From Candidatus Methanoperedens sp. (GTDB lineage Archaea > Halobacteriota > Methanosarcinia > Methanosarcinales > Methanoperedenaceae): DNA of 59,542 nt. Made by a program: the position numbers and the translations under genes. Each line of letters begins with the position of its first letter. Position 1 is the stretch's first letter. The stretch is taken from positions 1 to 59,542 of the forward strand of contig JAHFDG010000020.1 of assembly GCA_023249105.1 (NCBI GenBank), read 5' to 3'. Below, piece after piece: positions 1-59,542 of this stretch. The notes beneath the pieces were generated by a model that saw nothing but the letters and a program-made list of their open reading frames with translations, was not told where the DNA came from and did not search any database.

Positions 1-269
1 CAGGTTTATCGGCGAAAGCCTTCGATTTCAGCGGGAAAGAACTGCCTGAGATGTGGAAGGAGATACTGAAATACGAGATACTCATGAAAGGGCAGTACGA
101 AAACCTTCTGGGCGCGGAGTGCGAACAGGGCATTAAGTTGTTAATACCAGATGAGAAGGAGCGGGAAGAATTTGTATCGCATATTAAAGAGCTGATAAAC
201 GCTGAAAGTACGCACATGGAGATATGCAGGCAGAGCATGGGAGCGTTCAGGCGGATAATTGGGAAATAA
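1..269 (+). CDS. C-terminal part of an unidentified helical protein (cut by window edge)
   Basis: The frame is open from the window edge (first full codon at 3) to a TAA stop at 267-269, so only the last 88 residues are visible. The ATG at 51 is probably internal because the frame continues upstream of it. The segment is strongly helical and charged. It contains an E-S-T-H (ExxH) motif near the end and a Tyr/Glu-rich helix before it, which faintly recalls the second half of a ferritin-like or rubrerythrin-like four-helix bundle. That link is weak and I do not assign a function. It runs convergently towards the thiolation gene, with 24 nt between the two stops. Confidence 0.5.
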   Translation, partial: GLSAKAFDFSGKELPEMWKEILKYEILMKGQYENLLGAECEQGIKLLIPDEKEREEFVSHIKELINAESTHMEICRQSMGAFRRIIGK

Positions 270-293
270 GGATGCCAAATGTCGTATTCAATT

Positions 294-1184
294 CTACCGC
301 CCAAGCAGCCTGCACGTCTTGCACAATTTTTCGCTGCTGGGCTCACCGCATTTTTCGCACTGCAAAACCTGTGTGGCTGGAGGATTCAATACCTTCGAGA
401 TTGCTTCAAACCCGCGAAGTAAGGAATATTTTGTACCGGGATGTTTAACCTCATAATTGTTAATCATCTCACGTATCTCATTCCGGAGCGCTTCGCCTGA
501 ATATGGGCACTCATCCGTGCTCACAGGGAGGTCATTAAGGAATCCGTAAAGCGCAACTTCTTTTTCAGGAATGCTTCGAAGTGGCTTTATCCGGAGAACC
601 ATGCCGGGCTGGATTGCATCAGGAAGCATTCTTTTAATCCGGTCCACATCCCCCCGAAGGTAATTCATCAATATGGTCTGGGCTTCATCATCAAGATTGT
701 GACCTATAGCGAGCTTGGTAGCGCCGAGTTCTCTCGCCATCTTATTCAAAATGTTTTTTCGAAGCACCCCGCACAATGTGCAAGCTGCATGTTCTTTTTT
801 CCCTGCAAGTTCATCAAGCGTGATACCAAACCCATTGCCAAACGAACAGATATTAAGGGGAATTCCCAGTACCTCCGTAAGCTTTTCAGCATGTTTTATC
901 GTGTGCTCCCTGTATCCTTTGATACCCTCATCGATTGTGATGGCTAAAAGTTCAATATCGGGTCGATTCCGGAAAATCTTATGCAATATAAAGAGCAGGG
1001 CGATGCTATCCTTTCCACCGCTCAGCGCCACTGCTATCCTGTCATCCCGCTCGACCATTTTGAATTTTCGGATGTCGCGTTTTATTTTCCTTTCCACATC
1101 CTCGATAAAATGAACTTTACACAGGTGGGCATTTGAGTATTTCTGGTAAACGACAGCGCTTTTGCTGCATCTCTGGCATTTCAT
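294..1184 (-). CDS. ncsA: tRNA 2-thiolation ATP pyrophosphatase (NcsA/TtuA, CTU1-like)
   Basis: This is a 296-residue cytoplasmic PP-loop ATPase of the TtuA/NcsA/Ctu1 family. It activates tRNA uridine with ATP and installs sulfur to make 2-thiouridine. The PP-loop SGGKDS lies at residues 55-60. An N-terminal zinc-binding motif is made by C3, C6, C22 and H25. A CTLCG motif in the middle matches the catalytic cysteines that hold an Fe-S cluster in the family, and a C-terminal CxxC pair (CEKCGEP and CKTC) forms the second zinc knuckle. Length and domain order are normal for the family. It is monocistronic here, with about 180 nt to the divergent cytochrome gene. The exact uridine position modified (34 or 54) cannot be told from sequence alone. 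Confidence 0.88.
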   Translation of the reverse strand: MKCQRCSKSAVVYQKYSNAHLCKVHFIEDVERKIKRDIRKFKMVERDDRIAVALSGGKDSIALLFILHKIFRNRPDIELLAITIDEGIKGYREHTIKHAEKLTEVLGIPLNICSFGNGFGITLDELAGKKEHAACTLCGVLRKNILNKMARELGATKLAIGHNLDDEAQTILMNYLRGDVDRIKRMLPDAIQPGMVLRIKPLRSIPEKEVALYGFLNDLPVSTDECPYSGEALRNEIREMINNYEVKHPGTKYSLLRGFEAISKVLNPPATQVLQCEKCGEPSSEKLCKTCRLLGR

Positions 1185-1364
1185 GTATCCTGTTTAAACG
1201 CTAAACTTTTATTAATAATCTGTTAATTGCATTACGGCAACTAAATCGTAAGCTATTTATTGTATCAAATCATCACAATATTCCAAGAAGGCCAGAATAA
1301 AAAACGGGTACTCAGTTCTGTCTTTGAAGGTAATGCGAATCAAAACTAAGGCGGAAAACGAAAA

Positions 1365-2342
1365 ATGTTTTCAAAAAATGAAAAATTACAACCCTGCTGG
1401 CATAGATTTATAGGTATCTTTCTATTTTTTATGTATTTCATAATATTGATTGCTCCAACCGGGGCGGTCGGCTTAGATGCTCTTAATAATTCTTGCATCG
1501 ACTGCCATAAAAAACTCTCTCCATTTACGGATGAGCAGAATCGTTTTACTGAAATAAGACTTAACCACACCGAAAGAAACGTCTCCTGCTCTCTTGAATG
1601 CCACGAGGACGTTATCAGGAAAAGGGCTTCTGACAATTTCCAGCAGTGGTCTGATTCTGACCATTCAAAATATTACGTGACATGCGATGCCTGCCATGGC
1701 GGGGACCCGGCCGCAAAAACCGAAGCTGGTGCTCATGCCTCAATGAAAGACGCAAAAGATCCAAACAGTTCCATTTATTTTAAAAATATTCCTGATACGT
1801 GTGGAAAATGCCATGCAGAAGAGCTTGACCATTTCAAAAACACCATGCATTACCAGAGGCTGAGGTCAGAATCCCTTGCTCCTTCCTGCAAAACATGCCA
1901 CAAACCCCACACATTTAAGGTACTTAAAGCATCTGAACTGATTCCACTATGCAGTGTTTGCCATAACCAGAAAGACAATATAGCGACGGCGAGTGTCCCG
2001 CAGGATGCAAAACTTGCCCTTGAAAAAGCCAATGAATTCCAGGATGAAGTAATTAAAGCAAGAAAAGCTGTCACTGAAGCAAAGGCAAGCGGGAAAGATG
2101 TAACATCTGCTCAGCTTGACCTTGATAAAGCAAATGCAGTCATGAAAGATATTCCATATTTATGGCATGCGTTTAATCTTAAGGATTTTGACAGGCAAAT
2201 ACAGGGTGGTATTGATTCTGCTAAAAAAGCTGAATATAAAACATCTGGCGTTGAACCCACCGTACCGCGGCGCACACCAGGGTTTGGGATTATCATGGCA
2301 CTGGGAATCTTTGCTGTGTTATACTTATTCAGAAAATGGTGA
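1365..2342 (+). CDS. Six-haem membrane-anchored c-type cytochrome
   Basis: This 325-residue exported cytochrome c starts with a signal or membrane helix at about residues 16-36. Five CX2CH haem sites lie at 44-48, 107-111, 146-150, 175-179 and 196-200, and one CX3CH site at 75-80. A helical, haem-free segment follows (about 205-280), as in pentahaem nitrite-reductase-like and octahaem cytochromes. A C-terminal membrane helix ends in RKW, so the haem part faces outside. Its stop is followed at once by the GTG of the next cytochrome gene, so the two are cotranscribed and probably form one complex. The likely role is electron transfer between the quinone pool and extracellular or periplasmic carriers. 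The catalytic function, if any, is not known. Confidence 0.85.
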   Translation: MFSKNEKLQPCWHRFIGIFLFFMYFIILIAPTGAVGLDALNNSCIDCHKKLSPFTDEQNRFTEIRLNHTERNVSCSLECHEDVIRKRASDNFQQWSDSDHSKYYVTCDACHGGDPAAKTEAGAHASMKDAKDPNSSIYFKNIPDTCGKCHAEELDHFKNTMHYQRLRSESLAPSCKTCHKPHTFKVLKASELIPLCSVCHNQKDNIATASVPQDAKLALEKANEFQDEVIKARKAVTEAKASGKDVTSAQLDLDKANAVMKDIPYLWHAFNLKDFDRQIQGGIDSAKKAEYKTSGVEPTVPRRTPGFGIIMALGIFAVLYLFRKW

Positions 2343-3449
2343 GTGACGCTGATGGATAAGATATCACTTTCTGCAGCAGTTAAGAACTGGATTTCAAGAA
2401 ATAAGCTGCCAATCGTAATTGTTCTGGTTGTCCTTGTTTCCGTAATGTTTGTTGTCACGGAAAAGATGCTGGAAATCTCAGAAAATCCTGCATTTTGCGG
2501 AAAGAATTGCCATATAATGAGACCGTATTACGACTCATGGCGGACTTCTTCCCATAGCGATGTTCGATGTGTTGAATGCCATTATGAACCGGGGTTGATC
2601 GGACATGTAAAAGGTAAAGTCAACGGGCTTATGCAATTTTACAGTTATGAAACCACTGTTGAAGAATATTCAGGGAAATTGTATGCAAAGGTCATGGATA
2701 AAAATTGCCTTATATGTCATGAGAAACGCATATTCTCATCAGATATACTGTACACAGGCGTCAATTTCAGTCACAAGAACCATCTGCTTCAATCCAAGAG
2801 AGAAATCGGTCTGACATGCACAAGCTGTCATTCCATGCTTGTCATCGGTATGAAAGAGCACCAGGCCGTTTCCGATCCATCGTGCAACCAATGCCATCCC
2901 GGCATTGTAAGGACGGATCTTGGACATATTGTTGTGACCACTTCAACCTGTTTTACCTGTCATTTCAGGGACGTGCCCGGCAATACCTCAATATCGGGGT
3001 GCCCTTCCTGCCATGGACCCCCAAAAGAAATGCACCGCAATTATACTAACTTTAATCATACGAGCCACCTTGACCGCGGATACAATTGCCTGACATGCCA
3101 TACAAACGTTTCAACAGGCGCTAATGACATTGTTCCGAAGGATAAATGCTATTCCTGCCATAATATCAAGGAAAGGGTAGACAAATACGATGATTTCGAG
3201 TTCGTGCATAAGAATCATGTAACGAATAACAAGATCGCCTGCTATAACTGTCATTCAGATGTCAAGCATACTCCCAAGATAAAGGAAAATCTATGCGCTA
3301 CATGCCATAGCAATGAGCATCCTGCGGACTGGTTAAAAACACATAAGACGCAGGTTCTGATAGGTAAGGTATGCAGTGATTGCCACCAGCCAAAGTTCTG
3401 CTCGGACTGCCATGCCACAGGAATTGCAAGCGGTAAAAAAGGAAAGTAA
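2343..3449 (+). CDS. NapC/NirT-like N-terminus with multihaem c-type domain (13 haem motifs)
   Basis: This 368-residue protein has a single membrane helix at about 21-40 followed by a NapC/NirT/NrfH-like start. Its first haem motif is unusual (CX3CH at residues 52-57), followed by IM as in NrfH-type quinol oxidases. Twelve regular CX2CH motifs follow to the end, giving 13 predicted haems. The family takes electrons from menaquinol and passes them along a haem wire. The first possible start is GTG 2343, directly after the previous stop; ATG 2352 is the alternative and leaves all domains intact. It pairs with the upstream six-haem protein. A strong hairpin terminator follows at 3461. Confidence 0.85.
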   Translation: MTLMDKISLSAAVKNWISRNKLPIVIVLVVLVSVMFVVTEKMLEISENPAFCGKNCHIMRPYYDSWRTSSHSDVRCVECHYEPGLIGHVKGKVNGLMQFYSYETTVEEYSGKLYAKVMDKNCLICHEKRIFSSDILYTGVNFSHKNHLLQSKREIGLTCTSCHSMLVIGMKEHQAVSDPSCNQCHPGIVRTDLGHIVVTTSTCFTCHFRDVPGNTSISGCPSCHGPPKEMHRNYTNFNHTSHLDRGYNCLTCHTNVSTGANDIVPKDKCYSCHNIKERVDKYDDFEFVHKNHVTNNKIACYNCHSDVKHTPKIKENLCATCHSNEHPADWLKTHKTQVLIGKVCSDCHQPKFCSDCHATGIASGKKGK

Positions 3450-3460
3450 TTGATAAAACA

Positions 3461-3493
3461 GTACCCCTTCTTGTGGGTACATTTTTCTTTTTT
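3461..3493 (+). terminator. Hairpin terminator after the cytochrome pair
   Basis: The arms GTACCC (3461-3466) and GGGTAC (3475-3480) form a stem and are followed by a T-rich tract at 3481-3493. It sits 12 nt after the stop of the 13-haem cytochrome, so it most likely ends that transcript. Confidence 0.7.
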
Positions 3494-3558
3494 ATAGTTA
3501 AGAGCCTATTTTGTAAACATATAATATGAAAAATTTGCATCCTAGCGCTTTTACGGTG

Positions 3559-3606
3559 CGTGATTTTATTCACCGCCAAGACGCAAAGGTCGCAAAGATA
3601 GTTTAA
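3559..3606. repeat. Intergenic CGCAAAG-type repeat, copy 1
   Basis: The stretch contains a TTTTATTCACC segment followed by spaced CGCAAAG units (ACGCAAAGG, TCGCAAAG). The same order of units occurs, on the opposite strand, at 18409-18500 and 53799-53862. It lies in the 268-nt convergent gap between the two cytochrome pairs. The rest of that gap holds the terminator at 3461 and otherwise nothing I recognise. Confidence 0.6.
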
Positions 3607-3717
3607 ATCAGCCATGGAAAGCGCAGATGAAGCGTATTTGAAAGATTTGCACTTATTTTAATTCGCTATCTACGCATTTCCTCAACCTTACTATCTACAC
3701 GAAACTTGGAAAAAAAA

Positions 3718-4488
3718 TTATCTGTTAAATGTAATTTTCTCGCTTTTTTCATCCATCTGTCTCATTATCTCTTCATACTCAAGCGGATGTTCATGTTTCA
3801 TCTGTTCCTCTGAGAGGTTGCCCGTAATCCATGCTTTTGACATGGGGAAAACCTCAGGGCTGTAATGAACATTCCACCAGTGGACTATGAAAATAAACAG
3901 GGTTGCCAGTAATGCCTCGTCTGTATGAATAATGGTTGACAGGTGCACATATGCATATGGAATATATTCCATGGCAACAAAAGGAAACATCATTACAAGT
4001 CCCGTAACACAGAGCATCACCATTCCCCAGAAGGCGCCCCAGTAATCGAATTTCTCCTTCCAGCTATATCTTCCGAATTTTGGATGCTCTGCCTTTCCAA
4101 CGTAAAATTGGATTGTCTGCCAGAAATCCTTCACATCTTTTAAAGTGGGCCAGACATTACGCTCAAGCAACGATTCTTTATCAATAAATACATGGTACAC
4201 GACATGATATACACCGAGAAAAACCATTCCAATGCCGGCAGTATGGTGTATCAGCGTCCTCATTTCAAATCCGCCAAGTAAATTTACAATTACCGGAGAC
4301 CACCATGCGTCAGGGAATTTAAGAGGCATTCCGCTGATTACAAGGAGCATAAAAGTCCCTATCATTGCCCAGTGCTCCACAAGTTGATTGAAAGTGAACC
4401 TTTTGAAAAAAACTTCTCCCATAGTATTATCTCCTGTCAATTCCGAATCAGAAACCTCTAATAATTTTTGTCCGGGCATTTTTACCAT
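3718..4488 (-). CDS. Membrane cytochrome b subunit (formate dehydrogenase gamma / cytochrome b561-like)
   Basis: This 256-residue integral membrane protein has four predicted transmembrane helices. Helix histidines that can bind haem b appear in the HWAMIG, HHTAGIGMVFLGVYH and HLSTIIH...HWWNVHY segments. This pattern fits the FdnI/thiosulfate-reductase type of cytochrome b that links a quinone pool to a partner on the outer face. The first ATG overlaps the upstream multihaem cytochrome by 7 nt, so the two genes are translationally coupled. Met23 is an alternative start that would still leave all four helices. The cytochrome b most likely receives or delivers electrons for its seven-haem partner. 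The direction and the final donor are unknown. Confidence 0.8.
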   Translation of the reverse strand: MVKMPGQKLLEVSDSELTGDNTMGEVFFKRFTFNQLVEHWAMIGTFMLLVISGMPLKFPDAWWSPVIVNLLGGFEMRTLIHHTAGIGMVFLGVYHVVYHVFIDKESLLERNVWPTLKDVKDFWQTIQFYVGKAEHPKFGRYSWKEKFDYWGAFWGMVMLCVTGLVMMFPFVAMEYIPYAYVHLSTIIHTDEALLATLFIFIVHWWNVHYSPEVFPMSKAWITGNLSEEQMKHEHPLEYEEIMRQMDEKSEKITFNR

Positions 4489-5438
4489 CTCTTGTGGATT
4501 TTAATTCGTGAGAAAAAATCCAGAATAACCATCCCGGCAAATATGCCGATGACTCCAGTTGTTAATATCTTGAAAAATATTGCTATCCAGTAAGCAAGGT
4601 CGAATGGGCCGAGGTAATAATCTTTCATCTGCGGTTCCAGGTTTGATTTGTTAAAAACGAGTTCCCCTGTATGGAGTGACTCCTTGTCGTGTACCAGCCC
4701 GGAGGCTATCTTAGCGTCAAAATTGACTCCTGGATGACACTTCTCCTTGCCGCATGTCTTGGGAAGGTTATCGAGGTATGTGGTGGAAGCAGGGTCTGTA
4801 TGTGATTTTGTATTGTGGTTCCCATGGCAGTCAGAGCATGTGGCAACAAGGGTATAGCCTTTATCAAGCGCTCTCCAGTGGAACGATTCCTTATAAGTAT
4901 CAAACCGGTCTGTTTTGATACCATAATACCAAGCGCTCATCATTTCCTTGTTCGAGTGGCATTTTGCGCATGTTGCAGGGCTGTTCGCGTGGTTCGAGGA
5001 TGAATTCGGGTCGGAGATTGCCCTAATTTCATGTATCCCGTGACAATCCGTACATGTTGCCGCTTCCGGGTGACCTTTCTTAATCTGTTCCCAGTGGATG
5101 CTCATCTTGTAATCATTTGTTTCCACAGGATGGCATTTAGAACAGACGTTTGTTATATTGTTCCTGTTGGGCCTTCCGATAAAGTTTCCTGACATCACGT
5201 TATAGGATATCACAGAAGCGTTTGACTGGTCATTCCCGCCATGACAATCGGCGCATGTGAAACCCTTTTGATAATGGACATTATTCCTGAATTCAGATAC
5301 TACCTTGGTATGGCAATGATAGCATGAAACATCTTCCTGTGCATAACCAATCGAAGTGAAAACTGAGATTAAAAGTACTAAAATCAATACATATTTATTT
5401 TTCAATAATAAATACAGGTTTTTTGCCGGGGACAACAT
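4482..5438 (-). CDS. Seven-haem c-type cytochrome with C-terminal membrane anchor
   Basis: This 318-residue exported protein has a signal helix at about 15-33 ending in a GYAQ-like cleavage region. Six CX2CH haem motifs follow (the first at 39-43), plus one CX4CH motif at 229-235. The membrane helix near 285-308 ends with a basic tail. It resembles the multihaem partner of membrane cytochrome b complexes that oxidise or reduce quinone outside the cell. Its stop overlaps the start of the cytochrome b gene, which supports one complex. It is transcribed convergently to the cytochrome pair at 1365-3449. No binding motif for a terminal substrate is visible. Confidence 0.83.
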   Translation of the reverse strand: MLSPAKNLYLLLKNKYVLILVLLISVFTSIGYAQEDVSCYHCHTKVVSEFRNNVHYQKGFTCADCHGGNDQSNASVISYNVMSGNFIGRPNRNNITNVCSKCHPVETNDYKMSIHWEQIKKGHPEAATCTDCHGIHEIRAISDPNSSSNHANSPATCAKCHSNKEMMSAWYYGIKTDRFDTYKESFHWRALDKGYTLVATCSDCHGNHNTKSHTDPASTTYLDNLPKTCGKEKCHPGVNFDAKIASGLVHDKESLHTGELVFNKSNLEPQMKDYYLGPFDLAYWIAIFFKILTTGVIGIFAGMVILDFFSRIKIHKRW

Positions 5439-5523
5439 TTGAGATACCTTGCCTGAAATATTTTATTTCCTATCCTTAATTAACCCGTTTTTGTCCAGTT
5501 TTTGATTGTATTACTCTTTTACC

Positions 5524-5540
5524 TGATACTTTATATAATT
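5524..5540. promoter_or_regulatory. Possible TATA box in the divergent gap between cytochrome and YkgJ-type gene
   Basis: The TTTATATAAT core at about 5529-5538 reads as an archaeal TATA box in either direction. The 209-nt gap 5439-5647 is otherwise AT-rich and lacks a gene. The distance suits a transcript for the minus-strand cytochrome with a leader of about 60 nt. Assignment to one strand is not certain. Confidence 0.35.
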
Positions 5541-5647
5541 TATCGTTATTTTTTATCATTATTTTATGTGTTCATTAGGCGATTTCCGAAAGTTGAATAT
5601 CCATAAATTAGATAAATGATGAAACTATCCTGAATCTATTACATTAT

Positions 5648-6343
5648 ATGATTAAAACCGATGAAATTGAAAATGAGATACAATCCATAGAATCCTTCCC
5701 TGATGAGAAATTCATAGAGATAATCCGTGAAGTTGGATTCGAATGCGATTTATGCGGTAAGTGCTGTACCAGCGAGTTCAACGACCATGTATTTCTTCTG
5801 GATGGGGATGCCGAAAGATTAATAAAAAATTGCGGCAACGGCTTTCTTCGCCCTGCGCCTTATTTTGATATTTGTGATAATATGGGTCGATTCTATGTAA
5901 TGGGTTACGCCCTCAAAAACAAACGGGGGGGTGAATGCATATTCTATACAGGGGGCAGATGCGAACATTACGCGATTCGTCCTGATATTTGCAGAATATT
6001 CCCTTACATGCTGCACAGGGAACCGGATGAAGATGGCAACATTGAGTTCAGGCAGATAGGCGGTTTAAACAGGCATGGACTATACCATAATGATATAAGC
6101 GACGAAACGTGCAAAGAAATATTGAAAGCCGTAAAAAAATATGAATCGGATTTCATGAGGCAAAAACTGGGGTTCATACGCGAGATAGAAAAACACTTTA
6201 AAAAGAATAATCTTAGACAGAACCGGCAGATGTATGACAGGATGATGAGGGAGTACGAGAAAGGCAAAGACATTGAGGTTTATGTATTTTTCAGGGGAAC
6301 TTTTATAAAAGAAACCATTTCCAAACACATTATTAACCCGTAA
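5648..6343 (+). CDS. YkgJ-family cysteine cluster protein
   Basis: This 231-residue cytoplasmic protein has the CxxCxxCC signature of the YkgJ family (CDLCGKCC near residues 36-43). A GGECIFYTGGRCEHYAIRPDICRIFP block follows in which the spaced cysteines continue the cluster. Family members are thought to bind a zinc ion or an Fe-S cluster; the reaction is unknown. Residues after about 150 are helical and basic. It has no close ribosome binding site and may be leaderless. It is followed after 36 nt by the rhomboid gene in the same direction, so the two may share a transcript, but nothing ties their functions together. Confidence 0.75.
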   Translation: MIKTDEIENEIQSIESFPDEKFIEIIREVGFECDLCGKCCTSEFNDHVFLLDGDAERLIKNCGNGFLRPAPYFDICDNMGRFYVMGYALKNKRGGECIFYTGGRCEHYAIRPDICRIFPYMLHREPDEDGNIEFRQIGGLNRHGLYHNDISDETCKEILKAVKKYESDFMRQKLGFIREIEKHFKKNNLRQNRQMYDRMMREYEKGKDIEVYVFFRGTFIKETISKHIINP

Positions 6344-6379
6344 AACAAAAGAACATCAATTATTACAGGTGGAAACACA

Positions 6380-7198
6380 ATGCCAAAAGAATGCGATTAT
6401 TGCGGTTTCAGGGACCCGCTGCCGTTTACATGCAAGTTTTGCGGCAGGACATATTGTTATAACCACCGGCTGCCCGAATCACATGATTGTGCCGGGCTTG
6501 CTTCTTACAAAGAGCGCGTCCGTGAGAGTAGTAAATTGTATCAATATGAACCTGAATTAATTGCGAAGAAACAGCATGGGCATCGTATTAATACATTATC
6601 CAGGGCGGTTTCGATAATAAAAAGCAACTATTCGCTGACAATTTTAACAATAGCTATCATATCTTTCTTTTTACAGTACATTATCCCTGAATATACCTCC
6701 TACCTGGCTCTTTACCCTGCAGACATACTCAAACTCAAACATCCGTGGACTCTTGTTACACATATGTTCCTTCATTCCGGTCCGATACACCTTCTGTTTA
6801 ACATGATGTTCTTATTCTTTTTCGGACCTGAGCTTGAACGAAGGATTGGAGGGAAAAGGTTCCTTGCTGTATTTTTTGCTTCAGGAATAGTCGCTGCGAT
6901 AGGCTATTCACTATGGACTCTCTTTGTCCTGAATGACCCTTTTGCCTCCGCTGTCGGAGCAAGCGGCGCATTGTTCGGGATATTTGCCTGCCTTGCAGTT
7001 CTCGCTCCGCATATACAGATTTATGTTTATTTTATCCCGATGAAAATAACACACGCGTTGATATTTTTTGCCCTGTTTGACCTCCTGTTCATAGGCTCAG
7101 GGGATGCGATAGCACGCAGCGCCCATTTAAGCGGGGTAATCGCAGGACTGGTCATTGGCGACCATATCAAAAAGACCGGAAATTATATAGGCTATTGA
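6380..7198 (+). CDS. Rhomboid intramembrane serine protease with N-terminal AN1-type zinc finger
   Basis: The 272-residue protein starts with an AN1-like zinc finger (C5, C8, C18, C21, C26, H29, H35, C37). A linker of about 45 residues and a six-helix rhomboid core follow. The catalytic dyad is visible: Ser195 in GASGALFG and His249 in AHLSG. The HxxxN-type motif in the second helix (HLLFN, about 137-141) is also present. Rhomboids cut membrane helices within the bilayer. The cytosolic zinc finger could recruit a soluble partner or substrate, by analogy with eukaryotic AN1 domains that bind ubiquitin-pathway proteins; that part is inference. The 3' end overlaps the convergent lipoprotein gene by 7 nt. 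Confidence 0.85.
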   Translation: MPKECDYCGFRDPLPFTCKFCGRTYCYNHRLPESHDCAGLASYKERVRESSKLYQYEPELIAKKQHGHRINTLSRAVSIIKSNYSLTILTIAIISFFLQYIIPEYTSYLALYPADILKLKHPWTLVTHMFLHSGPIHLLFNMMFLFFFGPELERRIGGKRFLAVFFASGIVAAIGYSLWTLFVLNDPFASAVGASGALFGIFACLAVLAPHIQIYVYFIPMKITHALIFFALFDLLFIGSGDAIARSAHLSGVIAGLVIGDHIKKTGNYIGY

Positions 7199-7542
7199 AT
7201 ATCCTTTCCTTCTTTCGGCCCGACTACCCGCTTATAGTCGCTGTGGTATTCGTAGGTTTTGTTCCGCGCCTCAAGTATTATGCGAAATCCGGGCGTTATT
7301 TGCTGGGTATACATCATTCCTTTCTCCGGATAACCAAGACTTGTATCGCGCCAGTTCACAAGTTCCTGTTTGATCAATTTTATTTCTCTGGCAGTGATAT
7401 TCAATCGCTGCGCAAGGTCTTTTTTTGCAATATCTACAACAGGTGATTCAGGAAAGATGGAATTGTTAGAAACCGGTTCATGTTTTACATTTATACAGCC
7501 TGAAACAAGAAGCACCATTAACAGGAGGGCGGGGATTTTCAT
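7192..7542 (-). CDS. Small putative lipoprotein of unknown function
   Basis: This 116-residue protein has a signal peptide ending in LVSGC, a lipobox with Cys16 as the probable lipidation site. A mature domain of about 95 residues follows, carrying a SLGYPEKGMMYTQ...TPGFRIILE block. That block recalls a family of small exported proteins in Methanosarcinales and cyanobacteria with no known activity. It is monocistronic and converges on the rhomboid gene. Upstream there is a 345-nt gap (7543-7887) with no gene: it holds short CTCTGCGACTCTGCG-like repeats near 7705 and the secE promoter. Confidence 0.6.
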   Translation of the reverse strand: MKIPALLLMVLLVSGCINVKHEPVSNNSIFPESPVVDIAKKDLAQRLNITAREIKLIKQELVNWRDTSLGYPEKGMMYTQQITPGFRIILEARNKTYEYHSDYKRVVGPKEGKDIQ

Positions 7543-7843
7543 AAAGCCATATTATTGTCAGAGGATATTAAATAATATAGGGTAAAGGCAGTACGGAGAA
7601 ACTTGCGCCCGTCATTCGATGATACGCAAAGTGCAAAATAATGCCCAGGTATGAAAAACTTTTCATCGCCATCTATGAACCACAGTTCATAGCTAACTTT
7701 GCAACTCTGCGACTCTGCGTTGAGTATTACAAGCTCACACAACATACACTGGAAATTCAAGTTAAGTTAACAGCACCCGGCGTTTAATCGAAAACTATTT
7801 TTATGTTGAGCCTAATTATAGACTGCTATTATTTTGGGATAGC

Positions 7844-7856
7844 TTTTATATAAATC
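7844..7856 (+). promoter_or_regulatory. Archaeal promoter of secE-spt5-rpl11
   Basis: A TTTTATATAAATC box, preceded by a purine-containing BRE-like stretch, lies 32-44 nt before the secE start codon. With the usual 22-27 nt spacing, transcription would start close to 7880 and give a nearly leaderless secE mRNA. This fits the lack of a Shine-Dalgarno sequence. Confidence 0.6.
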
Positions 7857-7887
7857 ATTACAATAATTAAATCGGATGTGAAATATA

Positions 7888-8085
7888 TTGGAAGATAAAG
7901 AATTACCAGGTAACATTCCCTTAAGATTGGGCGAATATGTCCGGGTGCTGAAGCTGACAAGGAAACCAACCAGAGAGGAGTTTACCGTAATTGCAAAAGT
8001 AGCCGGAGCAGGCATATTATTGGTCGGATTTATAGGGTTTATCATATATTTAATAATAACAGTAATGCCGGGCTGGTTTAAATGA
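7888..8085 (+). CDS. secE: Protein translocase SecE/Sec61-gamma subunit
   Basis: This 65-residue protein has an amphipathic N-terminal half with the LKLTRKPTREEF signature of Sec61-gamma and one membrane helix at about 38-60. It clamps the SecY channel in the cytoplasmic membrane. The start is a TTG at 7888: an in-frame ATG at 7876 is followed at once by a TGA stop, so no ATG is possible. The stop codon overlaps the spt5 ATG, giving the secE-spt5-rpl11 order common to archaea. Confidence 0.9.
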   Translation: MEDKELPGNIPLRLGEYVRVLKLTRKPTREEFTVIAKVAGAGILLVGFIGFIIYLIITVMPGWFK

Positions 8086-8552
8086 ATGAAGAGGTTTCAA
8101 CAGCCATATATGTTGTAAAGACAACAGCAAACCAGGAAAGAACTGTTGCCAACCTTATGGAGAAAGTGGCGAAAAAGGAACATCTTGGAATTCATGCTAT
8201 CCTTGCGCCGGACGAGTTAAAAGGATATGTGCTTGTCGAAGCAGCAGGCCCTGAAGTCGTTGACCAGGTCATCCAGAACGTGCCGCATGCAAGGACTCTG
8301 GTTAAAGGCCAGTCAAGTTTTACCGAAATCGCGCACTTTCTCGTGCCAAAACTTACCGTAACAGGTATAACCGAAGGAAGTATAGTAGAACTTATTTCCG
8401 GTCCATTTAAGGGAGAAAAGGCAAGAGTAAAAAGAATTGATGAAACTCATGAAGAGATTACCGTAGAACTGTTCGAGGCGATGGTTCCCATTCCGGTTAC
8501 AGTTCGCGGAGATAATGTTAGAATATTGAAACGTGAGGAAGCAGAGAAATAA
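8082..8552 (+). CDS. spt5: Transcription elongation factor Spt5 (NusG homologue)
   Basis: This 156-residue protein has an N-terminal NGN domain (about 8-90) and a C-terminal KOW domain (about 98-150, with GSIVELISGPFKGEKARVKR). Archaeal Spt5 binds the RNA polymerase clamp with Spt4, closes the DNA channel, and can contact the ribosome through KOW. Its start codon overlaps the secE stop (ATGA), which indicates coupled translation. Length is typical for the family. The rpl11 gene follows after 21 nt with a GGAG-type ribosome binding site. Confidence 0.93.
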   Translation: MNEEVSTAIYVVKTTANQERTVANLMEKVAKKEHLGIHAILAPDELKGYVLVEAAGPEVVDQVIQNVPHARTLVKGQSSFTEIAHFLVPKLTVTGITEGSIVELISGPFKGEKARVKRIDETHEEITVELFEAMVPIPVTVRGDNVRILKREEAEK

Positions 8553-8573
8553 TATAAATAGGAGAAATAAAAA

Positions 8574-9056
8574 ATGGTTAGCGTAGTAGAAGCATTAGTC
8601 TCCGGCGGTTCAGCTACCCCGGGTCCGCCACTTGGTCCTTCACTTGGCCCGCTTGGCGTAAATGTAAAAGCGATTATAGATAAGATAAATGAGCAAACAA
8701 AAGCGTTTAGCGGAATGCAAGTTCCGGTTAAAATCATCGTGGATGATAAGAAACAATTCACGGTGCAGGTCGGAACCCCGCCGACTTCAGCGCTCATAAA
8801 GAAAGAGGCTGGAATCGAAAGCGGTTCAGGGACACCGAACACGAATATTGTGGGCAATATTACTGTAAAACAGGCAGTAAAGATTGCGCACATGAAGAAG
8901 AGCGACACCCTTGCAAAGTCATTGAAAAATACAGTGAAAGAGGTTGTTGGTTCATGCGTCCCGCTGGGTGTTACTTTCGAGGGTTTAAAACCCAAGGAAG
9001 CAATTGCAGCTATTAATAGCGGTAAATTCGACTCGGAGTTTTCCGAGCCGCTTTAA
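8574..9056 (+). CDS. rpl11: Ribosomal protein uL11
   Basis: This 160-residue protein carries the GPPLGPSLGPLGVN signature near residues 17-30, the loop that contacts 23S rRNA in the GTPase centre, and a C-terminal RNA-binding half. It belongs to the stalk base of the large subunit. In most archaea uL1, uL10 and the P1-type stalk protein follow directly. Here the operon ends after uL11 and a toxin-antitoxin island begins, so those genes must lie elsewhere. Confidence 0.95.
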   Translation: MVSVVEALVSGGSATPGPPLGPSLGPLGVNVKAIIDKINEQTKAFSGMQVPVKIIVDDKKQFTVQVGTPPTSALIKKEAGIESGSGTPNTNIVGNITVKQAVKIAHMKKSDTLAKSLKNTVKEVVGSCVPLGVTFEGLKPKEAIAAINSGKFDSEFSEPL

Positions 9057-9069
9057 TTTTTTTTATTTG
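9054..9069 (+). terminator. T-rich terminator after rpl11
   Basis: A run of eight T residues overlaps and follows the TAA stop and is then followed by TATTT. Archaeal polymerase often stops at such U-rich tracts without a hairpin. No stem is visible. Confidence 0.5.
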
Positions 9070-9090
9070 AACGGAAATACTTTTTTAATC

Positions 9091-9141
9091 AGCTTATCCC
9101 CACATCAGCCCTGTTCTCCGTGATGTGCAGGTAAACGAGGC
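9091..9141 (-). repeat. Pilin 3'-tail repeat, copy A
   Basis: On the minus strand this copy encodes HITENRADVGIS followed by TGA, the same C-terminus as the pilin-like gene ending at 13903. It starts right after the L11 terminator and ends 9 nt before the TumE-like gene stop. Only about 16 codons of the parent gene remain. Confidence 0.8.
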
Positions 9142-9149
9142 GCAAGTAT

Positions 9150-9497
9150 CTAATTCTCATCCTCAATCATTTTTTCCAGTTCTTCCAGAATTTCCTCTAT
9201 GGTTACTTCTCTTGATTCAAGAACGGTATCTTTGACATGTTTATGATGAGGAAAAGTCCTGATTTGCCTGTGGTGCGGCGCATTATCCCACCTGATGATA
9301 AGTTCAGACTTTTTTGATATATGATACGCATATCTTCTGAGTTGCGGTATCGCATGCTCCCATACATGAAGCTTCCAGCCATTTACCAAACGCGCTTCGA
9401 TTTTTAACTTGTAGTATTCTCCATAAGCATCGGAATCCATCGAGAGAATGGTTTCAACAATTCTGGATTCCTTTAAAATTTTAACAGTCCTATGCAC
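9150..9497 (-). CDS. TumE-like toxin (DUF6516)
   Basis: This 115-residue protein contains the WDNAPHH motif (about residues 70-76) and a following histidine-rich PHHKH segment. These are typical of the DUF6516/TumE toxin family, found as partner of a short helical antitoxin in archaea and cyanobacteria. The family is thought to act on RNA, but its target here is unknown. The gene overlaps the end of the upstream antitoxin gene by 8 nt, as expected for a co-translated pair. It is the leftmost module of the island and is bracketed by pilin-tail copies A and B. Confidence 0.75.
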   Translation of the reverse strand: MHRTVKILKESRIVETILSMDSDAYGEYYKLKIEARLVNGWKLHVWEHAIPQLRRYAYHISKKSELIIRWDNAPHHRQIRTFPHHKHVKDTVLESREVTIEEILEELEKMIEDEN

Positions 9498-9810
9498 TTA
9501 TACCAATCTCTTTTGCCGCTTGCTTCCAGGCTTTCAGCATATTTTTTGCAGCTTCCCATTCCATCCATTCATCTTCTTCTGTGATGGATGCGCCTTTTTC
9601 TAATTTCTTTGAAAAAGCATTAAAGGATATACGATATTTTTGCTCAAATGCTTTGAGCTGCTTTTGATAAATCTCTATTTTATGCCTGATTAATTCAGAA
9701 GTTACATCCTTTATAAATTCTCTTGTAGAATCGTATAAACCAAGTTCCATCAATGGCCTGGCAATGTGTTTAAACTCTGTTAAAACTTCATTTTCAATCT
9801 CTGAACTCAT
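9490..9810 (-). CDS. TumA-like antitoxin, partner of the DUF6516 toxin
   Basis: This 106-residue, all-helical protein has the pattern PLMELGLYDSTREFIKD, KIEIYQKQLKAFEQKY and EEDEWMEWEAAKNM. I recognise that pattern as the usual partner of DUF6516 toxins. It probably neutralises the toxin by direct binding and may autoregulate the pair. The last 15 codons and the following bases recur in a truncated form at 11487-11540, so this gene family was once present at least twice in the island. Confidence 0.7.
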   Translation of the reverse strand: MSSEIENEVLTEFKHIARPLMELGLYDSTREFIKDVTSELIRHKIEIYQKQLKAFEQKYRISFNAFSKKLEKGASITEEDEWMEWEAAKNMLKAWKQAAKEIGISA

Positions 9811-9853
9811 AATATTCTTTTAGAATTTCGAGAATAAAAGCTTTTGCGCCGTT

Positions 9854-9942
9854 AGCTTATCCCCACATCAGCCCTGTTCTCGGTGATGTGCAGGTAGGTG
9901 AAGGCGCCTGTGGCAGTGTAGTTGAGGAGCATAGTAGAAGTT
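9854..9942 (-). repeat. Pilin 3'-tail repeat, copy B
   Basis: On the minus strand it encodes STMLLNYTATGAFTYLHITE and then NRADVGIS with a TAA stop, in frame throughout. It differs from the parental tail by a few codons. The left flank GCTTTTGCGCCGTTAGCTTA is shared with copy C. A 90-codon minus-strand frame that includes this tail runs on into DNA antisense to the VapB gene and is not a real gene. Confidence 0.85.
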
Positions 9943-10013
9943 TGATGCATGCCGATTGCTTTGGGAACTAAAGGCATATATACGAAACCATAGATATTGG
10001 TATCAGTGAGAAA

Positions 10014-10196
10014 ATGGCGATAAGTGAGCATGATGTTGCAGCATTCATTAAGCATGGAGATATAAGAATAGTTGGCAACAGGCTGATAAGTGTTCCAAAA
10101 AAGAAAGAGAAAAGCTTCTTCCATGTTGAAATGAATATTCCTGAAGAAGAAATTGATGAACTACTAAGTGATGAGATATCTCAGTGGATAGAATGA
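10014..10196 (+). CDS. Putative VapB-type antitoxin
   Basis: This 60-residue protein lies directly before a PIN-domain toxin gene, and its stop overlaps that gene's ATG (ATGA). The N-terminal part (VAAFIKHGDIRIVGNRLISV) could form a small DNA-binding fold. The acidic C-terminal half (IPEEEIDELLSDEISQWIE) is the kind of tail that plugs a PIN active site. The family is not certain. I call it an antitoxin mainly from size and position. Confidence 0.6.
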   Translation: MAISEHDVAAFIKHGDIRIVGNRLISVPKKKEKSFFHVEMNIPEEEIDELLSDEISQWIE

Positions 10197-10681
10197 GTCT
10201 CGCCGAATTCGCTGAGCCAGAGGTTTTTGTAGATACTAATATTTTTGTTTATGCTTTAGCAAAAACGCACCGCTACAAACGTACCTGCGATGCGCTTCTA
10301 TCAAAAATAAATTCGGGCGACGTGATTGGCTTTACATCTTCAACAGCGATCAATGAGCTATTCCATACGCTACTTATAGGCGAAGTTAAGTTAAAATATG
10401 GGGATGTTGAAGTCATACGGTTCATTAAAGAGCATCCGAATGTGATTTCTGAGTGTGAAGTTGCATACGGCGCGCTTGACGACATATTTGACTCCAGTAT
10501 TGTTATTCTACCTCTCACTTTAGAAGTCTTGCATCATGCAAAAATATCGTCACAAAAGTATAATCTTTTATTTTCAGATGCAATTCATGCAGCATCATGT
10601 GAAGTCTATGGAATAAAAAATATTGCCACAAATGATGAGGATTTCGACAGGGTTGATTTTCTGAAAGTCTGGAAGCCGTGA
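10193..10681 (+). CDS. PIN-domain toxin (VapC-like), locus 1
   Basis: This protein of about 162 residues has the PIN nuclease acidic residues: FVDTNIFVYAL near the N-terminus, a central glutamate in AINELFHTLL, and FSDAIHAAS and TNDEDFDRV near the C-terminus. VapC toxins are magnesium-dependent RNases that usually cut tRNA or rRNA. I place the start at ATG 10193, which overlaps the antitoxin stop; a GTG at 10184 would add three residues. It closely resembles the PIN protein at 12403-12915 in layout and C-terminus (KVWKP/KVWSP), so the two are probably paralogues within the island. Confidence 0.8.
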   Translation: MSLAEFAEPEVFVDTNIFVYALAKTHRYKRTCDALLSKINSGDVIGFTSSTAINELFHTLLIGEVKLKYGDVEVIRFIKEHPNVISECEVAYGALDDIFDSSIVILPLTLEVLHHAKISSQKYNLLFSDAIHAASCEVYGIKNIATNDEDFDRVDFLKVWKP

Positions 10682-10701
10682 TGACCCGCTTTTGCGCCGT
10701 T

Positions 10702-10768
10702 AGCTTATCCCCACATCAGCCCTGTTCTCCGTGATGTGCAGGTAAGTGAGGGCGCTGAGCATAGTAAG
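10702..10768 (-). repeat. Pilin 3'-tail repeat, copy C
   Basis: On the minus strand it encodes TMLSALTYLHITENRADVGIS with a TAA stop. Compared with copy B, about eight codons before ALTY are missing, with the frame preserved. The flank GCTTTTGCGCCGTTAGCTTA is the same as for copy B. Confidence 0.82.
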
Positions 10769-10779
10769 CACGGATTGAC

Positions 10780-11205
10780 TTAATAAATGGTATCATAGGT
10801 CTTCAATTTCATTGATTCAAGGAATTCTTTAGGTGTGATGTATTCTTTTATTCCATCAAAGTCCCTATCGTAAGCGATAATAGCAATTCCCAGAGAACGA
10901 GCCGTTGCCAGATGTTCTAAGTCCTTTTCTTTAATAGTACCTCGTAATCTATCCATTTCTTCAAAATATTGCTCTTCGGGCACTATTTCAAATGTTGAAT
11001 GAAGGAATGAGAACGAAAGCGATGCAAAGTCCTTATCTTTCAGCTCCTTTAAAACATGGAGAACTTCAAAGGCAACTTTGCGGTTAATAACGCCTATTAG
11101 CTCTTTTCTACTTATTATTTTGAGAATTAAAGCTGAATTCGTTTTCTCAAAAAGAAATCCCCTTATCAGGACAGAGCTATCTATGAATACTTTTCTCTTT
11201 GGCAC
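10780..11205 (-). CDS. PIN-domain toxin (VapC-like), locus 2
   Basis: This 141-residue PIN protein has FIDSSVLIRGFL at the N-terminus and EKDLEHLATARSLG and AYDRDFDGI as the later acidic motifs. It starts at a GTG and overlaps the upstream RHH-type antitoxin by 29 nt. The predicted activity is RNA cleavage, held in check by the partner. It lies in opposite orientation to locus 1, with pilin-tail copy C between them. Confidence 0.8.
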   Translation of the reverse strand: MPKRKVFIDSSVLIRGFLFEKTNSALILKIISRKELIGVINRKVAFEVLHVLKELKDKDFASLSFSFLHSTFEIVPEEQYFEEMDRLRGTIKEKDLEHLATARSLGIAIIAYDRDFDGIKEYITPKEFLESMKLKTYDTIY

Positions 11206-11428
11206 TTTCTACCATCCTTTGAATATCGGCCTCGCTTACATGCATGGATTTTGATCGTTCATGTATCTCCTTTAGGGTTTTCTCCCTTGATAGAATCCCG
11301 GTAGTAAGGGCGAAGTTCATAAGTGCCAGACGAAGGGCTTCAGCTTTGGTTTTAACTATTCCTAAATCTACCATCTCTTTCAAGATTTTCTCTTGTGTGC
11401 CTTTAAAATCTACAGTTACCGTTGTCAA
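11177..11428 (-). CDS. VapB-like antitoxin with ribbon-helix-helix domain, locus 2
   Basis: This 83-residue protein begins with a short beta strand (TTVTVDFKG) followed by two helices (EKILKEMVDLG, TKAEALRLALMNFAL), the RHH/CopG DNA-binding layout. The C-terminal part is charged and helical and would bind the toxin. It precedes and overlaps the PIN toxin gene. Autoregulation of the operon is expected for the family. No operator can be picked out from the sequence. Confidence 0.75.
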   Translation of the reverse strand: MTTVTVDFKGTQEKILKEMVDLGIVKTKAEALRLALMNFALTTGILSREKTLKEIHERSKSMHVSEADIQRMVESAKEKSIHR

Positions 11429-11486
11429 TATGGTCGCCTCTTATTAACAGAAATAGCAACGAGAGTATAAAAAGGTGATGGGGGTT

Positions 11487-11540
11487 CTATGCACTTATAC
11501 CAATCTCTTTCGCTGCTTGCTTCCAGACTTTTCGGCTTTC
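11487..11540 (-). pseudogene. Remnant 3' end of a second TumA-like antitoxin gene
   Basis: On the minus strand the bases encode VWKQAAKEIGISA and a stop, almost identical to the last codons of the TumA-like gene at 9490. The match covers about 45 nt (CTATGCACTTATACCAATCT is identical), and nothing of the rest of the gene follows. It is a gene stump left by deletion or replacement. Confidence 0.75.
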
Positions 11541-11597
11541 GTTTTCGTAAGAAGACTAATAAATCATTAAGATAATAACTATGTTCAGGTGTAATCT

Positions 11598-11840
11598 ATG
11601 GAAACTACATCAAAATATGAGAAACAGATTTTGGAAGACATTAGAGGGCTTCCTCCTTCTCTATTACCAAAGATATCAAAATTAATACATTTTGTTAAAG
11701 ATGAATTATTGAGTGAAATTGAAAAACGCAGTCTTAAAAATAAGAATCAGTTTGTTTCACTTGAAGGGATATTTCAAGGCGAAATCGAGCATACGGATGA
11801 AGAAATAAGGGCTGCCCGGATAAAATTAAAAGAAGTATGA
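11598..11840 (+). CDS. Putative antitoxin of PIN toxin, locus 3 (DUF2281-like)
   Basis: This 80-residue helical protein has an ILEDIRGLPPSLLPKISKLI segment that recalls DUF2281-type antitoxins. An FVSLEGIFQGE strand and an acidic-basic tail follow. Its last codons overlap the next PIN gene by 4 nt (ATGA). The role as antitoxin is inferred from size, overlap and partner. Confidence 0.65.
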   Translation: METTSKYEKQILEDIRGLPPSLLPKISKLIHFVKDELLSEIEKRSLKNKNQFVSLEGIFQGEIEHTDEEIRAARIKLKEV

Positions 11841-12232
11841 CTTATTATATTATCGATACTCATAGTCTTGTATGGTTTCTTGAAAAAAGTCCAAAACTGG
11901 GCAAAAAAGCAAGAAATGCGCTTTTAGATTCGGATTCTTCACTCATTATCCCGACTATAGTGTTGGCAGAGATTAAATTTTTATTTGCGAAAAATAGATT
12001 TTCAACAACATTAAGTAATGTTTTTAATATTATAGAAAAAGATCCGAGATGTATTATTCAACCATTGGATGTGAATATAGTGAATTTGCTTCCAACAACA
12101 CTAGAAATTCACGATGCGATTATTACTGCAACAGCACTTCTTTTTAATGAAAAATCGGGTTCTGAGGATGTCATTCTCATTACGAAAGATGAGGAGATTA
12201 CCAAAAGCAAGATAGTGAAAACGATCTGGTGA
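11837..12232 (+). CDS. PIN-domain toxin (VapC-like), locus 3
   Basis: This 131-residue PIN protein of the DTHSLVWFL subgroup has VLAEIKFLF for the second acidic site, EIHDAIITATALL for the third and ITKDEEI at the end. That subgroup is a typical VapC RNase partnered with short helical antitoxins. It is coupled to the preceding antitoxin by a 4-nt overlap. Base composition is more AT-rich than the neighbouring housekeeping genes, which fits acquisition. Pilin-tail copy D follows 40 nt downstream. Confidence 0.8.
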   Translation: MTYYIIDTHSLVWFLEKSPKLGKKARNALLDSDSSLIIPTIVLAEIKFLFAKNRFSTTLSNVFNIIEKDPRCIIQPLDVNIVNLLPTTLEIHDAIITATALLFNEKSGSEDVILITKDEEITKSKIVKTIW

Positions 12233-12270
12233 TTTTGATAAATTCGTTATTTTTACTGCAAGTCTCCCCT

Positions 12271-12364
12271 GAGTTCAACTTATCCCCACATCAGCCCTGT
12301 TTTCCGTGATGTACTGGTAGGTGAGGGCGCCTGTGGCAGTGTAGTTGATGAGCATGGTGGAAAG
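12271..12364 (-). repeat. Pilin 3'-tail repeat, copy D
   Basis: On the minus strand it encodes STMLINYTATGALTYQYITE and then NRADVGIS with a TGA stop, the longest partial tail together with copy B. The flank GTTCAACTTA is the same as that of the parental gene end at 13901. Confidence 0.85.
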
Positions 12365-12402
12365 TAATTGACTTTAGCATTGCATTAGCAGATAAGCATG
12401 CC

Positions 12403-12915
12403 TCAAGGACTCCATACTTTAATTCCCTTAACTCTCTCAAAATCACCGTCATTGGAGGCTATGTTTACGATACCATTACTATTCATTACGGCAACGTGTG
12501 CTGAATCCGATATTAAAAGTCCGTACTTTTTAGAAATTTCAACAGCATCATCCATTATTTTCACATCTATGCTAAGAATATCGATTGGATATTTCTTTAT
12601 GTCTATGTAATCTCTCCATGTCATTGACAGGCTTGAAACAATCTCAGGCTGCTCTTTTATTAATTGCAAAGCTTCCCGTTCAGAACCCAATCGTTTAATC
12701 TTGGCAGCCTCGGCAAGCATAAGCTTGTGCATTACCTCATTCAATACCAGCGTCGAGGTTACAGATTCGTATATGCCATTTTCTACCTTGAGCAAAAACT
12801 CTTTACACTGTGGCTTTAATGCCGGATGCCCAAAAATGCTGTAAAGAAATATGTTTGAATCCAGGAAAATTTTTGAATCTATAGGAAGTGAGCTTAATGG
12901 ATGTTTCACATCCAT
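12403..12915 (-). CDS. PIN-domain toxin (VapC-like), locus 4
   Basis: This 170-residue PIN protein has IFLDSNIFLYSIF at the N-terminus, VLNEVMHKLML, LISDSAHVAVM and ASNDGDFERV as the conserved acidic sites. The C-terminus GIKVWSP mirrors locus 1. It overlaps the AbrB-type antitoxin gene by 10 nt. The likely action is RNA cleavage. It shares the long linker between the second and third motifs with locus 1, which suggests one subfamily. Confidence 0.82.
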   Translation of the reverse strand: MDVKHPLSSLPIDSKIFLDSNIFLYSIFGHPALKPQCKEFLLKVENGIYESVTSTLVLNEVMHKLMLAEAAKIKRLGSEREALQLIKEQPEIVSSLSMTWRDYIDIKKYPIDILSIDVKIMDDAVEISKKYGLLISDSAHVAVMNSNGIVNIASNDGDFERVKGIKVWSP

Positions 12916-13127
12916 TCCTCGGTTTCTATAATTTCCTCGATCAGTTTTTTATCTTCAAGTTTTATGGAATCTGTTATTCTTTCGGTTATGTTTTCAACAG
13001 GTTTTATCAGAAGTTCTTTATCCCTGATGCTTAGAACCACTTTTTTACCGACAGTTAATCCAAGTTGAGACATCAAAACCTTGGGAAGCTCGATTAGTCC
13101 ACCCTTTTTAATTACTACGTTTGTCAT
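12906..13127 (-). CDS. AbrB/SpoVT-type antitoxin, locus 4
   Basis: This 73-residue protein has a swapped-hairpin AbrB fold at the N-terminus (VVIKKGGLIELPKVLMSQLG, then VGKKVVLSIRDKELLIKPV). An acidic helical C-terminal tail is suited to bind the PIN toxin. AbrB-type antitoxins bind their own promoter DNA and repress the pair. It is the first gene of the minus-strand pair. Copy E of the pilin tail lies 53 nt upstream of it. Confidence 0.8.
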   Translation of the reverse strand: MTNVVIKKGGLIELPKVLMSQLGLTVGKKVVLSIRDKELLIKPVENITERITDSIKLEDKKLIEEIIETEEWM

Positions 13128-13179
13128 GTTACCAGTGTAATTATAAACATCTGTCTTTATTATTCTTTCTACCAGACTC

Positions 13180-13233
13180 GGGTTCAGCTTATCCCGACAT
13201 CTGCCCTGTTCTCCGTGATATGCAGGTGGGTTA
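13180..13233 (-). repeat. Pilin 3'-tail repeat, copy E
   Basis: On the minus strand it encodes LTHLHITENRADVGIS with a TGA stop. The similarity to the parental gene end goes beyond the stop: TTATTCTTTCTAC occurs just past the stop in both copies, at 13160-13172 and 13877-13889. This shows that the 3' flank was copied together with the tail. Confidence 0.82.
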
Positions 13234-13266
13234 GCCGATGAACACAGTAAGTTTATGGAAGCTCAA

Positions 13267-13509
13267 TCATGCCTCTGCCGTACCTTTTGTGTTGCGGGCA
13301 GAACTAATTACATCTACGATATACCCTCTTTTTTTCTCATTTATACAGCCTGTTATTTCCTGGATAAATGAAGCTGTTTTTGTATCAAAATACTTTTCTC
13401 CACATCGAGTGCAGACTTCAGCCGGGACATCTTTTACCACAACACCCTTAACTTCTACGTCCACAAGTGATAATTTGACCTCTCCTTTGCACATGTAGCA
13501 TGTTTTCAT
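13267..13509 (-). CDS. YgiT/MqsA-type zinc-finger antitoxin
   Basis: This 80-residue protein has two CxxC pairs (C4-C7 and C33-C36) that make the zinc ribbon of YgiT/MqsA N-terminal domains. DTKTASFIQEI begins the C-terminal part. Such proteins partner with MqsR- or DUF4258-type toxins. The DUF4258 gene directly upstream is frameshifted, so this antitoxin may now be an orphan. It ends about 30 nt before copy E. Confidence 0.75.
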   Translation of the reverse strand: MKTCYMCKGEVKLSLVDVEVKGVVVKDVPAEVCTRCGEKYFDTKTASFIQEITGCINEKKRGYIVDVISSARNTKGTAEA

Positions 13510-13510
13510 T

Positions 13511-13815
13511 TTATTTCCTCTTTTTATAATTGTCAGTCCATTTTGATGTATCTGGTATATAAACTGTGATTATTATCACCGCATCTTCATGAGGAGCACA
13601 GACAACATGCACAGGCTTGCCAGCAATTGAACAAAGCACCAGGCAGCTTATTCCCCTCTTGGGTCGTCAGGATATTCTTCAACAACTTCAAATCCTGATT
13701 TTAAAGCTTTTTCAAGCTGTTCAGCCGTTATGCTATCTAAAGCCTCTTCTTTTAGCGCATGAATTGTATGTTTGAGATTATTTAACCTTAAGGTTATCTC
13801 ATGCTCAATGTTCAT
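13511..13815 (-). pseudogene. DUF4258 toxin gene broken by a frameshift
   Basis: From ATG 13815 a frame of 55 codons (MNIEHEITLRLNNL..., EEYPDDPRGE) stops at TAA 13648-13650. The next frame continues at once with SCLVLCSIAGKPVHVVCAPH and then VYIPDTSKWTDNY, ending at TAA 13511-13513, one base before the antitoxin ATG. YPxDxRGxSCLVL, HVVCAP and VYxPDxxKW are DUF4258 signatures, so the two halves form one toxin gene split by a one- or two-base indel near 13648. The alternatives are a sequencing error or programmed frameshifting; no clear slippery site is visible. Confidence 0.78.
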
Positions 13816-13902
13816 TTTTTCATCCTGCCCTTAAATTACTACATCCAATAGTTCACCTTTTCATAAAGGTAACTTATTATTCTTTCTACGAGCATCTGAA
13901 GT

Positions 13903-15279
13903 TCAACTTATACCCACATCAGCCCTGTTCTCGGTGATGTGGAGGTAGGTGAGGGCGCCGGTGGTGGTGTAGTTGAGGAGCATGGTGGATGTGCCACCGG
14001 GCCCACCCCCACCAGTGGCGCATTGGTTGAAGGAGAAATCCCCATCTTGCGCCATTTTTTGGATGTAGTGTTGGGTTATGTTATAAATGGACTGCGTTTT
14101 ATTTGTATCAGATACGTTTATGTAAAGGTTGTCCCATGAATAATCTGGATTGGCAATACCACTGATTTTTCCAGAAGTAGGTGTACATGAACTTGTAGCT
14201 CCAACATCGTTCTCATTCTTATAGGTCAAGTCGATACTTTTGTTTAGTAAATCTACCTCTCGATAATTTCCTGTAGCTACAAACAAATCATCTCCGTTCC
14301 AGGTCTCTCCCTGCAAACCGTCTTCTTTGTAACCAATTTTGAATTTATCATCCTTTTTAAAATAGAATATTAATGTTTTATTCCCTGATGCAGATTTTGC
14401 ACGGATATCCCAATCAAAATTATTAAAATTACTACTATAGAGTTTGAAACTAAAATTCTCCAGCGGCGTAGTATCGCTTGCATTAAGCCCCCTGAAGGTT
14501 ATAGGATTGGTTATTGACCTGCTCTCTCCCAAAGTGGATGGTACAACCGTAAGCTCAATGTCGGTAGTACGGGTTGTGCTATTAACACCAACTTTTGTAT
14601 ATCCAAGGCTTCTGGCATAATCAGCCCATGCAAGATAATAGTCACTCGTAATATTCACATAAACTTTTCCAGCAGATATGTTTACAGGATTTGTCCTGTT
14701 TATCCAATCCGAACGAGAGGTATTTGGGTATTGTATCAGAGTAGCGTTTTTCTTAAAAGAAACTACCGCAGTCCCCTTTCCCCCCACAGACGCATTCCCG
14801 TTGATATTAATGACGGGAAGTGTTAGCGTCCAACCGTTAAAATGTATTTCAGGCGGGGAAAGCATAACTGTGCCACCGCCCGGATATTGCGCCCATACCC
14901 CACCCCCTTCATACGCCACTACCCTGTCGCCAAGAGTATATTTTATGCGTCCCATAGGTATAGTGAGATTAAAAGAACTGCTATTCACAACCATATAACT
15001 AGGATTTCTTGTGCTGTTCGGTTCAACCGTCAGGGTGCCGCCGCCAAGATTAATATTTGTTACCTGAAGCGGCGATTCTCCCAGCGTTACCCTGCTCGCC
15101 CGCGAGTCAAGGACAGTAAATGCCTGCTCCGCGTTCTTGACGTTTGCCATATCCTCCAGGCTGTAAATCGCAGGCACTCCGTACAGGGCTATCATGCTGA
15201 TTCCAAGAATGGTGATAAACAGGATAAGGATATGACCTATGACTTCTGCCTCAGCTTTTTCAGACATTAGTAGTTTCAT
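13903..15279 (-). CDS. Large pilin-like surface protein (DUF7289-like), source of the tail repeats
   Basis: I place the start at ATG 15279, which overlaps the stop of the previous gene (ATGA). The longer frame from 15354 would run deep into that gene. The product has 458 residues. It starts with a type IV pilin-like N-terminus (charged head SEKAEAEVIG, then a hydrophobic helix of about 20 residues) and continues as a large beta-rich, Thr/Ser/Asn/Gly-rich extracellular domain. The last residues HITENRADVGIS recur five times downstream in the toxin-antitoxin island. It is the last gene of a six-gene pilin cluster and is probably a minor or adhesive subunit. The name of the family is from memory of haloarchaeal counterparts. 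Confidence 0.7.
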   Translation of the reverse strand: MKLLMSEKAEAEVIGHILILFITILGISMIALYGVPAIYSLEDMANVKNAEQAFTVLDSRASRVTLGESPLQVTNINLGGGTLTVEPNSTRNPSYMVVNSSSFNLTIPMGRIKYTLGDRVVAYEGGGVWAQYPGGGTVMLSPPEIHFNGWTLTLPVININGNASVGGKGTAVVSFKKNATLIQYPNTSRSDWINRTNPVNISAGKVYVNITSDYYLAWADYARSLGYTKVGVNSTTRTTDIELTVVPSTLGESRSITNPITFRGLNASDTTPLENFSFKLYSSNFNNFDWDIRAKSASGNKTLIFYFKKDDKFKIGYKEDGLQGETWNGDDLFVATGNYREVDLLNKSIDLTYKNENDVGATSSCTPTSGKISGIANPDYSWDNLYINVSDTNKTQSIYNITQHYIQKMAQDGDFSFNQCATGGGGPGGTSTMLLNYTTTGALTYLHITENRADVGIS

Positions 15280-16043
15280 ACAACCTCTGTATCCAGTTGG
15301 ATGTTCAATATATATACGTCCACATTCTTTGCTATATTGAGTGTACCGGTGCATTCAGCAGAAGTCCCGCTTGAAAAACAAAAATTCCATGACATTACAC
15401 CTTTTAAATATTTCTCCCATCCCTTTGAGTAACTGCTGTTGATAGTTACTATTATATCGCTCATATTGCTCACATTGTTAAAAGTAACACTTGGCACACC
15501 TTTAGCCGTAACCCTGCTCATGCCGCTGCCGCCAGTGGAAGAAGCCCCTCCTATTGTAACAATGGGTATGATAAGTATATTACTCTGATTGGTAATAAGC
15601 GGTTTTGAAACAAGTATTGTATTGCCGTTTGGATACTTTACCCATACACCTGTGCCTTCATAAGCGACAACGGTTTCCCCTACAACACTTTCAATACTGC
15701 GCATCTGCCTGTCAGCCAGAACAATTCTTTCACCGGCTGAATTATTTGCAGTAATATTCATCGTACTGTTCCCTGTAACGCTTAGCGAACCTCCATACAA
15801 CTTTAGCTCAACGCTCTGCGATGGCGCCTGTCCCAATACAACTTTATTGATGTTATTAGCAAGCACAACAAAACTCTGCTTAGTATTTTCTATGTGGTTC
15901 GCTTCCTGGGCATTCTTTATTATCGGGTATCCTGCAACCCCAATAATTCCGATGGATAACACCAGTAATCCGAGGATTGTGACAAAGTCAATTACTTCAG
16001 AGACTGCATCTTCCGAGGAAAGAATTTTTTTTATGCTCATCAT
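15276..16043 (-). CDS. Pilin-like protein (DUF7289-like)
   Basis: This 255-residue protein has an N-terminal SSEDAVSEVIDFVTILGLLV segment, a class III-like signal followed by a membrane helix. The extracellular part has GGSLSV, VGETVVAYEGTGVWVKYP and ILIIPIVTIGG blocks, which align by eye with VEPNST, VAYEGGGVWAQYP and LTLPVINING of the neighbouring larger protein. The two are therefore paralogues. The gene overlaps both neighbours by one to four nt. It probably functions in a type IV pilus-like or secretion filament on the cell surface. Confidence 0.7.
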   Translation of the reverse strand: MMSIKKILSSEDAVSEVIDFVTILGLLVLSIGIIGVAGYPIIKNAQEANHIENTKQSFVVLANNINKVVLGQAPSQSVELKLYGGSLSVTGNSTMNITANNSAGERIVLADRQMRSIESVVGETVVAYEGTGVWVKYPNGNTILVSKPLITNQSNILIIPIVTIGGASSTGGSGMSRVTAKGVPSVTFNNVSNMSDIIVTINSSYSKGWEKYLKGVMSWNFCFSSGTSAECTGTLNIAKNVDVYILNIQLDTEVV

Positions 16044-16510
16044 TACTGTTCTATTTTCATTGAGTTATTATTGTTATCGTAGCTCAGTTTATAGTCCTGC
16101 GCATTGCTATATATTTGCCCGGTTATGTTAGAGGAAGAATTGAAAGGTATCCATGCTTTTGCATTTCCATTTTCCGATTCAAGTAATATCCTTTCTTTAG
16201 TTACATTGATGCCATAGCCCTCGTTTGCAATGGAAGCGGGGATTGAAAAATCATATTCCAGTTGGTTCACAGTGCCTCCGTTTGATTTGGTTATATTTAC
16301 CAGTGTGTCCATAGAAGCAACCCTTGCTGCAAATCCGCTTCCCAGGATATCAAAGCTTTCCTTCATTGCTGTTTCCTGGGAGTGCTTTGTGAGTGTATAG
16401 AATGAAAGAATGATTCCCGAGAAAATCAGCACTGTAATAAATAATATAAGAATAAAACCTAATGTAATGGATACGGCATCTTCATTTTTCAGGAGAGTTT
16501 TTGATTTCAT
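16043..16510 (-). CDS. Pilin-like protein (DUF7266-like)
   Basis: This 155-residue protein has the charged head KNEDAVSITLGFILILFITVL followed by a hydrophobic helix to about residue 38, then a small extracellular domain. It matches by layout the haloarchaeal pilin-like DUF7266 group found in the same kind of cluster. It overlaps the next gene's start at 16043. The family assignment is by memory of the cluster and is uncertain. Confidence 0.65.
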   Translation of the reverse strand: MKSKTLLKNEDAVSITLGFILILFITVLIFSGIILSFYTLTKHSQETAMKESFDILGSGFAARVASMDTLVNITKSNGGTVNQLEYDFSIPASIANEGYGINVTKERILLESENGNAKAWIPFNSSSNITGQIYSNAQDYKLSYDNNNNSMKIEQ

Positions 16511-16514
16511 GGGC

Positions 16515-17288
16515 TCACCACGGCACTGAAACAGGAATAGTGATATTGGTGCGCATCTTGCTGGTGGAAAGGGTTACTGTGGCGTTGAGGATGTAATCGC
16601 GGGCGCGAGTGAAGTTTCTGCCGTAGGTTGTGTTGCCTGCTATGCTATAGTTACCTGAGGCAGAGCTACCGTTTATGAATGCTATAGAGTACGCCGAGGT
16701 TATATTATTCTTAATTTGGTCATTAGTAATGGTGGTGGGTGTTCCCGTATATGTGAAGTTTATGTACCAGTATTTTGTAGCGCTAGAGATATTTATCCTA
16801 AAAGGGGAAGTTGTATCTATCCAGGATATGTTGACTGTTATTGTTGAATTTTTAACATTCTCCATCACAGTCCAGTTAGCTGCGCCATTTGCAGTCCCGT
16901 TATCTGTGAAATTAGCGTAATTATTGTTATTCCAGTTGCTTATATTCCAGCCCACGTTCACCCCTTCGCCGTGCAGCGCATAAATTTTTGATAAGTTTCC
17001 GCTGAAATTTTGCATTTGGCTGGTGAAATTGATAAACTTCAGGTTAGCATCCTGCCCCGGCGCGGTTACATTCCTGTATGCGCTTTTCATTTCATCCCCG
17101 CTGATACGCATCAGGTTCACTATATCGTATTTTATGGGGTCTCCTCCCGCTTCCCCTGCCATATTGCTTTCAAATATGATATTATTGAGCATAATCGTGG
17201 TTATCACAAGCCCTATACCTATAATAAAGCCTGCCAACAGCATGAATTGTGCATCATCGTTTTTTATTATTCCCATCACATTCTCCAT
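16515..17288 (-). CDS. Pilin-like surface protein (DUF7261-like)
   Basis: This 257-residue protein begins with KNDDAQFMLLAGFIIGIGLV, a pilin-type N-terminal helix after a short charged head. A large Asn/Thr/Ser-rich extracellular domain with many N-x-S/T sites follows, suggesting glycosylation. The first ATG (17288) overlaps the previous stop by 13 nt; the ATG at 17276 is an equally good start. Its position in the cluster matches the Q-x-x-L-A type member of haloarchaeal pilin-like sets. Confidence 0.62.
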   Translation of the reverse strand: MENVMGIIKNDDAQFMLLAGFIIGIGLVITTIMLNNIIFESNMAGEAGGDPIKYDIVNLMRISGDEMKSAYRNVTAPGQDANLKFINFTSQMQNFSGNLSKIYALHGEGVNVGWNISNWNNNNYANFTDNGTANGAANWTVMENVKNSTITVNISWIDTTSPFRINISSATKYWYINFTYTGTPTTITNDQIKNNITSAYSIAFINGSSASGNYSIAGNTTYGRNFTRARDYILNATVTLSTSKMRTNITIPVSVPW

Positions 17289-17866
17289 AAAATAAGTTTA
17301 ACGTCAACGATATTATACAAGCTGGTTGAGGGATCGATATCATTTATCGGGTTGTTTGGATATTTTGTTTTATCAATATCTCCGTCGTGCAATGCTATTT
17401 TCCTTGAAACAATCACAGCGTTTTCTGAGGGATCGCCGTCGTATATCATTCTCTCGGTGGAATAAGAAGTACCATTGTTTGTAAGAAAAGTGAACTCTAC
17501 ATTATGGGCAATTCCCTGCCCGATTAAAGTAGCGTTTAAGATTTTTTCCAGGTTGTTGTTAAGGCGTTCTGCACATGTTGTATCTCCTTTCTTACAGTAC
17601 GCAGAGCCGCTCCAGATATTTTCGCTGCCGTTCCATGCGAGCACATCATTCTTAAGCTTCGAATTATATCCCGGCTCGGCATAATCCAGCGCCCCTAAAA
17701 TATCCTGCCCGAGCACCTGAAGCTCGGTTTCCACATGCACGTTTGCGGTTGAAGAAGTAAGCGGCGTCATCGAGGTTGCATCTATGGCATAAACTATGAC
17801 AAGGAGCATTATTGTAGCTGCCGCCACTCCTTCCAGGGTATGCATCTGGGCTTTATCATCGAACAT
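17276..17866 (-). CDS. Pilin-like protein (DUF7288-like)
   Basis: This 196-residue protein starts with DDKAQMHTLEGVAAATIMLL, a charged head and hydrophobic helix. MTPLTSSTANVHVETELQVLG and ILGALDYAE blocks follow, which I recall from haloarchaeal DUF7288 proteins. The extracellular domain is small and contains one Cys pair (AYCKKGDTTC). It overlaps the preceding gene by one nt. It is likely a conserved pseudopilin of the cluster. Confidence 0.68.
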   Translation of the reverse strand: MFDDKAQMHTLEGVAAATIMLLVIVYAIDATSMTPLTSSTANVHVETELQVLGQDILGALDYAEPGYNSKLKNDVLAWNGSENIWSGSAYCKKGDTTCAERLNNNLEKILNATLIGQGIAHNVEFTFLTNNGTSYSTERMIYDGDPSENAVIVSRKIALHDGDIDKTKYPNNPINDIDPSTSLYNIVDVKLILWRM

Positions 17867-18354
17867 TACCAGACCCTCACTGAAATGATGGCGGTTTGAT
17901 TATATCCTGTCGAGGAATTTACTATCAATACCAGGCGTTTTAGTTGCCCGATATCGGTGGTTTCCGGGAGAGCCGGGCCGCTCTGGTTCATAATAGCGCC
18001 ATTTGGATATGCAACCGTTATATTCATATCAAAAACCGATTCACTGCTGAACAGCCCGATTTCCCGAAGTGCAGCATTATAGTTATTCTGGTTGGAATAA
18101 TTCAATCTCGTATTATTGAAAAAATATAATTTACCCTGGTCTATAACATTTAACTCACTTGCTTTATCGGCATGGAGCAAACGTTCAACAAGTACGGTTC
18201 CTGCCCTGTCCGCGGCAAGCGTGGCCTTATCCGAACCCGACTGGAAGGGTATGAATAAACCATACATGAACTGGAATACAAAAACAACAGCCAGGAGAAA
18301 TATTCCGATGCCTACGATATAGTCGATGGTTACCTGGGCTGAATCGCTTTTCAC
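17866..18354 (-). CDS. Pilin-like protein, first gene of the cluster (DUF7287-like)
   Basis: This 162-residue protein has the N-terminus KSDSAQVTIDYIVGIGIFLL, then VVFVFQFMYGLFIPF, and a block DKATLAADRAGTVLVERLL. That pattern fits haloarchaeal DUF7287 pilin-like proteins, with a prepilin-peptidase-type head and a membrane helix. It opens the six-gene minus-strand cluster. Upstream, the AT-rich stretch 18355-18410 probably carries the promoter. No ATPase or platform gene lies in the window, so the assembly machine must be encoded elsewhere. Confidence 0.68.
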   Translation of the reverse strand: MKSDSAQVTIDYIVGIGIFLLAVVFVFQFMYGLFIPFQSGSDKATLAADRAGTVLVERLLHADKASELNVIDQGKLYFFNNTRLNYSNQNNYNAALREIGLFSSESVFDMNITVAYPNGAIMNQSGPALPETTDIGQLKRLVLIVNSSTGYNQTAIISVRVW

Positions 18355-18408
18355 GCCTTTAATTAAGCGTTCAATAATATTAAAACTTATGAATGATATA
18401 GTTAAGAA

Positions 18409-18500
18409 CTAAACAATTAAAACTATCTTTGCGGCCTTTGCGCTCTCTGGTGAATAAAAACGCATACAGCAGAGACGCCAAGAGCGCAAAGTGTTCATAA
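18409..18500. repeat. Intergenic CGCAAAG-type repeat, copy 2 (hairpin form)
   Basis: It contains CTTTGCGGCCTTTGCGCTCT and, 50 nt on, GCCAAGAGCGCAAAG, so the two arms can fold back on each other. The first 60 nt are nearly identical to 53799-53862, including AAACAATTAAAA and TCTCTGGTGAATAAAA. It lies between the pilin cluster and the S10 terminator. Confidence 0.7.
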
Positions 18501-18529
18501 AATAGGTCTAAAATGTTGGTTCTTGACTT

Positions 18530-18570
18530 AAAAAATAAAAATAAGAAAATGGTTAAAAAATAACCATTTT
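18530..18570 (-). terminator. Terminator of the EF-2/EF-1A/S10 unit
   Basis: Perfect arms AAAATGGTTA and TAACCATTTT (18546-18570) with a five-base loop overlap the last bases of the S10 stop codon. On the minus strand they are followed by a T-rich run (CTTATTTTTATTTTTT). It marks the end of the translation operon. Confidence 0.7.
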
Positions 18571-18880
18571 AAGTCGTCAGGACTATCTCGATACTGATAT
18601 CTTTAGGCACCTGTATGCGCATTAACTGGCGCAATGCCCGCTCATCTGCATCAAGGTCGATGAGCCGCTTATGCACTCTCATCTCCCAGTGGTCCCAGGT
18701 CGCGCTCCCCTCGCCATCCGGGCTTTTCCTGCATGGAACCACCAGCTTCTTGGTGGGCAGGGGAACCGGACCGGAGATATTAACTCCGGTTTTTACTGCT
18801 ATGTCTTTTACCTGGGAACATATCCCATCAAGTGTAACAGGACTTGTTCCTGATAAACGTATTCTTGCTTTCTGGACCAT
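18569..18880 (-). CDS. rps10: Ribosomal protein uS10
   Basis: This 103-residue protein has the family signatures KARIRLSGT at the start, the [20 protein letters not shown] loop and HKRLIDLDA near the centre. It sits in the head of the small subunit. It is the last gene of the archaeal S12-S7-EF2-EF1A-S10 order and starts 36 nt after the EF-1A stop. Confidence 0.95.
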
Positions 18881-18916
18881 TTTGAACTCCGTTTTAAAAA
18901 TTAAAAAAAAAGGAGA

Positions 18917-20185
18917 TTAAATGCGCGGTTTAATATCCTGTACCATGCCTGCTGCAATGGTCATTCCCATATCTCGTATCGCAAACCTGCCAAGCTGTGG
19001 AATCTCTTTTACCTTTTCGATACACAACGGTTTGGCTGGTTTGATCACCACAATAGCGGCATCCCCGGCTTTTATGAAATCGGGATTTTCAGCAGCGGTC
19101 TGACCGGTCTTGGGGTCAAGCTTCTTCAATATTGCTGTGATCGTTCCTGCAACCTGTGCCGTATGGCAGTGCAATACTGGCGTATAGCCGACGGTAATAG
19201 CAGACGGATGCTGTAAGACCACGATCTGGGCTGTGAATTCTTCAGCCACTGTAGGGGGCTTATCAACAGGCCCGCAGACATCTCCGCGCCTGATATCCTT
19301 TTTCTCAACGCCTCTCACGTTCCATCCGATGTTATCGCCCGGGAGAGCTTCTTTGATTTCCTGGTGATGCATTTCAATGGATTTGACTTCACCAACGGCC
19401 CTGGCCGGCATGAATATTATTTTATCGCCTGGTTTCATCCTTCCGGTCTCGACCCTGCCTACTGGAACTGTTCCGATACCGGAAATTGTGTAAGCATCCT
19501 GAACAGGAATGCGAAGCGGTAATGTCACAGGCTTCTCTGGCAGTTTTAACGTATCAAGAGATGCCAGTAATGTTGGTCCTGTATACCATTTTGTGTTCTC
19601 GCTGGGCTTTGCAAGGTTATCCCCTTTGAAAGCTGACGTGGGGATGAAGTTCATTTCATCCGGTTTATAGCCAACCATTTTAAGCAGCGTTGTGAGTTCG
19701 GCTTTTACTGCTTCATATCGTGCCTTGTCATAGTTGACTTCATCTATCTTGTTGACTGCTATGATCAACTGGGTAATACCGAGGGTTCTTGCAAGGAATA
19801 CATGTTCCTTTGTCTGTGACTGGACGCCTTCCTTGGCAGCGCATACCAGAATTGCAGCATCAGCCTGTGAGGCGCCTGTTATCATGTTCTTTACGAAGTC
19901 CCTGTGGCCGGGGCAGTCCACTATCGTAAAATAATATTTTGCAGTATCAAATCGCTGGTGAGCAACGTCTATTGTGATACCCCTGTCTCTCTCTTCCTTA
20001 AGTGAGTCCATGACCCATGCGAATACGAAAGATTCTTTGCCTTTCGCTTTTGCTTCTTCTCTATACTTTTCGATGATATGCGGTGGTACCGCGCCAGTCT
20101 CAAACAATAACCTACCGACGAGAGTTGATTTCCCGTGGTCGATATGCCCGATGACTGCTAAATTTAAATGTGGTTTCTCTGCCAT
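18917..20185 (-). CDS. tuf: Translation elongation factor 1-alpha
   Basis: This 422-residue GTPase brings aminoacyl-tRNA to the ribosome. The G1 motif GHIDHGKST (13-21), DCPGHRDF (G3) and NKID (G4) are present. The two beta-barrel domains follow, with [14 protein letters not shown] as the hallmark of domain 2. Length is typical for archaeal EF-1A, with no insertion. It lies 75 nt after EF-2 in the same transcript. Confidence 0.97.
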
Positions 20186-20260
20186 AATATTTCTCCTTTA
20201 ATTTTTTATGAAATTGTTTTGTGTTCGTATTGTTGTTTTTGTTTTTAAACCTTGCGTTGT

Positions 20261-22450
20261 TCAGGGACTGATGAAATCACTGGGTTTTGGCATTTCGAGT
20301 TTCAATCCTTTGCGTTTCCTGATATCCATCACGATGTCATTGAGCATATTTCCGGGTATGGGTTCAAATCCCGCAAATTCCGTGCTCCACATCGCCCTGC
20401 CTTCGGTTGCCGAGCGTATATCGCCGGAAAATCCGAACAACTGCGCAACAGGCGCCTTGGATTCAATAATCGTAAGATCGCCTTCAGATTTCATATCAAG
20501 TATGGAACCGCGTCTTCCCTGCATTTCACGCATTGCACCACCCATCTGGTCCTGGGGGACCTGGATGAATACTTTCTGGAATGGTTCAAGGAGCGTAGCC
20601 CCTGCCATTAGCATTGCAGCCTGGACGGCCTGTCTTGACGCCGGTATGACCTGTGCCGGTCCCCTGTGGATTGAGTCTTCATGGAGTTTGGCATCCATCA
20701 ATTTTACCTTGACTCCCATTACAGGTTCCCTTGACATCGGTCCAGCCTTCATGACTTCTTCAAAGCCTTCGAGTATGAGTTCCATTGTTTCATTCAAATA
20801 CTGGATACCTTTTGTCATATCGATATAGACATTGGTCTCATAGATATGGATAATTCCCTTCGCTTCATCCTTGGTAAAGCCTGCTTTCAGGAGAATATCC
20901 CTGCGCTCAACTTCCGACTGCCTCATTGAAACTTCATTATTTTTTATAAGTTCGACAACATTTTGCCTGAGCGGTTCCACTTCGATATAGAACCTGTTAT
21001 GCCGGTTAGGGGATTTTCCTTCTACAGGCCCGGCATGAGTTGAGATTGTTTCCCTGTATACTACAAGCGGTTTTGATGTGGTAATCTCAACATGTTTGTC
21101 GCGCTGTATCCTGCCTGCAACAACCTCAAGATGCAACTCACCCATTCCAGCCAGCAAATGCTCTCCAGTTTCCTGGTTTATCATTACCTTAAGGGTTGGG
21201 TCTTCTTTTGCGACCTGCCTTAATACTTCAACCAGTTTTGGCAGGTCTTTCATGTGTTTAGCTTCAACGGCTACAGTCATCACAGGCTCGCTGACATGCC
21301 TGATACTCTCAAATGGAGTCATGCTCTTGTCTGTGGATGCTGTAGAACCCACTATGGCATCACTTAAACCGGTTACTGCTACGATATTTCCGGCAGGGAT
21401 TTTGTCGCATTCAATTCGCTCAGGACCCATGAAGAGACCCACGGACTGTATCCTGTTAGGATGGGGCATTCCTGAAATATATATTTCCTTACCCCTTTCA
21501 AGAGTACCGGAGAAAAGCCTTCCGCTTGCCACTTCACCCGCATGCGGGTCGGTGGTGATATCGGTTATCATAAGAGCCACTTTGCCGTTCCTGTCCACGT
21601 TTATCATGGATTTTCCGATTTCGCTGTCCTTATCTCCATGCCAGATGACTTTAATTCGCTCTTTTTGTGCCTCGATAGGGCTTGGAAGGAATCGTATTAT
21701 CATTTCATTCATTACTACATGAAGCGGACATTTTACAGCAAGTTCCTTCTGCTTATCAGCCTGGCATAATTCGATAATTTCCTTAAATCCTATACCGGTC
21801 TTTTTCATATAAGGAATGCTGATTGCCCAATTATTAAGGGCAGATCCGAATGCAACTTTGCCAATTGCAGGGTCAAGCTTCAGTCTATCATAATCGTCGG
21901 GTTTCAAACCTTTAACAATCTTATTGACTTTATCAATAACAAGCCCCAGGCGCATTTGCATGTCAGCAGGTGTAAGCTTTATCTCATTAATGAGTCGGTC
22001 AACCTTGTTAATGAAAAGAATAGGCGTTACATTTTCACGAAGCGCCTGGCGAAGCACTGTTTCTGTCTGCGGCATTGGGCCTTCGACGGCATCAACCAGC
22101 ACAACCGCCCCGTCCACGGCTCTCATGGCGCGAGTTACGTCGCCGCCAAAGTCAACGTGGCCAGGTGTATCGATAAGGTTGATAAGGTATTCCTTGCCTT
22201 CATACTGATGCACCATAGAAACAGTTGCAGAATCAATCGTGATTCCACGTCTCTGTTCTTCTTCATCAAAGTCCATGAATAATTGCTCGCCAGCCAGTTC
22301 TGATGAAATCATACCTGCGCCGGCAAGTAAATTGTCTGAGAATGTTGTTTTACCGTGGTCAATATGCGCGACTGTACCGATATTTCGGATAAACTCGGGT
22401 TTATCCATCAGTTCAGTGACATGCTCAACCATTTTCTTTCTTCTGCCCAT
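20261..22450 (-). CDS. fusA: Translation elongation factor 2
   Basis: This 729-residue translocase GTPase has AHIDHGKTT (G1), the RGITID switch, [10 protein letters not shown] (G3) and NKVD (G4). It has the normal five-domain length. The domain IV tip carries [14 protein letters not shown], in which the histidine is the residue converted to diphthamide in archaea. A TATA box at 22551-22559 and the terminator before it suggest that EF-2, EF-1A and S10 form their own transcript. Confidence 0.97.
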
Positions 22451-22550
22451 AATATAATTTACCTCTTTTTTTGATGAACCCGTCTAAACGATTTGAATAT
22501 CTTTGGGTTCATCAAATATTGGAATTTTTTGGTTCTCTATTATTCTATCC

Positions 22551-22559
22551 TATATAAAC
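22551..22559 (-). promoter_or_regulatory. TATA box for the EF-2/EF-1A/S10 transcript
   Basis: On the minus strand GTTTATATAGG lies about 100 nt before the EF-2 start, inside the 228-nt gap between S7 and EF-2. With standard spacing the RNA would start near 22527, with a leader of about 75 nt. That leader contains GGGTTCATC and GATGAACCC blocks that also occur before nusA and L30e. Confidence 0.55.
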
Positions 22560-22636
22560 ACTTTGAAAACCAGAAAAACATTACGGGATAAGGAAAAATG
22601 CTTTTACAAGTGTTATATATGGAATAAACAGGATGG

Positions 22637-22673
22637 AAAAATAAAAAAAGTATCACATAACCGAAAGGTTATG
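22637..22673 (-). terminator. Hairpin terminator after S7
   Basis: On the minus strand CATAACC-TTTC-GGTTATG forms a stem six bases after the S7 stop, followed by CTTTTTTTATTTTT. It indicates that the RNA polymerase/S12/S7 transcript ends, at least partly, before EF-2. Confidence 0.65.
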
Positions 22674-22678
22674 CGATT

Positions 22679-23239
22679 TTACCGCGCTGCCTTCGCAACC
22701 CTTTCAATATTGTCTTTCTTGCCCATGGCATATCCTTTTACGTCATGGTTTGCCGCAGCGATTATCTCGTCTGCAAGAGCGTTCGCAAGGGATTTCTTTG
22801 TACCGAAAGACGCCTGTTGCGCCCCTTCGGCTATGAGTCGCAATGCGGTATCAACACGGCGCTGGGGAGCTGTGTCCACAGATTTTGGAACTGCTATGCC
22901 GCCATACTGTAACCGTACTGTTTCCTCTCTTGGCCCTGCGTTTATTATCGCATTAACAAGCATTTGAATGGGATTCTGTCCTGTTTTTTTATTAATGATT
23001 TCAAATGTTTCTCTTATATTATTGATAACCGTTATCTTCTGCCCCGTGTTGTTTTCTTCACGCATTATCTTATTGACAAGCCGTTCAACAATGTTATAAG
23101 TTGATTTGCTGAACTGCTGTTTTGCACTCCTGCCGCCAGAGTGGGGAATAACGATCGGTAAGAGATTGATATAGCCTTTGACGCTTGGGTCTTTGACCTC
23201 AACTTCTGTAAAATCCCATTTTCCGAATAATTTTTGCAT
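22679..23239 (-). CDS. rps7: Ribosomal protein uS7
   Basis: This 186-residue protein has the archaeal uS7 blocks [20 protein letters not shown]-like (about 65-85), [13 protein letters not shown] and [13 protein letters not shown] near the centre, and [13 protein letters not shown]-like helices at the end. It organises the 3' domain of 16S rRNA. It follows S12 by one nt and is followed by a hairpin terminator. Confidence 0.95.
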
Positions 23240-23240
23240 A

Positions 23241-23669
23241 TTATCTCACCGGTTTTTCCTTCTTGCCCAGAACAAGTTGTCTCAGGTCCACGTTGTTCAC
23301 AGCAACCACTTTCCAGCGTACGCCCGGGATATCTCCCATAGCACCGCCCATCTTGCCGCCTATCCGTTCCACGATTACTTCATCATGTTCATCAATGAAA
23401 TTGATCGCGCCGTCTCTGGGGCAGAATGCCGATATCTGCTTTCCGTTCTTGATAAGCTGAAGGCGTATGCATTTTCGTATAGCCGAATTTGGTTGTTTTG
23501 CCTCAATTCCGACTTTTTCAAGTGCAATACCTCGTGCCTGTGGCGCTCCCCCGAGAGGGTCTGCCTTTACGTCCAGATTAAGAGCCCGTCTTGCATAATC
23601 GCCATCTGCCCATCTGAAATTTTTGCTATCGCTCTTTAATTTGCGAGCCGCGAATATTCCTTTTCCCAT
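23241..23669 (-). CDS. rps12: Ribosomal protein uS12
   Basis: This 142-residue protein of the decoding centre has [15 protein letters not shown] and [14 protein letters not shown], the loops near the A-site. It carries the archaeal N-terminal extension ([11 protein letters not shown]) and has normal length. It is placed between NusA and S7 as in most archaea, 27 nt after NusA. Confidence 0.96.
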
Positions 23670-23696
23670 GTAGTTTTTTCCTCCAAATAATTTTGA

Positions 23697-24140
23697 TTAC
23701 TGAATAATCACATCGTTTATATTATGATGCCTCAAGGAGAGCTTTTTTACCTTTTCGATATTTTTGCCGTCTCTCCCGATGGCAAGCCCCTTCTCTTTAG
23801 TTGGAACTTCTACATAAGCTATACGCTTGCCATCACTAACTGTAATATTTACATTTTTCACTAAAACTGGATGAAATGCATTTTTCACGAACTCGGCAGG
23901 GTCATCAGAATGTTCGATTATTTCAATATGTTTTCCGATTGTCTTCTTCACGCGATTGATATGGTCCCCGCCTTTCCCGATTGCCAATCCCATATCTCCG
24001 TTTTTAACAACAAACAACAACCTGTTGTTCTCTGAATCCTCAAAACAGTCTTTTGTCCTGGCACCGGTCATGCTTTCAAATAATGCTATATACCGTATTC
24101 CATCGGTGCTTAACTTGACTTCACTCTTTGATGAAACCAT
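23697..24140 (-). CDS. nusA: NusA-like KH-domain RNA-binding protein
   Basis: This 147-residue archaeal short NusA consists of two KH domains (GLAIGKGGDHINRVKKTIG and GLAIGRDGKNIEKVKKL show both GxxG loops) without the S1 or polymerase-binding parts. It is thought to bind RNA in transcription or termination. The ribosome binding site AGGAG at 24150-24154 and the first codons lie in a 49-nt segment (24127-24175) that is repeated at 24276-24324, on the other side of a hairpin element. It is therefore a partially duplicated gene start. Confidence 0.92.
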   Translation of the reverse strand: MVSSKSEVKLSTDGIRYIALFESMTGARTKDCFEDSENNRLLFVVKNGDMGLAIGKGGDHINRVKKTIGKHIEIIEHSDDPAEFVKNAFHPVLVKNVNITVSDGKRIAYVEVPTKEKGLAIGRDGKNIEKVKKLSLRHHNINDVIIQ

Positions 24141-24169
24141 TGATAATCACTCCTTTTCAGACGGGTTCA

Positions 24170-24289
24170 TCAAAAAGCGACACCTCGCTTTATGCGGTAT
24201 CCACGTATGGCGATGCCATACGTGTCTGCGAAGTAAAGCGGCGCAACGGTTTTTGATAAAACTTTCTTAAAGTTTTTTGATGAACCCAT
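24170..24289 (-). CDS. 39-codon small frame in the hairpin element before nusA
   Basis: The frame starts at ATG 24289 with its own AGGAG (24299-24303, nine-base spacing) and ends at TGA 24170. It encodes a basic peptide that begins MGSSKNFKKVLSK, has TVAPLYFADTYGI in the middle and ends [10 protein letters not shown]. The end matches the small frame before rpoA2 (YRIKRGVAL), and the middle matches the one before the DUF58 gene (TVAPLYFADTYGF). It could be a real small protein or a by-product of a repeat whose frame is kept open. Confidence 0.5.
   Translation of the reverse strand: MGSSKNFKKVLSKTVAPLYFADTYGIAIRGYRIKRGVAF
24174..24276. repeat. Triple-hairpin element, copy before nusA
   Basis: Three stems follow one another on the plus strand: AAAGCGA/TCGCTTT (24174-24191), CACGTATGG/CCATACGTG (24202-24224) and AAAACTTT/AAAGTTTT (24258-24276). 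The last stem is the same in the copies at 25832 and 28513. The middle stem has another sequence in those copies but is still a perfect palindrome. Confidence 0.75.
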
Positions 24290-24325
24290 TGATTTTCACT
24301 CCTTTTTAGACGGGTTCATCAAAAT

Positions 24326-24613
24326 TCATGCTCCCTTGAATGAGAGTATTTCCGACTCTCCCGGTTCCAACACTGCAAGCACAGCAATCGAAAAAGGTTT
24401 GCCGCATGCAACTCCAAGGTCAACGCTAGTTCCCGGAAAATTAATAACAGGTACGTCCTTCACTTCATTCCTTGTCTTTTCAAAACAATTAGACGACACT
24501 ACTACAACCTGTGCTTTCCCGTTCTTTACAGCATCCGTGGTCTGTCTTGAGCCGATTACTACTTTCCCTGTAGATAAAACGTTTCTCAATACTTTGTTAA
24601 TATCAGTTTCCAT
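24326..24613 (-). CDS. rpl30e: Ribosomal protein eL30
   Basis: This 95-residue protein of the L7Ae/L30e family has GKVVIGSRQTTDAVKNGKAQ and VVVSSNCFE in the RNA-binding fold and VACGKPFSIAVLAV at the end. It lies between rpoA2 and nusA as usual in archaea. It starts 12 nt after the rpoA2 stop. The gap to nusA is unusually long at 185 nt and holds the hairpin element. Confidence 0.93.
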   Translation of the reverse strand: METDINKVLRNVLSTGKVVIGSRQTTDAVKNGKAQVVVVSSNCFEKTRNEVKDVPVINFPGTSVDLGVACGKPFSIAVLAVLEPGESEILSFKGA

Positions 24614-24625
24614 ACTTATTCTCCT

Positions 24626-25850
<1,225 letters not shown>

Positions 25851-25854
<4 letters not shown>

Positions 25855-28490
25855 TCTTTCACCCCTGCTACGGAAGCAACAATACGCTTGACTGCATCCG
25901 GTTTACTGAAATCGCTGTTCATCGGGTTGATTCCATCTTCTCCGTATTTGAACTGGATAATCATATTTCTTGTATCCCTTACCGTTCCATCATATTGTAC
26001 TTCCAAATCCTGCAACGCATTTACAAGCCTGCGCTGCAAATAACCTGATTGGGATGTTCGAACCGCAGTGTCCACAAGACCTTCTCGCCCACCTATGGCA
26101 TGGAAGAAATATTCAGTCGGCGATAATCCGCCCTTGTAACTTGCTTCCACGAATCCGTGTGCTTCAGCGCCAAGGTCTCCCTTATCAAAGTGGGATAATG
26201 TCCTGCCCGCATATCCTCGCTTGATTCGTTCGCCTCGTACCGCCTGCTGGCCCACGCATGCAGCCATCTGTGTCAGGTTGAGCATTGAACCTCGCGCCCC
26301 CGACCGCGCCATTATTACGGCGGAATTGTCCATTCCGAGATGGCGGTCTGCAATATCTCCTGTGGTGTCTCTGGCTTTTGATAGTTCTTTCATTATCTCC
26401 ATTTCAAGGGTTTCTGCGATAGACCTTCCTGGCAGCGGTTCAAGTTCGCCTGCCCGGAACACGCCTATCAGTTTTTCCACCCTGTTTTTGGCTCCGCTTA
26501 ATTCCTCATTTATCTGGTTTTGGGCTTCAGGCGGGACGTATTCGTCGTCTATACCGAAACTGAACCCGTAGCGCATAATACCCCGTATGGAAAGGCGTGT
26601 CGCATCATCGATAAATTTGCACGCCACATCCTGATTGAATTCTTTTATAAGTTTATCAAGTATCACGCTCTTGAATGCTCCTACGGCTTTTTCATCGATT
26701 GAGCCGCGTTCAAGCACCCCGTCATTAATGACTACGTAGGCATCATGTTCGCAATCCATACCCTTGCAGGTATCGCAGTGTTCGCATATTTCAGCCTTGA
26801 ACTGGAGGTTAAGACCTTTGGGAAGAATCTGGCTGAAAATCTGTTTTCCTGTCCAGTAAGGTTTTTTGTCCTCTGTTCCTGCAGGTTCCGATAATTCCCG
26901 GATCTCTGATTTTGCAAGAAGTTCCAGGGCATCTTCCTTAAATATTTTGTCTTTACTATTTGTAAGCAAAAACATTCCTGAAATATAGTCATGAATACCG
27001 CCGATAATAGGCCCTCCGAATCTGGGGGAGAGAATGTTCTCTTTAACGTGCATCAGTATCTTTGCCTCAGCACGCGCATCCTCGGTTTGCGGCACATGCA
27101 TGTTCATCTCGTCCCCGTCAAAGTCGGCGTTATACGGGGGGCATACTGCCGGATTGAGCCTGAAAGTCTTATGCGGCAGCACTTTTATTTCATGTGCCAT
27201 GATGCTCATCCTGTGAAGAGAGGGCTGCCTGTTGAATAATACGATATCCCCGTCCTTTATCTGCCTGTCGATTTTCCATCCAAGTTCGACAAGGTCGGCA
27301 AGTTCGCCACAGTTCTTATCCGTTACTTTTACCCTTCGCCCATCCGCTCTCACGATATAATTGGCGCCTGGATGATTATCCGGACCCCGTCTCACATATT
27401 CTTTCACTTCATCGATATTTCTCGGGGTTACGTTCATCGTGATTGTGAGTTCTTTTGCTATCGCAAGAGGGACACCCACCTCATATATCTTCAGGTTCGG
27501 GTCAGGTGAAATCACAGTCCTTGCCGAGAAATTGACGCGTTTACCTGATAAGCTTCCCCTGAACCGTCCTTCCTTGCCTTTCAATCGCTGGGATAGCGTT
27601 TTCAATGGTCTTCCCGACCTGTGGCGGGCAGGTGGCACGCCTGAAACTGCATTATCAATGAAAGTGGTCACATGATACTGCAATAATTCCCACAAGTCCT
27701 CAATGATCAACTGTGGCGCTCCTGCTTCACGGTTTTCCTGGAACCTCTGGTTAATCCTTATGATATCCACGAGCTTGTGTGTAAGGTCATCTTCACTGCG
27801 CTGGCCTGATTCAAGCGTTATTGAAGGTCGCATCGTGACTGGCGGTACCGGCAGCACGGTCAGTATAATCCATTCCGGACGTGCGTTCTGGGGGTCCATT
27901 CCGATTACTTCGATATCCTCGTCTGTTATTTTCTCAAGACGCGAGCGTATATCCGTGGGCATCAGTTTATGCCCGTCCTCGATATAAGTAGTGGGTTTCT
28001 CGAACTTGATTTCCTGCTGTTCTTCCTGGCAATACTGGCATTTCCCGGCTTTTCGCGCCTCTTTGAAAACCTCGTTGACAACATCCTCAATGGATTGTCC
28101 CATTTTTTTAAGCGTTCTTATCTTTTCAACAGTTTCCTTTTTCTGCTTGGGCTCAAGAAGCAAAGCGCCGCATTTCCTGCATGTGGCTCTTAAAATCTTG
28201 CGTATAAGCTTGGCAAAACCGACATGAATGACAGGCGCCACAAGTTCTATATGCCCGAAATGCCCGGGGCATTCGCCCGCGCGTCCTCCGCATGTCTTGC
28301 AGCGCAGGCCCGGGTCAATCACCCCAAGTTTTGTATCCATCAATCCCATTTCAATCGGAAAACCGTCATCGTCATACGTATCAGCCGTAATGACTCTTGT
28401 TACGCTCATCTTACGGAATTCTTTTGGGGAGATAAGTCCGAATTTTATCTCTTTTACTCTTTTTGGGGTTGCAATTACCATATTCTTCAC
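25851..28490 (-). CDS. rpoA1: DNA-directed RNA polymerase subunit A'
   Basis: This 879-residue catalytic subunit has the zinc site CKTCGGRAGECPGHFGH, a second Cys cluster CRKCG...CQYC, and the active-site loop YNADFDGDEMNMHVPQ that holds the magnesium ion. The bridge-helix region is also present (GARGSMLNLTQMAACVGQQ). It has normal length, no intein. The start may be GTG 28490, which overlaps the stop of a 44-codon small frame as GTGA, or ATG 28481, which has GGTGA five bases upstream. Confidence 0.97.
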
Positions 28491-28621
28491 CTACTCAATT
28501 TTGTGCTACCGAAAAACTTTGAGAAAGTTTTATCAAACGAGGGGTATGCTTCGCATACCCCAACACTGCGCAAGCCGAAGTTTCGGCTTGTGCACGCCAC
28601 GTTTACTGGGGCATCGGTCAT
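28487..28621 (-). CDS. 44-codon small frame joining rpoB1 and rpoA1
   Basis: The ATG (28619-28621) overlaps the rpoB1 stop as ATGA, and the TGA stop (28487-28489) overlaps the GTG of rpoA1. The encoded peptide starts [19 protein letters not shown] and ends [12 protein letters not shown]. The hairpin element lies inside it in the opposite direction to the other copies, so the peptide is unrelated to theirs, but the gap is still fully open and coupled at both ends. Confidence 0.45.
28512..28590. repeat. Triple-hairpin element, inverted copy between rpoB1 and rpoA1
   Basis: The stems AAAACTTT/AAAGTTTT (28513-28531), GGGGTATGC/GCATACCCC (28541-28561) and CAAGCCGAA/TTCGGCTTG (28571-28590) follow in the order seen on the minus strand of the other copies, so this copy is inverted relative to the operon. 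The outer stem differs from the other copies in sequence but not in form. Confidence 0.75.
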
Positions 28622-30432
28622 ACAGCATCCTCTAATACAAGCCTTGGCGCAACGCCAAGAGATATTATTTCATCAAGCAATAGTTTGAAAGCATAGCTCA
28701 TTTCAACAGGGTGTATATCAGTCTCTGCGCCGCAATCCTGGCATCTGGTGATATTTCTTCTTTTATCAAGAGTCGCTATCATGCCGCAGTGGGAGCAGAC
28801 GTATTCCATGACCTTGTCCGACTCGTCAAGAAGCCGCTCCTTTAGAGCCATGGCCGCCCCATGCCCGATAAGGACATCACGTTCCATTTCTCCGAACCTC
28901 AGCCCGCCTTCCCTTGCCCTGCCTTCCGTGGGCTGCCTGGTCAATACCTGGACAGGTCCTCTTGACCTTGCATGCATCTTTGACGATACCATATGATAGA
29001 GTTTCTGGTACAGGATAACGCCGACAAATATGTCAGCCTGTATCCTGTTGCCGTTTATACCATCGTAGAAAACTTCTTTTCCGGTGTGTGAAAAACCGTG
29101 TTTGGGCAGCGCAGAACGCAGGTCATCTTCGGAATCACCCGAGAATGCAGTGCCGTCAACCCTTCTTCCTTCAAGTGACCCGACTTTTCCACCAATCATT
29201 TCAAGGACATGGCCCACGGTCATCCTTGAGGGGATTGCATGCGGGTTAATTATAAGGTCGGGAACCATACCGCCTTCCGTGAAAGGCATGTCTTCATAAG
29301 GTACTATTAGGCCGATTACACCTTTCTGCCCGTGCCTGGATGCGAATTTATCCCCGATTTCAGGAATCCTGTGGTCTCTTGTCCTCACTTTCGCAAGCCT
29401 TGAGCCATTTTCGGATTCTGTAAGTATCACGGTATCAACTATTCCTTTTTCATTGGAACGCATGGTAACCGAGCTTTCCCTTCTCTGAACGGGGCTTATG
29501 CCAAGTTCTGACGGTTCTTCGAGGAACCTCGGCGGGCTTGTTTTCCCTATCAGGACATCGTTCGGTCCTACAGGTATTTCCGGATTGACAATACCATCGC
29601 TGTCCAGTTGCTTGTAAACCTCGGCGCTCCTTGCGCCCCTGACTTCGGTATCCGGAATCTCGAATTTATCCTCCTGGCCGCCAGGATATTTTCGCTCTTC
29701 GCCCTCATTTGTCCTGAAGAAATGGCTTCTTCCCAGACCGCGTTCGATAGAACCCTTATTAACGACAAGTGCATCTTCAATATTATATCCTTCGTACGAT
29801 AATACTGCCACCACGAAATTCTGTCCTGCGGGCCGCAGGTCAAATCCGATTGCTTCTGCAGTTTGTGTTGATGTAAGCGCTTTCTGCGGATAATGCAATA
29901 CGTGAGCCCTTGTATCAGGTCGTAATTTCATATTGGGCGTTGACATGCCAAGACACTGTTTGATCATGCCTGCCCCCATCGTATTCCTTGGGGATGCGTT
30001 ATGTTCCGGGAAAGGCACCATGCCCGTGCAAATACCAAGGATTAAAGACGGGTCTATCTCAAGATGTGTATGTTTGGGAGTCAAATGCTTTTCATCGATA
30101 GCTATGAACGCATTTTCTTCCTCTTCAGCATCAAGATACTCAATTGAACCCGCATCGACAAGACTGTCAAAATTGATTTCTTTCTTTTTTAAACGCTCGA
30201 TATGTTCCTGCGTCACAAGAGACCTGCCATTTTCTACGATAATCGCAGGGCGTCTTGCTCTTCCCTGGTCAGAATTAATGATTATCTCATTTGTATCCTC
30301 ATAGTAAATGATATTCACCTGTTTCTTGATATCTCCCATTCTTCGCTTTTTTCTTAATTCTGCCACCAGTTCTTTTGGTTTATCATGGGTGCCTATCAGT
30401 TCACCGTTTAAGAAAACTCTTGCTTTATTCAA
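28618..30432 (-). CDS. rpoB1: DNA-directed RNA polymerase subunit B'
   Basis: This 604-residue C-terminal half of the second-largest subunit includes the catalytic-site region [20 protein letters not shown] and [13 protein letters not shown]. The end has a zinc ribbon ([19 protein letters not shown]) and [12 protein letters not shown]. The B subunit is split as in methanogens, haloarchaea and Archaeoglobus. The start overlaps the rpoB2 stop by 8 nt. Confidence 0.97.
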
Positions 30433-32020
30433 AAGAATCCACCTCCTCTTCAGGCTGTTCTACTTTTACTTCTTCTGCTTCCTCCAGCGCTTCTAATTCA
30501 GTAGCGTAGGTAGTCGGCACTTCTTCCATTCCAACAAGCTGCGGGATAATCGGGACTACATCCAATTCATAAAGCATGTTCTTAAATTGGGGTTCATCCC
30601 CTGCGCTGGTTGAAATCTCAACCAATTGCGCAAAGTTCTTTACAAGACCGCAATTGGGTCCTTCTGGGGTCTCGGAAGGACATATTCTTCCCCACTGGGT
30701 GGGATGCAAATCCCTTGCTTCAAAATGAGGCTGCGCTCTTGATAATGGGGATATGACCCTGCGTAAATGCGAGAGCGATGCGATATAATCAGTGCGGTCA
30801 AGAAGCTGCGAAACGCCTGTTCTGCCTCCGACCCAGTTGCCCGTAGCAAGTGCATGTACCAACCGTTCGCTCAGGACATCAGCCCGCACGATAGTGGTAA
30901 CGTTGAGGTCCCTGTTCCTCATGCTGGCTCTTTCAAGCTGGTACTTAATATCACGCGTGAGCCTGTTGAAAGAAACCCTGAACAGGTCTTCACACAATTC
31001 GCCTGAGAGTTTGAGTCTTTTATTGGCATAGTGGTCTTTGTCATCGCTGCCTCTTTTGCCAAGAGCAAGTTCAAAGCATGCCTGGGCCATGCGCCCGATG
31101 AACTGTGCTTTTAGCATACGGTGCGCTTCATCATTTCCAAGATGCGGCAGCAAATACCTGTCAATCACGTAATTTGCCCTTTTTACCTGGTATTCCCTAG
31201 ACTGGCCAGATGCGACACGCAAACCGATTTTCTCCATGGCTTCAGCCTTATTGGCGGCTTCTGACTCTTCAAGGTTCTCAAGCATGAATTTAATAATTTC
31301 AGGATCATCGGATACGGAATTCACAATATCCTGGTCTGTCTCAATGCCCAATGCGCGGACGAGTGTGACAAAATTAATCCTTCCCGAAATGGACGGGAAT
31401 GAGACTTCAAGTATAGACTTCCTGTTCCGTTCCACGACAACCAGTGCGCGATAACCACGCCTTTGCGAAAAAACCTTTGCAACTTCAATATTTTCACCGT
31501 ATCGTTCTTCCAGTTCCACAAGGATTTTATTGGGGGCAAGGTCTTCAAGCGTGGTAATTACGCGCTCGGTACCGTTAATTATAAAATATCCGCCGGGGTC
31601 CTGGGGGTCTTCACCCAGCTCTATCATTTCTTTCTGGGTTAATCCTACAAGGTTACACCCTTTTGACCATATCATTATGGGCAGCAGTCCGATTTCTGCT
31701 TCCTTATCCTCGGTTTCACCTTCCGGACTCACAATGGACATACTGAGTCTAAGCGGCGCAGCATAGGTTATGTTTCTTAGCCTTGCTTCGGTGGGATATA
31801 GTTTATCCATTGCGCCGTCAGCTTCTTTCACGACCGGATTACCCACGCGGATTTTCTTGAGCCTTACATACGTGCCTTCAATATCTGTTTCAATAATCCT
31901 CTGTTCCTCAATGACTTTCTGAAGACCATGTTCCAGGAAATCATTGAAAGAATCTACATGATGCCGAACTATTTTATCACTTGTAAAATACGCTTTTGAT
32001 ATTGCCCTTCTGTCTAACAT
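30425..32020 (-). CDS. rpoB2: DNA-directed RNA polymerase subunit B''
   Basis: This 531-residue N-terminal half of the second-largest subunit has protrusion and lobe domains ([32 protein letters not shown]), the fork region [20 protein letters not shown], and [20 protein letters not shown]. The acidic C-terminal tail ([20 protein letters not shown]) is poorly conserved. It follows rpoH by 18 nt. Together with B' it makes the full B subunit. Confidence 0.97.
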
Positions 32021-32038
32021 ATTACCTCAAATTTTATC

Positions 32039-32296
32039 TCACGCAATGACTAATCGATAGAAATATGACTTACCTGCTGTCGGGCTATCACGGGTGACCT
32101 GAATCACATCACCAATCTTGGCTTTGATAGCTATTGCAGAGGGGTCTGAAATACGGATTTTTGGCAATTGTTCCTTCTCTACTTTATATTCTGCCAGTAT
32201 TTTGTTAAGATCCTCTTCATTCAATATTTCATGATTTGGTACCATTTTATGTTCTAAGGGATTAAATTCCCTTCCAGTATGCTCTTTCTCTTTCAC
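32039..32296 (-). CDS. rpoH: DNA-directed RNA polymerase subunit H (Rpo5)
   Basis: This 85-residue protein is homologous to the C-terminal part of eukaryotic RPB5. It has HKMVPNHEILNEED near the start, LPKIRISDPSA and GDVIQVTRDSPTAGKSYFYR at the end. It binds the polymerase jaw. It is the first gene of the operon. tRNA-Lys lies 21 nt upstream on the same strand, so both may share one precursor transcript. Confidence 0.93.
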   Translation of the reverse strand: MKEKEHTGREFNPLEHKMVPNHEILNEEDLNKILAEYKVEKEQLPKIRISDPSAIAIKAKIGDVIQVTRDSPTAGKSYFYRLVIA

Positions 32297-32317
32297 ACAA
32301 TTACCTCCCGGGCAGTA

Positions 32318-32418
32318 CGGGCTCGGAGGGATTTGAACCCTCGACCATCGGGTATCTTTTCATTCCTGTTACGGATTGAATAAAAGCCCGGTGCTCTGCC
32401 TGACTGAGCTACGAGCCC
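32318..32418 (-). tRNA. tRNA-Lys (anticodon TTT) with an intron in the anticodon loop
   Basis: The acceptor stem GGGCTCG/CGAGCCC, D arm GCTCAGTCAGGCAGAGC and T arm GAGGGTTCAAATCCCTC are complete, with discriminator G73 and no encoded CCA. The loop CTTTTA contains the anticodon TTT and is followed by an intron of about 27 nt after position 37. The intron pairs with the anticodon (CTTTTATTC with GAATGAAAAG). The anticodon stem has four good pairs and a C27-A43 mismatch. Archaeal splicing endonuclease would remove the intron. Confidence 0.88.
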
Positions 32419-32620
32419 AAACGTCTTATCCACTAGTTTCAAACTAACGCTACCAGTCATGGATAAAAAATATTCCTGAATCAATGGCAATTTTTGTTAA
32501 AACCTCGTGGACGTGCGCCCCTTGAACTACTTCACTAAGCTTAAATGTTTCTCTGAGCTTATATTGTTTTCTGCTTTTTTCCACTGTCTTTTCTACTTCT
32601 TCACATCCTTTTCAAAATCA

Positions 32621-33433
32621 TCAAAAAAACCGAAGCTTCACATCCAACACTTCCCCACATTTTTTTGCATACTTAAAATAAAGTTTCAGGCTCTCTATGC
32701 TCTCCTCGTCAAAATCATAATTCAATGTATGAAGGTAATCGCGCATGAAATTACAATCGATTTTTTTCCCGCGTCCTATGAAAGCGGCAATCTCGCTGAT
32801 GTTCTTATAGGCATAATCCTTTGATTTAAGAATGGTTTTCAAAACATATCTTACCTTATCAGGATGCTTTTTTGCGAAATCTTCCCTGACAACCCACAAG
32901 GCATACACCATTTTCTTACCTGTGAGCTTCTTCCATTCATTCCCGAGGTCTGCTATGATTCCATATTTTCCTATGGCTGCTAAGGCACTGTCCCCTATCA
33001 GGAGAGCTGCATCGCCATGCTTTAACATCTGGTCGATATCAGTTCCCTTGCAGTGATTGATATTAACATTCACGCCTTTTAGTCGCAATATGATTTTTAT
33101 CAGCGTAGCTGAGCTTGCTGTTGTTTCCGGAATGCAAAGTGTTTTTCCCTCAAGTCCCTCAAGGTCTAATTTTCCATTTGAGCATATCAATACGCTTTTG
33201 GTAAAATCGTTTGAAGTAATGGAAAGCCCTGGCAATATGAGGAGGTCGTTGCGTTTTCCGTACATTATTGAAGATATGGGGCTTATATCGAGTTCTCCCA
33301 TGGAAATCATGTTTGCAAGCTCAACAGGATGGCCTTCTTTGATATCTATATCGTTTGCCTCTACCTTTCCGTATTCCATGGCATAATACGGGAAATCACA
33401 ATTAGCGAAAGCGATCTTTCCAAGACGAATCAT
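32621..33433 (-). CDS. mqnA: Chorismate dehydratase MqnA (futalosine menaquinone pathway)
   Basis: This 270-residue protein of the periplasmic-binding-protein fold used as an enzyme has FANCDFPYYAMEYG, GELDISPISSIMYG and IPETTASSATLIKIIL blocks as in MqnA. MqnA removes water from chorismate to give 3-[(1-carboxyvinyl)oxy]benzoate, the first step of the futalosine route to menaquinone. The later mqn genes are not in the window. It supports the presence of a quinone pool for the cytochrome complexes at 1.3-5.4 kb. MqnD is the closest alternative but shows a different length and motifs. Confidence 0.8.
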   Translation of the reverse strand: MIRLGKIAFANCDFPYYAMEYGKVEANDIDIKEGHPVELANMISMGELDISPISSIMYGKRNDLLILPGLSITSNDFTKSVLICSNGKLDLEGLEGKTLCIPETTASSATLIKIILRLKGVNVNINHCKGTDIDQMLKHGDAALLIGDSALAAIGKYGIIADLGNEWKKLTGKKMVYALWVVREDFAKKHPDKVRYVLKTILKSKDYAYKNISEIAAFIGRGKKIDCNFMRDYLHTLNYDFDEESIESLKLYFKYAKKCGEVLDVKLRFF

Positions 33434-33505
33434 AATCGATACATCCAGAATAACGGTTTATACATATTAGTTTGTTGGGTGGGTGATTTTTTAAAATTGG
33501 GAATA

Positions 33506-33515
33506 AGTATAAATC
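33506..33515 (+). promoter_or_regulatory. TATA box of the membrane phosphoesterase gene
   Basis: AGTATAAATC lies 31-40 nt before the ATG at 33546. The predicted RNA start near 33540 gives a very short or absent leader, although GGGTGA lies just before the ATG. Confidence 0.5.
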
Positions 33516-33545
33516 CCATTATAGAAACTCTATAACGGGTGAATT

Positions 33546-34787
33546 ATGGCTTATATAGTTGTATCGGATGTTCATTTAGGTAGCGAGAAGTGCAACCAGG
33601 TAGAGTTCTGTAATTTCCTTGATTGGGTGAAAGGGCTGGATAATAGCGAGCCTAAGATAATTAAATGTAAGGATGATAACAAAATTACAATAAAAAAACC
33701 TGAGAAAATAGTTCTTCTCGGGGATATACTGGAATTGTGGGACCCTGAAGATGGGAACAGGGATTACGTTATCAGGGATAGCATGAGACCATTTTCAATT
33801 CTTTCAAATATAAACTGCGAAAAGGTCTACGTGGTCGGAAATCACGACGATTCACTGAGCGAACTTAAAGATGATATCGACTTTGTGATAATGCCTAATG
33901 GAACAAAATTTAATATTTGTGACCGGCATTACCCTGCAAAAAATGAAGAAACCGGTATTGCAAGCGGTGAGAAAATAGGAAATCAGTCTTATTTCTTCCT
34001 TCACGGCCATCAGTTCGATAAAGAGCAGGACATTCTTGCTAAAGTATCAGCTCGTATAGGTGAGAAATGGGATCCCCTTGACTGGTTTCAGGATCTCTTC
34101 AATATCGAATTTACTAAAAAGCACTGGGGGAGAAACTTTGTGATATTCTTAGCTCTGTTTAGTGGATGGTATTTGTGGGATAAATTTCAATCATCGTACC
34201 CTCTCCTGAATATTCCACTACATATTCTTTTCTTTATAGTATTGATGCGATTGTTAGTATTTGGGAGCAGGTACATTTGGAACTACTTTATGCCATACAG
34301 TTCCATGAATAATCTGAAATTGGCAGCATTGATAGTCGTAGGAGTATCTCTGAGTGGCTGGTACTTTTGGAACCATCTGCCATCCAATTTCCTATATACC
34401 TCTATATGGGCTGCCTTAACTAGTTTCTTTGCATTGAGTTCGATTCCTGGTGTTGTTGCCAAAAGCCAAAGGTTAATCTACAACCTGACCAAACCCATAG
34501 ATAAGACCGCTGAACAAATTATAAAAGAAAATTACTATCAGGAAAAGAATACTATAAAAGCAGACGTCGTGGTTTTCGGTCATACTCATTTTGCAAGTTA
34601 TTACGGACCTGATAAAGATACAGGCAACAGGCTGTTCATTAACAGCGGGTGCTGGATTGGCAAGGATGATGTGATTAATGGAAAACAGCGTTATGCTAAT
34701 ACTTTTGTATACATAGATGATAGCGGTGCATATATTATGAAATGGCAAGGCTGTGGTAATATCATGTGTATCGAAGCTTTTCCCTAA
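33546..34787 (+). CDS. Metallophosphoesterase with membrane helices inserted in the catalytic domain
   Basis: The 413-residue protein has all calcineurin-like phosphoesterase motifs: DVH (D8, H10), GD (59-60), GNHD (98-101), GHQ (154-156) and GHTH (345-348). Between the fourth and fifth motif lie three or four hydrophobic helices (about 197-212, 222-240, 257-275 and 283-300), so the fold must be closed at the membrane from two separate cytoplasmic parts. The substrate is unknown; family members cut phosphomonoesters, phosphodiesters or lipid-linked pyrophosphates such as UDP-diacylglucosamine. It is monocistronic, and a TATA box lies just upstream. Confidence 0.82.
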   Translation: MAYIVVSDVHLGSEKCNQVEFCNFLDWVKGLDNSEPKIIKCKDDNKITIKKPEKIVLLGDILELWDPEDGNRDYVIRDSMRPFSILSNINCEKVYVVGNHDDSLSELKDDIDFVIMPNGTKFNICDRHYPAKNEETGIASGEKIGNQSYFFLHGHQFDKEQDILAKVSARIGEKWDPLDWFQDLFNIEFTKKHWGRNFVIFLALFSGWYLWDKFQSSYPLLNIPLHILFFIVLMRLLVFGSRYIWNYFMPYSSMNNLKLAALIVVGVSLSGWYFWNHLPSNFLYTSIWAALTSFFALSSIPGVVAKSQRLIYNLTKPIDKTAEQIIKENYYQEKNTIKADVVVFGHTHFASYYGPDKDTGNRLFINSGCWIGKDDVINGKQRYANTFVYIDDSGAYIMKWQGCGNIMCIEAFP

Positions 34788-34850
34788 ATAAACTCCGGAA
34801 ATATTCACACAACAACATAATTAATACTATTCCCACCATTAAATACAGTA

Positions 34851-35150
34851 ATGAAAGATGCCATCAAGCCATCCCACGACGGCGTAATCCTTGACCTTGA
34901 AATATCAGCAGGCGCAAAAGAAACCGCAGTGCATGGCTACAATCCATGGCGAAAGCGAATAGAAATCCGGCTCTCGGAAAGGGCGCAAAAAGGTAAAGCT
35001 AATGCAGAGCTCATATCATTCCTATCCGATTTATTCAAGGTTAATTCCGGAAATGTCCGGATTATCGCAGGTTTGACAAACAGTAAAAAATCAGTGAAGA
35101 TAACAGGCATGGACGCGACAATGGTATTGAGGATTCTTACTCAAAAATGA
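34851..35150 (+). CDS. DUF167 (YggU-like) protein
   Basis: This 99-residue protein has the YggU/DUF167 blocks LEISAGAKETAVHGYNPWRK, IEIRLSERAQKGKANAELI and VRIIAGLTNSKKSVKI. The family is widespread and small and has no proven activity. Its stop overlaps the ATG of the Toprim gene by 4 nt, an arrangement that points to co-translation. Confidence 0.85.
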   Translation: MKDAIKPSHDGVILDLEISAGAKETAVHGYNPWRKRIEIRLSERAQKGKANAELISFLSDLFKVNSGNVRIIAGLTNSKKSVKITGMDATMVLRILTQK

Positions 35151-35572
35151 ATAAATTGATTCTTGAAGATATTGAACGTCTTGAAAAGCTTGAAGAACTC
35201 ATTCTGGAACTCCAGGCGCTTTCCGATGACAGCGCGATTATTGTTGTAGAGGGCAAGAAAGATGAAGAATCGCTGCGATCCCTCGGGATAAAAGGTGAAA
35301 TCCGGCTTTCTACACAGCAGCCATTGCTTGAATTCACAGAAGCACTTCAAAGAAGCGGGAAAGAGATTATATTATTAACCGACTGGGACAAAAAAGGCGG
35401 TATGTCCGCGCATAAAATAATCCAGCATCTTCTTGCTTACGGGATTATGCCAAATACCCGGATTCGGGCCAAGATTAGGGCGCTTGTTAGAAAAAGAATA
35501 AAAGATGTTGAAAGTTTCAATAATTATGTTAATAAATTGAGATATGAACTCCACGGTATAACTGAATTTTAA
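35147..35572 (+). CDS. Small Toprim-domain protein (UPF0292-like)
   Basis: This 141-residue protein has the Toprim glutamate in IIVVEGKKDEESLRSLGI and the DxD-like acidic site in ILLTDWDKKGG. These are the metal-binding residues shared by topoisomerases, primases and RNase M5-like nucleases. The C-terminal part is basic and helical. It is likely to act on nucleic acid phosphodiesters, perhaps rRNA or tRNA, but the substrate is not known. It is coupled to the DUF167 gene. Confidence 0.82.
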   Translation: MNKLILEDIERLEKLEELILELQALSDDSAIIVVEGKKDEESLRSLGIKGEIRLSTQQPLLEFTEALQRSGKEIILLTDWDKKGGMSAHKIIQHLLAYGIMPNTRIRAKIRALVRKRIKDVESFNNYVNKLRYELHGITEF

Positions 35573-35697
35573 TGCAATTACCTTGCGAATCCCATAAACT
35601 ATATTGCATATTGGAGACAATCGTTTATCAGGAGATTCGGTTAGACTGGCTGAAATATTAAATATGGATTTCACCAAATATGGAATGAGTTGATTAA

Positions 35698-37446
35698 ATG
35701 GAAAAAAACAAGCTTACCTGGAAAATTGGCGGAAAGGCAGGGGAAGGCGTCATGGCAACCGGCATCATTTTCGCCCAGTCAGGCTCACGCGGCGGCCTGC
35801 ATGTGTATGATATCAATGAATATCCCTCGCTCATTAAAGGCGGTCATAACACATTACAGGTGAGGGTGGAAGACAGGGAGATATTTTCACAGGTGAAGGG
35901 TGTCAACGTGTTGATAGCCCTGAATAAAGAAACAATACTCATGCACAGGGATGAACTCACTTCAGGCGGCGGGATAATATACGACAGCGCTGAAGTTTTA
36001 GACCGTAAAGAAATCAGGGAAGATATCAGGCTATATCCAGTGCCGTTTAATAACATAATCAAAGAAATCGGCGCAGAGACGATTATGAAAAACAATGTTG
36101 CCCTGGGCGCTTCGATTGCTCTTATCGATTATGATTTTGATATTGTTGCAGGTGTTATCAGGGACACGTTCAAACGAAAAGGAGACCGGATAATCAATGA
36201 TAATACGATGGCCGCTAAAGCCGGATATGATTATTTAAAAAAGAATTTCCCGGACGATTTCAATTACAAGCTTGAAAAAATCGGGACTGGCGGGCGTATG
36301 ATGCTTACAGGCAACGATGCCATCTGCATGGGGGCTATCAAAGCAGGATGCAAGTTCTATTCGGCTTATCCCATGACTCCCGCTTCTTCTATATTGCATT
36401 TCATGGCAGCCCAGGAGCGGCGGTTCAATATCGTGGTTAAACACACGGAGGATGAGATTTCGGCAATAAACATGGCAATCGGCGCGGGTTTTGCAGGTGT
36501 GCGGGCTATGTGCGGCACATCAGGCGGCGGGTTCTGTCTTATGTCAGAGGGCTACGGTCTTGCTGGGATGATTGAGGTTCCGGTTGTAATAATCATGGCG
36601 ATGCGCCCTGGTCCAAGCACAGGCATGCCCACATGGTCTGAGCAGGGCGACCTTAAATTCGTGCTCAACGTTTCACAGGGTGATTTCCCGCGACCTGTTC
36701 TCATCCCCGGTGATAACGAGGAATGTTTCTACATGACACAGGAAGCGTTTAACATTGCTGAAAAATACCAGACCCCGGTTATTGTACTGACAGATAAGAA
36801 CCTCGCGGAAAGCCATAAGACTACAGAAAAGTTCGACCAGCGAAGGATTACAATAGACCGCGGCGTTTACGCTACAGCGTCGGAGCTTGCCGCTTCTGAT
36901 GAAAAAACTTTTTTCAAGAGATACAAGTATACAGAAAATGGCGTTTCCCCGAGAACCATACCGGGGATGAAAAAAGGAATATACACTGCCACAAGCGACG
37001 AGCATGATGAAGAAGGTAACATCACGGAAGATACCGGTAACAGGACAAAAATGATGGAAAAAAGGATGAGGAAGCTTGATTCGCTTGCAAAGGAGCTGAA
37101 GCAGCCAGAGATGGTTGGACCGCGCGATGCAGCCGTCACTATTATAGCAACAGGTTCGACAAAAGGCCCGATAAAAGAGGCTATGATGATGCTTGAAAAA
37201 GATGGCGTCACGGTGAATTACCTCCAGATATTGTATTTAAGTCCTTTCCCTTCTGAAAAAGTGGCAAGCGTTATGGATTCTGCCAGGAAGACTGTTGTAG
37301 TTGAGAATAATTTCACGGGACAGCTTGCGGATATTATCAGGGAAAAAACGGGAAAGAGCGTGGGCCGCAGGATTTTGAAATACGACGGGCGCCCCTTTTA
37401 TCCTGAAGAAATACACCGCGAAATTATGGAGGTGGCGCATGGTTAG
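35698..37446 (+). CDS. korA: 2-oxoacid:ferredoxin oxidoreductase, fused gamma-alpha subunit
   Basis: This 582-residue protein has an N-terminal gamma domain (GGKAGEGVMATGIIFAQ near residues 12-28, about 1-185) and then the alpha domain with GNDAICMGAIKAGCKFYSAY-type start, PMTPASSIL and KHTEDEISAINMAIGA. This layout is that of KorA-type enzymes, which oxidise 2-oxoglutarate or related acids to acyl-CoA with ferredoxin as acceptor. The partner beta subunit overlaps by 8 nt. There is no delta ferredoxin subunit nearby. Substrate choice among 2-oxoacids is inferred. Confidence 0.85.
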   Translation: MEKNKLTWKIGGKAGEGVMATGIIFAQSGSRGGLHVYDINEYPSLIKGGHNTLQVRVEDREIFSQVKGVNVLIALNKETILMHRDELTSGGGIIYDSAEVLDRKEIREDIRLYPVPFNNIIKEIGAETIMKNNVALGASIALIDYDFDIVAGVIRDTFKRKGDRIINDNTMAAKAGYDYLKKNFPDDFNYKLEKIGTGGRMMLTGNDAICMGAIKAGCKFYSAYPMTPASSILHFMAAQERRFNIVVKHTEDEISAINMAIGAGFAGVRAMCGTSGGGFCLMSEGYGLAGMIEVPVVIIMAMRPGPSTGMPTWSEQGDLKFVLNVSQGDFPRPVLIPGDNEECFYMTQEAFNIAEKYQTPVIVLTDKNLAESHKTTEKFDQRRITIDRGVYATASELAASDEKTFFKRYKYTENGVSPRTIPGMKKGIYTATSDEHDEEGNITEDTGNRTKMMEKRMRKLDSLAKELKQPEMVGPRDAAVTIIATGSTKGPIKEAMMMLEKDGVTVNYLQILYLSPFPSEKVASVMDSARKTVVVENNFTGQLADIIREKTGKSVGRRILKYDGRPFYPEEIHREIMEVAHG

Positions 37447-38296
37447 GATGATCGATATTAATGCGATAGATAAGCCCAACTGGTGTCCGGGCTGCGGCGA
37501 TTTCGGCATACTTCTTGCACTTAAAGGCGCGATAGTCGAACTCAATATCGAGCCTGAGAATATTGCTATTATTTCGGGAATAGGCTGCTCCGGGAAAGTT
37601 CCGCACTGGCTGCGAACATACGGACTGCACGGCATCCATGGCAGGCCGTTGCCCGTAGCTGCTGCAACAAGGCTTTCAAACCATGAACTTACAGTTTTCG
37701 CTGTGGGCGGGGATGGCGATGGCTACGGCATCGGGATGTGCCATTTCATTCATGCGATGAGAAGGAATATCGACATGACCTATATCGTGCACAATAATAT
37801 GATATACGGGCTTACCACAGGCCAGACCTCCCCGACAAGCGAGAAGGGGATGAGAACCAAATCCACGCCTTCGGGTGTTATCGAGGTGCCAGTGAACCCC
37901 ATTGCTCTTGCCATTTCCTCAGGCGCAACATTTATTGCGCGAAGTTTTGCAGGCGATGTTAAGCATCTCCAGAAAACAATTGTGGACGCCGTGAAACACA
38001 GGGGTTTCTCATTGATTGATGTGTTCCAGCCGTGTGTGAGTTTTAACCATGTCAACACGTATGACTGGTACAAGCAGAGGATTTATGACCTCCAGGCAGC
38101 GGGACATAATACAGGGGATAAAATGGCAGCTTTTGTAAAATCGCAGGAATGGGGCGAGAAAATACCTATCGGCGTGTTTTATGAGGTGCTGTCGCCCACG
38201 TATGAGGATGAACTCCCGCAGATTAAGGAGATGCCGCTTGTGAAGCAGGCGATTGACAATGTTGATATAAGCAAGCTGATGGATGATTTTGTGTAA
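37439..38296 (+). CDS. korB: 2-oxoacid:ferredoxin oxidoreductase, beta subunit
   Basis: This 285-residue beta subunit binds thiamine diphosphate (GGDGDGYGIGMCHFIHAMRR and VHNNMIYGLTTGQTSPTS) and an Fe-S cluster (NWCPGCGDFG, GIGCSGK and QPCVSFN supply four Cys). The cluster passes electrons to ferredoxin. With the fused KorA it forms an oxygen-sensitive two-subunit enzyme used for biosynthesis from acetyl-CoA in methanogen-related archaea. Confidence 0.88.
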   Translation: MVRMIDINAIDKPNWCPGCGDFGILLALKGAIVELNIEPENIAIISGIGCSGKVPHWLRTYGLHGIHGRPLPVAAATRLSNHELTVFAVGGDGDGYGIGMCHFIHAMRRNIDMTYIVHNNMIYGLTTGQTSPTSEKGMRTKSTPSGVIEVPVNPIALAISSGATFIARSFAGDVKHLQKTIVDAVKHRGFSLIDVFQPCVSFNHVNTYDWYKQRIYDLQAAGHNTGDKMAAFVKSQEWGEKIPIGVFYEVLSPTYEDELPQIKEMPLVKQAIDNVDISKLMDDFV

Positions 38297-38351
38297 AGAT
38301 TTAAATCATATGCGTTCTTAAATAGGTCTATAAATATTTCAGGAGAGTAAG

Positions 38352-39587
38352 ATGCCAGAAGAATATATAGTTGCAGATAATTTCAACCTTGCATTGAGCA
38401 ATTTTGATCCATCTTATCCTTTACCTGCCGATTGTCCATTTCATGTAGAGAGGGAAGACAAGCCACTTGATAGGCTGAAAACAGCCCTTTTAATTGAGCA
38501 TAAACAGACTCCCAAGTACTTTTTCTCTGGACACCGAGGATGTGGAAAATCGACAGAACTTAACAATCTTGCTGCTGACAATGATATTAATCAGAAATTT
38601 TATGTTGTCAAGTATTCAGTGAAAGACGTTTGCGATGTTAACAATCTTAATTATATTGATGTGTTGTTTTCTATTGGCGCACAATTGTACATTCAATATG
38701 TTGAAGCGGGAAAAGAACTGAGTTTGGAGTTGAAAAAAGACCTTGAGAACTGGGAAAAGAGCATAGAAAAGACTTTTGAAGAGAAAACATCACTTAGAAC
38801 TTCATTGGGCGCTGGGCTTAAAGCGTTTTTTTTCACAATGCAGGCAAAAATTAAGACAGAAGATTCTACACGAAAAATAATCAGGGAAAAAATTGAGCCC
38901 AAGCTTTCTGAGCTTATTGATAAAATAAATCTTATAATTGCTGATATCGAAGGCAAAGAAAAGAAAAAGGTGCTGGTGTTGATAGATGACCTTGATAAAC
39001 CCGGTTTAGACAGGGCAAAGGAAATCTTTTACAATAATTATACCGCCATTACGCAGCCTAAATGCTATATTGTTTATACTGTGCCGATTTCTATTATGTT
39101 CACCCAGGAGAGCACTACACTAAGAGATTATCAGTTTTTCCTTCCTAACATCAAGCTGCATCCGAAAAATGATAGAAATAGCAAGCATGAGCCTGGTTAC
39201 AGGGTTATGAGAAACTTTATTTTTAAACGAATGAAGGAAGAGCTAATCGAGTCTGATGCATTGGAGCTTGCCATCAAAATGGGCGCTGGAGTGTTCAGGG
39301 AAACCGCAAGGATAATGCAAATCGCAGCGTACAGCGCAATAGAGCATAAAAGGACTAAGATAATAAAAGAAGATATAGAAAGAGCCGAGCGGGAGATCAG
39401 GAGTGACTTTAAACGTATTTTACGCTCTGAAGATTACGATAGCCTTAAAGAAATTTATGCTTGTAACGAAATATGCGGGATAGAAAAGATAGGGCATTTA
39501 TTGCATAATCTAAGCGTTCTCGAATATGTTAATTATGAAAACTGGTGCGACATACATCCTACGCTTGAAAAACTAATTAACCCATGA
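38352..39587 (+). CDS. P-loop ATPase paired with a TPR protein
   Basis: This 411-residue protein has a Walker A motif GHRGCGKST at 60-68 and a Walker B VLVLIDDLDK at 207-216. The N-terminal lead includes VEREDKPLDRLKTALL, as in ORC/STAND-like NTPases that load on partners. The C-terminal third looks like a winged-helix-type region. It has GGAGAG-type ribosome binding site AGGAGAG just before the ATG. The next gene overlaps by 4 nt and encodes a TPR protein, so the two proteins probably work together as a sensor-switch pair. The function is unknown. Confidence 0.75.
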   Translation: MPEEYIVADNFNLALSNFDPSYPLPADCPFHVEREDKPLDRLKTALLIEHKQTPKYFFSGHRGCGKSTELNNLAADNDINQKFYVVKYSVKDVCDVNNLNYIDVLFSIGAQLYIQYVEAGKELSLELKKDLENWEKSIEKTFEEKTSLRTSLGAGLKAFFFTMQAKIKTEDSTRKIIREKIEPKLSELIDKINLIIADIEGKEKKKVLVLIDDLDKPGLDRAKEIFYNNYTAITQPKCYIVYTVPISIMFTQESTTLRDYQFFLPNIKLHPKNDRNSKHEPGYRVMRNFIFKRMKEELIESDALELAIKMGAGVFRETARIMQIAAYSAIEHKRTKIIKEDIERAEREIRSDFKRILRSEDYDSLKEIYACNEICGIEKIGHLLHNLSVLEYVNYENWCDIHPTLEKLINP

Positions 39588-41008
39588 TAGAAGAAAAAGA
39601 GCCATTCGAGATACGCGTTTCACGGCTGGGGGGTTATTTGACACGCGCCTACGAGCATAATAAACCGTCTATTCTCTTTGCATTGTATCTGAGTGAATTT
39701 TTGCGCTCTGATGCTGAAAAATCTCTTGAAAAATTATTGAAGGAACAGGGACTTGATATCTTAAATGTTGATGCAGGAGAACATAAAGATCTGCCAGCCC
39801 TTTTCTCATCAATAAATTCAAATAATACCGTTTTTTTCGTGCATAACATTGAAAAGAGTTTTCCAGAATCTCTCCAGTATTTAAATTTTAAGCGGGAAGA
39901 ACTAATTGAGCATCATGCCAAGGTTGTATTCTGGGTAAAAGAGGAAGAGCTTGCACGTATCAGCACAGGGGCGCCTGATTTCTTTGCTTTCAGGAACCGT
40001 GTGGTAGAGTTTATGGAAGTACCCACTGCGGAAGAGCGCAGACCTGCTCTCGTTGAATTTGCTTCAGAGATTGAATATAAATCACTTGATGAGATCAAGC
40101 GCAGTATCGAATTAAAAGAGAAGCTGCTGTCTGAGCTTTCCAATGAAGCTGAAATAAGCGAATACCTGCTAGGTTCGCTTGGAGTATTATATTCTAAAAT
40201 CAGTTTTTATAAAAAATCGATTGAGTATGGCGAAAAAGCCTTAAGGATAGCACAGGAAATTGGAGACAAGAAAGGTGAAGGTGCGCGACTTGGAAACCTA
40301 GGAATCGCTTATTTTCTTCAAGGAGATGCACGGAAAGCTATTGAATATCATGAAAAGGCGCTGAAGATTGCTCAGGAAATTAAAGATAGGCGAGGGGAAA
40401 GCAGACGGCTCGGGGGATTAGGCAGTGCTTACACTTTTTTGGGTAATGCTCGGAAAGCTATTGAATATTATGAAAAGGCATTGAAGATTGCTCGGGAAAT
40501 TGGAGACAAAAAAGGTGAAGGCGTATGGCTTGGAAACCTTGGCAATGCTGTACAAAATGTAGGCGATACGAAAAAAGCCATCGATTATTATGAAAAAGCT
40601 TTTAAAATCGCTCAGGAAATTGAAGACAAGGAAAATGAGGGCGTAATCCTTGCAAACCTTGGCAATGTTTCAAGTGCTCTAGGAGATACGAAAAAAGCCA
40701 TCGATTATTATGAAAAATCCTTGAAAATTTTTCAAGAAATCGGAGAAAGAAAAAATGAAGGTATTTCTCTAAACAATCTGGGTGTTTGCTTCAAAAATGA
40801 CAAGAAATACCAAGAAGCGCTCGCATGCTACCTGCTCGCCAAAGATATACGCACCCAGATAGAAGACCCAGATCTTAAACAAACTGAAGCAAATCTCAAA
40901 AACCTCAAAGAGGAACTCGGCGAAAAAGATTTTGAAAAACTTGAAGCAGAGGTAGCGCCAAGAGCAGCGGAAATTGTACGAAAGATACTGGAAGGAACTT
41001 CGGTTTGA
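39584..41008 (+). CDS. TPR-repeat protein with N-terminal P-loop-derived domain, partner of the ATPase
   Basis: This 474-residue protein has an N-terminal domain of about 165 residues (SILFALYLSEFLRSDAEKSL, NTVFFVHNIEK, AKVVFWVKEEELARI, PDFFAFRNRVVEF). It looks like a P-loop NTPase fold without the usual Walker A. Six tandem TPR repeats of 40 residues follow (each like LGNLGNAY..GD..KAIEYYEKALKIAQEIGD), similar in kind to LGN/Pins. They are encoded by 120-nt units at about 40170-40870 that are alike enough to recombine. The pair resembles combinations seen near bacterial sensors and defence genes. No effector domain is visible. Confidence 0.75.
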   Translation: MIEEKEPFEIRVSRLGGYLTRAYEHNKPSILFALYLSEFLRSDAEKSLEKLLKEQGLDILNVDAGEHKDLPALFSSINSNNTVFFVHNIEKSFPESLQYLNFKREELIEHHAKVVFWVKEEELARISTGAPDFFAFRNRVVEFMEVPTAEERRPALVEFASEIEYKSLDEIKRSIELKEKLLSELSNEAEISEYLLGSLGVLYSKISFYKKSIEYGEKALRIAQEIGDKKGEGARLGNLGIAYFLQGDARKAIEYHEKALKIAQEIKDRRGESRRLGGLGSAYTFLGNARKAIEYYEKALKIAREIGDKKGEGVWLGNLGNAVQNVGDTKKAIDYYEKAFKIAQEIEDKENEGVILANLGNVSSALGDTKKAIDYYEKSLKIFQEIGERKNEGISLNNLGVCFKNDKKYQEALACYLLAKDIRTQIEDPDLKQTEANLKNLKEELGEKDFEKLEAEVAPRAAEIVRKILEGTSV

Positions 41009-41056
41009 AGTGGTTTTTCAATCGGATGCCTCTAAAGAAAGATTAGCATCTCAATA

Positions 41057-41605
41057 CTACGCATGAGGGAAGAGTTTTGGGACTTTCTTCCCATACTCAA
41101 TATACTCGCTGCCAAACCTCGCCCTTAAATCCTCCTCCTCAGCATCCGCAATATGCGAGAGCACAACCGCAAGCGCGAATGAATAAACGGCGCCGAGTGC
41201 CGAACCCGCAAACACGGCAAGCCCGAAAGCGCCGATAATCCCGCCTGAATACATGGGGTGGCGGGCATATTTAAACGGACCGTTTATTATCATTTTACTA
41301 TCCGGGACAAAAACCGCTTTCCGAAGCGTATACATGCCCCAGAAAATGAATAATAGACCCGCAGCGAATAAAAATAGTCCGAGAGCTCGAATTAATGGAT
41401 GAACTGTATTGCAGTCTCTTGAAATCAGCCAGAAATAGAGAATTATGTTAGTTAAAACAATGAAAACATGAAGCGAGACAAGGAATATTCTTGTGCCGCG
41501 GGTGAAGCCGGAAAATCCTTTTGACTTCCTATATTTGAGAGCGATTATGTAGTAGGTGATAACCATATACGAGATTATCAGAATGAATTCAAAATATAGA
41601 TTCAT
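41057..41605 (-). CDS. Membrane methyltransferase of the isoprenylcysteine carboxyl methyltransferase type
   Basis: This 182-residue protein has about four membrane helices and the C-terminal SAM-binding signature INGPFKYARHPMYSGGIIG (about 107-125) followed by EEEDLRARFGSEYIEYGKKV. That is the ICMT/PEMT-like pattern. The family methylates lipids, cysteine carboxylates or other hydrophobic targets. The real substrate is not known. It is monocistronic and followed by a hairpin repeat. Confidence 0.8.
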   Translation of the reverse strand: MNLYFEFILIISYMVITYYIIALKYRKSKGFSGFTRGTRIFLVSLHVFIVLTNIILYFWLISRDCNTVHPLIRALGLFLFAAGLLFIFWGMYTLRKAVFVPDSKMIINGPFKYARHPMYSGGIIGAFGLAVFAGSALGAVYSFALAVVLSHIADAEEEDLRARFGSEYIEYGKKVPKLFPHA

Positions 41606-41612
41606 AAAAATT

Positions 41613-41692
41613 TAACAACTAACTCGATACGAACTCAAAACGAACTCGTACTTTTCAACCGGAGTTCGTACAAGTCGTAACAGTTCGCTGTT
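41613..41692. repeat. Long inverted repeat of GAACTCGTACG units, copy 1
   Basis: The left arm has GATACGAACTC and ACGAACTCGTAC, and the right arm has GGAGTTCGTAC and GTCGTAACAGTTCG, so the RNA can fold into a long imperfect hairpin. The same units recur at 53921-53994 in another gap. It fills the space between the methyltransferase and iscU. Confidence 0.65.
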
Positions 41693-41700
41693 TATATAGC

Positions 41701-42138
41701 TCACTCACCCAATCCGTGTTCATGTTCATCCGCATGCTCTAATTTCGGAAGCTCCATCTTCTTCCCGGTTTTCTCAAGGTAATCCTTTATCGCCGCATGT
41801 AATCCGTCAGCAGCAAGGTTTGAGCAATGCATCTTGATTGGAGGCAGCCCGTCAAGCGCCTCCGCCACATCCCCGCGCGTAATTTTAAGAGCCTCTTCCA
41901 GGGTCTTCCCTTTTGCCATCTCGGTAATCATACTGCTTGTGGCAATCGCCGCGCCGCATCCGAAAGTCTTGAACTTCACATCCAGAAGCCTGTTATCTTT
42001 TACCTTGATATAAATCCACATAAGGTCGCCGCATACAGGGTTTCCGACTTTTCCAATCCCATCGGCATCCTTTATTTCACCCACATTTCGTGGATTGGCA
42101 AAATGTTCCATCACTTTTTCGCTGTAACCGTCTGTCAT
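41701..42138 (-). CDS. iscU: Fe-S cluster scaffold protein IscU/NifU
   Basis: This 145-residue scaffold has the three ligand cysteines C36 (GNPVCGD, with Asp38), C61 (FGCGAA) and C105 (KMHCSNL). It receives sulfur from IscS and iron to build an Fe-S cluster before handing it on. The C-terminal tail HADEHEHGLGE is His-rich, which is common in archaeal forms. The iscS gene lies upstream on the same strand across a 206-nt gap that contains a hairpin repeat. It supplies the clusters needed by KorAB and YkgJ-type proteins. Confidence 0.93.
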   Translation of the reverse strand: MTDGYSEKVMEHFANPRNVGEIKDADGIGKVGNPVCGDLMWIYIKVKDNRLLDVKFKTFGCGAAIATSSMITEMAKGKTLEEALKITRGDVAEALDGLPPIKMHCSNLAADGLHAAIKDYLEKTGKKMELPKLEHADEHEHGLGE

Positions 42139-42220
42139 TTTCTTACCTTTGTTAATCCCGATAATATATCAATCTTTTTCATCAATCCTTGAGACTTTTT
42201 ATTATTTTCTGGTTTGATAA

Positions 42221-42287
42221 ACCACAGAGAGCACAGAGGACACAGAGAAAAGCGACAACTCTCTGTGCTCTCTGTGTGCTCTGTGGT
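42221..42287. repeat. Long hairpin of CACAGAG units
   Basis: The left arm ACCACAGAGAGCACAGAGG(ACACAGAGA) and the right arm TCTCTGTGCTCTCTGTG(TGCTCTGTGGT) pair with few mismatches over about 28 nt, with a loop of about 11 nt. It lies between iscS and iscU, so it may act on the mRNA. I recall such CACAGAG tracts in many environmental genomes. Confidence 0.7.
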
Positions 42288-42344
42288 CGATTATTCTTAC
42301 TTGGATTCATTTGTCCAGAAAAAATTAGAAAGTCACCAATCTTT

Positions 42345-43505
42345 TCAAATGGGGTTAGCAAGCGGCGAAATCATTCGCAATTTATTCACGATTCCGGGCA
42401 ATTCCGAAACCACATAATCCACATCTTCCTGCGTGTTCCCGCGCCCCAGGGTCAATCTGAGAGAACCGTGCGCCTCTTCGGGTTTCAAGCCAATCGCCAT
42501 GAGAACATGAGATGGCTCAAGGGACGTGGATGAACATGCCGAACCCGTTGATGCAGCCACGCTTTTCATATCAAGGTTCAATATCATGGATTCACCTTCA
42601 ATGAAACTGAACCTGACATTCGCATTATTGGGAAGGCGATTTACAGGATGACCGTTAAGATAGGAATCCTTGATTTCAAGGATTCCTTTAATTAGCCTGT
42701 CTCTTAAGCCTGCCACTCTTTCCTCATCGGGAAGGCGCTCCTTTGCAAGTTCGCATGCTTTCCCGAAACCTACAATCCCGGGTACATTTTCAGTACTTGA
42801 ACGGATATTCCTTTCATGTCCGCCGCCATGCAATTGGGGTTCCACGAATGTGCCTTTGCGAAGATAAAGTGCTCCCACGCCTTTTGGCCCGTATATTTTA
42901 TGGGCGCTTATGGATAACAGCGAAACGCCAAGAGCATCCACGTTCACTGGGATTTTTCCTGATGTCTGGACCGCATCGGTATGAAATGGGATATTCTTTT
43001 CCTTAGCGATTTTGCCAATCTCCTCAATGGGCTGGATTGTCCCGATCTCGTTATTGGCATGCATGATGGTTATCAAAATCGTCTGGGGTGTGATGGCTTT
43101 TTCAACGTCCTTCGGGTTCACAAGCCCGTCTTTGTCTACAGGCATGTAGGTGACCTTGAATCCCTGGGTTTCAAGATATTTGCAGGTGTGCAGAACGGCA
43201 TGATGTTCAATCGAGCTTGTAATGATATGGTCGCCCTTTTTCCTGTTCCTGTACGCAATCCCTTTTATTGCAAGGTTGTCCGATTCCGTGCCGCTGCCCG
43301 TGAATATTATCTCTTCTTTTTTTGCTCCTATGAGGTCGGCGACTTTCTGCCGTGATTCCTCAATTGCCCTTCTTGCCTGTCTTCCGATTGTGTAAAGGCT
43401 TGAAGGATTGCCAAACTTTTCAGAAAAATAAGGGAGCATGGCATCAACGACCAGAGGGTCAACAGGCGTCGTAGCGCTGTGGTCCATGTATACTTGTCTT
43501 GTCAT
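42345..43505 (-). CDS. iscS: Cysteine desulfurase IscS/NifS
   Basis: This 386-residue PLP enzyme has the PLP lysine K203 in SISAHKIYGPKG, the active-site cysteine C324 in STGSACSS, and MDHSATTPVD at the start. It takes sulfur from cysteine and passes it to IscU. Length is normal for group I NifS-like desulfurases. The C-terminal part after the active cysteine (HVLMAIGLKPEEAHGSLRLT) is typical. Confidence 0.95.
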   Translation of the reverse strand: MTRQVYMDHSATTPVDPLVVDAMLPYFSEKFGNPSSLYTIGRQARRAIEESRQKVADLIGAKKEEIIFTGSGTESDNLAIKGIAYRNRKKGDHIITSSIEHHAVLHTCKYLETQGFKVTYMPVDKDGLVNPKDVEKAITPQTILITIMHANNEIGTIQPIEEIGKIAKEKNIPFHTDAVQTSGKIPVNVDALGVSLLSISAHKIYGPKGVGALYLRKGTFVEPQLHGGGHERNIRSSTENVPGIVGFGKACELAKERLPDEERVAGLRDRLIKGILEIKDSYLNGHPVNRLPNNANVRFSFIEGESMILNLDMKSVAASTGSACSSTSLEPSHVLMAIGLKPEEAHGSLRLTLGRGNTQEDVDYVVSELPGIVNKLRMISPLANPI

Positions 43506-43622
43506 AATTTATGGTATGTCCTATCTTTTGAATATACTTAACGATAATGTCGTTTAATCATATTTAATGATTTATCATTAAGTTCCAGAGGAAATAAAGG
43601 GGTCTAAAAGAATAAGATAATG

Positions 43623-43696
43623 TGCCCAGACCCGGACTTGAACCGGGGACATCTGCGTCTTCAGCGCAGCGCTCTCCCAGGCTGAGCTATCTGGGC
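43623..43696 (-). tRNA. tRNA-Phe (anticodon GAA)
   Basis: The acceptor stem GCCCAGA/TCTGGGC, D arm GCTCAGCCTGGGAGAGC, anticodon stem-loop CTGCG-CTGAAGA-CGCAG and T arm CCCGGTTCAAGTCCGGG are complete. The discriminator is A73, no intron is present and CCA is not encoded. It lies in the gap upstream of iscS. Confidence 0.93.
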
Positions 43697-43796
43697 ACAC
43701 AGGATGCTTATAATTGCTGACCACGTATATCTATCCTTCGGAAAATTGCATAGGAACCAGACTGAATCACGGGTGATAGTGTGTTTATCCCCAAGA

Positions 43797-43807
43797 CTTA
43801 ATATAAT
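43797..43807 (+). promoter_or_regulatory. TATA box of the MoxR operon
   Basis: CTTAATATAAT lies about 35 nt before the ATG at 43839. The predicted RNA start near 43830 is close to a GGTGG Shine-Dalgarno sequence just before the start codon. It would drive the first gene and MoxR. Confidence 0.5.
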
Positions 43808-43838
43808 TCATGTCAATAGAGCCAGAGAAGGTGGCTGA

Positions 43839-44717
43839 ATGAACGAATTCCTAGATAAACTCCAAAAAATCAGGTCAGGATTTTTTAGTCGAATGCGGTT
43901 GCTTTTCCTCCTCGATTTGATCAGCATATTCAGTATTTTCTATGCGCTACTCATAATCTTCCAGACGGAGTATTTCCTGGAAAAATCTTCCCTTTATCTT
44001 CCTATTCCAATCAATTTCATACCTCCTGCAATTGCTTTCATAATTGGAATAATCATTTCTTTATTACTACATAAGAATGATAAAAAGATCAATCTAAATC
44101 TCTTAATTGAAAATAAATATCCTGATTTGAAAGAGAAACTCAGGACAGCATATGATAACAGGACTGAAGCCAACATAATAGTCGATTCATTAAAAGATAA
44201 TGTTTCTGCCGCTCTCACAACTGTTTCATCTTCGCATCTTTTGTCTGCGGGCAAAACAGTCTTAAAAATACTGATAACGATAGTATTTATTTCAGGGGTT
44301 ACCGTGGTTTCATTAGACCCGGGGAAATATAGCATTCCCCCGGAAGTAATCACCAATTTTTCAACTACCATAACAGGCGCACCGGGAGACGCGCTGAATG
44401 AAACATTCAAGATTGAGGGGCGCCCCGAGGATTCTGAGAAGATGGGTACAAGCGGCGGAGGCGATATCTATGGAAAACCAAAGATAGCTTCCATCGAAGG
44501 AAAGAATATCGACCTCACCATTTACCAGGGCATGGGGACAGGTTTTACAATAAAGGAAGCAAGTCAGCAACAAAACCAGTTTATCAAGTCAGCGGCATTT
44601 CCTGTTGATGTTCTTGGCGCGAATGTTTCTGACGGGGGATACAGTCTCCTCATGAAAAAAACTGAGGCTGAAAAGAAATTAATAGAAGATTATGCGGTTG
44701 AACGGAGTAAGATATAA
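43839..44717 (+). CDS. Membrane protein of the MoxR/DUF58 operon (DUF7502-like)
   Basis: This 292-residue protein has membrane helices near 25-43, 55-75 and 141-160. The last one is followed by an outward-facing domain of about 110 residues with SIEGKNIDLTIYQGMGTGF. The layout matches a gene found at the start of MoxR-DUF58-vWA operons of haloarchaea. It may give the membrane anchor for the MoxR/vWA chaperone complex. The role is not proven. MoxR starts 12 nt later. Confidence 0.6.
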   Translation: MNEFLDKLQKIRSGFFSRMRLLFLLDLISIFSIFYALLIIFQTEYFLEKSSLYLPIPINFIPPAIAFIIGIIISLLLHKNDKKINLNLLIENKYPDLKEKLRTAYDNRTEANIIVDSLKDNVSAALTTVSSSHLLSAGKTVLKILITIVFISGVTVVSLDPGKYSIPPEVITNFSTTITGAPGDALNETFKIEGRPEDSEKMGTSGGGDIYGKPKIASIEGKNIDLTIYQGMGTGFTIKEASQQQNQFIKSAAFPVDVLGANVSDGGYSLLMKKTEAEKKLIEDYAVERSKI

Positions 44718-44729
44718 AAGAGGTAAAAC

Positions 44730-45677
44730 ATGAGTGATGATACATACAAAAGCTCAAAAGGCGTTTTCAAGGAACTTCTTGATGAGATCGGGAAGGTAAT
44801 CGTAGGACAGCATGAAGCGATTGAACACATATTGATAGCGATTCTTTGCAACAGCCATGCGCTTGTTGAGAGTAACCCCGGGCTTGCAAAAACACTTACC
44901 ATAAGCACCATATCAAAAGCGCTTGACCTGAAATTCAACAGGATACAGTGCACGCCCGACCTTATGCCTTCGGACATCACAGGCACGTATATTATCGAGG
45001 ATATAGGCGGGAAGAAACAGTATCGTTTTGAACCCGGGCCTGTATTCGCGAACATCGTGTTGGCAGATGAGATTAACAGGGCGTCGCCCAAGACGCAGAG
45101 TGCGCTCCTTGAGGCAATGCAGGAAAAACAGGTAACAATTGGCAATAAAACATATCTCCTTGACAAACCATTTTTTATCCTTGCAACCCAGAACCCTATT
45201 GAAATGGAGGGCACGTATCCATTGCCAGAGGCGCAGCTTGACAGGTTCCTGCTCAAGATTTTAATGGATTATCCCACGTTTGAAGATGAGAATGAAATCG
45301 TAAACAGATATACGAAAAATATCACACCATCGGTAAAACAGGTAGTTTCAAAGAATGAGGTTCTTGAACTTCAGAAACTCACAAGGGACGTTCCAGTTGC
45401 AGAGGACATCAAAAAAAGAGCCATTAAAATCGTGACTTCAACGCGGACAAAGGGCGAGCATATCGAATACGGAGCATCGCCCAGGGCTTCCATCGGCATT
45501 ATTCTTGCTGCAAAGGCAAGGGCGCTCATGAGGGGCAGGAATTACGTGAGTACAGAAGATATTGATACAATGGCATATCCGGTGCTGCGCCACCGCGTTA
45601 TCCTCACATTCGAGTCGGAGCGCAAGGGCATGACCACAGACCAGGTGATTTCGGATATTCTGAAAAACGTGAAATAA
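44730..45677 (+). CDS. MoxR-type AAA+ ATPase
   Basis: This 315-residue AAA+ ATPase has the MoxR Walker A variant ESNPGLAKTLT, Walker B VLADEINRASPKTQSALLEA with the helix 2 insert, and QNPIEMEGTYPLPEAQLDRF as sensor 1 and arginine-finger region. MoxR proteins work with vWA-domain proteins as chaperones that insert metals or help assembly of complexes. Its TAA stop is directly followed by the ATG of a 48-codon small frame. The other partners follow downstream. Confidence 0.92.
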   Translation: MSDDTYKSSKGVFKELLDEIGKVIVGQHEAIEHILIAILCNSHALVESNPGLAKTLTISTISKALDLKFNRIQCTPDLMPSDITGTYIIEDIGGKKQYRFEPGPVFANIVLADEINRASPKTQSALLEAMQEKQVTIGNKTYLLDKPFFILATQNPIEMEGTYPLPEAQLDRFLLKILMDYPTFEDENEIVNRYTKNITPSVKQVVSKNEVLELQKLTRDVPVAEDIKKRAIKIVTSTRTKGEHIEYGASPRASIGIILAAKARALMRGRNYVSTEDIDTMAYPVLRHRVILTFESERKGMTTDQVISDILKNVK

Positions 45678-45824
45678 ATGAAAACCGTTGCGCCGCTTTA
45701 CTTCGCAGACACGTATGGTTTCACCATACGTGGATACCGCCACACCGTTGCGCCGTTTTTCTTCGCAAACAAGCGTGGCTATGTAATCCTTGGACGCCGC
45801 CTAAAGCGAGGTAATGCTTTATGA
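45678..45824 (+). CDS. 48-codon small frame joining MoxR and DUF58 genes
   Basis: The ATG directly abuts the MoxR stop, and the TGA overlaps the DUF58 start as ATGA. The peptide holds two imperfect copies of a 20-residue unit (TVAPLYFADTYGFTIRGYRH and TVAPFFFANKRGYVILGRR), then LKRGNAL. The first unit is the same as the middle of the small frame before nusA. The frame coincides with a hairpin element in which CACGTATGG/CCATACGTG (about 45711-45733) is perfect and the end AAAGCGAGGT...GCTTTATG includes the ribosome binding site of the next gene. Confidence 0.5.
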   Translation: MKTVAPLYFADTYGFTIRGYRHTVAPFFFANKRGYVILGRRLKRGNAL

Positions 45825-46684
45825 TTGAAACCTTATTCTTCAAGGAGCTTGACCGCTTCTCCTTCATGGTTCGTAAGCGCGTATCCACAGCTTACAGCGG
45901 AAGCAGGCGTTCCATCCTGAAAGGGCGCGGCATGGAGCCTGTGAGCTACCGTGAATATACGCAGGGAGACGATTTCAAGACAATCGACTGGAAGGTATTC
46001 GGGCGCACAGAGAAACTTTATGTCAAGGAATTCGAAGAAGAAAAGAGCCTGACGACCCATATACTGCTCGATACCAGCAAAAGCATGGACTTTCGGAATA
46101 AATTCGATTACGCAGCGATGCTTGCGCTTGGGTTTGCATATCTTGTGACCAAGGATAATGAGAAGTTCGGGGTATCCACCTTTGGCGAGGAAATAAATAT
46201 CACAAAACCAAAGAGAGGAAGACGGTATCTGTCACAGACCATCGACCTTCTGAATAGCATGGCTCTTGTGGGGAAAACACGATTTGATTATTGCATGGAA
46301 AAGTATGCAAGCATCATAAAATCAAGGTCGCTTGTTATTATTATTTCTGATTTCATGACTGAAACAGATGCTATCAAAAATGCGATATTCAGGCTCGGCG
46401 ATAATGAACTGGTACTCATCCAGGTGCTTGACCCTGTTGAAAAAAACCTTGACCTTGGCGGGGAAGCAAAATTAATCGACCTTGAGACTGACAAAAAATT
46501 GGATATATACACAAGCCCTCGGCTTCGCAATGAATACCAGAAGCGCTTAAACGACCACATCGCAAAAATAAAAGAGACATGTATTACGGTAGGTGCGGAT
46601 TTTCATACCGTCACCACGGATAAACCGGTTTTCGATTCTATATTCGAAGTAATAAACCAGCGAGAAATAAAGGCGATAAAATAG
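45821..46684 (+). CDS. DUF58 family protein
   Basis: This 287-residue protein has the DUF58 core GRGMEPVSYREYTQGDDFKT, IDWKVFGRTEKLYVKEFEEE and a vWA-like part with LLDTSKSMDF (DTSxS, MIDAS-type). DUF58 proteins are regular partners of MoxR ATPases. The start codon overlaps the small frame upstream. After it the operon is interrupted by the restriction-modification pair; its natural next gene is probably the vWA gene at 49310. Confidence 0.9.
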   Translation: MIETLFFKELDRFSFMVRKRVSTAYSGSRRSILKGRGMEPVSYREYTQGDDFKTIDWKVFGRTEKLYVKEFEEEKSLTTHILLDTSKSMDFRNKFDYAAMLALGFAYLVTKDNEKFGVSTFGEEINITKPKRGRRYLSQTIDLLNSMALVGKTRFDYCMEKYASIIKSRSLVIIISDFMTETDAIKNAIFRLGDNELVLIQVLDPVEKNLDLGGEAKLIDLETDKKLDIYTSPRLRNEYQKRLNDHIAKIKETCITVGADFHTVTTDKPVFDSIFEVINQREIKAIK

Positions 46685-46707
46685 AGGTTTAAACTTAAAA
46701 AACAAAT

Positions 46708-48336
46708 ATGAAATTAGAATTACTTATGAAAATTCCGCAAAGGAATGAACTGGAAGGATTAGTAGATTATGCCCAGAGACTTTCTGAACTATATTCCAGA
46801 ATATATAGTCCAGAAACCAGAAAGCATAGGGGGCAATTTTTCACACCGCATCAAGTAAGTACATTCATGGCAAACCTTTTTGAAATTCATAAGGATACAA
46901 TCCGGCTTTTGGATCCGGGAGCAGGCACTGGTATTCTATCTGCTGCCTTTTGTGAGCGATTATTAAGCAACGATAAAATTGTAAACTTAACTATGGATGT
47001 TTATGAGAATGACAAGAACATTTTGCCATTTTTAAAAATGACCTTAGAATCGTGTAAAATAGAATTGGCTAAGAGAGGATGCAATGTTGACTACAATATT
47101 TTTGAACAGGATTATATCTTACGTAATAAAAGCTATTTTACGAAATCCGATTTAGTTTGGGCGAATGAGAACCATATTTTATACGATTTTATAATATCTA
47201 ATCCACCCTATTATAAATTAAATGCGGACTCACCCCAATCTACCGTAATGGGGGGATTAATTTCCGGTCAGCCCAATATATACGCTCTTTTTATGTCGTT
47301 ATCTGCAAGTATGTTAAAACCTGATGGGGAAATGGTATTTATCACCCCCAGGAGCTTTTGTTCCGGCTTGTATTATAAAAAGTTTAGAGAATGGTTCATT
47401 AAAAACATCCAGATAACCAATATTCATATTTTTGAGTCAAGAAAAGAAATTTTTGACCAGGATGAAGTTCTTCAAGAAAATATAATCATAAAAGCCAAAA
47501 AATTAAAAACGATAGAGAAATCTCAAAAAGTAGTCATAAGCGAAAGTAAAAACAAACATTTTGATAAATTAAGTAAACTTGAAGTTGAAGCAAGAGATGT
47601 TATATTCCGCAAAAATGGCGACATTTTTATAAGAATACCTACCTCACCCCTTGATATAGAAATTTTACATGTTGTTGACTCGTGGCCTAACACTTTAAAA
47701 GAGTTGGGGTTGGAAATTTCGACAGGCCCTGTAGTATCTTTTCGTGCTGAAGAGTATTTATTGCCGGAATTAACTGAAACACCGAAATCGGTTCCTCTTT
47801 TGTGGATGCATAACATGAAAGATATGAGAGTTATATTATCTCTACATAAAGACAAAAAACCTTCTGCAATCCGGGTATGCAGTGAAACAAAACAGCTTTT
47901 ATTACCTGTTAAAAACTACGTACTCGTTAAACGTTTTAGCTCAAAAGAACAGAAGCGCAGGCTGTATGCATCTGTATTGTTAGAATCCGAATTTCCCTAT
48001 AAAACTGTAGGAATCGAGAATCATGTAAATTATATTCACAAACCGGGCGCTGATTTATCGGTCTATGAAGCTTTTGGTATTGCATCAATACTAAATACTT
48101 CAATTGTTGACAAATTCTTTAGAACGCTCAATGGTAATACCCAGGTAAATGCTACCGACATCAGAAGTTTACCATTTCCTGATATTGAAGATATTAGAAA
48201 AATAGGAAAGTTCATTTACGAATCCAAATCTTATAAAAACGGGTTAGATTTAGACAAAACTGTCAGTGAAATTTTGGGAATTAATGTTGAAATACAAAAC
48301 CTGGTAAAAGGTGAAATTAAAAATGAATCGAATTGA
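46708..48336 (+). CDS. N6-adenine DNA methyltransferase (type II, PstI/BsuBI-like)
   Basis: This 542-residue methyltransferase has the SAM-binding motif LLDPGAGTGILSAAF and the catalytic IISNPPYYKLN. The rest is a target-recognition region as in gamma-class enzymes. It overlaps the endonuclease gene by 26 nt. R-M pairs of this kind recognise CTGCAG in PstI and BsuBI; the same target is likely but not shown. The DNA is AT-rich compared with the flanking genes, which suggests transfer into the MoxR operon. Confidence 0.9.
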   Translation: MKLELLMKIPQRNELEGLVDYAQRLSELYSRIYSPETRKHRGQFFTPHQVSTFMANLFEIHKDTIRLLDPGAGTGILSAAFCERLLSNDKIVNLTMDVYENDKNILPFLKMTLESCKIELAKRGCNVDYNIFEQDYILRNKSYFTKSDLVWANENHILYDFIISNPPYYKLNADSPQSTVMGGLISGQPNIYALFMSLSASMLKPDGEMVFITPRSFCSGLYYKKFREWFIKNIQITNIHIFESRKEIFDQDEVLQENIIIKAKKLKTIEKSQKVVISESKNKHFDKLSKLEVEARDVIFRKNGDIFIRIPTSPLDIEILHVVDSWPNTLKELGLEISTGPVVSFRAEEYLLPELTETPKSVPLLWMHNMKDMRVILSLHKDKKPSAIRVCSETKQLLLPVKNYVLVKRFSSKEQKRRLYASVLLESEFPYKTVGIENHVNYIHKPGADLSVYEAFGIASILNTSIVDKFFRTLNGNTQVNATDIRSLPFPDIEDIRKIGKFIYESKSYKNGLDLDKTVSEILGINVEIQNLVKGEIKNESN

Positions 48337-49261
48337 AGAAGCTGTTACGATACTAAAAGCCCTGGGACTACCTAAAGCCCAACAAAACGAAAGATCAGGA
48401 TTAACGTTATTGGCTTTATTGGACTCAAAAAAAGATACGCCCTGGTCAGAATCCAAAAAGCGATCCATACGGATTCATGATATTCTAATTTTTATTCAGG
48501 AAAATTATGGTAAGCAATACGCTGAGAATACAAGAGAAACGATACGGCGCCAAACTCTTCACCAGTTTGAGCAGGCTGGAATAGTTATTCGAAACCCGGA
48601 TGACCCGTTCAGACCAACGAATAGTCCTAATACAGTATATGCTGCTTCAGATGATGCTTTAAAGGTAATAAGGAAATACGTCACATCTAATTGGCAATTT
48701 GCTTTACAGGAATTTGTAAAAAATAAAGGCAAATTAATTGAAAAATACGAGAAACGTAAGAATAAATATCTTATACCCGTAGATTTGCCCGACGGGACAT
48801 CGGTTAACTTTTCGCCGGGAAAACACAATGAACTTCAAGCAAAGATTATTATAGAGTTTCGAAAAAGATTTTGCCCTGATACTAAAGTGTTGTATATAGG
48901 CGATGCGGCAAGAAAAATGTTATATCTAAATGAAAAATTATTAAAAGAATTGAAAATCCCGATTACAAAACACGATAAATTACCTGACGTTGTTCTTTAT
49001 GACAAAAATAAACACCATATTTTTTTGATAGAAGCTGTCACGGCACATGGCCCATTATCTCCAAAACGCCAGATAGAATTGGAAGAGATATTAAAAACAT
49101 GTAATGACATAAGAATATACGTTAGCGCATTTCCAGATTTCCATGAATTTAAGAGACATATTGATAACATAGCATGGGAAACTGAGGTATGGATAGAAGA
49201 TAATCCTGACCATATGATTCATTTTAATGGTCAAAAATTTTTTACGGCATATAATGATTGA
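48311..49261 (+). CDS. BsuBI/PstI-family restriction endonuclease
   Basis: This 316-residue endonuclease has an N-terminal winged-helix-like segment and the C-terminal BsuBI/PstI domain. In it FLIEAVTAHGPLSPKRQIEL, IYVSAFPDFHEF and AWETEVWIEDNPDHMIHFNG are strongly conserved. The acidic and basic residues in these blocks form the magnesium-dependent cutting site. Several CTGCAG sequences occur in the window (for example near 2370 and 6717), so the host needs the paired methylase if the target is the same. Confidence 0.93.
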   Translation: MKLKMNRIEEAVTILKALGLPKAQQNERSGLTLLALLDSKKDTPWSESKKRSIRIHDILIFIQENYGKQYAENTRETIRRQTLHQFEQAGIVIRNPDDPFRPTNSPNTVYAASDDALKVIRKYVTSNWQFALQEFVKNKGKLIEKYEKRKNKYLIPVDLPDGTSVNFSPGKHNELQAKIIIEFRKRFCPDTKVLYIGDAARKMLYLNEKLLKELKIPITKHDKLPDVVLYDKNKHHIFLIEAVTAHGPLSPKRQIELEEILKTCNDIRIYVSAFPDFHEFKRHIDNIAWETEVWIEDNPDHMIHFNGQKFFTAYND

Positions 49262-49309
49262 AATGTTTACACCGCTCTTGAAAATATTATTGAAAAATAG
49301 AGGCAGAAA

Positions 49310-51181
49310 ATGAGCATACTTGACCTGTTATATGCAAACCCGATGCAATTCGCAAACGAGCTAGGGCTTTATGCGCTGCTTTCTATTATCCCGCTCATAA
49401 TCATATATCTTTTGAGGCCAAGACCCAAGAAATTAAAAATCCCTTCTTTGATGTTCCTTTTTGATATTGAAAAGAAAAAGCGGCTAAATATCTTCAGGAA
49501 ATTCCTGAAAGACCCGCTATTCCTGATACAACTGCTCGTGCTTATCCTTGTCTCTCTTGCGGTGGCTGCGCCTTATATCATGGCAAATGAAGAAGCCGGT
49601 GGCGGTTCAACCGTGATAATCCTTGACGCTTCAGGCAGCATGCAGGCTGATGGGAAGTTTGACAGGGCTGTTGTGGAAGCGAATAAGTTCGTCTCCGCAA
49701 AGAACACCCTGATTCTTGCTGAAAACGTGCCCGTGATGGTTATGAAGGAAGCGCCGTCAAGCAGTGTCGCCGACGCGCTTAAAAAGGTAAAGGCTAAAGC
49801 CACAAGCACCGACATGGCAAGCGCTATACTCCTCGGGAGAAGGATGCTTCCTGAGGGCGGAAGGATTGTGGTTTTATCCGATTTCATAAGCTGGATAGGG
49901 GATGACCCCGGAATCGCAAAGAAACTTGCCGAGGCAAACGGTCTTAACGTAGAATTTGTAACGATTAGCGGAAGAACGGATAATGTCGGGATAGTGAACG
50001 GCTGGTTTGAATCAAACGGCGATTATAAGATTGTCATTAAAAATTTTAATAATGATGCACGGGATGTAAAGATAGATGTCACCACTGAAGGCAAGAGCGT
50101 GCTTTCGGATACCAGAAACATCAAAGGGCAGTCAAGTGACTATATTGCCATCAGCAGCCTTAACCCAGGAAAAACGAAAATATCCCTGAACATTGACGAC
50201 GCGCTTTCGCTGGATAATACTGCCTATGTGATTATACCGCAAACAATAAAACATGATGTCCTGTATATCACCGATAATGTAAAATCGCCTTCAATAGTCG
50301 CCCTCGGTCTTATTCCTTTTACGAAGGTAACAAAAGCTGACCCGAAAAGCATTCCATCTCTCTCAGGTCAAATTGTCTTTGTAAGCGCTCCCCTTCAGGC
50401 GGAGGCGGTAAAAACCCTTTCGGATTATGTGAGAAACGGAGGAACTGCTGTTATTATAGCATCACCGGGATTGGCGGGCATGGATATCCTTCCTGTCGAA
50501 CCCGGCGACCTCTCAAATAAAACATCATTGAATATCGTCCACCCGAATACCATAACAAGCGGCATTGACATTGAAAACACGGAAGTCAAGAAACATTTCA
50601 AGGCGAGTCTGAAACGGGGCGCGGTATCACTCGTTGAAGGAGGGGATAAATCCGTCATGCTGGCTTACTGGAAATCCGGGAAGGGAATGGTAATTTACTC
50701 TGGGCTTGCCGACCCCTGGGGAGATAATATCTATGACCCCCTGAATGAAGATGTGTGGAATGATTTCCACTCAAACCCGGGTTATCCGCTCTTCTTTAAG
50801 CAGATGCTTGAATGGATAAGCGGAAGCGCGGATGTGAGTGAATATAATGCAAAAACAGGACAGTTTATAAAACTGCCTGCAGCGCAGACCATAAAGACCC
50901 CCGCAGATACGATAACAACAGACCTTTTGCTGCTTGATGAAGTTGGGATTTATGAACTGCCTGATAAGGATATTGCTGTGAACCTGTTTGATGAAAAGGA
51001 ATCAAACCTCGAAGGCAGCGGGCTTGCTGCGGGGGCTTTGAATCTTTCAACTGCGAAGGAAATTTCGTACAATGTCCAGACCATCAGGAAACCAAAATAT
51101 CTTGATATTTATCTCATAATGGCGGGGATGTTCCTTGTAGTGCTTGAACTTGTTTACCTGCGCTGGAGGGGTGAGTTATAA
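49310..51181 (+). CDS. BatA-like vWA-domain membrane protein
   Basis: This 623-residue protein begins with two membrane helices (LGLYALLSIIPLIIIYLL and PLFLIQLLVLILVSLAVA) of the aerotolerance BatA N-terminus. The vWA domain follows with a good MIDAS motif ILDASGSMQADGKFD (DxSxS). A beta-rich domain, a GATase-like part and a final membrane helix near 600 complete it. It works with MoxR and DUF58 in membrane-linked complex assembly. The ribosome binding site GAGGCAG-like lies just upstream. The next gene overlaps by one nt. Confidence 0.85.
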   Translation: MSILDLLYANPMQFANELGLYALLSIIPLIIIYLLRPRPKKLKIPSLMFLFDIEKKKRLNIFRKFLKDPLFLIQLLVLILVSLAVAAPYIMANEEAGGGSTVIILDASGSMQADGKFDRAVVEANKFVSAKNTLILAENVPVMVMKEAPSSSVADALKKVKAKATSTDMASAILLGRRMLPEGGRIVVLSDFISWIGDDPGIAKKLAEANGLNVEFVTISGRTDNVGIVNGWFESNGDYKIVIKNFNNDARDVKIDVTTEGKSVLSDTRNIKGQSSDYIAISSLNPGKTKISLNIDDALSLDNTAYVIIPQTIKHDVLYITDNVKSPSIVALGLIPFTKVTKADPKSIPSLSGQIVFVSAPLQAEAVKTLSDYVRNGGTAVIIASPGLAGMDILPVEPGDLSNKTSLNIVHPNTITSGIDIENTEVKKHFKASLKRGAVSLVEGGDKSVMLAYWKSGKGMVIYSGLADPWGDNIYDPLNEDVWNDFHSNPGYPLFFKQMLEWISGSADVSEYNAKTGQFIKLPAAQTIKTPADTITTDLLLLDEVGIYELPDKDIAVNLFDEKESNLEGSGLAAGALNLSTAKEISYNVQTIRKPKYLDIYLIMAGMFLVVLELVYLRWRGEL

Positions 51182-53751
51182 TGGATATCCCGCAGTTTGC
51201 GAATCCCTTTATTCTTCTGTTAATAAGCCCCTTAATCCTTGGCGGATGGTATGCGGTAAGGAAAGGTATTCCGAAGTTCATCATCCTCTCACGCGTGATA
51301 ATCCTGAGCCTTCTTATTATCGCCCTTGCTGAACCTTTCACCCTGAGCACAGGCTCTGTCCGGGATGAGATACCCAAGGTGACTATCGTATCAGACCAGA
51401 CGATGAGCATGGATTTATTCGATAAGGATGCGGGCGGAAAGATATTCGAAGCAATAAAATCAAAGACTCCTACCACCGCAAGGCAGTTTGCAGGTATAAA
51501 ATCTCCAATCGGGGATGAAGTAATACAAAATGCGGAGGGAAATAACAACATAGTGCTTGTGAGTGATGGGAATAATAATTACGGCAAAGACCTGTTCGAT
51601 GCCATTTCTTTTGTTTCCAAAACAGGCACTCGCGTGTTCGCTGTTAAACAGAAACCCATACACAACGACGCGAGCGTTGAGATAGAAAGCGCCAAGAACC
51701 TCATTATCGGGAATGAGAACGTATTCAATATCGTGGTGAGGCAGGCGGGAAATGAGACAAGCTATCGTCTTGATGTGGATATAGACGGCACGCCTGTGAA
51801 ATTACCTGATGAGAGTAAAAATGTAGTCCAGAATGAGCGCGCTAAAGTCATTCCGGTATCGGCTCCATTCAATTCACTGGGAACGCATAAGGTGACTGCA
51901 ACTATAACACCCAGTAGCGAGGACTGGTTTAAGCTCAATAACGTGTTCTATAAAGCCGTGTTCGTGGTGCCAAAGCCAAAGGTTCTGGCTGTTACTGATG
52001 ATACCACATCGCCGCTTTATAAGGTCGCAAGCAGCCTGTATGCAGTCACGACCCTGAATTCGGTGCCTGACGACCTTTCGCAGTACAAAGCTGTGATTAT
52101 AGATAATAAGGGCGCAGCGCAGTTGAGCGCGGAATCTTTGAGGAAATATGCGGGCAGCGGAGGAGGGCTTGTGGTGGTTGGTGGGGATGCGGCGTATGAT
52201 AAGGGGAGTTACAACAACTCGCCTGTTGAAGCAATGCTGCCTATAATATCGAGGGCGGGTGAGTATAAAGGCGGGAGGAGTATAGTTATAGTAATAGATG
52301 TTTCTGGAAGTACTCTTGCTGGAACAATGGATTCTAAAACTGGGGAAGTGACAAATTCGGTTATTGAACAAGAAGACAATATTGCTGCAAATATAGTTGG
52401 TACAATGACCCCTGATAATTATGTAGGTGTTATTGGATTTGGTGGAAAAATAGTGCCATTGCCTATGATGCAAATGACTTTTGAAAATAAAATTAAAATG
52501 AAACAGGATATTTTGAGATTCGAGCCTTCGGGTGCAGGAAATCCTACGAATATGGATGAGGCATTAAAAGGTGCTTTAGAAATGTTAAGAGGGGCGACTG
52601 GCTCAAAGGAAGTAATAGTATTATCGGATGGTTTTATTGCAGGTAATGAAGAAGGTGGAGAAACGATGGTAGATAAGACGATAAGTGCTGCTAAAGAATT
52701 ACAAAAAAATGGCGCTTCTATGACATTTTTACAGGTTAGAAGTAATGAAAATGAATTAACATCAAGTTATAAGAGATTAGCTTCTTCTGTAAATGGTAAA
52801 ATTATAGCTGCTCCAATAGGCTACACTGATGCTAAGATTGTAGAAGAACCATCAGCCACTGCTGCACCCACACCTACTCCTACTCCTGAAATTCACGAAT
52901 TTCGCCTTGAAGCGATCGATACCAACCATTTCATCACAAAATACATAAATCTCACCGCCTCGGTAACGGGATATAACGAAGTCACGCCCAAACTCGGGTC
53001 TGACAATCTTGTTGCCACCACTCCACGCGGGAAACCCATTCTCATCACTTGGGGATTCGGCTTAGGGAGAGTTGCTGCTTTCACAACTGATAATGGCAAT
53101 CCATCCATTAGCGACCCTACCAGACCTTGGGCAAGCGCAGTTTACAGCGGTGAGAACTCTCGCCTCATCTCTTCAATGATAAACTGGGCAATCGGAGACC
53201 CGCGCCCCAGGGAAGGCGTGGTGATACAGGCAGAGGACATCTGGGGCGGAACTCCGGGGAGGGTTGTTATAACATCTAAAGACCTTCCAGCAGTAAAACT
53301 TGATGGGACATCACTTGATCTCGCACGGACAGGGCCAACTACATACGAATCCACGATAAATCTTGAAAAAGAAGGATTCCATGATCTATCTGGAACTGGC
53401 GAAGTTAAGTATGGTATTGCAGTGAATTACCCGCTTGAATACAAGGATGTGGGATTCAATGACCAGCTCATTTCTGTTATCGATTCAAACGGCGGGCGCG
53501 TGTATGATGAGAAAGATGTCGAAGGTCTGCTTCTACTTGATATAAAAGAAAAGGCAGTCAGGACAGTGGAGGAGCCAAAGAGTGAAAAAGAGCCCTTCCT
53601 TCTTGCGGCGCTGGGATTGTTTTTAATAGAGGTGATAGTCAGGAGGCTTAAGGACTACAGGAAAGAAAGACCGGACATTCAGGATAATCCACCGAGAGCG
53701 GAGCAGCCAGCGCCTGCGGCTCCTGTTGCTGAACCTGTGGCTGCTGAATGA
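51181..53751 (+). CDS. Large membrane protein with GATase-like and vWA domains
   Basis: This 856-residue protein has two N-terminal membrane helices and a degenerate vWA-like part with VSDQTMSMDLF. A GATase-like fold follows (GGGLVVVGGDAAYDKGSYNN), interrupted by a true vWA domain with MIDAS motif VIVIDVSGSTLAG near residue 370, then a PTPTPTPE linker, a second GATase half and a C-terminal membrane helix near 790. The vWA stretch is much richer in A+T than the flanks (about 52278-52850), suggesting a replaced domain. It is the last gene of the MoxR operon. Confidence 0.82.
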   Translation: MDIPQFANPFILLLISPLILGGWYAVRKGIPKFIILSRVIILSLLIIALAEPFTLSTGSVRDEIPKVTIVSDQTMSMDLFDKDAGGKIFEAIKSKTPTTARQFAGIKSPIGDEVIQNAEGNNNIVLVSDGNNNYGKDLFDAISFVSKTGTRVFAVKQKPIHNDASVEIESAKNLIIGNENVFNIVVRQAGNETSYRLDVDIDGTPVKLPDESKNVVQNERAKVIPVSAPFNSLGTHKVTATITPSSEDWFKLNNVFYKAVFVVPKPKVLAVTDDTTSPLYKVASSLYAVTTLNSVPDDLSQYKAVIIDNKGAAQLSAESLRKYAGSGGGLVVVGGDAAYDKGSYNNSPVEAMLPIISRAGEYKGGRSIVIVIDVSGSTLAGTMDSKTGEVTNSVIEQEDNIAANIVGTMTPDNYVGVIGFGGKIVPLPMMQMTFENKIKMKQDILRFEPSGAGNPTNMDEALKGALEMLRGATGSKEVIVLSDGFIAGNEEGGETMVDKTISAAKELQKNGASMTFLQVRSNENELTSSYKRLASSVNGKIIAAPIGYTDAKIVEEPSATAAPTPTPTPEIHEFRLEAIDTNHFITKYINLTASVTGYNEVTPKLGSDNLVATTPRGKPILITWGFGLGRVAAFTTDNGNPSISDPTRPWASAVYSGENSRLISSMINWAIGDPRPREGVVIQAEDIWGGTPGRVVITSKDLPAVKLDGTSLDLARTGPTTYESTINLEKEGFHDLSGTGEVKYGIAVNYPLEYKDVGFNDQLISVIDSNGGRVYDEKDVEGLLLLDIKEKAVRTVEEPKSEKEPFLLAALGLFLIEVIVRRLKDYRKERPDIQDNPPRAEQPAPAAPVAEPVAAE

Positions 53752-53798
53752 TGATAGCCAAAGCTTAAATAAACGCATAAAAGAATTATAGTTAAAAC

Positions 53799-53862
53799 GT
53801 AAACAATTAAAACAATCTTTGCGACCTTTGCGCTCTCTGGTGAATAAAATCGCACACCGCAA
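53799..53862. repeat. Intergenic CGCAAAG-type repeat, copy 3
   Basis: The sequence AAACAATTAAAACAATCTTT, GCGACCTTTGCGCTCTCTGG and TGAATAAAA is nearly the same as the copy at 18409-18470. It lies at the start of the 335-nt gap after the MoxR operon. Confidence 0.7.
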
Positions 53863-53920
53863 AGTAGGTTATGAACGAAGTTCATGGATATCAATGAAAA
53901 AGAACAACAATATGGACATT

Positions 53921-53994
53921 AACAACGAACTAATACGAACTCGTACGAACTCCGGCGGCATGAGTTCGTATCAGTTCGTACGAGTTAGTTGTTG
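53921..53994. repeat. Long inverted repeat of GAACTCGTACG units, copy 2
   Basis: The left arm AACAACGAACTAATACGAAC continues with TCGTACGAACTC. The right arm is GAGTTCGTATCAGTTCGTAC followed by GAGTTAGTTGTTG. They form an imperfect stem of about 31 pairs with a short GC-rich loop, followed by ATTTTT. The units are the same as at 41613-41692. The gap 53752-54086 holds this and the preceding repeat and nothing else. Confidence 0.72.
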
Positions 53995-54086
53995 ATTTTT
54001 ATACCAGACGCAAAGTAGCGAAGAATTCACAAGAATAGAATATGTTTAGAAAAATAAGTTCTCAACTATAATTATGGAGGTTGCAT

Positions 54087-54626
54087 ATGAAAAAAGTCCT
54101 TATCATTGTTGACATGATAAACGATTTTGTCACAGGAAAACTGGGCAGCCCCCGCGCCCGGGAAATCGTCCCCAACATAGCTGCACTTATTAAAAAAGCG
54201 AGAAAACAGCGCATTCCCATTGTGTACCTGCGCGATGCCCATACTTCAACCGACAACGAGCTATCCATATGGGGAGAACATGCCATGAAAGGCACAAATG
54301 GCTCTGAAATCATACCTGAACTTAAACCTGAAAAAACGGATATCGTTATTGAAAAGAAATGGTACAGCGGGTTTGTGGATACGGAACTGCCGGAAATACT
54401 AAAAAAACTTGGAGCCGATACACTTGTTTTCACAGGCGTGAGTACGGATATCTGCGTCCAGAATAATGTCGGTCATGCTTATTTTTCAGGATATAAGACA
54501 ATCGTCCCGCGCGATTGCACAGCCACGCTGGATGAGGAAGCCTTCGAAATATCCCTCAAATATATGAAGAATATCTACGGCACAGAAATAACGACACATG
54601 ACAGGGCGTTGCAGGACATAAAATGA
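54087..54626 (+). CDS. Isochorismatase-family cysteine hydrolase
   Basis: The start is ATG 54087, six bases after a strong GGAGG; a TTG at 54081 is less likely. The 179-residue product has the catalytic triad Asp9 (IIVDMINDF), Lys90 or Lys91 (VIEKKWYSGF) and Cys123 (GVSTDICV). Family members hydrolyse amides or vinyl ethers, for example nicotinamide or isochorismate. The nicotinamidase-like layout of the YSGF and TDICV motifs suggests an amide substrate. The RNase HII gene overlaps by 4 nt. Confidence 0.88.
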   Translation: MKKVLIIVDMINDFVTGKLGSPRAREIVPNIAALIKKARKQRIPIVYLRDAHTSTDNELSIWGEHAMKGTNGSEIIPELKPEKTDIVIEKKWYSGFVDTELPEILKKLGADTLVFTGVSTDICVQNNVGHAYFSGYKTIVPRDCTATLDEEAFEISLKYMKNIYGTEITTHDRALQDIK

Positions 54627-55279
54627 TAGCCGGAATAGATGAAGCCGGGAAAGGGCCTGTGCTTGGTCCCATGTGCGTTGCAGGAGTGCTTCTTGATGAA
54701 AAAAAACTGGATGCTCTCTCCCGAATCGGAGTAAAAGACTCAAAACAACTGAGCGCAAAACGGCGGGAGGCTCTTGGCGTAGAGATAAAGAAGCTTGCTG
54801 ATAAATATTTCATCCTGGAAGTAAGTCCTCTCCAGATAGACGAACTTCGCAAAATAATGACAATGAACGAAATAATGGTGGTCTGCTATGCGAAAGTCCT
54901 TGAGGAGCTAAAACCTGACCGTGCTTTTGTGGATGCTGCGGACGTTATTGCAGAACGGTTCGGTGAGAATATCAAGAAAAAATATGCCCACGAAATAGAA
55001 ATTACTTCTGAACACGAGGCTGATGTGAAATACCCCATTGTTTCTGCCGCCTCCATCCTTGCCAAAGTGAGGAGGGATGCTTTGATAAAGGAACTGGAAA
55101 AAAAGGCAGGCGTTAAAATCGGAAGCGGCTATCCGGCAGACCCTAAAACCATCTCGTTCCTTGAAGGCTGGATTAAGGAGCATGGGTCGCTCCCGGATTT
55201 TGCCCGGAGTTCGTGGGAAACTTCAAAAAAACTGGTTGAGAAATTTACTAAAAATCAGAAAAGAATCTCTGAATATTAA
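54623..55279 (+). CDS. rnhB: Ribonuclease HII
   Basis: This 218-residue nuclease removes RNA from RNA-DNA hybrids, including single ribonucleotides left in DNA. The active-site residues Asp6, Glu7 (GIDEAGKG), Asp104 (AFVDAADV) and Asp134 (EHEADVKYP) are visible. Length is normal for archaeal RNase HII. The C-terminal helix WETSKKLVEKF contacts the substrate. The start overlaps the hydrolase stop. Confidence 0.96.
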   Translation: MIAGIDEAGKGPVLGPMCVAGVLLDEKKLDALSRIGVKDSKQLSAKRREALGVEIKKLADKYFILEVSPLQIDELRKIMTMNEIMVVCYAKVLEELKPDRAFVDAADVIAERFGENIKKKYAHEIEITSEHEADVKYPIVSAASILAKVRRDALIKELEKKAGVKIGSGYPADPKTISFLEGWIKEHGSLPDFARSSWETSKKLVEKFTKNQKRISEY

Positions 55280-55327
55280 CATGGGTATTACAGAAGAAAT
55301 AATCCCGCTCCCCCACCCGGAACCTAT

Positions 55328-55561
55328 TTATTCTTTCTTCTCTTCCTTTGCCATCTCTATATCCATCTTGTAATCGTCATATCCCATCCAGGCGACGATT
55401 AATCCCACGAACAGAAGGAAGAGACCGATTGTTGCTTTCAATAAACTAACAAGTTCATTCCAATAACCCAGATATCCGTACAATCCTGTGTACCATACTA
55501 CACCGATAATCAATATCACTATGCCTACCAACATCTTTATTATATTACTTGCTGAGGACAT
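55328..55561 (-). CDS. Small membrane protein of unknown function
   Basis: I place the start at ATG 55561, which has GGTGA five bases upstream; an ATG four codons earlier is also possible. The product of 77 residues has two membrane helices (about 8-27 and 40-60), the first preceded by SSASNIIK. A charged cytoplasmic tail (MDIEMAKEEKKE) follows. It looks like a small archaeal two-helix protein without known relatives. It lies convergent to rnhB and divergent to the DUF151 gene. Confidence 0.6.
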   Translation of the reverse strand: MSSASNIIKMLVGIVILIIGVVWYTGLYGYLGYWNELVSLLKATIGLFLLFVGLIVAWMGYDDYKMDIEMAKEEKKE

Positions 55562-55653
55562 TTTATCACCCATGCTTAATTCATTTATTCTATATTAAGT
55601 TTTTTTATAGGGCTTCGGAAAAACTTATTACCACACTCATTAATAATACCGTA

Positions 55654-56106
55654 ATGAACGGCACAATCCTGCAGGTAGCCATTAAAGGCGTGTATTTGAT
55701 TGAGAAAGCCCCGGGGCCGGTACCGATTGTACTTCTTGAAGACAATGCAAAACGCATTATGCCTATCTATATCGGTTTATCAGAAGCGATATCAATCAAT
55801 GCAGCGCTGAACCGGGATATTCCGCCAAGACCGATGACCCATGACCTGTTCATTTCTCTCCTTGAAAAAATGAGTTCAAAGATAGACAGTATCCTGATAG
55901 ATGAGCTGAATGAAGGGGTTTATTATGCGCGGATGTCTGTTTCACGGGATGGACAGCATTTTGAATTGGACGCAAGACCAAGTGATTGCATTGCGATTGC
56001 TCTTCGAAGCGACGCACCGATTAATATCCGGGAAAATATACTTGCCGAGGCAATAATCAGTAAAGAAGAGCTTGAAAATATCCTGCCGCTTGACAGTTAT
56101 TTCTAG
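55654..56106 (+). CDS. DUF151 bifunctional nuclease-like protein
   Basis: I place the start at ATG 55654, since the longer frame from 55549 lacks family similarity and overlaps the divergent gene. The 150-residue product has the DUF151 blocks VLLEDNAKRIMPIYIGLSEA, RPMTHDLFISLLEKM and FELDARPSDCIAIALRSDAP. The family is known in bacteria and archaea and has been described in plants as a bifunctional nuclease. Its role in archaea is not known. Confidence 0.85.
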   Translation: MNGTILQVAIKGVYLIEKAPGPVPIVLLEDNAKRIMPIYIGLSEAISINAALNRDIPPRPMTHDLFISLLEKMSSKIDSILIDELNEGVYYARMSVSRDGQHFELDARPSDCIAIALRSDAPINIRENILAEAIISKEELENILPLDSYF

Positions 56107-56171
56107 CAATTAATACTTTCACATCGCTATCGCAACGCAGATACATATCATGAATAATATAACAACTAACT

Positions 56172-57389
56172 ATGGTTCTTGAAGAGAAAGGTGTCTATAC
56201 CGTTCATGAATTCACACTTGCTGTAAAAGGTATCCTGACTTCGGGCCAGTTCAACGACGTCTGGGTAAGGGGTGAAATCTCAAATTTCACTAACCACAAA
56301 TCGGGTCACCGCTATTTTACACTGAAGGATAAGGCAAGCCAGCTTCAATGCGTCATGTTCAAGTGGTACGGCAATAACCTGAGGTTCGAGCTTGAGCATG
56401 GCATGAAGGTGCTTGTCCTGGGAGATATTGATGTTTACGAGCAAAGGGGTGCTTACCAGTTAAAGGTCAGGGCAATCCGGCCCGATGGTATCGGGGAACT
56501 CTACAAAGCATATGAGCAATTGAAAAATAAACTTGCAATGGAAGGTTTGTTCTCGCCTGAACATAAAAAATCCCTGCCAAGGTTCCCCCAAAAAATCGGC
56601 ATCGCCACATCGCCCACCGGGGCAGTCCTTCATGATATTTTGACTGTTATCAGACGGCGATACCCTGTAAACCTGCTCTTTATCCCCACAATAGTGCAGG
56701 GAGAATATGCAACACAAAGCATAATCGACTCAATTTCCGCACTCAATAAAACAGATGCTGACCTGATAATTCTCGGCAGGGGCGGCGGTTCGATAGAAGA
56801 CCTCTGGGCTTTCAATGAAGAACTCGTGGCGCGGGCGATTTTCAATTCAAGAATCCCCATCATATCCGCTGTGGGGCATGAGACCGATTATACGATAGCC
56901 GATTTTGTAGCTGATGTCCGCGCCCCGACACCATCGGCAGCGGCTGAGATAGCAGTGCCGGACAGGGCTGAACTTGCAAATCACATAAACAGGCTGGGCG
57001 ACAGGCTAATCGATAACCAGAGGCGCAGTATCAGCGACATGGCATCACATCTTTCCGAGCTGGAGGATGGTGTCGAGCCGCGCTTATTTTTAGAGCGGCT
57101 GACAGATTATATGCAGTATATTGATGAAATGACACAGCGCCAGGTATTGAGCGTGAAGAGGATTTTAGAAGCGAGGGAGTCGGTTTTCAATGCGCATGCG
57201 GGTAAACTCGATGCTGTCAGTCCGCTCGGGACGCTTGCGAGAGGCTACAGCATTACACTGAAGCTGCCTGATAAGACGCTTGTGCGCAGTGTCAGCGATG
57301 TGGAAAAAAATGATGAGCTTGAGATTATAGTGAACGATGGAAAGATAAAATCCAAAGTAAATGATAAGGAGGTATGTACATGGAAATGA
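56172..57389 (+). CDS. xseA: Exodeoxyribonuclease VII large subunit
   Basis: This 405-residue protein has the N-terminal OB-fold (VWVRGEISNFTNHKSGHRYF, about 25-115). The catalytic domain follows with LGRGGGSIEDLWAFNEE, PIISAVGHETDYTIADFVAD and RAPTPSAAAE, and then a coiled region. Exonuclease VII degrades single-stranded DNA from both ends and is best known in bacteria; among archaea it is mainly seen in methanogen-related groups. The small subunit overlaps by 10 nt. Confidence 0.95.
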   Translation: MVLEEKGVYTVHEFTLAVKGILTSGQFNDVWVRGEISNFTNHKSGHRYFTLKDKASQLQCVMFKWYGNNLRFELEHGMKVLVLGDIDVYEQRGAYQLKVRAIRPDGIGELYKAYEQLKNKLAMEGLFSPEHKKSLPRFPQKIGIATSPTGAVLHDILTVIRRRYPVNLLFIPTIVQGEYATQSIIDSISALNKTDADLIILGRGGGSIEDLWAFNEELVARAIFNSRIPIISAVGHETDYTIADFVADVRAPTPSAAAEIAVPDRAELANHINRLGDRLIDNQRRSISDMASHLSELEDGVEPRLFLERLTDYMQYIDEMTQRQVLSVKRILEARESVFNAHAGKLDAVSPLGTLARGYSITLKLPDKTLVRSVSDVEKNDELEIIVNDGKIKSKVNDKEVCTWK

Positions 57390-57601
57390 GTTTTGAGGAA
57401 GCGCTTTTGGAGCTTGAAGGGATAGTTGAGAAACTTGAAAAGGGGCAGCTTTCGCTTGATGAGAGCCTAATGCTTTTTGAGAAGGGGATAAAGCTTGTGA
57501 GGGAATGCAATGATAAGTTGAAAAATGCACAGCAGAAGGTGGAGCAGTTGATTGAGGAGAATGGCGAGCTGAGGACGGAGAAGTTTGAGGTTGAGGAGTA
57601 G
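57380..57601 (+). CDS. xseB: Exodeoxyribonuclease VII small subunit
   Basis: This 73-residue helical protein has the XseB signature FEEALLELEGIVEKLEKGQL and SLDESLMLFEKGIKLV. Several small subunits bind each large subunit and activate it. I choose ATG 57380, seven bases after AAGGAGG; ATG 57374 is too close to that site. A hairpin terminator follows at 57610. Confidence 0.93.
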   Translation: MEMSFEEALLELEGIVEKLEKGQLSLDESLMLFEKGIKLVRECNDKLKNAQQKVEQLIEENGELRTEKFEVEE

Positions 57602-57609
57602 GGTTTGCT

Positions 57610-57640
57610 GGGAAAAGAAAAAGTTTTCTTTTACCCCTTT
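57610..57640 (+). terminator. Hairpin terminator after xseB
   Basis: The arms GGGAAAAGAAAA and TTTTCTTTTACCC, with one bulged A, form a stem 9 nt after the xseB stop, followed by CTTTTCAGTTT. Confidence 0.5.
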
Positions 57641-57667
57641 TCAGTTTATCCTTCTCAACTAACTTGC

Positions 57668-57760
57668 TTATTCAATTTCCTCGATTCTATCAATATCATC
57701 GTCTTTATCCTCGACATCTGGAATTCCATCACCATCTAAATTCAGTAGATGGAAAAGTAA
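57668..57760 (-). pseudogene. Remnant of a thrombospondin type 3 calcium-binding repeat
   Basis: The minus-strand frame between an upstream TAA and the stop at 57668-57670 ends LNLDGDGIPDVEDKDDDIDR plus IEEIE. DxDGDGIPDxxDxDDD is the calcium-binding pattern of TSP3 repeats at the ends of exported proteins. There is no start codon, no signal and no further part, so this is the 3' stump of a lost surface-protein gene. The rest of the gap 57602-57793 holds the xseB terminator only. Confidence 0.5.
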
Positions 57761-57793
57761 TTAAAATCTTATTGCATCGCAGTTTGTAGATAG

Positions 57794-58672
57794 TCACGCC
57801 CGTCTGGCGCACACCAGCAGGACTGCAATTATCGCACCGATTGCCTCAAAGCCGACTGCCTGTGGGGTATCTTGTGCTTTGGGTGGTATTGTCGGAACTG
57901 CTGTGGTTGCCTGCGATACTACTCCATCTACAACCCCTCCGTCTCCAAACGGAAGCCCGTAAACTATCGCGAACGGGCTGAAGCTCGATGCCTGCGCCGA
58001 GTAGTAAGCAAACTCCGAATCTGCGTTAATCAGCACAGTATCGAGAGTAATCCATTTCTTTCCATCGTACCTCATCAGCATGGCTTTCGTGACTTTGCCC
58101 TCTACCAACGGAGCCTTGAACTTGATTTCCGCTACCTTGACGCTCGCTAAACCTGTAGTACCCAGCCAGATGTTGTAATATTTATAGATTTTACCACCAC
58201 TTACACTCGGCTCTGTTTTAGTCAGGTCGGATTTTTGCTTGAGTTCTTCTACCCTGACCTCTACGTAGCCCGCATTCTTGCTTGGGGTTATTATGATGTT
58301 AGATATGTCAAGATTTTTGTATGCATGGTTCACTTGCTTGCCTGCGCTCCAGTACAGTTCGACCTTCCCTATGCTGGCGATGTTGCTGAAAGACTCAGAC
58401 GATGTTGCGCCACCGCCACCAGAGCCACCTCCGCCAGAACTTACCCCACCAGAACTGCTTGAACTTGTTGTAGTTGCTGTCGGGGTTGGTTCAGCATCAG
58501 ACAATATTGATGCCTTGTCTTGGATAACTATCGGGTTCGGACTATTGAGATGGTCGTTGAGAATTGCTCGGATGTCATTGATTATTGTTACATTTTCAGT
58601 GGAACTTATATCATCTATTGCTGTGGCTGATGGTATTACTACAACCAATAGGATAAAAAAAAATAATTTCAT
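57794..58672 (-). CDS. PGF-pre-PGF domain surface protein
   Basis: This 292-residue exported protein has a signal peptide (about 1-18), a Thr/Ser linker and an SGGGGSGGGG spacer. The PGF-pre-PGF domain follows, about 90-245 (ESFSNIASIGKVELYWSAG, KIYKYYNIWLG, FSPFAIVYGL). A C-terminal helix GFEAIGAIIAVLL ends in CARRA. Proteins of this kind often carry a PGF-CTERM sorting signal; here the tripeptide is VGF, so archaeosortase processing is possible but not certain. It follows the 58680 gene by 7 nt in the same direction. Confidence 0.78.
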   Translation of the reverse strand: MKLFFFILLVVVIPSATAIDDISSTENVTIINDIRAILNDHLNSPNPIVIQDKASILSDAEPTPTATTTSSSSSGGVSSGGGGSGGGGATSSESFSNIASIGKVELYWSAGKQVNHAYKNLDISNIIITPSKNAGYVEVRVEELKQKSDLTKTEPSVSGGKIYKYYNIWLGTTGLASVKVAEIKFKAPLVEGKVTKAMLMRYDGKKWITLDTVLINADSEFAYYSAQASSFSPFAIVYGLPFGDGGVVDGVVSQATTAVPTIPPKAQDTPQAVGFEAIGAIIAVLLVCARRA

Positions 58673-58679
58673 TGAATCC

Positions 58680-59297
58680 TCAATTACGACTTACTCTAAT
58701 TTGAACTGGATAACTTGTATTTATTGTTTCCAATGCATAAGCTACCTGAGTACCATCAAGATGTAATTTTGCTCTTCGGTTATATACATCGGGATTTGTT
58801 GATGCTCTAACATAAACATTATTCCATGATGTATTCACATCAGATGAATTAAGTGGAACCCTTGTTTTGTAATTAACATTATAAGTATTTGTAAGTGTTC
58901 CGTTCAATTCCGGTGTTCCACCGTTGGTGTAGAGCCTGTCACCTTTAGTTATATTTCCAGTGACCCACGCATATACTGGACCGCTATAGGGACTATCACC
59001 GCCAAAGACATCTTTATGCGTTACGGCATACGCTGTATCTCCTAAAAAAACGACAGGTTTGGTTTGTGCGAAATCTGATGATAATACCCATAGGTTGTCG
59101 TTAGTATCACTTGGTACTAATGCCAAATACACCAAACTTCCAGCATCAGAGTTCTCTGGTAATCCTTTTTGATATAATAGGTATGTAAAGTTGTAGTCAT
59201 AAGAAGGTGGGTTGTTTGCTGAAGAATGATTTATATAAACTATTCCAACCAATACAAACAGAAACATTCCTACTATTATGAAGATTTGTTTATTCAT
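58680..59297 (-). CDS. Exported protein of unknown function
   Basis: This 205-residue protein has an N-terminal membrane or signal helix (IFIIVGMFLFVLVGIVYI, about 5-22). A beta-rich domain with many Asn and Thr and several N-x-S/T sites follows. GGAGAG lies ten bases before the start. I recognise no family. It lies directly before the PGF-pre-PGF gene and probably forms a surface unit with it. It may once have had an upstream partner, now seen only as a fragment at 59313-59456. Confidence 0.65.
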   Translation of the reverse strand: MNKQIFIIVGMFLFVLVGIVYINHSSANNPPSYDYNFTYLLYQKGLPENSDAGSLVYLALVPSDTNDNLWVLSSDFAQTKPVVFLGDTAYAVTHKDVFGGDSPYSGPVYAWVTGNITKGDRLYTNGGTPELNGTLTNTYNVNYKTRVPLNSSDVNTSWNNVYVRASTNPDVYNRRAKLHLDGTQVAYALETINTSYPVQIRVSRN

Positions 59298-59312
59298 TTT
59301 TATCTCTCCTTG

Positions 59313-59456
59313 CTAATTAGGTCTGCGCAAACCAGACTGTACGCTGATAACATCTCCATCCAGAGCAAGACCGTTAGCTTCCGACAGGTTAACAGCATCG
59401 CAGCCGCTATTACATACTGTGTCCTGAGTTTGACAGGGTAAATAATATGATAGTCC
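59313..59456 (-). pseudogene. Possible 3' fragment of an exported protein gene
   Basis: A minus-strand frame of 47 codons with no ATG ends at TAG 59313, just 15 nt before the next gene's start. It encodes YYLPCQTQDTVCNSGCDAVN and LSEANGLALDGDVISVQSG, with spaced cysteines as in exported proteins. An in-frame stop at 59457 precedes it. Inverted GTCCTCAG (59453-59460) and CTGAGGAC (59493-59500) flank the break. It could be a frameshifted gene or a fragment cut by an insertion. Confidence 0.3.
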
Positions 59457-59542
59457 TCAGCATCTTTGTTATTGATGAAATACCAAAAAAAACTGAGGAC
59501 ATATGAGATAATCCCTAATGAGAATATATGCTTTCCGATTGG

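Follow-up and report, generated by a model that had tools for sequence, protein, structure and literature searches.

In the 59,542-nt stretch of Candidatus Methanoperedens DNA analysed here (hereafter the window), the gap before nusA holds two near-identical segments placed around a hairpin element, which raises the question of where the start of a core gene came from and how it came to be present twice. On the minus strand, the gene order is rpoA2, L30e, a 185-nt gap, nusA, rpsL, rps7 and EF-2, the names being backed by Pfam domains (NusA-like KH domain, L7Ae/L30e family, S12, S7, elongation-factor-G domains and Rpb1 domains); the gene for ribosomal protein L30e (24326..24613, minus strand) is the upstream neighbour of nusA (23697..24140, minus strand). 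A repeat search of the window recovered the direct repeats of the preliminary description at 24127-24175 and 24276-24324, i.e. 49 nt with 92% identity and 149 nt apart; the repeats thus stand but their unit is 48 nt, the 49th base being a common adjoining A. Each unit is a copy of a palindrome, designated palindrome A, and the hairpin element B between them (24175..24275, minus strand) belongs to a separate dispersed family. The downstream copy of A (24127..24174, minus strand; cmsearch 66.3 bits), assigned also from empty and filled sites, holds the nusA Shine-Dalgarno (SD) motif and start in its loop and right arm, and the upstream copy (24276..24323, minus strand) scores 71.4 bits with cmsearch. 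As first described, both carry AGGAG and an ATG on the minus strand and the nusA SD and start codon are duplicated: the SD-like AGGAG lies in the loop at 24150..24154 in the downstream copy and 24299..24303 in the upstream one, with the ATG at 24138..24140 for nusA (MVSSKSEVKLS..., of which SEVKLS is the native part) and at 24287..24289 upstream. The latter does open a small frame of 39 aa running through B (24170..24289, minus strand), which we do not take for a gene, as what follows the upstream A differs by eye in G019 and G016. The upstream copy folds at -17.0 kcal/mol (0/200 shuffles as good) and the downstream one at -13.1 kcal/mol (5/200), and an Rfam search of the window returned only two tRNAs at gathering score, A corresponding to no known structured RNA. 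The block reported near 22476 before EF-2 is present as well, but it is a complete palindrome of the A family (22470..22516, plus strand) lying in the rps7/EF-2 gap and opposite to EF-2; the same copy with like flanks occurs in G010 (L232).

The answer we favour, with a probability of about 0.86, is that each repeat represents one copy of a non-autonomous mobile palindrome of Ca. Methanoperedens, which would have landed at the nusA start and now apparently provides it. It is built on insertions with matching empty sites, a 1-bp duplication, open frames, dispersed copies and weaker hairpins, as observed across the genomes compared. In its architecture, A consists of TTTGATGAACCC, a loop and GGGTTCATCAAA, mostly over 47-48 bp, with 12-bp arms and a loop of 23-24 nt, and the consensus arms are perfect over 12 bp and form terminal inverted repeats. 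The abundance of A in its own genome is not due to chance: the half-site TTTGATGAACCC with at most one mismatch has 70 matches there (41 + 29) vs. 5 for a reversed control, and the full-palindrome pattern is found at four places vs. none in the control. A covariance model (R1) built from 11 copies retrieved A in 26 of the 34 genomes of the family (E <= 0.01). Under stricter filters (E <= 0.001), it was found in 26/31 Ca. Methanoperedens genomes and in 0/118 others of the order (149 sampled), and A is confined to one genus within the order searched. With both strands counted, the rows per genome reach 45 in G010, 30 in G016 and 25 in the own genome (G000).

Sixty regions around A copies, mostly high-scoring, together with the window and other loci made up 75 sources, in which 149 matches were reduced to 83 rows once hits on the opposite strand and repeated views of a place had been removed. 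In 56 of these rows A is 47 nt long. The consensus leaves one frame open on each strand (LMNPSKKDEYHWVHQ and LMNPMIFILFRRVHQ), and copies with GTCAAA have the FDEP...SSK frame open too. At the position of the start codon, TTG is found in 53/83 rows and ATG in 14/83. AGGA occurs in the loop of 31/83 rows and is absent from 52/83 (TTG and AGGA together in 14/83), a recount upon which the SD was dropped as a constant part of A. The GATAAACCC and GATGAATCC subtypes show concerted changes in both arms; copies of the GATAAACCC subtype at L035 (G000:C22, two copies) and L038 (C42) lie within a longer repeated segment.

A inserts with a 1-bp target duplication, which is unusual for a transposon: among 55 deduplicated copies, i.e. 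the 83 rows minus those with similar or short flanks, the same base flanks both sides in 42 (expected 27%, P 3e-14), shifted flank comparisons gave equality in 12-23/55 and a 2-bp duplication was seen in 6/55. The 13 copies lacking the 1-bp duplication include those at A-A and A-B-A junctions, nusA copies and a relic. A 47-bp copy plus the duplicated base therefore adds 16 codons, and by their frames and empty counterparts such insertions appear to lengthen conserved genes by about sixteen codons without breaking them. The NAD(P)H-hydrate dehydratase gene carries A in frame in G010 and lacks it at the other 29 of 30 loci. QueA has an in-frame copy of 50 nt, i.e. 17 codons, in the own genome and G010 among 25 aligned loci (five of 30 were left out, their alignment anchor not being located), and subunit A of Topo VI has one in G021, G018 and G019 (3 of the 25 loci shown, 26 of 30 having entered the script). 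Judging by frame, A is also carried by a NOG1-like GTPase with two copies, by an S4-domain protein at its end, by an oxidoreductase that we take to be a glutamate synthase subunit, by a nucleotidyl transferase and by others. Nine of ten A-carrying proteins compared with Pfam were matched, the tenth being a fragment taken for PurF. The distribution is uneven: G000 and G010 have the QueA copy and G021, G019 and G029 lack it, which fits the tree poorly and may be due to loss, exchange or repeated insertion, and the Topo VI copy is present in G021, G018 and G019, but not in G029 or G000. The QueA copies at L355 (G000:C76) and L354 (G010:C102) lie at the same place, where QueA of G007 (L357) carries a dissimilar insert of about that length. 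In G019 (L204, 1302-1348), A stands behind an ATG close to where a glutamate-synthase-like gene begins and is open in frame as M-FDEPAKKGGLIMGSSK-LERQ. The half-site search of the own genome yielded no candidate for an autonomous element with the ends of A, the unpaired exact half-sites resembling chance or coding matches, and one exact-pattern scan of one collection of viral contigs returned no exact copy of A.

At nusA itself, located in 29 of the 34 family genomes, 20 loci have no insert, seven have A and two (G007 and G028) a relic of A. At each of the 20 insert-free loci, the stop of L30e and the start of nusA share 1-8 nt. A sits at this very point in G000, G019, G029, G014, G021, G016 and G010, and the N-terminus read from the ATG in A is M(G/V)SSKSEV vs. 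MSEV elsewhere, the start inside A (ATG-GGT-TCA-TCA-AAG) continuing in frame into what was formerly the second codon. The old ATG is intact in G010 and G021 (ATG[A]GAGTGAAG), where it runs into a stop in A, and is decayed in the other five, by one changed base in G019 and G029. An in-frame stop lies 2-3 codons upstream of the ATG of A at all seven loci (in the window, a TGA three codons upstream), and therefore no upstream nusA start is usable. Apart from a GTG as the eighth codon in G016, the first 12 codons hold no alternative start in any of the seven, the window included. The right arm of A appears to provide the only plausible nusA start in these genomes. This start is preceded by AGGA or AGGAG in 6/7, G014 having no AGGA, and the L30e stop itself lies inside A in G014 and G021. 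In G010, the loop at nusA and that of an A before L30e are two bases apart, one of which turns TTG into ATG. In a tree of five linked proteins, the seven genomes are grouped with 44% support and their subgroups of five and two with 100 and 99, respectively; G007 and G028, whose decayed insert was recognised by model R1, are placed apart from them.

A second gene, encoding a DUF2240 protein, seems from its junctions to have had its start remodelled like that of nusA, in six genomes. There A is at the gene start in 6/30 loci and absent in 24/30, the G010 copy being without a left arm. The junction is intact in G021 (ATG[A]GTCTGAC), in 5/6 the new ATG has an in-frame stop three codons ahead of it, and in G000 and G029 the stop of the preceding gene is supplied by A. 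Taken over both genes, the 13 start-providing copies have ATG in 13/13 and AGGA or AGGAG in 10/13, AGGA being absent from DUF2240 of G016 and G010. Their folds are weaker (median -10.8 kcal/mol, n=13, vs. -16.3 for the others, n=62; P 2e-5), in a comparison biased by the choice of the other copies with a stem-rewarding model and by the non-independence of the 13.

The doubling of A has to be considered together with element B, matched in 21 of the 34 family genomes, all in Ca. Methanoperedens. B has a duplication of its own: the copy between rpoA1 and rpoA2 (25775..25851, minus strand) is flanked on both sides by ATGA, the site is an empty overlapping stop-start in L114, and the duplicated ATGA is this overlap, both genes being left intact. 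Another B or B-like copy fills the rpoB/rpoA1 gap (28511-28560). In the own genome, 19 copies of B were examined: full A copies stand alongside the one at nusA alone, two others have one loose half-site match and 16 have none. Conversely, a B-like motif lies within 130 bp in only 8/83 A rows (two motifs, <=3 mismatches), and that at L196 (G008) is about 130 bp from A. That the doubling is linked with the hairpin element, as initially proposed, is borne out by the recurrence of A-B-A with mutually similar A copies: besides nusA (G000, G019 and, altered, G016), it is found at DUF2240 of G019 and at G010:C122, where B is reversed with one end shorter and the A copies are identical. The ATGA duplication of B fails to explain the A-B-A junctions, as none was seen at those inspected. 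The comparison of the L30e-nusA gap in relatives revealed A without B in four of the seven nusA loci, as a single A in G014, G021 and G010 and as A-A in G029. A-A without B, the very finding by which the preliminary description said it would be refuted, is also present at L234, L264 and L239. The arrival of B and the doubling of A thus go together, though not in the manner of an ordinary target duplication, given that A-A without B and single A occur too. If the 48-nt repeats recombined, A-B-A would revert to A, which could explain the single A in some relatives.

Within the mobile-palindrome reading, the order of events could be that A was first in tandem and that B then entered between the two copies, an order that we hold possible but lean slightly against: the A-A arrangements just listed, nusA of G029 included, speak for it, whereas in G019 the A copies beside B share one loop and the outer A1 differs, which fits duplication with the arrival of B or later gene conversion. 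It is far less credible that A is a host regulatory leader, i.e. an immobile RNA hairpin with SD and start serving translation genes such as nusA and EF-2. The hairpin does enclose SD and ATG, the paired arm changes of the two subtypes would suit it, and nine sense copies lie, by eye, just before an apparent native SD (L223, L225, L227, L228, L242, L254, L240, L258 and L222); but a leader fits neither the in-frame copies in unrelated proteins nor the inverted copy at EF-2, the stems are weaker precisely where A provides the start, and there are the empty sites and the 1-bp duplication. Finally, a long target-site duplication made by the entry of B into the L30e-nusA gap, as the preliminary description suggested, is very improbable despite the likeness of paired A copies at the three A-B-A loci, and as the origin of the 49-nt sequence it is refuted by A without B, B without A and the 1-bp duplication and empty sites of A itself, the segment being rather an independent mobile palindrome that would have replaced the original nusA start.

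For this mobile palindrome, the following history can be proposed. A would have landed directly behind the nusA ATG in the ancestor of the seven-genome group, in one event or two, that ATG having until then lain within the end of the L30e gene. As TTG is the triplet most often found at this position in the A family, the insertion may have been survivable because A brought a weak start, improved later to ATG while the hairpin weakened, and nusA would have passed from coupling with L30e to a start of its own. Later on, A would have doubled around the separate B, either because B entered at an A-A junction or through template switching at the shared TTTTTGAT ends, and the duplicated nusA start would therefore be a duplicated A. 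More speculatively, and with rather more doubt than belief, A might be seen as a portable translation-initiation module, i.e. a selfish palindrome whose TTG or ATG is in register with its 3' end and whose loop, in some members of the family, holds a ribosome-binding stretch ahead of that triplet, with a first arm or loop able to end the preceding gene and a frame-keeping length of 47+1, features by which it could therefore land on start codons or inside essential genes without killing, and by which it would repeatedly have re-founded gene starts and uncoupled operon genes.

As regards known systems, A shares with miniature inverted-repeat transposable elements (MITEs), which are short and have terminal inverted repeats, target duplication and many copies, its 12-bp inverted ends, its many copies and a target duplication, unusually short at 1 bp; in contrast to them, it has that 1-bp duplication, no autonomous partner in the half-site search of its own genome and little beyond two arms and a loop. 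Rickettsia palindromic elements (RPE) are described in two reviews as dispersed palindromes found in frame in conserved genes and in intergenic regions, of 105-146 or about 150 bp, bacterial and with a target-site duplication listed as unknown (PMC10969869, PMC2229807). A is likewise dispersed and in frame in conserved protein genes, both being found here, but it is archaeal, 47-48 bp long, makes a 1-bp duplication and apparently supplies the start of two genes; it would thus seem to work like an RPE, though we would not class it as one, set apart as it is by length and host as described. Coding palindromes are also cited for Wolbachia and Methanocaldococcus jannaschii in the available parts of PMC2996958 and PMC2229807, and those of M. 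jannaschii (2005), compared here through the description given by these citing papers, resemble A in being archaeal and fused in frame into protein genes. The nearest start-codon case looked into is the pneumococcal BOX, a dispersed repeat able to hold a start codon, whose frames, according to PMC3049150, correspond to hypothetical proteins alone and have no good Shine-Dalgarno sequences, whereas A serves conserved genes. Among titles and abstract openings of the literature on Methanoperedens and palindromic or inverted repeats, no description of A was met; the literature search likewise returned no coding palindrome in methane-oxidising archaea and no report of core genes whose ribosome-binding site and start codon had been taken over by a palindrome, and the accessible part of the Borg tandem-repeat paper contains no word beginning with 'palindrom' (PMC9879509). 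We regard A as a new archaeal variant of coding palindromes, a kind known from Rickettsia and Methanocaldococcus. Thanks to the empty sites in close relatives, the steps from a mobile sequence to a working gene start are readable and testable, and users of gene callers should be warned that the nusA start in these genomes falls inside a mobile element.

Apart from A and B, the window holds a further family of dispersed repeats, with sequences such as CTTTGCGACCTTTGCG (18397-18474, 53787-53864 and 3550-3608), a 120-nt unit in five tandem copies at 40214-40813, the others being 61-76% identical to the reference copy, and a tRNA match of 101 nt at 32318-32418, which is longer than usual and perhaps contains an intron.
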